A stretch of 64,000 bases of DNA, from assembly GCF_947623445.1 (NCBI RefSeq), contig NC_135241.1, positions 23,562,501 through 23,626,500 of the forward strand, written 5' to 3'. Origin of the DNA: Clavelina lepadiformis. Its lineage: Eukaryota; Chordata; Ascidiacea; Aplousobranchia; Clavelinidae. A program made the translations under genes and the position numbers. The notes under the pieces were generated by a model that was given only the letters and a program-made list of their open reading frames with translations, was not told where the DNA came from and did no database searches. Below are positions 1-64,000 of this stretch, in pieces. The first letter of the stretch is position 1; the number at the start of each line of letters is the position of its first letter.

Positions 1-110
1 CCCGCACTTTCACAACTATGCACCAGGAAAGGGTCCCCACCAAATGCCACGAAAAAATTATCTAATGATTCACATTCCCCTACCACTCTATAGTTTTATA
101 TTCATTAAAT

Positions 111-422
111 CAGGGCTACTGAACTGGCGGACCGCGGTCCGAATGTGGACCTTTTCAGTGTCGAATCCGGACTTTATCTGTCTCAGTATTTACGCAAATG
201 AAATCGTCCATCATTAGTTTTGTTATTCCTGCTTATTCAATTAATCAACGAGTATGTAAGTGGTAACTTAATACCCATCCAGAGAATAATAATTATTATA
301 TTATATACCGTATTTTAATACATTTGTATGACTGTAAGTTATTTTATGAGAGTTATAACGGACCTAAGCAAATTTTGAACTTTTGTAACTGGACCTTTGC
401 TAAGAATAGTTGAGTAGCCCTG
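111..422. mobile_element. Non-autonomous hAT-type element (MITE), 312 bp
   Basis: The ends form an inverted repeat: the left begins CAGGGCTACTGAACT and the right end, reverse complemented, begins CAGGGCTACTCAACT. The element is flanked by a perfect 8-bp duplication, CATTAAAT, at 103-110 and 423-430. An 8-bp duplication with CAG...CTG ends is the hAT superfamily signature. It carries no coding capacity. It sits in the region that should hold downstream introns of the sulfotransferase-like gene. Confidence 0.88.
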
Positions 423-562
423 CATTAAATATTTCAATTTGTTCATTGAGTTTGTCTGGAGCAAAAAGCTGCTAAATATTGTGCTGCTACTAAAAAAATT
501 TTGAAACAAATGAAACATGGTTAAAATACTGAACAGAGAGTTTAAAAGACAACATAACTTAC

Positions 563-1743
563 TTCAAGCACATAAGAGTTATGTCTTCTATAAGTCTTGA
601 GGCAGAGCAGTTCATTTATGTCGTTAATCCGGAAATAGGACCTATTTCTTACACCATATGCAGCTAAACCTATTCATATCAATAGGTTAGAAAATGCTCC
701 AGTAATTTATCATTGATTCATAAATTAAACTCACAAATGTCCAAGACAAGTTAGTCAAGTGACAGATACCATTATCACATGATATGATGAAATTAATTGA
801 TCTCACAATGTTTCCTTGAAATGAAACAAACCTATGGTGGCGCCATAGTGGTAGAACCTTCGGTACGACGGTGATAAATATCGCATCAGTGTGATGATAA
901 CGTTTTTCAGTTTATTTTGTTGAGCTTTTAAGCTTTGAATCCAATCTTCTTCGCTCTCACGCATGGTCAGTATAATCTAGACAAGTTTAATGAATCTACT
1001 TGACTTGTATTAACTGTTATTCGTTATGAAATGGTAATGACTAATGAGTATGGGTTGTTATTAACATTAAATGTTATTTTGGGTTGATTGACTTGAAATT
1101 TATTTGTTTTCATTAATGGGCATTGTTAAGGACAATTATCATGTTTTGAATTACCGTGAATACTAAAATATCTTTTCCAATCTTTGTTAAGGTTTAACTG
1201 AAATATTAAATCATGTTAAAATGTACCAGCAAAAAATACTCAAAAGATAAAGGCACAGACCTTTCAAAACTTAGTTAGTTATGTCTAATTGGTTAATCAT
1301 TTATTATACTGTGTTTCTCTAATTTTATATAATTAAAATCTTTTTTAAATCTATAATTAAAATCTTCACGACTAAAAATATACGTAAATATCAAAATACC
1401 TAAAAATAACCATATGTAACACTAGCACCAACGTAAGTGCAAATTGATATTTTGCATATTTGCGGATGAAAAGCGTTCTATTAAACCTAACCTTGGCCTC
1501 AGGATATGCCTGATGTAATTCTTCCCAGAAGTACCAGGTTGGTAGATCTGTGACTGCGTCAACATCTTTGTACATGCGGCGAAAGTCGTCAATTGTTCCT
1601 CCTTCTTCACAAATTCTGATCCAGTCGTTGCCATGGTACTGGTAATGCTCAAGAAAATCATAAACATTCATGCCCAGTTGCTTCAGAGCTATGACCATGC
1701 TCTTGGTACCAGTCTTTGACATTCCAGCTAATATCACCTTCAT
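563..1743 (-). CDS. Sulfotransferase-family (Sulfotransfer_4-like) protein, 5' part
   Basis: Three minus-strand exons join in phase: 1743-1492, 976-832 and 663-563; the gene continues off the left edge. The protein begins MKVILAGMSKTGTKSM, a P-loop-like PAPS-binding start typical of the small sulfotransferase/P-loop NTPase family, which is expanded in ascidians. Exon 2 carries IILTMRESEEDWIQS and SPSYRRFYHYG, and exon 3 carries LKTYRRHNSYVLE; all three are family-typical blocks. Members are thought to transfer sulfate from PAPS, but most are biochemically uncharacterised. The ATG at 1743 lies 5 nt after a good acceptor (TTAATTCTAG), so the 5' end may come from trans-splicing or from an upstream noncoding exon. 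The C-terminal domain is not in this window. The family call is good; the substrate is unknown. Confidence 0.8.
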
Positions 1744-2021
1744 TTTTCCTAGAATTAATTGACTGAAAATTGCCAATGTAGCAGTTACAATTATTACCAA
1801 CATTAGCGAAGGTATTTCAAATAATTATGCAATATCAGTAATGCGTGATATACATAGAACAGTAAATGCTATTACAATGCCTTTGTAGTCAGTAAATGGA
1901 TATGTCACAAGTAACATTTCAGCAGAGGCACACAAAAGAATGATTCAGTTTTATGTAACACAAGCCAAGACGGTAACAGCAGACCTGTGTCAAACAGCCC
2001 AAGTCATTTTAATGTCGGATC

Positions 2022-2200
2022 CGTAGTCGACTGGTTTGAGCGCTGGGCTTACAATTTACAATAATGCGGCAGAGTGCAATACCCAGTGGTGCTACCGTTG
2101 TAATGACCGTGGGCAAGGCATTAACGATGCTAGATCCTGGTCAGTGGTCCCGATAAACAGTTCCAAATTCTGGCAAAAAAGCACAAAAAAAATACATGTT
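2022..2200 (+). repeat. tRNA-derived SINE copy 1
   Basis: The head resembles a Pol III box A/B tRNA-like region (GGTTTGAGCGCTGGGCTT, then GAGTGCAATACCC). A body follows with GGGCAAGGCATTAACGATGC, and the tail contains GTGGTCCCGATAAACAGTTC followed by an A-rich run. The same body and tail recur in reverse orientation near 40515-40660 and 45925-45992, which is why I call it a dispersed repeat rather than a gene. Confidence 0.6.
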
Positions 2201-3072
2201 CATCTACCGAAACTTGCACAACGGCTAGCTTGGTAAGAGGAATTATCGCCAGGTTGAAGTCGTACAAAAAGATTCCTTAGTTTGCGGACAAAGATTATAA
2301 TATAATATGACAATCTGCAGTCTTCCACCACGCACCATCATCCCATGTCAAAAAGAAATGAAAATGCTCAAACAACACCATAGGGAATTACCCTAAACTT
2401 TATGTCATCATAGACATCAACGAATAATAAGGAAAGCCACCTGGGGATAAGGAAATGTGCTAATTAAATTTTAAGTCACAAATTTGCATATTGTTATATA
2501 TCTTTTGGTTTGTAGGACAAGAAATATAATCTCCGTTTGAGTTAACTATTGTAAGCTGTGAATTACAAAAGCGATTGTTACTCGATCTCTTTGGAAAACT
2601 TTTCGTGGTGATCATTTTGACTGTTGCGACTTGCGAACCTCTTTTACAGCAAATCGATTTTTCATCATTTTTTCCCCGTACGAAATTATTGCGACAGTAA
2701 ACAAACCCCGTCCGTAACTGCTGAACTGTGGTTAAGAGAAAGGCTCACTGATGTGTAATCGGGTGGACGGCTGCTATAAAACAAAATTATGTCTAACTTT
2801 TACGCCAAACTATGTGCGGGAGATCTCTGTAACGGACATGGTATTTTTTTGTATTGTTTATTTTTCGCAATAGACTGTGCGGTGTCATCCTCGCCGAAGG
2901 AACTGTCAATCTGAATCAGTTCGCAAGTTATCAACTGATATTAGCTACGGAATTGATAATTATTTGCGCAGCCATATACTAAAGCATGAGTAAGCTATTA
3001 TATAATTGTCCTAGTTCAGTAGCCTGGTTTGTAAAAAGTGATAAAACGCCAGAAAGAAAAACGGATATAGTA

Positions 3073-3155
3073 TACAAGTTTACAACCACAGGATGCCTTT
3101 TGTATGCTAGCCCCCAGTTACTCAAATCGTGATGACATCTGGTTGTGCACTTGTA
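3073..3155. repeat. Short inverted-repeat element, copy A (83 bp)
   Basis: The ends are inverted: TACAAGTTTACAACCACAGG on the left and, reverse complemented, TACAAGTGCACAACCAGATG on the right. A closely related copy lies at 45300-45381 and shares the interior (CCCCAGTTACTCAAAT versus CCCCAGCTACTCAAAT). It looks like a tiny MITE-like palindromic repeat of undetermined superfamily. Confidence 0.6.
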
Positions 3156-3685
3156 AACTAGACCTAAAATCAAATTGACGTCAAATTGTAGTGCCAAATC
3201 AGACTTTTAAAAGTACAGCAAGCCTATTTACGTAATTTTCCTGCTTTCGTAGATTGTTAGTGTCAATCTCTTGTACGTTTGCACTTCGTCTTCAAGGCCT
3301 AAATGAGTAGGAGTTAGCCTATGAGGTAATAAAAAGAAATTACTAAATTATGAGGTAATTAATACTCAATACTCGTTCATTAGCATATTAATGCATACTA
3401 GGCTAACACCAACTGGTTTGAATCTTTCGTCTCTGTACTGCGCTTTTGACAAAAAATAAAGTGATTGATCAATTGATTGATCCTGATATAGGAGAGCAAA
3501 AGTAAAGAAAAAGTATTTAAGCTATAGCAGTAGCAGTTAACCTCTTCATGTAGAAGCGAATTTTGAAGGTTAACTGCAAGTTCTGAGTTTTAACGACTTA
3601 AATTGAGCTGATTTTATGTTGTTTTTAGTGCATATTTTTACGTAAGTTGTAGCTTGTCATACACAATAGAGCAAAACGATTTAAA

Positions 3686-4696
3686 ATGGAAAATCAGCAG
3701 AATGGTGATGGTGATTTTCAAGTGGATAATGATCCTGATGATTTTCCGTCTTCAAGTCAGTCTTCCGGAGATGTAAGAAGAAGAGACCAAGAGCCTGAAA
3801 TTTTGAAGAAAAATCCACCCCCAGTCCGACCAAGACCAGCAAGCACTTATGGACGTCGAAGAACACCGCACAGCAACTTCAATGAATCAAATGCCACTTC
3901 ATCTAATAACAGTTTAATGCAACAGCCAACTCCGATCCATGACTATGAAGCTTCTCCTTTGTCTAACACTAGTAATAGCTTCCAAGAGCTTTCTGAAGAG
4001 CCACAATCCAGCAGTGCATCAGCACAGAACCCTTCGGATATTCCATCAACCAGCAACGGTACTTCATGCGCCACAGCAGTGGATGGGGTTAAAACGCGCA
4101 CCTTTGCCCAGCAAGTCAGCAGGGAAGAAATGCAAATCGGTGAGCAGGCAAGGCTGTTGCTCAATCTCTTCATTCAAGAACGTGCTGGTGTTGAAAACGC
4201 ACAAGTGACACCCATAATACGGGACTTGTGTCCGGCTGATAAGTCCAGTATGGCAACTGCTGGTTTTAGCGATGAAAGCTTGAGTGACATCGCCCTGACT
4301 TTGCGCAGAATCGGTGATGATATTTCACGCAATGCTGAGCTTAATAACTTTATCGAGCAAGTCCCCGTGCATTCAACACGCAACGTTTTTATGAAGGTGT
4401 GTTTGCAAATTTTTCAAGATGGAAATCTTAATTGGGGAAGAGTTGTGGCACTTTTTTATTTTGCGTATCGTTTGATCATCAGGACACTGACAAAAGGGCT
4501 GGATAGCGTGCCATGGGCTCGAGAGCTGTTGTCGTGGGCGGTAGAATTTATTGTCCGTCACGTGGCGCGGTGGATCATCAGCAGAGGGGGATGGAGAATG
4601 ATCAAGGAATGGTTCGGCGTTCCAAACCAGGTTTGGGTTGGGCTTTGTGCTGCTGGCCTAGCCATGACACTTTGGGCTCTTTTTAAAAAAGATTAA
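3686..4696 (+). CDS. BAX: BAX-like pro-apoptotic Bcl-2 family protein, intronless
   Basis: This 336-residue single-exon protein is a Bcl-2 family effector of mitochondrial outer-membrane permeabilisation. The helix-1 block LLLNLFIQERAG (about 156-167) matches BAX LLLQGFIQDRAG. BH3 is LRRIGDD (206-212) in the context LTLRRIGDDISRNAEL. BH1 is DGNLNWGRVVALFYFA with NWGR at about 249, nearly identical to vertebrate BAX. BH2 is WIISRGGW at about 296, and a hydrophobic C-terminal anchor at about 314-333 ends in a KKD tail. Vertebrate BAX is about 192 residues; here a Ser/Pro/Gln-rich, low-complexity extension of about 145 residues precedes the core. The start is the first ATG of the frame with AAAATGG context. 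Absence of introns, where vertebrate BAX has several, could mean intron loss or an old retrocopy, but the frame is intact. BAK is less likely given the BH1 wording. Confidence 0.93.
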   Translation: MENQQNGDGDFQVDNDPDDFPSSSQSSGDVRRRDQEPEILKKNPPPVRPRPASTYGRRRTPHSNFNESNATSSNNSLMQQPTPIHDYEASPLSNTSNSFQELSEEPQSSSASAQNPSDIPSTSNGTSCATAVDGVKTRTFAQQVSREEMQIGEQARLLLNLFIQERAGVENAQVTPIIRDLCPADKSSMATAGFSDESLSDIALTLRRIGDDISRNAELNNFIEQVPVHSTRNVFMKVCLQIFQDGNLNWGRVVALFYFAYRLIIRTLTKGLDSVPWARELLSWAVEFIVRHVARWIISRGGWRMIKEWFGVPNQVWVGLCAAGLAMTLWALFKKD

Positions 4697-6422
4697 TCTT
4701 GTTTTAATGTTCTTTTGTATCATTTGAGTATAGAAGAGTTTATTGCTTTTTAGCCTTTATTAATTTCATCAGTTTTCTATGAATGTACAATCGTGGTGCT
4801 AGTTTTAGTACTGCTGGTACCGGATAACATAACATACAAATGGACTGTTTAATGCATGAGCTTTACTGGCACAGCTTTACTGGCCTCAGTATAGACAACT
4901 TACAACAAATGCAAAGTTCTGACATAATGAACATGTTAGATTGTTTACAGCATTGCACGGCAGCATGTTGATTTAAGAAAATTAAAAATAATGTGATGTT
5001 AGTTTTTACCAAAAAATTGGATAAAATCTAACACCCCTAAATATTTAAAAGCACTATATTATGTTCTTATGCCACGAATGCAAACGGTGAAGATAAGTTG
5101 CTGTTCAAAGCGCTTATTTGTGCATTTTATTTCATTGATATCGAACCAGGGTAACTGTTTCCTTCCTAGAGTTGGCAATCAAAAACCAGTAGACATAATT
5201 TGACCCCAACTCTCCAAACAATGTAGCAATCCATTTTGTACTTGGTATACATTTTCAGTGTGCTGTATTGTTTACTGCGCTTGTAGTGATGTGACTATTG
5301 TAATGCTGTTAATTGCATACTAATATGATATGTATGCTCTTTCAGCAAGAATGTTTATATATCTGTTTTGGATTTTTCTAGCTATGTTTGTTTTCACTGT
5401 TCTATTATTTTCATATATCATGATTTCATTTTGATTTTGTACACAATTGATATAATTTGGTGATAAGCAAGATTTTAGCAAACGATGGTTCCTTGTAAAG
5501 GCAAAGATTTGTAAAATTCACTGAACACAACTTACTTACATTTATACTTTTGTAGGTTTTGTTTTTTGTATTATTTACCGAACTGTGGTGAGTTGTGTTG
5601 ATATTACTATCTATGAATTGTGTGAACAAATCCCCTGACGGCTGTCCAATTAATTAAATCCTGACTGAACAATACTGTAATATACAGTAGTACTGTGCTT
5701 ATTGCAACACCAGCATTTTATACTATTTGTTATTTTGATTTCTTGAACGTGTTGATTGTGACTCAGCATTTCTGTTCCAATCATCAATCCTAAGGGTAAT
5801 TGTTTACGAATTCAATACGGATTGCGACACCATATCAGGTTTCACCATCGATTGTGTTAGAGAAGAATTGTTGACTCTCTGACATCTTCATATGTTTATT
5901 ATTGTTAAACTCAATATTATCGCTGTTTTGTTTTATCTATATGTATTTACGAACAAATAATTACTTCTAATTAAAAAAATGCTTGTAGTGTAATTTTGGC
6001 AGCATAGAGTAATATTTTAGTATATTTTAGGCTTATGCTGATTGTATTTGTTTGCTGAACATCTGCAACGGTTGAAAAACATCTGCTTTTTTAAATTTAT
6101 CATACATGCGTGTGTAATTGTTTTTCAAGCTGATTTGGTATGACAGTTTATGTGTACAATGTTTGTCGCAACCACTAATTGAGATTTATGAAATTTGATG
6201 GATTGTTTGGCGCTGTTGTATTCTTATGATTGCACAAAATACTTTGTAAATCTATTGAATAGATTCCATCTCCAGCATTCTTCATTCCTGTGACATTTTT
6301 TAAAGTTATGTTACTGGTGTGGCGTATTCTACGTTCAATTTTACCACTGACATGCATTTTAATTGTAGATGCTGCGTGCTTCATAGGACTAGGAAATTGC
6401 TTTGGTTGGTCTCTGCCTCGCT
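4697..6422. other. Intergenic: 3' of BAX, upstream of MRPL40
   Basis: This is AT-rich sequence with many stops in all frames. It should include the BAX 3' UTR and the MRPL40 promoter. I see no further gene or clear repeat. Confidence 0.6.
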
Positions 6423-7343
6423 ATGGCATTGAAGAAGATTTTCTTTGCACTGCCTGTTTGTAGCTCCCGATGGATATCAACATCTTACTCGAGATCTGCG
6501 GGATTTCAGGGATCAAAGGCCAATATTCCGTTGGAGATGAAACTGAGGATGATCGAGAGGAAGAAAAGAAGAGTCGAGAAGCTTTCCAAACAACCTCTCG
6601 CTTTCATCCCGATCACAGACTTTTTTATTCCGTATTCGTGGAAAATGGATGAACGGTTAGTTTTCCTGAAATGATTGACAGAAAATGTATATTTGCATGG
6701 TGATGCGATGTTGCAATACGACCACAGCAATGCCAGCACTTAGCTACAAACATAAAGGAAGTTGTTGAAAGTGATATGCTAATTAGTCATCCACTCATTG
6801 AATGGGACCTCAATTTATGCAAAGTTGTTATGCGAGATAGTTAAAAAACTGCAAAATGGCCTTAGCTATACAAAGCATGTGACTTTTAGGGCGCGGCCAA
6901 AGCTGGAAATTTCTGAAGAAGAAGAAGACAAACGAGTTCTCCTGGAAAAAGAGTGGGCGAGGAAAACTTTCCGGTCTCGCAAGCAAGAAAGCTGGAAAAT
7001 AAAATTACTCCTGCGTCACCAGGTGAAACTTTTTTTGGGTGTTGCTGTACCTTACGTAGCTCTTGTAACAATAACAAGTAATTTACATCAATAACCTTAC
7101 AAAATCTACCTCCCGACAACGCAATGTTAACATTACTTATAGCAAAGGGCTTTAGAAGAATTGCGGCAGGAATCAGAAAAGCTTTACAATGCAGCACTAC
7201 AGTGTGAAGATCTTTCCATCCCATTCACATGCCGAGGTCCTGTGCAGAGCACGCCGCTTGAGGGCTACCTTCCACCACTAGGTGGCTATGAACACACAGA
7301 TCCCTTATTCTCGAAAGACGACTTAAGCTTGCCAGAAGTTTGA
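6423..7343 (+). CDS. MRPL40: Mitochondrial large ribosomal subunit protein mL40
   Basis: Three exons (6423-6655, 6890-7022, 7143-7343) join in phase to give 188 residues; human MRPL40 has 206. Diagnostic blocks are PLAFIPITDFFIP in exon 1 (human LIPIEDFITP), RPKLEISEEEEDKRVLLEKE in exon 2 (human [20 protein letters not shown]) and QRALEELRQESEKL in exon 3 (human QEALEELQLESPKL). The N-terminus, MALKKIFFALPVCSSRWIST, is basic and hydrophobic like a mitochondrial presequence. The protein is a structural component of the mitoribosome large subunit in the matrix. The exon 3 acceptor was chosen at 7142 because it is the one that keeps phase. A polyadenylation signal follows at 7356-7361. The gene is convergent with the USP25/28 gene. 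Confidence 0.92.
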
Positions 7344-7355
7344 TTTGATATTTGA

Positions 7356-7361
7356 AATAAA
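7356..7361 (+). terminator. Poly(A) signal AATAAA for MRPL40
   Basis: AATAAA lies 12 nt after the MRPL40 stop codon. It gives a very short 3' UTR and sits only about 20 nt from the opposing signal of the USP25/28 gene. Confidence 0.65.
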
Positions 7362-7381
7362 ACAGCTGTTTATAAAAACCT

Positions 7382-7387
7382 TTTATT
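7382..7387 (-). terminator. Poly(A) signal AATAAA (minus strand) for USP25/28
   Basis: TTTATT on the plus strand reads AATAAA on the minus strand, about 155 nt beyond the USP25/28 stop codon. No closer signal was seen. Cleavage downstream of it would overlap the MRPL40 terminal exon. Confidence 0.55.
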
Positions 7388-7540
7388 GTTGCATCACAGT
7401 GTAAAAAGTTAAGCTGTTTAAAAGATGATTATGGCAAGGTGCCTCCATCATCCAACAACATTGCAAGATAGGAGCAGTAACACATGAAAACACGAGCCAT
7501 TTTTTGTTCACGCACATTTTATGGAAGACCACGAAGTAGA

Positions 7541-10500
7541 TCAACAAGCAGGGGGCTGCAATAGTAGTAAATTCATAACATTTTCATAACGCTGAAAAAG
7601 ATCGGTTGGCTTTTCGTCATCTTGAACGGCGATGCTTTGCACAAACATAGGGTTCGTGTCTAGAAACTCAGTCAATGCGTCCGAGAGTTGGTCACGAGGT
7701 GTAACTAAAAATATTGACAGAAACAGTTCCACGTACTTCTTCACAAGACGTATTTTAACAAACTTTCTTTATCAAACGAACAACAATAAGCAGTGAAAAT
7801 ACAAAGACATTAACTACGAGAACTACACAAGATAAAACAACTACAACCACTACTAAATCCAGCCAGGAACTTACCAATTTCTTCTTCAATCAAAGAGCAC
7901 CAAGCATCGCGAATTGAATCAGCGAGTTGCAAATCGTGCGAAGTTCCTCCACCTTTGGATGAGGAGAGCAGGACGGACATGCATGGGATCAACCTCTTCC
8001 TCATGATTTCAAGTCCCCGGGTGGCTGTGGCTTTCTCATTTGATCGCATTAAACTGAGCGCGTCTTCATGCACTCTCTGCAGCAGTAATCAAAAACATAC
8101 AAGAGACATTGCGCTTACATTACAATTGTCAGCTACAGTTAGATCGGCGACAATAAAGTCAGTGCTAGCACCTGACAAACTGAGAATGGATAGTAATAAG
8201 TCAAAAACATATTTAAGAAGCAAAGTGGACTTGCTTAAGTTTTAAAGAAACCGATGGTTGCTATGTGACAGCTCATTTTGCCAACGACTAATGCTAACCT
8301 GAATGCATATCCTGCTGTATCTTCCTACTAGTTTGATGTCTATGTCCATATGTGGCTCTGTGCTGCTGATGACTTGCTTTCGGTCGTGAATCGTTACGAA
8401 GTGCTGAAGGGCCTCAAAATATTCCCTACGGTGAAATAATTCTAAACCATGTATCAGGTGACAAGTGGCAGAGCAGAAGGACTGGTAGCGATCTTTCCAT
8501 TCCTTTACAATAAAGTTGATGAGCTGTTAATTACAGCAAGCCCCTGGTTTGTAGAGGCCCAATTCATGTAGTTATAACTTTCGTGCCATTAACATCATAA
8601 AAGTAACAGCTATATATGTACATTGTACAGCATTGGTAATGCCAATAGTGGGAATAATTCCTGATTAAATGAATATTAACAAATCATCACAAGGTATATA
8701 CTGGAATAAAAGAGATTCGAGATCCACCTTATATTGGGATGCGTCGAGATCTTCAGGTGTGAGATTGTTCAACTTATCCAAAGCACAATTCATAATATCC
8801 GACGATCTTTTGTCATATTTTAGTCTAGCATCAGTGAATTGCTCCAAAATACATCGTTCTATCACCTACAGAAACGGTAGGGCTAGAAAATGAACTGAAT
8901 GCGACAATCGCTGTCTGTTACGTTGTATTTCAATGCGATTGTCAGCAATGGTTTTCAAATCACCATCACAGCTAACCTTTCTTGGTGCATCATTCTGATA
9001 AAGATAAATGACAATATTCAACAACCGCGGATCGGATTTCAAACTGTTTGGCTCCTCCGAGAGTCTTCGTAATCTTTTCATCTCATCGTTGATCGCCTGT
9101 TTTAAAAAAAAGTCTTAAAAATTCCGAAAAAAATTCAAACTTGGAGATTCAATCTGTTACACTCTTGCTCTGAATGGGGCTGCAATACACGTCGTGTATG
9201 TCAAGTTTAAGTTGACAAAAGCCAGACAGGAGTAGAAAAGAAACAAATACAGGAGGAACCAAGAGAGATTACGCAAGAGCATCAATTGCATCTTCCTACC
9301 TCTAACAATGCTTCTTCTGGACCATCTAAGTTATATGTCTTTCCCACTTTCATAATTGCCAATACACAGGACTGTATAACAGGGCAAGAAGCGCCCTAGG
9401 AAGAAAGAAAAAAAAGAATTTCTAACTTTTGCTTTATCTAAAGCAGGGATTCCCAACCTTTTTTATTACTCGCACCTCTGGAAATTTTTTTCATGTATTG
9501 TCAAACACCTTACTTCCAAGGAATGCAGCTTTTAACTAACGGAAGTTAAACACTTTGGGATGCAAATAATTGCCTTTCCCTAGATCTTGCACCCCCTAAT
9601 AATTCATCTCACACCCCTGGTTGAGAACCCCTGATCTAAGGCAACCCAGTGTGAAAAGCCTGTTTGCGCTGGTGAGAGAAATCTAGCGAAATAAATGGGA
9701 AAGAAAATAAACCTCTTCTTCATCAAAGAGAGTGAAGGTCACATCAGGAGGATTTTGTTCAAGAATAACATCGTTATCAAAGTTTTTTTCGCTCTCGTTC
9801 ATATCTCTGTTGGATTCTTTCCCGCTATTACTTTCAGCATTCTCCTGATCTTCGCTCAGCTGATATTGTCAGAAAAATGAGGAAGAAAAGAGGAAGAACA
9901 AGGAGATTAAAGATTTGCGAGATCAAAAGGATGTTGGTAGTTTAGTGAACGAAGCAGAAATATTTCTGTTCACACCATATATTTCAATTTCAAATTCTTC
10001 AAACACGATTCACCTTTTCAAGTGCTTTCTCCGCTCCCATTCCCTGATAAGTGTCACCGGCTCGATCGATCGCCGTTTTCAGATCACCGAGGTTCCACGT
10101 GCCGTTCTCCTCCGATGTGTCCACTGAAATATCGAGTCAACATTGATATAAAAATATGCCAAATTAGAACAGCAATCTGCACTTCAATAAAAATATTCTG
10201 ACAATACAGCGCTGGTAAGTTTCTGAAGATTCCGCGGAGCAAACTGAAAGTTGGTGCCGTTATGACGGATGCAATAATCACTTCTTCACGCAAACGGTGC
10301 AGAAAAGAATGAAAAACAACCGATGACCTTTTACACATACTTTTCGTAGACATGTCTCCACTGCCGTCTCCTTGGCATTGAAGAGAGAGCTTTGTGGCTT
10401 GCTCCAGATTCCAGCGATCTAAATCTTCCTCGAATTTTTGGTTGTGTTTCTGCACATGTTTCACTAGGGTTGCATCCAAGGATACTTCACCAGATGCATC

Positions 10501-13500
10501 TTTACCTGCACAAACAGGCCCTGTATTATTTTAAGTGAGATTTGTTTGTGATGTAGTTTTCCAGAAGGTTTATGACGAAGCGTAACTCAACACTGTGTTT
10601 AACATAAAACTCTTTATCCTTTACAATGACATCAACTTCAACAAAGACTTTTATTGATTATGTGAAGTGGAATTCAAAAAACTCCTGTAAATGAACATAT
10701 GTGACTTAACTTACTTAATTTATTCTTTAAACTTATAAACACTCTGACCATGTTACAACTCACTAATTCAATATGACACAAATGCTTCCTGAACTCTAAA
10801 TTTTACCTCGAAATAAGTCACTTCTTTTGCTGTCCACATAGATAAGACAATAAGCGCTGGAATTGTTGGTGTAATCGCTGAACAGAGAGTTTCCGACCGA
10901 GTCTGAATTCAACTGCTCAAAAGTTGCTTCGGTCACGGTGATATCGTTAAATTTCAACCAGCGCTGGTTGATGTGGTCTCGGATGTACGCCCAGTAGTGA
11001 CCTTTTGAAAGTGATTTTGTGCAAAATTAATCACGAAAACAGGATTGGATTTGTGTTGTAAATCATTAAGTCCAGTTCATAGATTTCAAGTTCAAGTTCA
11101 TAGATTTCCCAGTTATAAGTTTGAAAACGTGAGTTTGATCAAAAAGACAATAATAAATTTACTCTTTCTTTCTTTAATTTACCAGCTGTGGCCTGTCCTT
11201 GATGCACCAGCACAGCATGTAATGAGTATGGATGGTTGTGTAATTGAGATTCTTCATAAATTCGATCAATGTATCTTTCTGCTTCCAGAATCTGACTTTT
11301 CAAATCTGAAGTATAGAAAAAAATCCGACCCGTGTTCTGCCAAAAAATCCTGAGAGCAGATAGATTTGGAAAGCAGCCAAAATGAAAACTCACCACTCAT
11401 CTGTTTTTCTACTTCCCGTTTCCATCTTCGAAGGACACTCTCGACCAATTGCGCCTCGTTTTCCAGTGAGCAGGCCAACGACAGATCCTTACCATCATCT
11501 TCGATTGGAGGAGGGCTTTTTGACAACAAATTCGACGCTTCGTTGAGAGAAGTTTCGACTTGCTCACTGCTGTCCTTGATTCTCTTGTTAGGGGAAAGCC
11601 CATCACTAGGTGATCCACTTCCAAGCCTCCTGATGTTGATGGAATAGATTTATGTAGTAAGCCACAACCCTTACCTACACCAGTGACATCACAGATGCAT
11701 ACAATAAGCATAAGAACAACAAGCACCGCGACTATGAGCATCTAAGGAAAGAGTTCAGCAAATCTAACACTTAGCACTAATAATAACTTTATTATGTTAA
11801 AATATAACAGCTCAGTTTAACATTGAGACGTCAGTAGCAATGGTAAATCAATAGTGCAGAAATTTGTCACTACGCAAGTTATACCTTCTCCCTGTCTTCA
11901 ACCCCGATGACCCGGCATCTTCGAGGATGGAATTGTTCCTCTCGCACGCATAATCAGCACAGCACGATAGAACACTGGTTAGCTCAAAGACATTACCATC
12001 GTTCGGGAAGTTTTGAAGTCTGCGTCATAAGGTTCATAGAAAACAGCAAGTTGTGGAGTAAGTGCACGCATGTACACAATGTGCTAAACAAATTCCATTC
12101 CACAGGGTTCAAGTGTTCCCACAAACCAAACAATTTTGAGAGGTAACGTTAAGATCAGGGGCGGGCAACATACGGCCCGCGACGGGATTTTGAGCGGCCC
12201 GCAGACAGTTTCCGGTTTTACATGATAATGATAAGTGATAATGATAAGTCACCAAATTTCAAGTTTCTACACTAAACAATGCAACTGTACGCCACGTTTT
12301 GCAGTGACTGTGTGCAGGAGAAGCCACACCAATTAAAAATAGGGTTAAAGTTTACAATAAATACGATTTATTCCTTGCATAGGTGGATAAATACACGATT
12401 AATGTATCGATTCAGGAATCCGGCCAGCCAAGTACTTTATATTCTCATATCAGGCCCGCCCCTGGTTAAGATGAACCGAAAAATATACTTAGTGGTGCCA
12501 ATGCACTCATTGCTTCATTCACAGAAGGGAGTGAAGTAAGTGAAGGTGCAAGAAGTTTAAAGTTTGAAAATATGATGGTGGAATTTATTTTGCCCTCCTT
12601 CAACCCATGCAACCTATGCAATGTCATTTCTCACACTGCGTTTCATCTGATACAAAAAATTTAAGCGCACGCTTTAAACGTCACTTTATTAATAACTAGC
12701 CCATCCTAATCCTGCAAGTTCTTGCCCTGTTATGTTTCTAAGTCGTACGTTTAGGTTCTTGGTAATCTGGATAATACCTTGGGTCATTTTTAATCCCATG
12801 TAAAATTGTGTGCAAGTTAAAACAAAAGTAGAAGATAGCTAAGATGACAGAAAATAGAGAACTCACCGCGACAGATTTACTTTGTGTTTACGAAGTTGTG
12901 AACGAAGGCCACGAACTTTCTCACGTTTCTCGCGTGTGACTTGCATGTTACAATCCAAGTACCTGAGAATATTAAGTGGATGATATTATTAGAACACACG
13001 ATAATACAAATACACAACGAAACAGACACTTCAAATAGTTTTTAATTCTCTCAACTATAAAAAAACTCATCTCAACATAAATTGAGCAGTAACACGTGTG
13101 ATTGAAAGTTCTGCAAATTATCAGGAACTTAAAATAAAACAACCACATTTCGGATGACAGCAATATTTTATTGTGTTCAATTAATGAGCTAAACAGCTTT
13201 ACACATCTGTTGCATGTCACTTTCAACAACTTCGCTAATCATAATCTGCAGCTGTTCCAAGAAAAGGAAATAGGTAACCTTAGTTTACCAAGGTGAAGGC
13301 TTATAATAAGGACTAAGTGTTCATTTCATCACCTGTCCATATAAAGTATTGAGGGAAAAGAAAGACGATCGTGGATCTTCTCTGCCCTTCCTGTGCTTTG
13401 GTTGAAGTGGAATCGAGAAAGTTGGAAGGTCAACACTGGAGGGAGTTTTGTAAACCAAACCTGGGCAAAGAAGTTGACTCGTTTACGAAAAAGTGATTTT

Positions 13501-16152
13501 ATTAGATGAGTAACAAAGGGGTTGTCTGAGACAACGATGCTTTGTTATCCATTAACAAGAAAGATTGCTTGAAATGAGGCCAAACATTTTCACTTCATTG
13601 TTATTTGACAGAAACATGAGCAGCTTTTCTAATAAAAATGAAGAACCTCTTGGCTGGTTAACGCCGGATCATAATGTCCTCTGGCGGTAGTGTACTCCAG
13701 ACTTTCATGAAGATTTTTGCGGCCTTTTATGCAGAGCGGCAGAATACCGAAACTGTGCTCTTGTTCAAAACTATTTCCTAAACAAACATGTTAGACAATT
13801 TCTTCTCCCTTTCGCAACTACAATACAGGAAAATAATTCAAATTACAAACCGTTATTGATTCCAACAGTTTTTGAAATCCCATAAAAAAGTTCAACCATT
13901 GGGTTTACAGGTGGCTTTGGTGAAGAGAGGACTTCAGTAAAAACTTCATTATCATTTGCAGTTGACAAAAAGCTGAGACCAGGGTCATTGGAGCAGGAGC
14001 TGCTGTGGCGTTCATTTTTCATCTGGATCTCGCACTGATACCGGAAAACATCTTCCAACTGATCGAGCAACATATGAATGCATTCACTTGCATCCTGCAA
14101 TGTAACAATGTTCAGACACACTCAAAAAATGATGTCTCTTTGCACATTTACTTCAACTATCTTTTCCAATTATTGCAAGATTTTACACGACTCTGCTTTA
14201 CGCTGAAACACAAAAGACCTGTTGACTGTCATTGCTCTTGGCCAGAAATGCTTCCTGCAGAATGTTGACGCACTTAATAGGATCAACATAACTTCTTCTA
14301 GAAGCGACCATAATGGCAAATAGGCAACGTAGCTCATGAACGAATTGCAAGTTTCTCTGTGTCTGAATGAGCATTAATTACAAGCATATTAGCACATTTT
14401 AACTAAATAGTTCAACAGGTAATGAAAGCGACCTACATGTGAAAGTTCACTTCACTGTCCATGAACAACTTTAGCAAAGGTGCTCTTAACCAGATATACA
14501 ACACATTAATGTAAGCCAAAACTCAAGTAATAAAAATATAGAAAATCATTACCTCATTAGATATTGAAGAGTTGGGAATTGCAGATGTAAGTCTAAGGAG
14601 AAGGGACCGAAAATAAGGAAGATGAAAAAGGGACTGGACAACAACATTGAACCAACACGTGTTGCCAACATTTTGCAATCCTACGGGCCAGTCTCCGTCT
14701 GCAGTAGATCATAGTGCTCATTGTAAAGCAATAACACTGTATTTTTACAAGCGAAGACGATGAAATGACCCTCGCTTATGTCTATGTGTTTCGTAGTAAA
14801 TGGGGAAATAGTAACGTATTAAAAGCTATGGGTCATTTCTATTAGCATACTACAATTCACTGAAATTTACAGATAAATGAAACGATATTTATTTGATTAA
14901 AGACATAAAGGAAAATGCATTTCCACTTTCCCAATATAAATTGTTTAAATGTGGTAGATAGAAATGCAATGGTCACTGGGGATGTTCAGAGTCAAGCACA
15001 AGTACGGATATAGGTCATTCTTTGTTGTTCACACACATCTGAATCCTTTATTTCGCATAATGTAAGAAATGAACAGCAAAACATTCAAGTTTTCGGCTGC
15101 ATAAATAATCTACGATTTAGACTGGAAAATAGCTGCATCACTTGCATAAAATCATAGTAATTTATATAAGGAAGAAGTCGATTTCTTTCATTGAACAAGA
15201 AGGTGACAATTTAAAGCATGATTTGTTTGCTTGTCAGGTATTTTGATGAAGTAAAATGAGCGTAGTCACCAGATTTGAATTAGCACGAATATCAAAATTT
15301 ATTATCGGCATTCCAACAAATCAATTCTATTCCAATTTGCCGCACACATAATAGTAATGTACTAACATAAAAGCAGCAAATAACAGCCTTTTTCACCTTT
15401 TCTCAGTAGTCGATGCGGATCAGCAGGGTCGTAGTGGATAAATTCTTCAGGCCGCCTTCGTTTATGCCTTCCTTCAATCTCAGCTATGCTTTGTGCAAGT
15501 ACTCTAAACAAATCTCAATTGTAATTGCCCACACTGATGGTGATATATACTCATGCTGATTATATGAGTACCGGTACTTTTCACAAACTAAACAGTTCCA
15601 AACCTTTCCAGGTCATCGTCTGGAAATTTGCTCGACGAACTTTGCATGTGACTAGAGGACGGTCCATCGACATCTTGTAAACTTAATTCTATTGCTTTTT
15701 GTAACTCGGCGTCTTCGTTTTGCTCGTTGATTTGTTGCAAGCTCTTCCCAGACGACGGACATGCTGTAAACAATTTAAATCGACAGTGTAACCAATTTCT
15801 AACATAATTCAATGCCCAGTGTCCACACAGAATGTATTTCCAACAATACCTTTTATTCTGATAGATTTTTCTGAGCTAAAGCAACCATAGCAAGCTAAAT
15901 TAGTGAAATATCGAATCATTGAGCATTGCACATCCAGCCACACTGTGCATTATAAAACTGGTAACAACACACACAGTAAGGGAAGGCTATGTGTTCGGCT
16001 AGTCATATCATATCCTGCATCTCAGTGAATAATGCTTCCCTATGATATAATGGTGTGTACATAAATCATTGGAATTACTCACTTCTTCCAGCTCTTATAG
16101 TGATTACATCACTGTTTATAAACTCCGCTTTTTTCCTTTCAACAGACACCAT
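7541..16152 (-). CDS. USP28: USP25/USP28-type ubiquitin-specific protease
   Basis: Twenty-two minus-strand exons join in phase to about 1,093 residues (human USP25 1055, USP28 1077). Exons: 16152-16083, 15763-15604, 15503-15397, 14698-14553, 14362-14219, 14094-13851, 13777-13647, 13460-13333, 12962-12867, 12019-11885, 11629-11394, 11305-11183, 11001-10807, 10505-10341, 10123-10014, 9859-9713, 9395-9300, 9096-8977, 8865-8728, 8523-8299, 8076-7875, 7704-7541. The protein cleaves ubiquitin from substrates. A ubiquitin-interacting motif ([15 protein letters not shown]) lies in exon 2. The catalytic Cys box is [12 protein letters not shown] in exon 4, and exon 6 ends in [28 protein letters not shown] lies in exon 8. 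The His box spans exons 12-13 ([14 protein letters not shown] then HYWAYI). The C-terminal helical region matches USP25/28 rather than other USPs. The start ATG has perfect CACCATGG context with an in-frame upstream stop and an acceptor about 30 nt before it. It looks like the single pre-duplication USP25/28 orthologue; the symbol is by closest wording. Confidence 0.93.
9444..9633. mobile_element. Non-autonomous hAT-type MITE, 190 bp
   Basis: The ends are CAGGGATTCCCAACC and, reverse complemented, CAGGGGTTCTCAACC. The flanking 8-bp duplications are ATCTAAAG (9436-9443) and ATCTAAGG (9634-9641), differing at one base. The element lies inside a USP25/28 intron and is noncoding. Confidence 0.88.
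12156..12464. mobile_element. Non-autonomous hAT-type MITE, 309 bp
   Basis: It has an 11-bp perfect terminal inverted repeat, CAGGGGCGGGC...GCCCGCCCCTG, with perfect 8-bp target duplications GTTAAGAT at 12148-12155 and 12465-12472. GGCCCGC motifs lie near the end. It sits in an intron of the USP25/28 gene and has no coding capacity. Confidence 0.92.
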
Positions 16153-17895
16153 GGTGCTTATAGAAACACTATATCAAAATTCTAAAAAAACAAATGCCAA
16201 AACCCAATACAAATTTGATAAGGAACAACGCTATTTGTTTTACTATTCCTTTCAATGAAAGCCTCACGCTGGCATATAAGATATATATATCATCATCACA
16301 TACTGGCCAGGACATCTGAAATGTCTGTAATGCCTTGGAAGATGAAAACTATTTCACAAAGTGATGAAACTTGACCAGAGTCAAAGTTGTGCAGGCAGCT
16401 CACATGCTGAACAGGTGGCCAACTGTATTAGGAATTCCCTCTACATGGTCCACACTATCTCATAGAAGAAGACTACCCGCCACTGATTAGCTCCTTCAAT
16501 GTTGGTCACACTTATAAATAGAACATGGCTTTCTTTTCCACACGCCAGACATTATGACCTCATAGATACTCCTTTTCCATTATCACCAACTGTCATTCCC
16601 AACCCAGACTTCCAAGCCTTTGCTCTCCTTCTCTCTCTTAGTTAACTCCAAGCAGAGTAGCAAGCACAGCTATTGGCATATCACTACATTACTTCAACAA
16701 AGTTACCAACTAGTCATGTATGGTATAGATGAGAGGTGCCAAATTGTCTACATGTGGGAATTTTTACCAGCTTGCGATTGACTGCTGATAAATTTGTACC
16801 AAAACCAGTGTTTGCAATCTAACAACACCAGTAAGAAAAACGCAACATATGATACAAGAACTGTGTGCAAAATTAAAATTCTCGGGTTTTCATTCTCACA
16901 AGCTTTCTTTCATGGTTACGGCTATCGCTGAATCATTTATGTTTGAATGCGTAAGACCGCCAGGTGAATAAGTAAAACTTGGAGGCAGCGTAGCTAAAAC
17001 CACAAAGGGGCCTCAACTTGGCAACAATAATCCAGTTGCTACTAATTATATCGGTACTATTCGTAAGGTGGGCCTAGAAACACTTTCATCAAATTGGTTG
17101 ACGACACAGTTAAACTTCTAAAAAGTTCTATTCAAGTCAACAATAGCTTGCAATTGACTTGAAAGCCTTCCGACATGTCGATCGAATCAGCCATACCTGG
17201 TATTTAATCAGTTTAATTGCATTTAATCATGGTATGAGCTGTAAGCGTCATTGCCTATAGTGTAGGCAAAGCATCACTGCCTGAAAAAATCTTTCATTGT
17301 CTGGAATTTAGTCAAAATCTCGCACTGGTACGACATCATAATCTTTATCCTCGGATTGTCTGGAAAATTTTCAGATTCGCACTGCCTGGATATTTTTGGC
17401 AATGATGTCTATGGTATGAGCTGTGTTGCAATTTATATGAAAGCTAAAGTTACATATGTAAAGTACGATGATGGATATGCACCACACAGTCAACTCCTAA
17501 GTAACCTAATGACTTCCTCCATCTAATATGCAAATGTCATAAGTTGTAATAAGCTAAAATTATTGATCAGAGCCTCAAACTACTAAATATATAATGTACA
17601 AGATACCTCAACTTTTTAATTTGCAAAAACTATTTAAATTTATTTGTAAAAAGTTTCACCTGAACATTAATTTCAAACACTACTGATAACCACGAGTTTG
17701 TATAGCACACTTTCACGTAAGATTATATCCTTAGAAAAAATAAGTCTGTTTTCTAGAGGATAATAACATGCAAAATATCAAGCTCAGTATAAAAGATACA
17801 AATGTGTTACCCCAGTACATCGTTACATGTGTACTTAAAACCTACACAGTAAATCTGTCTAATATTTATATATAATGCGTTCTTTCTAAACCTAC
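16153..17895. other. Upstream of USP25/28: no supported gene
   Basis: The sequence immediately 5' of the USP25/28 start contains a pyrimidine-rich acceptor (TTTGTTTTTTTAG). The remainder is AT-rich with no convincing exon. The last exon(s) of the unrecognised minus-strand gene at 17896-18657 may lie here, but I could not identify them. Confidence 0.5.
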
Positions 17896-18657
17896 CCCAG
17901 AATTTTCCTTGAGCCGTATCCCTCGTAGCAACATCACTCTCAGTCGTTACTCTCCTCTGGAAAATATCACTCGTCCTTTGTTGGGAAAGGCCTTTGGGTC
18001 TGCCTGTCATGTCAGGCATTTCGTCTAAAAATATGTCAATCTGTTAGTACTTGAATAGTTTAAACTTATCAGAAAAATTTTTGAAGCAAGCAAAAGTCAA
18101 TGATAGTGAACAACAAAGCACTTTTTCTTGGATTATGTATATATCATATAAACCAATGTCACAAGTCTTGTGCACTCTGAAATCTTGAAGCAAAATTAAC
18201 TTGTTCAACTTGTTTATATTCATGATCAGTTGAAACATACAAAAACTATGATGAAATGCGACATTTAATAATTAAGAATTAACTTAATGACATACGTTGT
18301 TATTCAAACAACCCATGACTAAATTAATTTCAGATTCTCCCTACCTATGTCATAGTCGTTGATAATCGGCATCAATAAAAGTGCAGGTGATTGATGTCCA
18401 CCGACTACTGGTATGCTGGACCCGTAACAGTATTGACGAAAGAAAGTATTGAAGGTAGGACACTAAAATATATCACTTCATTTCATACCAATATATATAT
18501 GTAACCTATCAGGCTATCACAATAACAATTCTAGGGAAAAAAGAAAAGTAGTAAGATATGTCATTTGTTACCTCAGTATAACAAATTCCGACAAATCTAA
18601 GACAATGCGCACAGTTTCCATTTTTTCGTTCTTATCCTGCAATGCTTGGATCAGCCT
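17896..18657 (-). CDS. Exons of an unrecognised minus-strand gene (partial)
   Basis: Three segments have acceptor, donor and compatible phase: 18657-18572 (starts RLIQALQDKNEKMETVRIVL), 18415-18345 (starts IPVVGGHQSPALLLMPIIND after a split codon) and 18024-17896 (starts DEMPDMTGRPKGLSQQRTSD). The middle exon could instead begin at 18463, but then the phase fails against the first. I do not recognise the family. The composition looks coding: balanced hydrophobic stretches, then a polar, basic tail. Neither the start nor the stop is identified. Joining the last segment to USP25/28 exon 1 would hit a stop at once, so I treat this as a separate gene lying 5' of USP25/28, not its N-terminus. A short possible first exon, MAAVLHRWTK at 20489-20460, is too weak to attach. 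Confidence 0.4.
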
Positions 18658-21512
18658 CTGAACTTATGATAAATGCTTAACTAGAAATTAGTGCTTGCAT
18701 GAAAGAATGCAGTGTGCATAGATTGATCAACCGTTGTATATTTTAAATGAATTTTATGTATATATTTGAAGAAACCAAATGTATGTCAATGTCATACACT
18801 GGTATACAATTTCATATGTTCTACGACACTTAAAAAGGTCGAGTCAATTTCCACAGGAAATGATGCAAAGACGTTGCAAATTTTAGAAAATTAATCCTAG
18901 GCAATCTGCTTTTTGAAAGGAAAGCAAACTTTTAAGCGTTCTATACCATTCTAGACCTTGTAAATCCAAAATTTTACAATGGAGCGTTCCCTTGGACCCC
19001 CTACGATGCATTACTATGTTTTTGCACTTTCAATTGAGTTGCCATAATTTTTACATTATGCACAGCCATTGACGAAGATTTCTTTTCTGCACAGAAGTAT
19101 TCCATTAATATTGAAATATATGCGACTTCTAAAAATAACATAAAAAATGTTTCTTAGAATTCAAGTTGGTTACCCTAAGTGTGCATTGTAATGTAATTCA
19201 TGCATAGTGCCTACTGGAATGTTTGCTTTCAGTGCACTGGATAAATGCACCATAAATTTTAATGCCTAAGTTTGCACCACGCTAACGTAATACTAATAAT
19301 ACAGAATACAGGGCAAAATGCCAGGAAATTGGCGCAGAAGCCAACTTTCTGCACCGGATTTCTCAGGCTTATAAACTTTCCAGCAAGTGCATAGTTGCAC
19401 AAAGATGAATAATTCAGTTACATGAATGTGAGGTGGCACATTTTCTACATCATCACACAGACGACCTAGACCAACATCAAACTAGTTAAAAATATCATCA
19501 TTTAAGTTAGTCTAGCAAGCAGAAGTGCATCGCCGTTTCTTGTCAAAGTTTTTTCCAAATGACTAGGCCTAGTAGCCACATGGTAGATCTTAGAAACTGC
19601 GGGTCCCGATTGGCTTTTTGTGCAGCAGTGGTTCCCAACCTGCAATCTTGTTTGGTCTGTTTCCGACTAAAACGTTTGGTTGTTTTCGATGAGAATTTGT
19701 GCATGCAAAGTTGTGAGTTTTGGCGTGATGGCGTGCACTGGAGTTTCAATTCTTTGTTTAAATAGGCCTACTGTAAATTAGCGTTCAGCCAACCAGTTTT
19801 TCTTTGTTTATTTATTATAAATCGGCCTGAAAATAAAAATGTTCATGGCGCGTACATCAATGAACCTAGGGCGTCTAGGTGCCACACTTTCCATTATGGC
19901 CTCATGGTACCCTTTTCCTTTTTGACCCTTTTCAGGTCTCTTATACTTTTGCCCTCTGACTTGAAGACCTGAATGGACAGGAGTTATGAGGTATTAATAC
20001 AAAACAAACTATGGCGTAATAATTTCTCAATACTAGATCCTGATATTGGAATGGAAAAGTAAAAGAGACCCCCTTTCTCTGCATAAAGTGCAGCGTAGCG
20101 CGGGACGAATTAGATACAATCGGTTTAAGGCTGGCCCTGCTTTAACCACACTGGCAAATAAATTTAGCAGTTTCGGTAGCGTTTTCTTACCCAAACCTGC
20201 TGCACCCTTCCTTCACTTTGTTCAAAAACGAACGTCATTCTGTCATTAGCTAGACTAGGCCTACACGACGACCCTGGGCATGTTCTGTGATAAAAATGTC
20301 TTAATAACATGATGCTGCGTAAACTAAATAAACTGCTAAAACGTTTCGGAAAAGAGCGCGCAACCACAGAATGAGTAATAGTCTAGCCTGGGCCGGTTCC
20401 ACACTACCGCATTCACTATCACGAAAAATCAGTTTAGGTCTGCTAATGGTCATATCAACCTTTGTCCAACGATGCAAGACTGCCGCCATGAGGATGCTTC
20501 TTCGACCTTACAGAACAAAACTTGCCCAAGTAAGGTGATTTGCCAGATTGATAAACTTATAACCATAGTAAAACTTCAACATGTATTGGATTCAACTATA
20601 ATGGGGGAAGCGCTTAGAAAATAAAAGAACTTCATACTACCCTATTCCTATCGAGCCGAACCAACCAGCGTAAGTTTTAATTTTAGCCAAAACTCATGAC
20701 GTCGACTGCTATTTGTGACAAATAAAGATAATTAAGAAATGAAACTTCTCAGTATCAGGCATTGGAAATTGAGTAGCCAGCGATGCGTGTAATGTTGCCA
20801 AGTAGTGTGTCGAAAAGACAATCAATCACACTGCTACACCACTCAGTAACCCAGTATCATAACACTACATCACTGGACGGAGAAAATCAATAAAACCTCG
20901 TCAACGAAATGCTTGTTACACATGATCATGTTCAGCAACAAATAACACAAAAGCAAGTCACACAACGAAAGTTTCCCTCAGGTAATATGCCTATATAATA
21001 GAATGTACAAAAATATGCTCAAACGATGGTGGGAACACCGCTGTCAGTCCACGATAACTATGTAACAAGTCTGATAATCTCCATAGAAATTTAACGAATT
21101 GTGTTATAAATTGACAGAAAACATATTATTATCTATATCGAAAGCATAAACCACCAAGTAAAAAGTCTAATCAAGATCCACCTAAAAATTGCACTTTTTG
21201 CATTCCTTTTAAGATAACTGACTTCTTACGAAATAACTGGCAAATTAATAATTATCTGCCACAAACAGCAAAATTTATGCCAAAAAATCAAAAAAATCAA
21301 CAGGGAACAAGCAGACAAAGTTATGGTTACATAATAAATTTGTACTACAGAAGAACATGATTGTAAAAAGTAAAACTTTAAAATAACGATAACAAAAAAC
21401 TGAAGCAAAGGCATTACAGGCTTTTTCTGTTGCGAAGTCATAGTCACATCAGCCAAAAACAAACAAAACGTTGTAAAAAAATCCTTTTCAATTTCCTGAA
21501 TCTAAGAGCTTG
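18658..21512. other. No supported gene; single hAT-like end
   Basis: No exon chain is supported. A CAGTGGTTCCCAACCTG stretch at about 19626 resembles one hAT terminus, but the matching right end was not found, so it is at best a truncated copy. The 3' UTR of ZC3H10 should lie at the right of this stretch. Confidence 0.5.
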
Positions 21513-24500
21513 TTAGTTATGCATTTGGGCTTGGGGAACTGCTGATATGGGGTAAGTTAAAAGTGTCTGTTCATTCATCTGCGACCCTGCTTGCACTACA
21601 GTCCGTTGTGCCGTGTTCACTCTCGGTGCAGGAGCGTGATTGTTTTGGACAACTGGTCGCACTCCTCCTAAAGAAACTGGTGGAGGCATCGACGTGTTAG
21701 CGGCTCCTATGCAGGACGTCATGGGAGCGCATGGTAGAGGCGCTGCCACGGGAACTATTTCTGCAAAAAAAAAAGAAATTACAAATGAACTACTTTAAAT
21801 TAAAGCTTTGTAACCAATGTTCCCCCTAAGCTGCGCGCGTACGCAAATGCACCCTGCTGACACGGTCTCCGCGCACAGAAAATCTGTGCTGCGCAAAAGA
21901 AAAAAAACCAACCTGAATTGAAAATAGAATAAACGCATAATAATGACCACGCGCACGTCTGATGTTGCTCACAGTGGTCGAAGAGACCGCCCAGGAAGTT
22001 AGAGTGTTTGCTCAGACTCGTGAATAATTAGAGGGAACATTGTTTGTAAGTTGTAACTATAGCGCACTAGGAAGCTATAGATACTAATATAATCCTCAGG
22101 CTATACTGCACCTATGAAAACGTTACCGCAAGAACATAATAAACGTACACAACAATGTACCATGAAAGTGTTAACAAGTCATGTAGCTCTTGAAGTAACT
22201 TACCATTGCTCTGGTGAGAAGGCGCCTGCACAAGAGCCTGTGAAGCTGGCGACACGTTGTTATACGCTTGACCTGCATGATTGACATGCAGCGAGGCTGG
22301 CATGCTGCTCACAGCATTACGTCCTGCATCGGGCACCAAGGCCATTTCATGGCCGGTCGCAGACACAAGTGTGCTTACTAAAGGCATGTTTTCAGTGGAC
22401 CTTGTAACAGTGTATACAAGCGCTGGCTGCGGCAATGGCACCCCAGGACCCATGGAACCTATGGTAGGCTGCCGTACATCACCTGACAGCGTCACGGCTA
22501 TGGTATTCGTCGCGGTTTGAATGGCACACCTACCACCAGCCAGTGCCGCAGCCATAATCGTCCCGGCAAAACTAGCAGCTTGTTGTTGTTGTGCAGCCAT
22601 CGGATTGTGGCTTTGAATCGGAGCTGAAAAAGATGCCATTGGCTGCTGTACCATCTGATTATGGCTTTGCACAGGGGCAGAAAAGCTCGCTATGGGCTGT
22701 TGGGCCATTTGGTTGATATTAGGCTGAGCAAGCTGAGGATTCGGATTGGGACGGGCATGGGGATTTGGATTGGTCATGGGAGCTGAAAGTCCAGAAACAA
22801 CTTGATTCGATCCCGGAATGATTTCGACATTTCCACCGGTGTTGGCCGCAAAATTTGAAGCAATAACTTGAGCTATTTTTAAACACACGATGAAACTCTA
22901 TCCTTATTTTAGAAGATATTTGCAAATGTATGTGATTGAATTGTTTCAAGACAAACCTATTTCCGTAGTGTGGGGGCCTGAGACTGGAACCTGCTGCAGT
23001 CGTTGTGCAGACGCAACTACAGCCCGTTGTTGTGCTTGGGCTGGAGCACTGTTCATTATATCCTGAGGTTGTGCTTGTGGCTGTCCGGCAACTGTTGCAC
23101 AATTGAAGTCTAAGTAACATTTAACTGGTCATCTTAATGGTGACTTCATAAACCTTACCTTGCACATTGAGTTGAACTGGAACAGGTCTTGGCGCGTTGC
23201 TTGCCACGGCAATAGCTGGTGTATTTAAAACACCAGCGGGAGCGTACGATGTTCCCATTGCCTCGGATGAAAGCCCATAATTTTGTGCACCCCTGTGCAA
23301 ATAGCAGAGTGATGTAAATTCAACATCAGCAAAAAGTTTCAATAAGGCGGCTGAACGACTGTATATTCACCTTTTTTGCAAGCGGAACTGTGCATTTTGT
23401 TCAAGAAGCACTTCATTAGTTGCTGCAAGATCTGAAACCTGTTTCTCTAATTCCTGTACTCTCTTTTTAAGGCTGCGGTTCTCCTCTTCAAGAGGCCTAC
23501 AAAGAACAAAATTAATCCAATTAGGTTGAGAGGGTCATCGGAAAATAATTAGTCAAAACAATAGAATATATCGTAGAAGCATTAGCAATCGGAAATTGAA
23601 AAAAACGCTTGAACACATAACTGTAAAATGTAGTATATAAATGTTTTTCTAACGAACATGAAGTTGAACGAAAAAATCTACTGCAATTTTTGAGTTTACA
23701 TGAAGATTTTCATGTCCACGCCTTACAGCAAAGATAGATCTTACTTGGGAACTTGCAAATGGCCACCAGCTTCTGTAGTGGAATGTAAATGACAAAAATC
23801 ACCGTTATCGTTATAGGCCTCAAGTTCTTCGAGAAGCATTCTAGGTCTTTTAATTCCACTTTCTTGTTGCGCTTCTGATACTAATTCGGCTTCTGCTGCC
23901 AACAGCGCCATCTGCTGGTGGTCAACATGCAAAAACTTGCATTTCTTCCCACGATGACAATCGCGGTTGAGAAAGTCTCGACAGACAGGCCTTCCATTTG
24001 CTTCCAGAGACCTGAGATTGTTTTCAATTCTAACTTTGTCATGACCCAAATAATAATCCCCGATTCCAAAATCGTGCTGATACTTAAGTCGAAGGGGGAG
24101 CCGATTTGTGGCCACGTAGTTTTCTTCTTCCTCTGATGTGCAGTGAATAAATCTAAAATAATATACACAGCTAGTAGACTAAATAATAGAAGAATCACGT
24201 TAACTTACACAATATTTGTCCAAAACCCAATCACTGGCTACTAAAGCCATGTTTACTGAAGTGAGAAATAGGCAACTACTTAATATATATAAATAATTCC
24301 TGTTAAGCCCCATTCTCTATATAAAGTGTTAGCATGTATGTCTTTGTCAGACAACTGTTGCTTTTCTATAAAACAATTGTGAATTTGTACCGGCAATTTG
24401 ATCTCTGACATTGATTGTTTTGAAAATCGTGACAAAATTCATAATTTACGTCGCTTCCTGAAACATCAACGCTTTCTTCTAATTCCTCCGGGGATGGGTG

Positions 24501-24750
24501 TTTAAACTTACATCTCCTGCGAAAAACAGGCATGTAAACAAATGTGAAATTATAATTGTATTCCTGAGCTACCTATATATACGTTTACTGCTGACAGTGG
24601 CTATACAGGGAATTTATAATCACTTATTTATTCACTTTACTACCTGCCACGATGACAGACGTTTCTGAGGAAATCTCGGCAAATGTTTTTCTTCCCGCCG
24701 TCTTCAGAGGAGCCGTTCATGTCTTCATGTTGTCTTGATTTACCATCCAT
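21513..24750 (-). CDS. ZC3H10: Zinc finger CCCH-type RNA-binding protein ZC3H10
   Basis: Eight exons join in phase to about 656 residues: 24750-24644, 24516-24391, 24152-23745, 23496-23371, 23292-23159, 23109-22957, 22872-22204, 21760-21513. There are three CCCH fingers: CRDFLRNVCHRG with CKFKH (exons 1-2), CHDFQNNQCQRSNCRFIH (exons 2-3) and CRDFLNRDCHRGKKCKFLH (exon 3). Exon 4 encodes a coiled coil, KPLEEENRSLKKRVQELEKQ, then ATNEVLLEQNAQFR, nearly identical to human ZC3H10. The C-terminus ends LLTYPISAVPQAQ, echoing human MVTYPIASQ. The family binds RNA and has been linked to microRNA processing and mitochondrial regulation. Human ZC3H10 is 434 residues; the extra length is a Gln/Asn/Pro-rich low-complexity region in exon 7 that includes a short tandem protein repeat. 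The start MDGKSRQ lies 8 nt after an acceptor-like GACTTTAG. An hAT-type MITE sits in the last intron. Confidence 0.92.
21815..22042. mobile_element. Non-autonomous hAT-type MITE, 228 bp
   Basis: The ends are CAATGTTCCCCCTAA and, reverse complemented, CAATGTTCCCTCTAA. The 8-bp duplications are TTTGTAAC (21807-21814) and TTTGTAAG (22043-22050), one mismatch. The CAATGTTCCCTCTAA terminus is a recognised hAT end type. It lies in the last intron of ZC3H10. Confidence 0.87.
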
Positions 24751-24956
24751 TGTTATGACTAAAGTCACCTCTAACTGTAGCCTCAGGCTACACAACAGAA
24801 CTTACATGTTCAAAGACATTAGTTTTGCTTCAACTCCAAGAACCTTCAAGATAGGCCAAAATATAAAAAGAAATTAGAAAGTGACATGACAAAGTAAAAC
24901 ATACAGACATTTACAGAGCATGACAATCCCCTATGAGTATGATTTAGTAATTCACT

Positions 24957-24962
24957 TTATTA
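24957..24962 (-). terminator. Poly(A) signal AATAAA (minus strand) for LSM1
   Basis: It lies about 315 nt beyond the LSM1 stop codon and about 200 nt before the ZC3H10 start codon. Its presence suggests LSM1 ends independently before ZC3H10 begins. Confidence 0.5.
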
Positions 24963-25275
24963 AATCAGCAAATGAGTTATTAAAAATATACATAGTGCCT
25001 GTTATAAATTCGTTTACAACAAAAGATTTCTAAACATTCAACTTAAAAAGGTTTGACAAGGTTGAAACTTTGGAGTGAAAGAAGTGTTTAATCCAACACG
25101 TGAGCTTGAAAGAAGAACATGCAAACATGCCAAGCGACTGTCTCGTGAACTGATGTGAACTGTCTCGTGAACACAAAGCACGGTGGCAAGCTGTTTTGGA
25201 AACAGCACCAACATGAAATCCTTCTTTGAATAACCTGCTTGTTCCATGAATTAAACATTACCACAAACACCTTGA

Positions 25276-25677
25276 CTAATATAGATCTTCAGACTGGTCC
25301 ACAGTTGGAATGAGGCCACGTTCTTTCAACGCTTTCATTTTTATTTTCTCCTTCTCAGCTTTTTCCTCCTTCTTCTTGTTTTGAGCTTCCATTATCGCTG
25401 GAATCGAAACCTTTGTCAAGTTTTTTGGTTCTTCTGCCTCGGGATCAATCTCACCCAAAAGTACAACATTTTCTCCTCTGATAACGAATATGCCCCGTGG
25501 TATATCACCATACACAGAGTCAACATGTATGCGTTCGACAGTGTTATGAAGTACAAGATTAGCAAACTGATCAACAGATCGCAAAAATCCAATCAAAATG
25601 CGGCCGTCTCTAAGCATAACCAGATGCCTTTTGTCAATTTCCTCAATGAGGCTTGCAGTTCCAGGCATGTAATTCAT
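25276..25677 (-). CDS. LSM1: U6 snRNA-associated Sm-like protein LSM1
   Basis: This single-exon, 133-residue protein is the same length as human LSM1. The Sm1 motif includes HLVMLRDGRILIGFLRSVDQ, followed by FANLVLHNTVERIHV. Sm2 is GIFVIRGENVVLLGEID, and the C-terminal tail is Lys/Glu-rich, ending RGLIPTVDQSEDLY. LSM1 is the subunit that distinguishes the cytoplasmic LSM1-7 ring, which binds deadenylated mRNA 3' ends and promotes decapping and 5'-3' decay in P-bodies. It lies 525 nt upstream of ZC3H10 on the same strand. The start MNYMPGTASLIEEIDKR matches the human protein from residue 1. Confidence 0.96.
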   Translation of the reverse strand: MNYMPGTASLIEEIDKRHLVMLRDGRILIGFLRSVDQFANLVLHNTVERIHVDSVYGDIPRGIFVIRGENVVLLGEIDPEAEEPKNLTKVSIPAIMEAQNKKKEEKAEKEKIKMKALKERGLIPTVDQSEDLY

Positions 25678-28288
25678 GACTTTATTGAAGATCTTTATCC
25701 ATCCACAGTGATTGTATTTAATTATACATATGCATCTTTTCCAAGATGATGCAGTAATTTTCTTGTGTGTGAGTCTCTTTGGAATAAACTTGACAAAGTT
25801 AGAAACACATTTTGAATCTACAAGCTTCCATAATACATAAACATGGCCGTTCTGACTTACTGCTTAAGCAGTATATAGTGCTTAATAGTAATAGTATATT
25901 CACAATTTAAGTTGGCTTCTCGACGCTTGGCTAATTTGCCAATAAAATCAGGAGCTGCCTATTGAAGTTCGGTTAGATTACTGTTTGTGGTAGTATGAGT
26001 ACTGGCTGGTAAGATTACGCTTTAACCATAAAAAGGGATTTCAACAAATGTTCACTTATAACGTTCAATTGCTTTCGCTCTTCACCAATCCGATAAAACT
26101 GAATGTGCTTTGCATTTGGGCGAAGCATGAGTCAACTTTTAACTAAATGAAGCAACAAGATAAAGCCACAGCCTTATTATGATGTGATGTCAAAATACTG
26201 CATCACTTGCTGTTGTTGTCCTGTTTGGCAACTTAACATTCCGTCACACTTTTTTAACTAACAATATACATCACGACACCATTTAATTTTATTTTAACTT
26301 TTAATATACTGGAGCTTGCACAGTGATCACTGCACATCATAAAGATCTCTCCTTGAAGACAAGCAGGATAACAACGAGTGAGCAATGACCGACCTTAAAT
26401 GATCAAATCCGTTTCCCTGAAAAACCGACACATTTTCCAGTATGGTTCAAAGATGGGGCAATTGTGTCAAAATTTACAGATAATTTTAGGGATTGCAGCT
26501 GAATCTGGCGCAAACAGAAAAGCAAAGCATGTTTTCTATTTTAAATGCTTTGGAACTAAAACCATACTCGTAAAATTTGTATTTTGATAGACTAAATTAG
26601 AGTTTTCCCCGTAATTTTTTGGCAACCACAAATTGTTTGTATAACATTTGCCACAATGACCACTGTCCAAAGAATAATAACTACATACTACTAAATTACT
26701 ATAACAGGTGTCCATAAGCAAAACATATTCGCAACAGATTACGATCCTGACAATATAAACTAGCCTATAGGCAGGGTTGTAAACAGGCCATTTTTTTCTG
26801 ACTCGAGTCAAGTCGGTTAAAAACTTAAAATTGTGACTCATGTCAAGTCAAGTCAATATCTTTAAGGTAAAACAATTTTGAGGTCACATTAAGCTTTGCA
26901 TTAAATTTCTATGATATCATAACTGTCACATGCTCACGAACAGTTAACGAGCAGGCAAATAAATATATATCATACCTAAACAAAGCATTGAGGTTTCAAT
27001 GCATGCCGGAGCCGCAAACAGTCTGTCTCTGACGCACGATTTTTCGTCAAAAACTGCCTTAGCCTTTCAACACTTTAGAGTCAAAGTCGACCTAGAAAGT
27101 GGAATCCACCTGCTCACGCAAACAATCTAATGCACGTGCGGTCACGCATCTTCAACCGCAATTTTACATTAAAACTTGGAACATCCTAACTTTTGTCGCA
27201 TATAAAACCTCGTTTAAGTTGAAAAAAGGCTATAAACAAAATAACCTGGTAGAAACGTTAAGACCACATCGGCAAGTCGAATTTTGAGGTTGAAAATTAA
27301 CCATTTTGAGAAGAACATTGCACTCGCACAAAACAGCCTTCAGGAAAAAATACGTCACAATTTAGTCGCCTTGTCTGTTTTTGTCTGATTTCTATTCAAA
27401 ACCATTAGAGCACGAAAGTTGTGACTGCGAATACGTAACGGTTATGGTGGCATTAATCATAAAAAGTTACAAATGACCCCAGAATTATAAAAATATTTAA
27501 AGTTTTTTTCTCGTTCTAATTGCATTCATCCGTTGATTCAGAAGTTTTTATCCAAAGAGCTTTTTATCTCTCCAACTTTAGTATCACGAGGTTGCTGAAA
27601 GCATTAAAACTGCAGATACATACAAAATTTTATTAGAACTGAAAGATTTTAACCTAGGCGTTGCCAAACTTTTTGGTGCAAAGCCGCATTTGGTGTTGAG
27701 TTTTAAGAAAAGAATCAGATTATGTGCATTTATGACGTCATTAATACTTTTAACGCACATTGCCACATCTGGAACGTGGAAAGTTAACCAGCTGTAGCCA
27801 ATAAAACAGAAAAAAAGAATATTTCTCAAGCAATAGATGAAATTGGGAAAATCTCAAAGCTCGTCAAGGGCTTAAAATGTACAAGATTGTGTTAAAAATT
27901 GTGCCCCTGTCGTATTTAATCATTCAATGTATTTTGTACAGCAAACAGTACCTGTAAGTGAGATTTGTAAACTAAATTATTTTATTTTTAACATCTTATA
28001 ATATGACCCAGTCCTTACAAATTGATCTTAAAACTTTTTGCGATCATATCTTTTAATTTAGATTAATCCTCTGTTATTCGTTTTACTATAACTTTTCGGC
28101 GAATCATTGTAATGGAATGTCTTGACCAATCATATCAGTAAAATATGGTTTTTGTCAAGTTTTTATTTTCAATATTCCAATATAATCCTTGTACAAACAA
28201 TTTAAGTGACTTAATGCCCGAAGAAATACGGTAGAATGCATAGAGCTATAGATAGGTAAAACATCAACATCACTATAGTAGTATAGTC

Positions 28289-28757
28289 CATACGTGTCAA
28301 ACTCCCGGCCCGCTTTACAATAAAACTCGGCCCGCAATGTTATTTCATACATTGAACTATTTCCGGCCCGCGAGATCATTGTACAGTATAGGCTAACTTA
28401 CTTTTTGCAAGCAAGAAACAAGATTATAACAAATCGCACAATACAGCAGCACAGCAGTTGCCTCATCATACGATAGAATAAATAGCTTTATTCTAACGCT
28501 TGGAGTCTGGGCTGCTTTTTTCTTTATTGTTTGTTAATTCTTTAATGCTTTTGCAAGGAGATGAATGAAACATAATGATGTAAGAGAAAAATAATCAAAA
28601 ATCGTCAAAAACATCAAAAATTTGGTGTTGTTTCGCTGACTGTTTCAATTCATGTACTCGTGTCACGAAACGTTCAATCAAGTTTTATCCTTACGGACCG
28701 AGGCGTTAAAAAGGTTTTGAGTTTTGGCCCCTGGTTCGATTGAGTTTGACACCCCTG
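28289..28757. mobile_element. Non-autonomous hAT-type MITE, 469 bp
   Basis: The right end reads GAGTTTGACACCCCTG. The left end, CATACGTGTCAAACTC, is its inverted partner with a few changes near the tip. The 8-bp duplications are GTATAGTC (28281-28288) and CTATAGTC (28758-28765), one mismatch. CGGCCCGC motifs inside the left end resemble the element at 12156-12464. Confidence 0.85.
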
Positions 28758-30370
28758 CTATAGTCTGTTGTGCAAATAACACCGCCACAAAATCCAGAAA
28801 ACGATTTTATCCATAAAATTACACAAGGTGAATTAAGGAAAAAGCATAACACAAACTGAGGCACAAAAGAGTAATGTATTGACAGAACGACGAGAACAAG
28901 GAAACATTAAACACATGCTCAGGTATGAAAAAATACACCTTAAAGACAAAACCAGGGCTGGTTAGAAAATATTGCATGAAGATATTAATGTGCACTAATT
29001 GGACGCAGAGTGTTAATTCGTACAAAGATTTTCGTCAGCCCAATGATAAATATTTCTATAACAATGACTGAAGTATTACCTATTAACCATACTTTAGGTA
29101 TATAGGTGTATAAATAGTGGTAGTCGTAGGTTTCCATCTGCAGGGCTGGCCTAAGGCCAATGCGAGTGATGCGACTGCATTGGGCCCCGCGCTACTTAGC
29201 CCCAAAACAAAAACAGATTATTATTATCTTTTATTTCGGGCAAGTGACAGTGTTATTCCCAAAATGTTCTCGAAAGAAAATGTTTCGGTGAAAGTATATC
29301 ACGCAGTAGGTATATGATATAGCTTTGATGTGAATTGATTTGTAGAGATATTTGGTTCACATCTTATTATTATCATTACATTAAGTTACTACAGTATATG
29401 TAAAATTTGGCAAGGGGCCCATCCATCAGTTTTAGGTAGGGACGAAAAGATCAAGCCAGTTGTTAAAAATATAGCAAGGGCTTAAACGTCTCCAAAAAAA
29501 CTAAGGTAATAATTGCTAGTAACAACTAGCACGGCCACTAAACCCATGATAGTTAAATCTACAAAACATAAGTTGACACAAGCGAAGTTAAGCAGACGTG
29601 CAGGTGGTGTATCCAACCAACAGATGGTTAAAAATTGCTGCAATGCTGTTCATCAGTGCAATTTTTATTCAATAAAATTGGCTCATGATAATACAGTAGT
29701 GTTTTTACGCTTTGTTTGCCTGAACCAAATATACTTAAAACTTTATGCATAACGCATGCTATATCTTTGTATCATGTGTGTATAAGTATAACCTGGTACT
29801 GTATAACCTTTTTAAATGGGGAAACCACAACGTACAATATTTCAATTTTAACTCAACTAAACGATTTGTGATAGTGACGTCATTAAGTTTGTTTTTTTTC
29901 ACGGTCGACTGGTCAGGAGTGAAGCCAGTTGCGGTAAAAATCGAATTCTACTTGTTGAAACCTCGACTCGATTGCTGATGTAAATATTGCTAGGGAAACT
30001 ACTGTAATAAGTTCTTATTTATTCACGTGGAGCATGTAAAGCACACTTGATCAGGAGAGTAGCAAATTGTTATACGTTGAAAAGAAACGTGACCCCGCGA
30101 TAAGTATCATATCAAGTGTACATTCACTCTCAGTAAGAGCCTTTTCAAGGCCTCTTCCATTTTGATTTTCCAGCTCAAGGGTATGACAGGGATTATAAGG
30201 GCGTACAATGGTTTCACGTCTGCTCAGATACTGTCGTACTGTATTGGTTGAGCAAGTTTTGTCGCCTGTCAAAGTACAGTACGTTGTATGTTACTAATCT
30301 AGGTTAAGACGATGATGTAACTTTAACGTCTGTTTAACGTGATTATTACAGATACTATGCAATTTTTGGT

Positions 30371-36776
<6,406 letters not shown>

Positions 36777-37470
36777 AAAGATCACTGTTAGAAACTTTTC
36801 TATTCTTGTAAAATTATTCTGTGTTCCTGTATGCGTTCTGGTGATACTCATATATTGCACTTTTATAACCGTGGTAAACATTGCACGCTGTTTCACTGTG
36901 TTTAAGACTGCGGTCACAGTTGTACCACACATGTGTTTGTTTCCCCAACCATGGTTGTTTGATTCTGTGATTGGTTAATATATTATGCAGTATATACTGA
37001 ATTGTTTGTTGTAAAGGTTTATTATGCCTGACCTAAACCTTGTGAAGCTTTCACTTTTAAGGGATCCATACCGCTGTATTGAAGAGCATTGATTTCAGAT
37101 GACAAACTCTTGCGTATGGTATGGTATGATATGTTAAGATCATGATAGGAGCGTGCCCCCTCAAATTACCGTACTGCTGTCACTAGCCTGTCAGTCAGTT
37201 TGTGAAAGTGACTTGAGTAAGGTCAGCCATGATGTTGATTTCAGATCTCATGTGTGCACTCATTTATGAAGGGTAAAATAACTTTACCTCTATATCCCTG
37301 AAACGACTCAATTTTTTCCTTAAAAGAAGGAACTCAGTCTCTGAGCAGTACAATACTTTCATTGGAATAAGAAAACAAATTTTGGCAAACAACAAAGAAA
37401 TATTTCATTGCCATGAACTAGTATAATTTGTATTTAGTGAATATTTTGAAACAGAACAAACGCCAAATTT
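36777..37470. other. Convergent intergenic: CCDC177 and NDUFA10 3' ends
   Basis: This should hold both 3' UTRs. I see no gene, and no obvious canonical poly(A) hexamer close to the CCDC177 stop. Confidence 0.5.
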
Positions 37471-39187
37471 CTACAAATACTTCCAGAAAATATTCCTATC
37501 ACCGAGTTCAGCATTCAAGCCTTTCGGGTATCTGAATGGAGCCATCTCTATCTCCATCTCCATCGCTTCTTTAATCGACTCGTTGTTCCATAACTCCTCA
37601 ATAGGACTGTAGATCTTGAACTTTCTGATCCTCCTCTGTAAATCCTCGCATCGAATCATCAACCGCTTCAGCTTGTAGTTGCCGACATTCCAAAGATTGA
37701 AAGAGTTCAACATTGTTGGAAGGTTGTCGAGATCGCCAATGACCTGAGCATTGAAACCAAGATGAAGAATCACACAAAATTCATAAAATGCAAATTTTTC
37801 ATTCTTAACATTATGTATGTAAATATAACTAGACCGGAAAAATCTCACTACTGAAGATACCAACAGAAAAAATGAAATAGGTCAATAATTTTGGGAGCTT
37901 GGATTAGTGTTAAAAAATAAATTTAAATTAAATTGTTCTGATGTTAGGATTGAGAGAGGTACTTCGAAGGATTGTACAACCATAGAAATGTTATATACCG
38001 GAAAATTCAGAACAAGTTGGGTATCTTTCTTTATAAAGATAGACATACTAAATTCAATGATGAGAAGGTATAAAATTGCTCACTTCCATACCAATACATC
38101 ATTTACAAAAGAGTCATAAATAACAGTATGGCACCTCATCCACAGAAGTATTACTGGTCCCATCCACTTCAATGATATTAACTCCACGTTCCCTAGCCTT
38201 TGGAAAGTAAACTGCTTTGTAAGCGTCCTCAACACGCTTTAGATATTCAAGAGATAAACGCTTCTCAGCCTCATTGTTCCCGGCTTGGATATTCTCGTAG
38301 CACTGCTCTGCCGGCACGTCCAAATATATCACAACCTGATAATATGAATCAAAGTAACGTTGAGCTTAAACCTGTCCAAAATAGTAATTTACAGATCAAC
38401 AAGTGCTTTTGGAAGGAATTGCAAATATCTGATTGATATTTCATAAATCACGATACATTGATTTGTCTTCTTACGGTTTAGTTTAATCAACTGCACTTGT
38501 TTTCAGACTGGCATAGCCAATGCTTACCTGAGGTGGAAGAAGGAACTCATCAGAAGAGAAGGTCATTGTCTGATAATACTTCCATACGTCTTTCCTGATC
38601 CAACCCATTTTTTGCTGGGCCTCAGCATGCACCAAGTCGCTGTAGAAATGCCGATTAAGGACAGCGCCTTGACCTGTTCTCAAAAGATGAGCAAGGGCAT
38701 CGCAATACTGGAAATGTCGCATCTGTAGTAACCATAACTGCAACCTCGAGGTATGCACCCAGTTTGTGGGCTCCTCACAGAATTTATCCATGTTTAAAGA
38801 CAGCATCTTTTGATAAGCAGAGTCCTCACTCATTTCCCATTCTATCTTTTCATCTGGAAAGAAACCTTTCATCCTCAAGACAAAGTAATCGGTAGTTGCT
38901 GTTGGAAAATGTCTTAAATCCAATTTCTCTGCAAACTCTTTGGCGAAAGCTGCTTTCCCAACGCCCACGTTTCCTTCGACGCAAAAGAGCTTTGCCCATT
39001 TATCATTGTCCAAATGGTGACGAGCATCAAAGAAGTAGTTGAACCTGATGTTTTGGATGAGGTCTCCAACAGTGCCATAATGATTCTTTTGCTGAAGTGC
39101 TATGCAGGATGCCTTAAAAAACTCATTTTGTTTTGATCGGAATTTGGCCAAGTCACGTAGTACAGTGGTAACGCTGTTTCTAAGCAT
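37471..39187 (-). CDS. NDUFA10: Mitochondrial complex I 42 kDa subunit NDUFA10
   Basis: Three exons (39187-38528, 38335-38135, 37743-37471) join in phase to 377 residues (human 355). NDUFA10 is an accessory subunit of NADH:ubiquinone oxidoreductase on the matrix side, built on a deoxynucleoside-kinase fold. The P-loop-like GNVGVGKAAF begins at about residue 72. The kinase-fold blocks ATTDYFVLRMKGFFPDEKIE and LNRHFYSDLVHAEAQQKMGW lie in exon 1. VVIYLDVPAEQCYENIQ opens exon 2 and is typical of the family. The N-terminus MLRNSVTTVLRDLAKFRSKQ has presequence character. An acceptor-like GTGCCAG directly precedes the ATG. It is 175 nt downstream of TYW3 on the same strand. The exon 2 donor (GTGCCA) is weak, but the frame supports it. 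Confidence 0.94.
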
Positions 39188-39362
39188 TCTGGCACATTCA
39201 CAATATTTTAAGTATAGCCAGCACTTAAAACATCACTAGGAAAGCACCAACATCACCCCTTTTAAAATAATGTGTATGATACAGTAATAAGCTCTTGAGC
39301 CAAGAAAAGACAGTATTTAAAAACAAAAACAGTCAAAACAGTATACACCTTCTAAAAACTAA

Positions 39363-40133
39363 TCATAAATATTCATCACCATTAGAAAACAAAAACTGCA
39401 CATCATCAACATCTATTTCATTTTGTAAATGTCCAGGATTTTCTCCTTTGTGTTTTCTATTTCCTGTTTTGCTGGAGCTGGAATTTGACAACTTCTTACA
39501 TGTCTTATTTTCAGAAAACCTTAAATTATTGATAAGTGATCGTAATTTGGTTTCAAATAGCACTATTCTTTCAAAATTGTCCTTTAGCTTTTGATTTGCT
39601 TTATCGAGAACACATTTTATATAAAGATCTGAGGTGAGTCGCGCACCGTGAACGTCTGTTATTGGAACTTCTAAGCACTGTGTACCACGCACAGCCACCA
39701 TTATATTTCGTCCTTGTTTTCCCAAAGTGATTCCAGAATTCCTGTGACCGGCAGAAATTGCTGCATTTTGCATTAAGCGAGCTTCTTCCAATCCACAACA
39801 TTTGATGTGCATGATGAAACCTTCAAATTTCAACTTACTCTCGCATTTCACTTGATGCAGTGATTTTAGTACATCATGTAATTCCACAGTTTCATGTGAC
39901 ACCAAATGCCAAGTGCATTTTTTTGTCTTTTTCTGGTTTATGCCGCTTCCACCACTTTGTTCGGCATCATTTGACAATAAGACTATTCTGCCAGAACAAG
40001 AACTTGTCGTACAATATCCGTTTTGTTCGTTTATAAAGGAGACCAAGTTCTGAATCGCAGCATCGATTGAACCTTTTTTGCTTAAATCTATTCTGCTCAA
40101 AACGCAGCTTTTCCATTTCAAAAAATCATTCAT
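39363..40133 (-). CDS. TYW3: tRNA wybutosine-synthesizing protein 3
   Basis: This single-exon, 256-residue protein is close to human TYW3 (259). TYW3 is the methyltransferase-like enzyme acting on the N4 position of the wybutosine precursor at position 37 of tRNA-Phe. Visible family blocks are FLKWKSCVLSRIDLSKKGSI at the N-terminus (human WKAQCLSKADLSRKGSVD), the CTTSSCSGRIVLL motif, GHRNSGITLGKQGRNIMVAV (human GFRNSGITVGKRGKTMLAV) and LEVPITDVHG. The C-terminal tail is Lys/Ser-rich and diverges. The stop lies 175 nt upstream of the NDUFA10 start and no AATAAA was seen between them, which is compatible with a shared transcript. Confidence 0.95.
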   Translation of the reverse strand: MNDFLKWKSCVLSRIDLSKKGSIDAAIQNLVSFINEQNGYCTTSSCSGRIVLLSNDAEQSGGSGINQKKTKKCTWHLVSHETVELHDVLKSLHQVKCESKLKFEGFIMHIKCCGLEEARLMQNAAISAGHRNSGITLGKQGRNIMVAVRGTQCLEVPITDVHGARLTSDLYIKCVLDKANQKLKDNFERIVLFETKLRSLINNLRFSENKTCKKLSNSSSSKTGNRKHKGENPGHLQNEIDVDDVQFLFSNGDEYL

Positions 40134-40514
40134 ATTTCAGCAGTCTGGAGTAGATATAAAAACACACGCCGCTACTCCTAAAATAGTTAGAGTACGTAAC
40201 CAACAGTGAATCGTCCTCGTCCTACGTTTCTTAAGCATTTGACTTCAAATGAATGGCTTGATTGCTTGAAGCTTAACTCAGGTCATTTCAGATCCGTCAT
40301 CGACCGCTGATAGCTGGCTAAGCTTTACGTGACACAGCGCCCCTTAATTTACTGTGGCGTTTGTTACAGAATGGGGTCACATTTAATAATTACCCAAAAG
40401 ATTAATAAAAGTTTTCAAACATCTATCCACATTCTGTAACTACTGTAACCTCGGAAAATTGGCCATTAAATTTTTAAGCGCCACAAAGTTTTTTTTATAT
40501 TTCTAATTTGTAAC

Positions 40515-40660
40515 ATTGTCCAATTTGGAACTGTTTATCAAGACCACTAAACCGAAGCAAGCGACGTTCATACCTTGCTCATGAGTACGGTCGCGCAACC
40601 AGAAATGGACCCATGGCTTGCATATTTTCCAATCAGGTACGCTTACCGCTCCGCCACAAG
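40515..40660 (-). repeat. tRNA-derived SINE copy 2
   Basis: On the minus strand it starts with a box A-like GTGGCGGAGCGGTAAGCG, continues through GAGCAAGGTATGAACGTCGC and ends GTCTTGATAAACAGTTCC. This matches the body and tail of the copy at 2022-2200. Confidence 0.6.
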
Positions 40661-41874
40661 TGATGAGATTTCGTCTTCAAGATAAAATTTTGGCGGTTGA
40701 AGCCACGCAGCACCAATGTCATCACTACCCACCAAAGTTGATCAGGTTTAGTTATGAGAAGTCAAACAGCGGAATTTGCCGCAGGAAATCTTAAATTTTG
40801 TTTTTGGAAGGACCTAATTTCCTTAAACACTAAATTCAACTAGTTTTTATTTTTAAGAAATGACTTTTTTTATAAAAAATTTTAAATCTTACGTAAAATA
40901 GGAATATTGCAACACATTATTGTAAAAAGCAGTTTAAAAAAACGTATTAAAAATCAAGTTACATGGATAAGTTGATGACAAAAACCCTAGAAAGGGTTAT
41001 ACTGAATACCATGCTAAAGAATAGCGTACAAAAGCTTACATGATGACGCAGACCCGAAAGTAGACCTATAGCGCAATTTTAATTGTTAAGGACACGAAGT
41101 CGCCTTAAAAGCGCGGCATTGGTATTGCCTACTGGTAGCCTTGGTCATCACGCAAAAGTTATGACATCATAAGAATGCCGAGACTTAACGCCAGCATTGA
41201 TTACACCCCTATGGGTACTGGCTAGCCTACAACTGGCGACAACTAGGACTGCAGACCTTTCGCCGAGTGACTGACTCTCTGGCCATTTCCCTTGGAGTTG
41301 CATAATTTAGGCTACAATTGCGATGACCAGCTTGAAACAATGAAAATCGTGCAAAAATTATTTTCTTTTAGCTGTCTTATGGGAGAAAGTTTTGTACCGA
41401 AAGCCCATATACACCTTTTAGTCACGACCATTAAACCCACTTGCACTAATAAGAAATAAAAATATCACGACAACACTTGTAACCACGAGAAACAGGTAAC
41501 AAAAGGTGCATAGTAAAAGAACAATAAACTTCGAAAACGAAATGCAAAATCGGCAATTTCACTGTCGACAGCAATGATATCGACCAACTTCATACGAGGT
41601 TTGTCGGCAGTTAGCAAACAAATCGGCAACGGGCATTGCAACGGCCGAACAATGCTGATACAGTAACATATTTAGTTTATTGCGCAGCAACCACAGAACA
41701 AAAATGTCTAATTGTGTGCGTACATATGACATCATGTTGTCGTGTCATCAATAGTTGTATAACTTCTGAGATATTCCTACAACAAAGTATAGGCCTAGTT
41801 AGTGCAAAAAGTAAAAAAAAAGTGGTAACATCAACCACATTTCAGCTCAGTATGCTCATCATGTTGTTTAGAGG

Positions 41875-42046
41875 CAGTGGAGGGATTGAAATATTTTAAC
41901 ACCCGGTTCTCTCACTAGCAGCATGCCATATTGACCCGGGGCCGATATACACATAGGCCTATACATACGCTTGTTAACAACTGGTTCGCGGAGGTCATTA
42001 AAATTCCAAGAACCGGTTCGCACAAACCGGCTGAAACCCACCGCTG
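41875..42046. mobile_element. Non-autonomous hAT-type MITE, 172 bp
   Basis: The ends are CAGTGGAGGG and, reverse complemented, CAGCGGTGGG. Perfect 8-bp duplications, TTTAGAGG, lie at 41867-41874 and 42047-42054. A CCGGTT-rich palindromic interior lies near the right end. Confidence 0.85.
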
Positions 42047-42078
42047 TTTAGAGGTAAACGAATGAAACGTTGATATTA

Positions 42079-45000
42079 AACTTACTCACCGTAACTAACA
42101 AAAGACAAAATGAGCAGAGTGATTTGGATGTAGAGCTTCATATAGATGCACATGTACTTGCTCACAGAAAATTGTATAAAACTTCCAAACATCACCCACA
42201 TATTCCAAAGATTTAGTGCATGCGTTTTTTGTTCGATGAAGTACTGACCGAATGTAGCTATCAATTGACTAACGACGTTACGGGAAACAACAAATACAAA
42301 ACAAACCTGAGTGATAAACTTAGCTGAATAAACGAGAAGATGTTTGGCATAACTTCGTGAAAATTATACCTTTATCAGTTTTTAAGGTTTTAGTTTTCTC
42401 AATTTTCTTACCGTTAGTCAGTGGAAGTAAAATTCCCAGAGAAATTCCAAACGCGGCAAATAAAATGTAGACAAAATAGGTTGTTCCTTCGGTCGGCTTC
42501 CACAACAAACAAAACACGTAAATGGCAGCATCTAACACGAAGCCAAACAGCATGGGAAGGTTTCTACCAAATCTTTCAGCAAACTTTCCAGCCAGATACG
42601 AAGAAGCAGACTGGAATAATCCAAAGATCACAATCCCAACCCCAACCTGCAAATATATATTTGGGTAATTTGAACGAAACAAGCAGATTGGAAGCTCCCA
42701 GATATAGGCTCAGAAATGTCCGCTCACCTGGTCAACGCCGAGCATACAAGATGCGTAAGAACGCGTCAGCTCTGAGATGACAAAACCTAAACTTGTTCCA
42801 GTGTAAATAGCTATTAAGAATATCAACAAGTGTTTGCCGTGTAACAAAATGTTTTTTAGAGGGGCGAAAGACTGAACGCATTTTTCCAGATTTGTGAGCT
42901 ATAAAAAGGTTACAGGGGTTATGTTGAACTTCAGAAGAACATTAACTTATCAAAGTGAACATTTTAAATTTCTACATACCATCATAATTAAAAAACAGAA
43001 AGCTATGGTAGTTACAAAACAAAGAATTTACAAACCTTCAAACGATCGATGGTTAATGATCCCGACGATGCATTGACAGTGCTGGTATCACAACCAGTGT
43101 CAGATAAAGCAGGCGAACTAGTTTTCACAATCGGGTTTAAACTCACATTGTCTTCAAATGACGTTTGTGAACGACGACTCTGTTCCACTTTCCATTCATT
43201 TAATCTAGCTGTAATGTCTGCAGGCGCGTAGAGAACATGCACCAAGACGGCCATAAGCATTAAGATTACAAATATTCCGATCAGAATAAAAAGAGTCCCT
43301 TCAAAACGTGGGGCGTACCTTTCCAGATTTGCCTCTGTTACGTTTGCGAGTTGGCAGTCATTGGCTCCACAAATGGAGAGGTCAACCGTGGAGTTCACAA
43401 ACCTTCCACCGGAGATGTGCCTATCTAGGTGAAGGCACACAAACGCAATTGCGTTGCTTACAGCCTGAAAAGCAGTGCCCGTTTTAAGTAACATGTGTAC
43501 AAAAAGCAACAATTAAATCAACTTTTTATGCAAGTTTGTCAAAATCTATTTGACATTAAGTATAACTCAGATAATAACTTCGCATCTACGTCAAGTTCAG
43601 TTCGGTTTTCCAGATGTTTGCCTTGTCTGAACACAAACCAAATAATTCACTCAGTTCGGTGGAAACTAATCAGAGTAGACGTAATTATGCAGTAAAAGTA
43701 CAACACATGCGCTATCAGCACAATTCGGTAGCACAGTGCCTATAAATTTTAAACAGCAATTTTCTTACCCTTCCTGCTTCACTAGAACCAAACAGAAAGC
43801 CGGCAAATCGGTTGTGATACCCAAGTTCGTCTTTGAACCGATTCCTTGAGTACTTTTTAGCATAAAAGGAGCTGATAACAGCAAGCCCAGTCCAGCCTGC
43901 TGCTTCTCCTATTCCCAGAAACACTCCACCAGGGATCAATGTATAAGCTGAAGGTGACAAGGAAAAAGTCAAACCTTAATGACGTAAAGCTTTGCAGCAT
44001 GCTGCTGTAGAGCAGTGCTTTGTCATTCCCTGATTGCCGCCCAATATGTGATTTTCGTTGTTGTGCGATTTTTAAGCCACCTTTTATGAGTTGGAATTAT
44101 GCTAAACAATACCAACATTAACATATACCGTAACGACAATAACACACCAACATTGCGTACACAAAGGTTGCCATGGCTTCTGCACTACACAAGCCAAATA
44201 AAATTCCTGTACAAGGAATATACAGCACTTCAAAAATGCGAGGGGTTACACAGCTTTTTAAATTTAGGATTTAAATAACACTTTTACTTATTGCACATAC
44301 AAAGCTAACAAATATTTTTACGTCCAATATAGTTTTTGGTTTAGACATGGAAAAGTGGTAGCAAGAATAGATTACTTTGCAAATGTTAAACACAATCGTT
44401 TAAAAAGTGGTTTCAAGGGGTGGGTGGCCCCAGCTGTTGCGCGAAGATTGAATAAACACTGCTTTATTGGCATCAGTAAGCAAAATTATGTTGCAACGGT
44501 TCGTATTGAAAACAACAAACTAACTTGGATAGAGATTGGCTAAAGCATAAGTTGCGTAAGATAGTTCTCCAATGATAAGAATTGCTTTTACCCCAATGGT
44601 TTCGGTAAGGAACGGGACAAATACCACCACTGCCAAAGCTACAGCAAATCCCACGCTTAGTGAAGTGGTACCTGCAGAACCAATAGCATGTGCGTCAACA
44701 AATTGCTATTTTGGATATGGGTTATAAAGTATTAAGCCCTTACCAATGCCGCCTTCTATGCTGATACTCGAAGCCAATGCAAATATCCCCTGCACTCCAG
44801 AATGTAGCAGAAAGCAGCCCAAATAAAAGAGAATAATGTGCTTATTTGACGACACGTTCATCTCCAACCAATGTTGACAATCGATATCCTATTTAGCGTT
44901 ACAATTTTGCTTTTCCTGAAACACACGTTGAAAATACCAGTCAACTCACCATATTTTCGATCATTTGTAGCTACAAAAACAAAGACCATCGTTATAATAG

Positions 45001-45168
45001 CACAAATCGTGCGTAGCCATATACACTAACTGAAGTGACGCTGTAGAGCCTCTTGACATTGTGCTGAACAACTACCCACTACCCAGGAATGAAATTGCTG
45101 TGCTTTCGTATATCTTACAGTAATCTTACATCTGGCGTGGTATGCTCATCACCAGCAGACGCCGCCAT
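42079..45168 (-). CDS. UNC93A: UNC93A-like multi-pass membrane protein (MFS fold)
   Basis: Minus-strand exons: 45168-45130 (MAASAGDEHTTPD), 44970-44950 (21-nt microexon, LQMIENM), 44888-44744, 44671-44525, optional 44206-44129, 43947-43769, 43464-43036, 42898-42728, 42646-42412 and a C-terminal exon from about 42305 to 42082. UNC-93 family blocks include FYLGCFLLHSGVQGIFALAS (first membrane helix), VPFLTETIGVKAILIIGELS, YTLIPGGVFLGIGEAAGW (human YTLIPTSILLGLGAAPLW), GTSLGFVISELTRSYASCML and GVGIVIFGLFQSASSYLAGK. About 11-12 membrane segments are expected in the complete protein. Its role is uncertain: UNC-93 relatives regulate K+ channels or traffic nucleic-acid-sensing receptors. The last boundary is unresolved: the 42412 donor leaves phase 1 while the next acceptor expects phase 0. 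The apparent terminal exon ends in a perfect donor (GGTGAGTAAG), so the true stop is probably further downstream. Confidence 0.85.
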
Positions 45169-45299
45169 TTCGTTAGCAGGTGGCTTTTGAAAGGCAACTT
45201 GTGTCCATCAGTAGAAACATGATCTGGTTTTAAGTTGTAAATTTATCTTTCCATATGAGCTCGGCAAGACGGTATACATTTCGGGTCTAGTAAAAAGCA

Positions 45300-45381
45300 T
45301 ACAAGCGCACAACCACAGGATGCGTTAGTATACTAGACCCCAGCTACTCAAATTGTGACGTTATCTGTTTGTGCACTTGTA
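45300..45381. repeat. Short inverted-repeat element, copy B (82 bp)
   Basis: It begins TACAAGCGCACAACCACAGG and ends, reverse complemented, TACAAGTGCACAAACAGATA. It is the partner of the copy at 3073-3155 and shares its interior. Confidence 0.6.
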
Positions 45382-45924
45382 TAATAGATACTAGTAGAAT
45401 TTTGGGTCTAGTAATTAGACCATAAAATGCTTCCCGAAATACTCTCTCCAGCAACTCGCCATAAGTTAATCACTAAACCGGCTAATTTCAATGTTCACCA
45501 ACCTTACCAAAACCCTGCAGAATGTTGTCCGTACAATATTGATCAGTTTGAACCCATGAGTTCACCGTTAGGCGAGAGAATAGGCTATTTAATGCCAGAC
45601 TAAGGAAAGTCCTTGCACTACCTAAATGACTCTTCATCATTCCAGCGAAAATTTTCTGGATTTCTGACACAAATATGATGAATACTGCTTTTAGTTTGGT
45701 TATTGTAGAAATTTGGTACGATAAGTCTGTTTTAAAATCTCCCCAAGTTATGCTAATTCTGGCACAAACATCTTTAGTGCTAAGCCACATTTACCAACAT
45801 ACTTAACCGGAGATATACTTGTCGTATTTGCCTAGGTAAAAATTTTACCTTGGATTTGGCTACCGACCTTGTCTTTCCGCGTATTTTCCCGACGAATGCC
45901 TTTTTTTATATTTCTTACTATTTT

Positions 45925-45992
45925 ATGCGGTCTTGCCTGAATTTGAACCTGTTTACCAGGGCCACTGAACAAAAGCAAACGTCATTGATGCC
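45925..45992 (-). repeat. tRNA-derived SINE, 3' fragment (copy 3)
   Basis: On the minus strand it reads GGCATCAATGACGTTTGC, then CAGTGGCCCTGGTAAACAGG and TTCAAATTCAGGCAAGA. This matches the tail of the copy at 2022-2200; the tRNA-like head is missing. Confidence 0.5.
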
Positions 45993-47207
45993 ATATTGTT
46001 TTTCCCTAATTAGCCTAGCCTTCTTAGAGTATTACAATCAGGGCTAAAAGAGGTTTAACTTTTTTGCCGTAATTAATGAACTGCAGACAAAAAGAAACAA
46101 CCATGATTTCATGTATAAATGCAATCGTTTGCTCCGTATTCGGTATCTTAATGTCTCATGGTAATTTCGATAACTGCTTTAAAACGTACCACAAATGTAG
46201 AGTCCAAGCTGTGTTATGGTATATAAATAATCAAAGCCCTATCGGTTACATCTATTGAAATGCGAGATGGCCACATCACTTTGGTTTGTAATCAATCGCT
46301 AAAACGCGCTCAAAAATATTTAAAGTAAAAATTGCTTGTAACAGCTGGCTTGGCCACTAAACCCGTAATTCACATCCTATCGTTCATTTTTCACCTTTGA
46401 CAGTGGGGAGCAAAAACTGAAAAGTATTGTGCTACAACCTCTTTATATACGACTGGCAGGTGCGTCCAATTAGTACATTAGCCTACTGCTTTATTATTAT
46501 TTGCGCAGGCTTATTAACATTTTTGAATAATATTTTAATTTATCGTTACATGATACTTTGGCACGCCGACAAATCCATAACATTTAAGTATTTCGTGAAT
46601 AGTTACTAAAAAGACTACTAGGTCGCCAACTTTCACGTTATTTTTGCTAATCTAGGTACCAACTGTCCATATGGTACAAGTAACAAACGCAATCTACTCG
46701 TGACATCGTTATTTCATAGATGAAATCCCGGGCCAGTTACTACAGTAAGACATCTTAGTGCTGTATCTCGATTGTTCTTAAAGAACTTTCAATCAATCGA
46801 TTCTGTTTCTTAACCTACAGCGGTTTGGCTGGCACCTTTTCCGTGACGTAATGCCTTGCAAAAAATGTTTTTCATATTAGTGAATGAACTTTGTTGCTTT
46901 CGATAATCTTATTGTGAAGAAACTTCTATTTGCTCATTACCAAATATTCTTTCATCAAATCCTTATTTTGTGTTATTTTTATCTGTGTGATTGCTGCTGC
47001 AGGCAAGCTGCGTTATCAAACGAAATAAAGCATCCAACTCCAACTTTCTGCGTAATTAAAGCTACTGTGTCCTACTCCTTGTAAAAGTCACTTTTAAACG
47101 CTTATTCTAGCAGGTAGTTTTGTTATGTACAATTAGTTAGGTTGCATCGGTGATGGGAATTTCTTAAACATAAATTGCTGCAGTGTTACATTCATTATAT
47201 TCTATAT

Positions 47208-47527
47208 CAGTGGTTCCCAAACTTTTTCAGCTTGTGGCACACTAGAAAAATTAGAAAACGCTCGCGGCACACTTACAAGAGAAGAAATGTTGCTTTAAAA
47301 AATTACCCTACTCTTTCGACAATGCCATAATTGGTCTCATCGTCACATGTGCTTATTTCTCAGCTATTGAAGCAGTTAGAAAGCTTTTAAGTCGCATATG
47401 CTTGTCTGCATGCCTTATTTTAAATATTTATACAGTTCTTTTCCAAAATTCCAAAAAGATTCGCGGCACACCTGAGAATCTGTGGCGGCACACTAGTGTG
47501 CCGCGGCACACAGTTTGGGAATCACTG
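47208..47527. mobile_element. Non-autonomous hAT-type MITE, 320 bp
   Basis: The ends are CAGTGGTTCCCAAACT and, reverse complemented, CAGTGATTCCCAAACT: a 16-bp inverted repeat with one mismatch. Perfect 8-bp target duplications, TTCTATAT, lie at 47200-47207 and 47528-47535. Subterminal GCGGCACAC motifs repeat on both sides. It is noncoding and, given the exact duplication, may be fairly young. Confidence 0.94.
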
Positions 47528-48139
47528 TTCTATATAGTACTCTACTGTAACAACACGCCAATTGGAGTAAGGTTCGTTTTACATGATACATGCATCCTCT
47601 GACAGACCTCAACAGCAAATATTTCCGAAACTCATTGATCGTTAGGCAAGTAAGCTTTATACCATTGCCCTTTAGATTAGATGCAACGAAAAATTATAAA
47701 AAGTCAAATTTAGGTCGCAACGACTAAAATTCAAGCAGTGCATTCTCTTCAATCATAGGCATAGTAAGGGAGCACACAGAAACAGGACAAAACTTTGCAA
47801 CAGTAGGCCTACGCATTCCTGTTAATTTGTCACTTCGTTTACATTTAATTCCGCATGTACGAATTCCGTTAGAACAAATGGACAAACTGAGAGTTCTTGG
47901 ATGGTAAACTGTGAAACTGTTGACGATGTACCGGTATGTAACTCTCCATCGTCCCGTTTAAAATAACATGACAATTTTTTGCAGTAATAATAAACCAACC
48001 TCAGCTTCAAGTTTTGAGAAACCGGAAACGAAGTTCTCTCATCCTTTTTTTCTCGTCATGTAAGCACACTTTGCTGCGATATTAATTTTCTGTAGAGTGC
48101 AAAGTACCGCAACCAGTACGAGCTTCCTACAATGACATG

Positions 48140-48705
48140 GTAGAATTTTCTCTAACTTGGCCTTCGGTGTATTTTTCTGCTTTATTATTCTTTATGACGT
48201 AACTAACGCAATTCAAAACGAGCCAATCGGTTATTGGTTTTCTCCAATAGAGTCCAATCCGCATTTATCAGTTGATGAAAACAAATCGTTTGCTTCTAAA
48301 ATGGTTGAAGTAGTTGCAATGTGCAACTTATTGCCATTGCTGTTGAACAAATATCCATTTGTGATCAACAACTTTGCACTAGATCATTTAGTAAATAAGT
48401 TAGATGGTACTATGTCATGGCCTATACTGTACCAAGTTGTCAAGTTTGTTGCTGATTTTACAGGTATGCTAGGCCTATATGCTGTGTTCTGAAATTTACC
48501 GGTAGATCCGATGGTAAGCTATTTCGATGGCCAATTTCAAAAGAAGATTTAACTTCCGAAAGTTAAATTGCCTACCGGCACTTCATTGCTTATTTTGACT
48601 TGCCAAGGATTTTTACTAAACCTTTGGAAAACCTGGAAGTTCTGATTGAAGGGACGAAGTTTACTCTCATCTGGAGGAATAACGCTCAGACTTGGTAAGC
48701 AGAAT
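48140..48705 (+). other. Possible exons of an unknown plus-strand gene
   Basis: An open stretch from about 48140 to 48466 ends at a good donor (TTTTACAG|GTATGC). It encodes a hydrophobic N-terminal segment followed by QNEPIGYWFSPIESNPHLSV and MVEVVAMCNLLPLLLNKYPF. About 110 bp further, another open stretch includes FDLPRIFTKPLENLEVLIEG and ends at a TG|GTAAGC donor near 48695. No ATG precedes the first open stretch in frame, and the acceptors are weak. The second has a faint immunoglobulin I-set look (PxIFTKPLxNLEVLxEG), but the conserved Cys is not seen. It may be a degenerate or partial gene. Confidence 0.25.
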
Positions 48706-51700
48706 GAATTTGTTTTACAGTACACGGCCAAATACAATTTACAATTTGAGCAGCAGAGGCCTAGCACACTAGTGTGTAACATGTTTGTGCACTTCTGCAA
48801 TTAACTCGAGTTGGGCTTAATAACGGCGCCTTAAGGTGAATTGGAAAGTGTGTGGGCATACTACATTGTACAGAGTGCGCTATGTCGCAAACTGCCATTG
48901 TAACAAAATTGCACCATCTAAACTTTGGTCGACACCAAAATGCACTTTTTTTGAGTATAAACTTTCGTGTAAGCTATAATATTTTCAAGTAACATGGAAA
49001 GTGCCACAGAACTCCAATAATTTAGAAGATAAAAGCTTTCTTCACTCGTTTGACGGTTCCATTAAGAAAATTCAGTTTGCATCACGCAACAATAAGCATA
49101 TGAAATTTGGAGAGGTTGCTTTATGCTTATAGGCTACAAACCACTATAAGTTATAGTGATCTGTAAAAACGAACCGTATTGCTCTGCGACACAAAAAACT
49201 TGGCCGATATAGTCGAGTTGCAACTATATAAGGTTCTAGTCTAAAGTAGGCGAACTTTTTTAGTATGCACCTGAAACATAATTATCGATTTTTTAGAACC
49301 CTAGACATTTTACCGATATATACTGCAAGCGGGCCGCTGTTGCTTGGGATACCGTTACCGGCGTGTTCTGCTGTTGCAATATTAACAAACGCTGTTGCTT
49401 AGAAAGTAATGATAGCTAAGAGAGAATTAATTATCAAACTTCATTGTAACCGTTCTAAGATGTCTTATACGCAGTAGCTAACTCTATCACAATAATACAT
49501 TTTCCTTTATGTCTGCAGTGGCTACTTTTAGCAGTTGATTTCAGTATAACAGATATAAATAAGGAAAGTATTTTGGGAAGAGTATAACAGAGTAAAATGG
49601 GTTTCATATGCCTAAACTTAAATAAGTGAGTTTGCTACTAAATATGTGACGAGTATCGTGTATTCGTAGTTTATTTGATTGTTAATGAATTAGTGATGGG
49701 GTTAGCTTGCTGTATTTTTACTGTTGGTCAAAGAAGAAGTAGATTAATAAGGCCTATAATTGAAATTTAAACATTGACAGCTTAAAACAACACGAAGTTG
49801 TTTTGAAAACTACGAGGCTGGTACTGAATGCATTAAGTTGCGCTTGCCGACAAAACATTTTGATTCATGTGGAGAGTTTTTCTCGTTTTACTAGCGCTAG
49901 GCGGCAATCTAACCAAGTTTTAAACTTCCATGTAGGTCTTTGAAGGGTCATTAAGACGAAGAACTAGTTGCGTAGATGCGTGGTTTAAATCACGTTGCAA
50001 AGAACCATCGTAAAATTTTAACGTTGTTGACTGGCATTTTGCCCGCTATAATCTGGCCAACCCGTGAACTTGGTTTATTTAAGGACTTTAATTCTTTGAA
50101 TCTACTGTACGTCGGATCTAAAAATGTATACAACTTTGTGCTATCATCGAGTAGAAATGTGTTTACCAACTTTTGCGTTTGTTTTGGTGCTGACTAATCA
50201 CTGATGTTAAATTAAATGTTCCACATTGGTCAAGTTGTCACGAAAGCTTGTGCTTCAGGCATATGACAGTACATCTGGTCATTTCTGTTTTGCTTTAAAT
50301 GGTGCTGAGAAATCTGATGCTATCGGAAATGCTGATGTTATCACCAAGCTCTGTAGTAAATACTTTATTTACTAATTAAATAAGAACTAGTAATTTTGAT
50401 GTAAAGTACTTCTAAAACTAGCCTTAATGCCGTAAGTAAGAACGATGTTTACAGTTTGCTGGAAAATTATGTTTTTATTTGAATAAGTTGCGTCACAGAA
50501 GATGACTACCCTCAGTTAAAACAAGGACCAGTGAATTACGTAGGGATGCCTAAAAATGAAACAAGACGCCGAATTAAGTTCGTCCACGTGCGGCTGGGTA
50601 ACTTTGAGTTGTAGGATCGTGAGTTGCGAAATGTTTGGAGAATTTTCTCACAATTATGCGCCAGCGCAACAGCGATGTTTTTAAATATCTTAGTAAAGAT
50701 CTACTTGGTAGTATTGAGAAAGTGAATAATAATAAAAGATGCGAGCAGCAATTGCAAATGTCCTCATGCGACGCAAAATATTTCCACACTATACCTTAAT
50801 CTCCATTGTGAGCCTAATAAACTAGTAAGTTCACACAGAGGCATGGCTGAAGACACGTTTGCTTTTTTATTTCTATTATAGTAGAATCATCTCGTACCTT
50901 GCATTTTTGCCCATTTGGGCTCGTTATTTGATTAGCATTTGTGATTATCGTCAAACATGCTCGACTCCGCCTGTACAAGCGATTTGCACGTTTGCATAGC
51001 ATGCAAATCACCAACTGCTATATTTGAGCTGCATTCCATGAATGGTAAATAGAAAACACGATAACAAAAATTATGTGTGACCTGTCGTGACGCGACAATG
51101 CAACTTTATGCTGGTATAAACAAGTTGACATTTTTCAAACTACCCAAATTTGAGTGCCTTGTGACGAATCCAATTATTCCATCCGCTTCTATTGCTAATT
51201 TTAGAAACATGGAATGTCACAGTCTTCTTTGCGTGATGCAGTCGGTTCTGAAACGCGCTTTTCTCCTGATGGGAAGATTTGTCGCAGGGATTAAAGATAA
51301 TGATGCGTCAAAATGTAAAGATTTCAGGTACAGAAAATCTTTGAAGGGTTGTTTTTCTTTATTTAGCTTGGGAAAACGTGCGTTACAACCATGTGTGTAG
51401 TTACTCGTTGTGCCTCGAGTCGATTTTCCATTTGATGTAACTGAAACTGCTTGGCGAGACAGGGACCGTTTGGTTGGTAGGACGCGGTTATTTTTGTTAA
51501 AATTCAGTCTTAGGAAACACACTTGCATAGCATTGAACGAGACACCGATTGTTTTACAACTCAAATTCTTATCAGCCACGAATGCACAATTTTATAGCGT
51601 TACTATCTCGTACAGCGAGATGGCGCAAGAGATACGTACCTTAACGATTTTATCTTTGGGTATTGCACAATCGGATGGCCAAATATGAAAGCCGCAAGTG

Positions 51701-52579
51701 ACAAGTAAAAATTGCGGCTTGATCAATGAAAAATCAATGATCAATGAAATTTTTCGAATTTGAAATTTCTCCACACCCTCGTTCTTATGCCACGTTTCGG
51801 TAACAGGCACGTGATGATATGCGTCATCAATAGTTACGTAGAATTTGTCAATAAAACGAAATTATCTTTACAGTTAAAAGTAATAGCGCTAAATTTTTTT
51901 TGGGTTAATTGTAACCCAAAGGTCTATGATGACGATACAGAAATCTAAATATAATCCACAATTCGAATGACATGAGGTTGCTGACTTCATTTTCTCATCA
52001 AGTCTGCACACTATTTACGGTGGTTTTAATATTTGCATTGGGGCTGACCGGCTGACAACCAAGATACGAAGCTATTAATATTACTGGTAATTAGTTATTT
52101 AAAATCATCGCCTCCCATGCGCATGCGTCTGATAAGGTGTCAATCCAGTTTACTCATCGATTTTAAGACAGCGATGACCTTTTTTGTAACAAACACAAAC
52201 AACTACCAATAGTTTATAAAGATCGGTGATTTACTCGATGAAAAACTAATTATACTTTACATGCTGGTAGTTCAAGTATGACATAGGCCATTGATGTTAG
52301 CGTTTGCCTAATTCTTATTATATTCGGATGATTTTCACTGACGCCTAAGCTTGCGCAAAAGCGTCACTGATGCGAACGAGAGATCGAGAAAAAAGTGAAA
52401 AAATGCTGCCAGTTTCGAACCAGACGAGCGCGTAAATAAATTATAATTATGCGACATTTTTTTCTTCTTGAATGTCAGGTTATTGTGCTCAGGCTGCTTT
52501 CTCTCGTTTATTTATTTATCAATGACGACGATGCTCGCCCGCCTCTCGTCTCATTCGCTCTGTGGTCGGCCCTGGCAGG

Positions 52580-52586
52580 TATAAAA
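52580..52586 (+). promoter_or_regulatory. TATA box of GPHB5
   Basis: TATAAAA in a GC-richer context (GGCAGGTATAAAAGGCAGC) lies about 140 nt before the ATG. That would place transcription start near 52610 and leave a short 5' UTR. A canonical TATA box suits a tissue-restricted hormone gene. Confidence 0.65.
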
Positions 52587-52724
52587 GGCAGCGCTTAGGA
52601 TCAGAGGCTCAATTGAAATCTAGCAGCAGAGAACAGCTGGTCTATCAGCGGAAAATATTACGAGTTTGAAAACGTATATACGTACAAGAAATTACCTATT
52701 CGCTTTGAACATTATTTAAACGTA

Positions 52725-53477
52725 ATGGCATCAATGAAAGCTTCAGCTCAAAGAGTTGATCAACTTATACTTGGACTTTTAATTTGCCTCACAATTGCCG
52801 CAACGGTCAAGGCGGCAGCCATCGAAGCATCGATCAGCGAACAAAATACGCGATCTTTTATAAAGGATCTAACAAGGTTCGCGAGACTGAGAAGCAAAAG
52901 AAGTCCAGAGGAAATGGTCGCAGAATCCACTGACGCTGGTTCGTGGAGCGAAGACGGTGAAGTGAAGACCAATTTGTTGGGTCGCGTCTCAAGAGAAGTC
53001 ATCACGACTCGAATGCATGCCTTTCGCCGAAACGGAGCCGGCGGTCACGACCGTACTGTGAAGTGCGGCAACTGCGAACTCAGATTGCGACAGGTGGCCG
53101 TGAAGAAACCGACCTGTAGAGTACGCAAAGTTGTCATTTCCACTTGCGCTGGAATGTGCGAGACCTTTGAGGTGAGAACACGTTTAAACCTCTTCCTGTA
53201 AATACTTGTAAAGTCGTGTTATCTAGTTTTTAATTTAAAACTACCGCCGCTCGCAACGTCAAATTAAAGTGTCTACTTTATTTCTTAGATTCCGGAAATG
53301 AATGGTCTCACGAAGAAACATCATACTGTATGCAGGCCAAGCCAAGTGGAATATGTTTCCGTCAAACTCCAGGGTTGCGCAAGAGGTGTATACCCATTCG
53401 TTACATTAAGCAAAGCAACGGCGTGCAAATGCCAGAAATGTTCGTCGAAAGACACTTCGTGCAGGTCCCTGTACTGA
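52725..53477 (+). CDS. GPHB5: Thyrostimulin beta subunit (glycoprotein hormone beta-5)
   Basis: Two exons (52725-53171, 53289-53477) encode 211 residues. The cystine-knot domain matches human GPHB5 closely: a 14-residue spacing from NC to KKPTC (human GC to KKPGC), then CAGMCETFE (human CWGRCETWE) with the CxGxC knot motif at 141-145. HHTVC (human HHRVC), VSVKLQGCARGVYPF (human VTVKLPNCAPGVDPF) and ACKCQKC (human RCDCGAC) follow. The protein is a secreted hormone subunit, pairing with GPHA2 in other animals to act on an LGR-type receptor. Residues about 10-31 form a signal peptide. Unlike vertebrate GPHB5, about 80 residues lie between signal and knot, with a furin-type RSKR at 56-59. No N-x-S/T sequon is present. 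Eleven cysteines are visible, one (114) beyond the usual ten. The ATG is followed by an uninterrupted signal sequence. Confidence 0.9.
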
Positions 53478-56033
53478 CAGCTTTGTGCAAAAAACAACGC
53501 CTGAAAGTCGAGAGCTTAAATTTTGAGCTGTTTATGTCTTGACGGAGATGCAGTCAGATCTATTTGCCTGTTAATTTATTATTGAACACTGTTCAGATAT
53601 TGTTTTGCACATTGCTACTACGTCAAAATTGTCGCTACTGTGTCCGCATTCGTTTGTCTTGAAGTCAACAATTAAGACGGGATCTCTTCTGCGTGATCTA
53701 TGCAAACATGTCTCAGGGATTACCCGAAGGACTAACCGTAACCAATCAATTACCAGTTAATTGTTTAACGCTTCTTGAACCGATCTGCTTTTTACTGCCA
53801 ACCAAAAAACAATATTGTTTCTCTTCCGTTTACCTAAAATCTCTCACTCCGTTTGCTATTTCAAACAATCATACATGACCGGGACTCATGTACTTTGTGT
53901 GATTTATTTTATCGTTTTGTTATTTGCACAAGTTCTTCATGTCTTCGTTTCCTGTGACAGCTTCGTTTTCATTTTATTTAATTAAATAAACTATATCTAC
54001 GTTACATTTTGACCATGCTACTTTAAGAAGCTCGACTTGAATACGAAGCAAGATTGAATAAATTTTACAGCACAAACATATATTATCGTAGAAATTTACC
54101 AGTGCAATAATTGCACAAAACCAGGCTAAAGGTCTATATCGAAATAAAAGCTTAAATCAACAATATTTAAATCCCGTATATTAGTGTCTTGTTAGGCGCC
54201 GTTTTGCTAAGTCAAATTTGTAATAGAGTCCGGCTCTATGTTAAGATATTTGCGTACACGAGGTAAAATATTGCGCAACATTACCAATATGTTGATATTG
54301 GGTAGGTTTACACATACTTACACACAGCGCCCGCCTTAACAATTAACCAGTTTCTCATTAGGAAACAATGAGGCTATTTTAAAATAAATAAAAAGGAACG
54401 TGTTTTATCCCATTCACGAAGGCAAGCGCCATATTGTTTATAGCGTTAATCGCCGGTACCAAACAATAACTAACTGTCCTTCGATAAATCAGATCTTTGT
54501 GATATTGATCTGAGAACAGCCGGTGTTGTCGCATGTTACGTCACAATCACACATTGATCACGGCCTCTTTTTTTCAGGAACGGTAAGTGTCGGGTCATGT
54601 CATTTTTCACTTTTGTTTACTTTTCTAAAAACATTTTTTGGAAAATAAGCGCGTTTTAGGGAATGTCATTTTTATAGCATTATGTCACGGAAATTTGGAT
54701 TCTAACAACAGAGTTCACAAACAATCCTGCAGGAGATAATGATTTAATTTTTCACTTTTTAAATTTCATGTTATCTTTCTTACGCTGGTAACGTTCTCTA
54801 CGAAATAACGTTGTTTAAACCTATAAGGGTCTTCAGAGATATTTTTTGTTGTTTTGTGCATATTGTTTTTAGGTTTTATCCTAGGCTGTTGGAGTTTGTA
54901 AGGTAAACCTCATAGTACTCTAACCTAGGAAAACTACTCAAATTTACCCTACTTAATCTAATGCATTTATCAGAACACTAGAAGAAGATTGGTTAGAGTT
55001 CGATGTTTATCAATAATACGTACATTTCATATTTAGCTGTTTGGTCGGGAAGGTTCATGTCTGCACTCCATTCTATTTTCAGTTTCTTCAGGGTAATTGT
55101 TTTTAAATAAATTAGGAAACAAAAAAAAACTTTTTTGGGCCTTATTGACTTCACATGAAAGTTGTAATGATCAACGACGTAAATAACAAGGCCCAGCACA
55201 AAATTGCACAAAAAATATTTTATTTAGAAGAAATTTCCAACAAAATCCAAGATAAAACTGTTTACAGGTAAGTTATATAGCATTAGGCCTACCATGGGGT
55301 AATGTTGCTTAACCCACAAAATATTGCATTAAAAAAATCTAACACCAATATCTCGGTTGTTATAACATCAAAAAAAAAACAGGAAAACATCAAGACAACG
55401 CGGTGAAATCAATTTTGCAATAATATTTGTTACAATAATTTGCAATCAACAGTAAGAAATGTTACATGATAACTATACCAACATGTTGTGACATATTGCC
55501 TAGGTTTACATACAATCATTTGTATGGGCCTTATTACCAGCATTACTCATGTTTATAAAATATTGCTTTGAGTGAAAAAATATGGGAGCTAGGCCTTATT
55601 TACTGCCGGTGCCTTGTACAACTTGATGAAATAGATCAGAGACTATAAGTTTACTTCAGTGCTTTTTTTTGACAATTTATTTTTGTAACAGACACAAGCG
55701 ATAAAATTCACAATGTTGACAGTGAAACGACAAAACGTTGACGGCAGTAATAGAACGGCAGAACAATGGAACATTACATAACGATATTTAAAAACTATAA
55801 AGTGATTTGTGTGACATTTTAATAAGTTATTATGGCAATATCTCGAACAAAATTTTTTCTTATAGCCTTTTATCCACATATAATGATTACAGTCTGATCA
55901 CAAAAAGTATCGCCTGTACCAAACGTCCAGTTTGGCTTAACAAAGACAACAAGTCAAGCCCATAGAATAGTACCTGATTAACGAAACGGTTTGACAGTGT
56001 TGTGAAAGAAGTTTTTATAATTTTATCTTCTGG
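53478..56033. other. Convergent intergenic region between GPHB5 and GPHA2
   Basis: It contains the GPHB5 3' UTR (poly(A) signal at 53985-53990) and the GPHA2 3' UTR. I see no gene between the two; the interior is AT-rich. Confidence 0.6.
53985..53990 (+). terminator. Poly(A) signal AATAAA for GPHB5
   Basis: AATAAA in TTAAATAAACTATATC lies about 510 nt after the stop codon and is the first strong canonical signal seen downstream. Confidence 0.55.
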
Positions 56034-56126
56034 TTAATATTCTTCACACTCCCCGCATCTGCATTCTACCGCCGACATGATGCTTTCCATTACGGTACTT
56101 CCGCCACAGGTCATCGGGAACTCGAT
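56034..56126 (-). CDS. GPHA2: Terminal exon of thyrostimulin alpha (glycoprotein hormone alpha-2)
   Basis: The minus-strand exon 56126-56034 follows a strong acceptor (TTTTGTTTCAG) and encodes IEFPMTCGGSTVMESIMSAV then ECRCGECEEY and stop. The pattern C-(14)-CxC-xx-C with a short acidic tail ending in Tyr matches the C-terminus of GPA2: human has C-(15)-CQCDMCRLSRY and Drosophila C-(14)-CSCYHCKKD. These supply the last cysteines of the alpha-subunit cystine knot. Earlier exons (signal peptide, first cysteines, CC pair) must lie to the right, in the rest of the window or beyond it; I found no convincing candidate. Its position convergent with GPHB5 strengthens the call, since the two subunits are also clustered in several other invertebrates. 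Another small cystine-knot protein is the alternative. Confidence 0.65.
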   Translation of the reverse strand: MEFPMTCGGSTVMESIMSAVECRCGECEEY

Positions 56127-59100
56127 CTGAAACAAAATGTTGACTTCAAAATAACGCCACAATCCTTTTACGGTAGAAATTTTGCAGAAGTCTTTCTGTG
56201 TTAAGTCAACCTTATATTAAGTGAAAGTAAACTCGGCGATAATTTTACATGGAGCGGGGATATTTCATCGTTGAGGATATTTCGATGTTGTATACTCTCG
56301 TGGATAACCTCCAGCAATGAAATTGCACTCTTTGCTAGGATCACATAGACACGTCAATCAAGAAATTACCCTGGCTTTGACAAAATATTTGTCGTCAAAA
56401 CTGTACAGTGACATTAGATTGGAAGATTAACTGCACGCCATTGACAGCGCAAAAGATCTTTTCACTCGATTAAACTCTTGATAGTTTGATCTAATCTGAC
56501 TCGATAAAGATGACCGGAGAGCTCTTTTGTATGTCAGTGTTTCTAACTGATAAGTTCTTCACAATTTAAAAGCTTTTTATTGGGAAAGATTCATTGCATG
56601 GTCTCAGCAAATGAGTGTTGCCCCGATCAATCTTGATTGTCGGTCACATTAAGCCACTCGGAGTATCTGTTCTGGGAATAAAACAAAATTAAAGGGCCTT
56701 AGCACCGAACACTCGGGAACCCTTGTCACAGTGAAAAACGTTATTTCTGTAACATCCTCATTTCTCAAGCTGCTGCTTTTATTGTATGATAGTTGTCATA
56801 ACGTTAAGAAGTTATAAGTATTCATAACAAACTTGTGGATATCTCTTTTTTTGTGAACCGTAAGCTAAACCGTATAATTAATCGGAATTGAACATGATTT
56901 TAACCAGATTGTGTGCAGGATGAGAAATTTTGTCTCAAACCAACACCCAGTGAGAGATTAACATTCGTAAAATATTTGATATTTTGTAACAGTTTTTTTT
57001 TAGTTTCGTGTTTCTTTGCGGATTAGATATTTCATTCCGCCTTTAAGACATTTTAATGAAGATGTCATAAGAGCGATTTGCTGTTGGGAAAAATCCGCTT
57101 GCCCTTTATACGTGCAAGTTTACCAAGACACCGCAACACAGACTTTTCTGGCAAAGACACTTTTCTTAGTTTGTCGTATCCAACAGCGACGGATTTGCGA
57201 TCGATTATCTCGTATTTACGAAACTTAAGGCAAATTTCTGTTTATTTTGGCGACAAACCTACTTTAAGCTTTAAAACTTTGGATGCCAAGGCTATGCACG
57301 CAATGTATTGGGTGAATGAAAAATGACTTCTATTTTGGACCGTTTGTGTACGGCTTCGGCTCTCTAACAGATCTCGCAGTCATTTACGGTGTGTCAATCA
57401 CACCAATTCGCTGGAAGTGTCTGTATACCAAAGCAACTTTCGGGGTATTTTGTCGGAGCAAAGAGCCGACCAGAAATAGGCGCCAGATGGTACCTAGACT
57501 CGCTCCTAATAGGCGTGAAACCCTTGTTTGTGTGCGGGAAGCAGGCACGCAGTATGACAGACAAATCATCCTTTTATCACGCAAGCAGCACTCTGCAAAT
57601 CAGGCTTCTAATAGGCTGTGTAATTAAGAACATTTTTGCAAACTTGCACGGCGCCAAAAACTCGTCGGCCGCTGTCAGGCACTGATGGCATTAACTCCCA
57701 TAAACATCTTTGAATATCTTTTGATATCGTGCGTGTTGACGTTTCGCGGTTCAAACACTTGTCTATTTACGTTATAGGTTACGAGTTCAACGGATCGATG
57801 ATAAACTTACTTTATTTGTCAGGGACACCTGAATTTGATAACATTGCGCAAACATTGTCAATGTTGTGGTATATACTACTTGGAAATTAGGTGATAGACG
57901 AAATTTTCCGTATCGGTATAAGAAGAGGCTGAACTAGGTCATGGATTTGATCAAGACGTTTAAACCAAGGATTTGACTCCATGCGAATTGCAAATCACCT
58001 CTTATTTACTAATCACTTCGTCAAATCATTAGGATTTGTTGCAGGTAAGAGTGTATGTTTGATGGAGCATATAAAACGTGACGCATAAAACAGCTTTTTC
58101 ATGTTGCATTTGCCGATTTAGGGAGCGGGTGGTGTAACTCGAATTCGGCTCCAGCTCTGTTTGCACGCCCAGTCGCTATTGACGACATACGAGATGTTCT
58201 TGTCTCATATCATTGATTAATAACTACTGACACTTGTTTAATATTCATTAGGCGTAGCCGTAGTTGTCATTACAACGTTTTCCTATTGGTGGATTTGTGT
58301 CTCATCGAAATCGGTCTTAACACTGCGATGATGATGAATCACGTGGTAATCATTTCTGCAACGTCATACTTGTGATCAAGCTCAATGATAAGTTGTGCCT
58401 CTAAAATCATACCCGGTCCCAGGGTGGCCACATGCGACGTCCAATCGCACCAAGCACGGCTGTACAAAGCCTTAAATATAGTTCATTTTCAGTGCTAGGG
58501 CCAAGATGATCTGCTTAGACCACACGTGTACCCCCATTTAGATTTGCCAGGAATTTTCGCGAATATCTTACTCTAATTTTGAAAAAGGTGGGGCTTTGAC
58601 CGAGTTAACAATGTGAAATCGATGAGTAATGTTACAAAAATCCCACATATCTGACTGAAAAATGCTTTACTGTGAACGCTTTTTCTTCAGCGCCTGCGAA
58701 ATGTCTCTGGCTCATCACAAGATTTTTATCGCGCATCGCTTTGCGGAAAGTAAACGCGAGAAAAACAGGACCGCTTGCGATTACCGCGACAAGTAATGAA
58801 GTTCACGTTTTGGGGTAAACAAACGAGGAAGGACGCAGAATGCTTTCAATTAAATTTAAAATCTTTTTTATAAATTCTTGGCAAAGGGCATTTTTTGCTC
58901 GGAGGTATACTTGTTTTTATTGCATACGCGCCTTGTCTATGCCGATGTAGACATAGTAAACAGCGTTTATGCTTAAAAAACTGATGCAAGGCTTCGGAAG
59001 AAAAAAGAAGCCTAAAATAAAAACATTTTTGTAAAAAAAAAATAATCATATTCAAATTGAAATATCTGCTAATTGCAATATTCCCGAATTAATTTAATTT

Positions 59101-62100
59101 AAAGTATTAGAACAGAAAATACAGTATTTTTATCATAAAAGAAAGTCCAAAACTTACATATTTGTTAATACTTCAACGAACCTAAAGATACTTTGCCAAT
59201 ATTTTTATAATCTGTGACGACGTTCATAATTATTCATAATTTACCCGGCACAAGATTACGCCCAGAATGATTACCCGTGTCAGCTGGTTTTAACTAAAAA
59301 TACACGTAAAGTCGATCAAGGTAACGTCATTGAAAAATTGTCAGGAACCATGTCACGCAATAAGCTTGTTTTGAATTCATGATATGGCTTTATATTTGTA
59401 ATATTTTTAAAAGTTGTTTATGTTAATATTGCGTTGCCGTTCTAGCGACCCCGTTAGTGTTGAGGTCGGTTTCGTGAAGCTTTTTTCGAAAGCCTAAAAT
59501 ATGCTATAACTTTTTCGTACAAACAACATTTCCAAAACTGGACTTATTATTGCGCTAACTATGATGATACTCAGGGGCTGCGTGACGTCATTCTCTACAT
59601 GTTACAAGGTGGCACAGTACAATAAAGAATGGAACAACTATTACAACTACTTAATGTACTTCTCACAAATATAAAAGTCGGGTTATAGTATAATGACGCC
59701 ATACGGCGCAGATTTACTTCACAAAGCTTAATTCTATAAATGCTGGTGATTAGAGAGAATGGCTCCTAGTAGAGTTATTGTAAATAGGCTACGTCATGTT
59801 TACAAAGTCACATCTAAAACATGTTTGCGTTCGTCGAATTCCTCTTTCATAAGTTGCCATTGTTCGTGACACGGTTAACGTCACGTTCGTCAAACAAACA
59901 TAAAACGCGAATATTCCAACCATCGCCTTAATAACGCGATCACATTTGCCCCACAACGCGGTCAGTGTCTTGAGGTTTGTTATAGCCTGTCCACTGATAG
60001 CTATAGGAAGGTTTCATTCCACGATTATCCGCACGATTTTTTACGTGTTGAACGTAACCCGCCATCTATTGGTTAATTGTATTTTACGGAGGAATTAATG
60101 TGCGTGTGCATTGTGCGACTTATCCGACCGTCATATTTCGCACCTTAATCTCTAATCAGCGTAAACGATCTGGCGTCATAACTCGCCCGAAAATATGAAT
60201 CGAAACACGAAAACAAGTTTCGCAAAATCGTTGCCCTCGGTACGCGTTTCTTTGAAAAAATAGTTTTGTGTTAAAACTACATAAGCGAAATACTTTTGAT
60301 CCTAGCCGCTCTGTGGTCTACTGTTTTATTTGTCAATCGGTATCTTCGCCTACGCGTGAGTGGTGGCATAGGCATTCAAAGATGCAACTGGGTTCCTTAA
60401 TGACCCCATTGTCGAAGCAAATCATGCTCAAAAAATGGAGTTGTTTGCAAGGGGAACCTTTACATGCCGTACGCGCATCTCGGCTGTTCACAGTTCGCTG
60501 TTTACAAGCACTGCCCGTCCAATATATTGATTGGTTGTTGATTATATCAGTTTGTAACGTTAACGCCCACGCGCGTATTCCTTAATTACGAAGATCTGCG
60601 GTTAAATTATTCAGTTCGATTACTTTTTAAATCCATAAACACAGGCCGATGGTGTTGTTGTTTGTGAAAAGATAAGGGAGGGAAAATTGCAGGGTTTGAG
60701 TCAGGCTGCTTGTGCAGTGACACAAACATGTCTCGTCCTTACCATGAACGCTGCAAAAAGATGAACGCAATATAATTAATCATAACTTTGTTTTCGCCTC
60801 ACTAAATTTACTTGATATTTTGAATGCGCCACCATTATTGGCAGACTTACGTCAGCAATGAACCATATAGTTTGTCACCAAATTGAAAAGTGCGTCTTTG
60901 ACGTACTCCGAAAGGGGTTGTCACGCATAGAGGAACACTTGCGTCGTGTGCGTAAATGCTAAAATCACGAGCCTGTCTGCAAATGAGCTTTCGTGTTTAA
61001 AAGGAAATAAATACGAAACAAGTCAAACTAGTTGTTTGTATTTCTTCTATTACTTCATCGACATCATCAATCGCAAGAATAAACAGTTTAGGGGTTTGCA
61101 GTTTAGGGGGTTTCAGTTTCAGGGGGTGCTACTTGAGAGACGGCATAAATAACTCTCCAATACCAATCATTTTTTCTTTGTGTGTTAGGCCAAGCTAAGC
61201 TTATTTGCATTTTGCAATAATTCAGTTTAAATTACAATTGCTTGAAAGTTCTTCATCTGTTAAGTAACAATAGCCGCAACGAATTGCCATCAACGTTGTT
61301 GCGTTACTGAGTTGTTTTATTGATCACTTATCGATTTCTAAATATACTTCTAATCTGCAGAGTAATTTCATCAATGTGAGCCAAATCGTATCGTTCTAGA
61401 CAAATCTGAGGTTAACAAAGTTGATTCACTGAATCATTCCGTTTTTGGTCCGATTTAAGAGAATATAATTATTTCGGAATTATCAGTTTATTTGCGGTTC
61501 ATATCTGCGTGAGTTTCAAGTCAAACTAAGCTCACTCGCTCGTTTGCGGATTTTGCTGTGCGGGATTAACGAATCGGGCGACTGTAACGGAGGTACGTTT
61601 CGATTGTAAACACGAAGCGATAACATTGCTTTTAAAAATTTAATCTTGAAATCAAAATTTAGATTCAATTCTGTTCTTATTGCTTTCTACTTTGTATCTA
61701 ATTTGCATATAACGGTGGGATAGATATTAATAAAGAGCTGAACCGGTATTGAACACGAGATCTAAAGCGAGTATAGCCTTCGCCGGAAAAAATAGCCACG
61801 TGTCAAATTGTAGGGTAGTAAGATAACGCACCAGTTTGCTATGGCAGAGGGATCGGGGGGAGAACAAGGTTTCCTGGTCATTTATTTAGTTACTCATTCG
61901 AAGGCGGTAAATATCTTCACTTAAAAATAATTTAACGACTAAGTGGCCATGTAGCATGTAACCAACCGCATTTGCAAACAAATAAATGAATAAGCGACCG
62001 CATTTCAATTATTCAAATTCATATTTTTATTCAGTAAGCAGGAAACCGGCAACCAGCTTCACGCCTGTGTGGTCGATATTGTGCAAAATTTTCATCAGCG

Positions 62101-64000
62101 CTGATTTTTTTAGCTTGAATTTTGGGCTTTTTTCGCCGTTGGACTCCAGTTTTTAAGCTATTTTGTTCGTGTTGAAGTTATATAATGCTGTCACGTGTTT
62201 TGGTTTGTTAAACAAAAACGTACGTTTTCAACTTTAATTTAAATACATTTATCCGTTACATAAGCGATGGTTTTACTTATGCAACAGCTACTTTGACCCA
62301 CATAAAGCATATCAAAATATTTGGCCTGTCACGGGAATCTCAACTGATATTTATAGATTTACGTATGGTCAACTTAAAGGCCACTGCAAGTCGAATGATA
62401 AATATCTTTCATTACACACTTGAAGCATCAAGACCTCCTACTTGAAAATATTTTTTAACTTAAGTCAAATATTTCACCTTTGTTTCTGGAAAATTAACAC
62501 CAACTCACAAAGACGAACAAGACTTCATTATTCTCGAAAATTCGCTCATATGAATTTATGTCACGTTACAAGCTGAGCTGGAACCGCAAGTACGACGAAG
62601 TTGCAGCATAGACTAATAGGATACAACGCCTTTTCTATCCAACCAATGCAGGAGTATTGCAGGAGAAGCAATGATGTACGATAACATGCCAAAATGCGAA
62701 CGTGATCAAATTGCAAGATCTTATGGTGCCCATTGCATATTTGGCCACCATTCCAAAACTTTGTCAGAAAAACAAAATACAAAATTGTAAGAATACGAAA
62801 AACGATCAACAGTCATCTGACCATTACAGACATTTCTGACCGTAGACGGTGGTGAAGCGTGGATTATCAGGAGATTTTGGAAACTTTTTGAAACACTATA
62901 TAGGCGCCTATGTGTTGTGGTTTTTTTATTCTAAGCTAACTATGTATTGATTAAAGTTTTTTTCCGGAATTAATTCCAAGTATCAAGTTAATCGCGAGTT
63001 CATTGACGCAATTCCCGTCCAATTTATTGGTATATTGGTTAATGACATGTTACCGTCAGCGACTTATCGGATTCATTTAATCCCTTGCAAATTTTTATAC
63101 TTCGTACCTTGGCCTGGACCTGGACTTTTCGAGGTACGTCATCAACCAAGCAACATTCAGTTGACGGGCGACAAATTTTGTGTTCCTGATATGATGACCC
63201 CGCGACGTCCATGCATTTATTGCCCATATTTTGCACTTTGCGGGTGTAAATCGCATTCGTATATAGGGTACGAAAACCATAGGCGTGTAGAATTAGAAAC
63301 GATATCACTGGTTATTTGGAAGAAAGGATTTGGGTCATTCTAAACCCGGACCCCTGCACCTCTTCAGCACAGACTTGCTAGTCAGGCTCCAATTATTTGA
63401 ATAGTAATTTCAGAAAATGGCCTATACTTGTATAAACTTGACTTACTCGGTTTATTTCTATTGGCAGTACTTTAAATGTCAGTGGCGAACACTGGCCGTC
63501 GTATAATAGAAATCTTATTAATAATTTAGGTAAACCGAATGCCATGTCCGGCTTATTTTATAGGTCATCATAATTGTCTCGGTTAGATAAAATAAAACAA
63601 AAAATAAATGGCTTTTTGCAATTCCCCCGTAAGTGACCGATTATACTTTGCGTGCTGTTGTTATATGTTGCGTGAATGTCAAAGAAGATCTTTACGCATT
63701 TCGCGTCAAGATATATCAATCCCCCTCTTCAAGGCCGGCTTTGATCGTTTTAGAGCTTCTTGGTCCATTTTGTATCGGAGAAATTGGTAAATATTTGCGC
63801 CTTAAAATAGGAACATTTTAATGCGAATCGAATTATCTGTTTTCTACATCGCGAAAAGCTTATGACGAATTGACAGCTTTCACTTCACGCGTCGAACTTT
63901 AACGTCAAAGTGATATTTTTAAAGGCTAGCTTACGTCTATGATCGTTTCTAGGTTACGTATTTTTCCCAGATAACCTATAATATAAGAAAATCTCTTGTC
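56127..64000. other. Large gene-free region right of the GPHA2 terminal exon
   Basis: I see no gene that I can support. Several short open frames exist (for example around 57316-57690 and 60268-60585), but they overlap one another on both strands and lack splice or family support. The region is the likely location of GPHA2 introns and its 5' exons and/or regulatory DNA. A three-unit 15-bp minisatellite lies at 61084-61128. Confidence 0.45.
61084..61128. repeat. Three-copy 15-bp minisatellite
   Basis: Units CAGTTTAGGGGTTTG, CAGTTTAGGGGGTTT and CAGTTTCAGGGGGTG run in tandem. The G-run core resembles telomere-like TTTAGGGG, but only three units are present. Confidence 0.7.

Follow-up and report, generated by a model that had tools for sequence, protein, structure and literature searches.

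Thyrostimulin is an ancient relative of thyroid-stimulating hormone, and the question raised by this locus of the ascidian Clavelina lepadiformis is whether it carries the genes for both thyrostimulin subunits, GPA2 and GPB5, and whether their linkage is inherited. The window, i.e., the whole analysed stretch of 64,000 nucleotides, corresponds to C2:23562501-23626500. We regard it as almost certain that convergent genes for both subunits lie here and that the locus is the only one of its kind in the assembly. The analysis showed two complete predicted cystine-knot genes, with frames and splice sites intact and with hydrophobic N-termini.

The original prediction had placed a GPHB5 cystine-knot gene on the plus strand, and this gene was recovered with the following features.

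52725-53477, plus strand: whole GPB5 gene, two exons, 211 aa, in frame, with the ATG at 52725
52580..52587, plus strand: putative TATA box TATAAAAG, by direct reading, ending 138 bp 5' of the ATG
52725..53171, plus strand: coding part of GPB5 exon 1, with the first five knot-region cysteines and the donor GTGAGA
53172..53288, plus strand: GPB5 intron of 117 bp, GTGAGA..TTTCTTAG, phase 0, directly after CETFE
53289..53477, plus strand: GPB5 exon 2, to the stop codon, with the acceptor TTTCTTAG

In the profile search that had been proposed for both products, the GPB5 protein matched Pfam Cys_knot at 51.3 bits (cut-off 24), while the 30-residue minus-strand peptide by itself gave no Pfam match. 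In the genome, the PF00007 profile matched over GPB5 exon 2 at C2:23615807-23615980 (window 53307-53480). The Cys_knot domain was nearest to the beta subunits of the glycoprotein hormones, the top solved structures being FSH-beta and CG-beta at 38–39 bits. Judged by length alone, GPB5 lacks a seatbelt, as only 11 of its 211 residues, C207 among them, follow the last knot cysteine, C200.

The N-terminus of GPB5 is hydrophobic and reads as a signal peptide. Including this peptide, 113 residues (52725-53063, plus strand) precede the first knot-region cysteine, C114, and this long N-terminal extension bears a furin-like site, RSKR. The knot region contains 11 cysteines, an odd count, whereas that of human GPB5 contains ten. 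Within KCGNC (53064-53075, plus strand), C117 is separated from the following cysteine by the usual 13 residues, and C114 looks like the extra cysteine that gives the 11. The odd cysteine could leave one free for an inter-chain disulfide. No N-glycosylation sequons were found in the predicted GPB5 protein.

For comparison, the exons of the C. elegans genes gpla-1 and gplb-1 were taken from the part of PMC10319355 that describes them. The alignment of GPB5 with GPLB-1 was weak, with a score of 56 against 53 for the best of 1000 shuffles, and GPB5 aligned better with GPLA-1 (score 85). The intron within the knot lies in phase 0, four residues past C-x-G-x-C, and its place and phase are those of intron 2 of gplb-1 (CETFE^ in GPB5 vs CKTSE^ in gplb-1), as read from an alignment in which the last exon residues, both E, are paired and the residue that follows is opposite a gap. 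The two genes differ in that gplb-1 is interrupted once more, after residue 14, by an intron absent from the GPB5 model, and in that the first cysteine of GPLB-1 lies within the first 25 residues, in contrast to the long N-terminal extension in Clavelina.

On the minus strand, an exon of the GPHA2 type had been proposed at 56034-56126. The exon stood at these coordinates and proved to be the terminal exon of a complete three-exon GPA2 gene, whose other two exons lie beyond the end of the window.

56034..56126, minus strand: GPA2 exon 3 (last), IEFPMTCGGSTVMESIMSAVECRCGECEEY followed by the stop, 30 residues, acceptor TTTTGTTTCAG, phase 0
56127..64000, minus strand: the part of GPA2 intron 2 within the window; the intron is 13,625 bp in all
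C2:23632252-23632430, minus strand: GPA2 exon 2, would-be window 69752-69930, past the window end, located by profile match and reading
C2:23632786-23632876, minus strand: GPA2 exon 1 from the ATG, would-be window 70286-70376, past the window end, located by a scan

A search of the 209 Mb, 95-contig assembly with the glycoprotein hormone alpha profile PF00236 gave two matches at E<=10, both below the cut-off. The better one (20 bits, E 0.10, C2:23632240-23632380) lies 5.7 kb beyond the window, on the chromosome and strand of the minus-strand exon and 13.6 kb upstream of it, and it splices to the exon in phase 0. The sequence of exon 2 reads NCKSVIIGINACRGYC...ACCTIESYER and is followed by a donor. 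Exon 1 was sought on the upstream minus strand, as far as C2:23645300, by requiring phase 1, a hydrophobic beginning and a cysteine close to the exon end. The scan returned three rows. One of them, MKFLLLLCLFVATTLAGGKSKWKVPGCHLR, lies upstream of exon 2 and is separated from it by 355 bp, the length of intron 1; the remaining two represented a single frame, roughly 6 kb further upstream, that was unconvincing and was rejected. Joined in frame, the three exons give a protein of 120 aa, MKFLLLL...GECEEY, whose hydrophobic N-terminus can be read as a signal peptide. The 13.6 kb intron, like both gene models, is predicted from the genomic DNA.

Such a long intron brings up the possibility that the frame at 56034-56126 arose by chance and that GPA2 ends elsewhere. 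The missing Pfam match of the exon peptide alone would fit with this, and so would the frequency of similar exons. In a scan for last exons (phase-0 C-x-C-x2-C, 20–70 residues, behind an AG), 13 candidates with 5 distinct stops were found in 165,600 strand-bases, including the 4 candidates of the exon itself, so that such candidates are not rare, with about one distinct stop per 33 kb. Between the exon 2 donor and the exon 3 stop, on the other hand, the 4 candidate last exons all shared the stop of the 56034-56126 exon, the sole candidate stop in this stretch, and no other last exon with a different stop was found in intron 2 within the limits of the scan. After the CC pair, the cysteine gaps (13, 14, 1 and 2 residues) equal those of GPLA-1, as do the phase and the acceptor, and the G+C content of the exon is 49.5%, compared with 32.3% and 38.3% beside it. 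Because the PF00236 match lies 13.6 kb upstream on the same strand and splices in phase 0, and because a further exon upstream completes GPA2, the exon stands above chance, and we consider a chance frame extremely unlikely.

The complete minus-strand protein was examined for the cysteine pattern of the alpha subunits, and the pattern was present: ten cysteines with an adjacent CC pair and a C-x-C-x2-C end. The cysteine gaps are 13-9-3-26-0-13-14-1-2 in GPA2 and 13-9-3-18-0-13-14-1-2 in GPLA-1, which is an established GPA2 orthologue according to passages of PMC10319355. Thus, one loop differs, the loop before CC being longer in Clavelina (26 vs 18 residues). The ring motifs C-x-G-x-C and C-x-C are present as CRGYC and CRC. 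GPA2 and GPLA-1 had 35 identities among 101 aligned residues, with an alignment score of 135, whereas 1000 shuffles had a mean of 29.7 and a maximum of 58. Both GPA2 introns (2/2) are located at the aligned residue and in the phase of those of gpla-1 (phases 1 and 0).

The profile scores taken by themselves leave room for another identity of the minus-strand gene, namely a different CTCK protein such as a bursicon-like protein or a BMP antagonist of the DAN/gremlin type. GPA2 scored 20.2 bits with Pfam Hormone_6, below the cut-off of 25, while DAN (33.7 bits) outscored Hormone_6 and, like Cys_knot (26.9 bits), was above its cut-off. NCBIfam profiles gave no matches. With GPLA-1 as a control the Pfam order was the same, and Hormone_6, at 13.2 bits, was also under the cut-off; as this protein is an established GPA2 orthologue (PMC10319355, in the passages on it), the order speaks against the other identity. 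The best match of GPA2 among solved structures was 8enb_A (41.4 bits), a chain deposited as 'Bursicon', but 75 of its 78 compared residues are identical to GPLA-1, and because of this identity we took it for nematode GPA2. The next matches were seven glycoprotein hormone alpha sequences at 19.6–21.0 bits, with a von Willebrand factor chain close behind at 18.7; these nine were all the sequences obtained with full GPA2 at E<=1, and neither gremlin nor NBL1 was among them. With exons 2 and 3 only and E<=10, a norrin fusion also matched, at 14.7 bits.

The sequence around the CC pair and the gene structure point in the same direction. Bursicons carry C-x-C-C, and GPA2 has AACC instead. The match of both introns to gpla-1 also argues against another CTCK protein. 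The bursicon or BMP-antagonist identity was rejected with GPLA-1 as the control for Pfam order, introns and cysteine gaps, and we consider it very unlikely. GPA2 contains one sequon, an N-x-T seven residues before CC, and the alignment pairs it with the KNVTS site of human alpha. Vertebrate GPA2/GPB5 and the glycoprotein hormone alpha subunit belong, like the Clavelina proteins, to the cystine-knot family. According to parts of a review (PMC4341566), vertebrates and Ciona have two GPA2 glycosylation sites in common, and in the deuterostomes analysed GPB5 has one site. Clavelina differs in having one sequon in GPA2 and none in GPB5.

The claim that the two subunit genes are linked and convergent held as well: 2,556 bp (53478..56033) separate the two stop codons, and in the gene models the distance between the start codons, which lie on opposite strands, is 17.7 kb. 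No convincing reading frame was seen by eye in the spacer 53478..56033, and no nested gene was evident by eye among the listed frames in GPA2 intron 2. Scanning downstream of the two genes gave the following candidates.

53981, 54057 and 54143, plus strand: possible GPB5 polyA signals, 700 bases scanned
55823, 55681, 55224 and 54748, minus strand: possible GPA2 polyA signals, 1500 bases scanned

These putative signals in the scanned stretches would end two separate transcripts.

To examine the copy number, the whole assembly was searched with both proteins. Among the best-scoring candidates, all three GPA2 matches and both GPB5 matches were exons at this locus, with the exon 3 match at C2:23618537-23618629, and no second copy of GPA2 or GPB5 was found in the assembly among these candidates. 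PF00007 matched eight times in the assembly, once at GPB5 exon 2, and none of the seven other loci was matched in the GPA2 or GPB5 protein searches. Six of these seven, those with an open match frame (L005 was left out), were by eye VWF/mucin-type or CCN-type CTCK domains and were rejected. One locus, L008, has a CTCK domain followed by many near-identical threonine/proline-rich repeats (PPVEAPSATTTTPPKPVPTTTEEEGSGETTT) in one open frame.

The original prediction had also raised co-regulation of the pair. On the gene models, a shared bidirectional promoter is excluded by anatomy, because the layout is convergent with the start codons far apart on opposite strands, and each gene would have its own promoter. 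Co-regulation of the pair would need a shared enhancer. An enhancer in the large GPA2 intron or in the 2.6 kb spacer, needed by both genes, might have kept the pair together in the fast-rearranging tunicate genomes. We consider this rather unlikely, but if true, the linkage would reflect shared control and not inheritance alone.

Could the linkage instead be recent or accidental in this lineage? The flanking genes named in the window (BCL2-family, LSM, TYW3 and dNK-type) are not known to be among the neighbours of human GPB5, and this would be in line with a recent origin. The published comparisons contradict it. In a 2011 paper, the pertinent passages describe gpa and gpb as adjacent in most invertebrate genomes, Ciona included (PMC3280201), and in the vertebrates compared in the sections cited of PMC6752823, GpB5a is always immediately beside GpA2. 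Synteny of the locus is conserved across human, amphioxus and limpet, as stated in part of PMC4079206. A recent or accidental linkage is accordingly highly improbable to us, and the linkage most probably represents the inherited ancestral gpa-gpb pair. The claim that the ancestral pairing has been kept agrees with this, since the linkage is the arrangement described in the literature (PMC3280201, in the passages on adjacency).

As adjacency and synteny have already been published (PMC3280201, PMC4079206 and PMC6752823, in the parts cited), the linkage is expected; it is already known from Ciona, and Clavelina adds a species and not a phenomenon. Both subunits are present and adjacent in Ciona and other invertebrates, as described in passages of PMC3280201, and the same is seen here, the Clavelina pair being convergent with a 13.6 kb intron in GPA2. 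No earlier description of glycoprotein hormones in Clavelina was found in the open-access literature searched, subscription papers being outside its scope. We consider the locus an ordinary case of modest comparative interest. Complete models of the GPA2 and GPB5 genes, with exact exon boundaries, are thereby available for an aplousobranch ascidian, and the intron positions common with the nematode support the view that the two subunit genes are each very old.

By analogy with the family, both subunits would be secreted, and a furin-like protease would probably trim GPB5 at RSKR. Pairing of the subunits may give a non-covalent heterodimer that lacks a seatbelt. This heterodimer could activate a receptor of the type-A LGR class, or each subunit could also act singly, which is debated in other animals (PMC10319355 and PMC7137729, in the parts cited). 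In searching for the receptor, PF12369 gave no matches in the assembly, in a search run without a positive control. The tunicate marker GH6 (PF01341) likewise had no match, again with no positive control. PF00001 gave 182 matches, with 147 of 476 candidates scored, and by eye no type-A LGR motif was seen among 7 motif hits, the loci examined including 30 of the 182 matches.

Further genes are present in the window. Ten of its 121 listed frames were searched against Pfam, and six matched at E<=0.01. A single-frame BCL2-family protein is encoded at 3653-4690 (plus strand; Pfam Bcl-2, 82.1 bits), which by eye is BAX/BAK-like and has a C-terminal hydrophobic tail. The other five matches are exons on the minus strand: a TYW3 exon at 39366-40136 (161.9 bits), a deoxynucleoside-kinase-type exon at 38486-39232 (42.5 bits), NDUFA10-like by eye, an LSM protein exon at 25279-25863 (62.6 bits), LSM1-like by eye, a Sulfotransfer_4 domain exon at 1375-1824 (86.3 bits), and a CCCH zinc-finger exon at 23744-24178 (25.3 bits).
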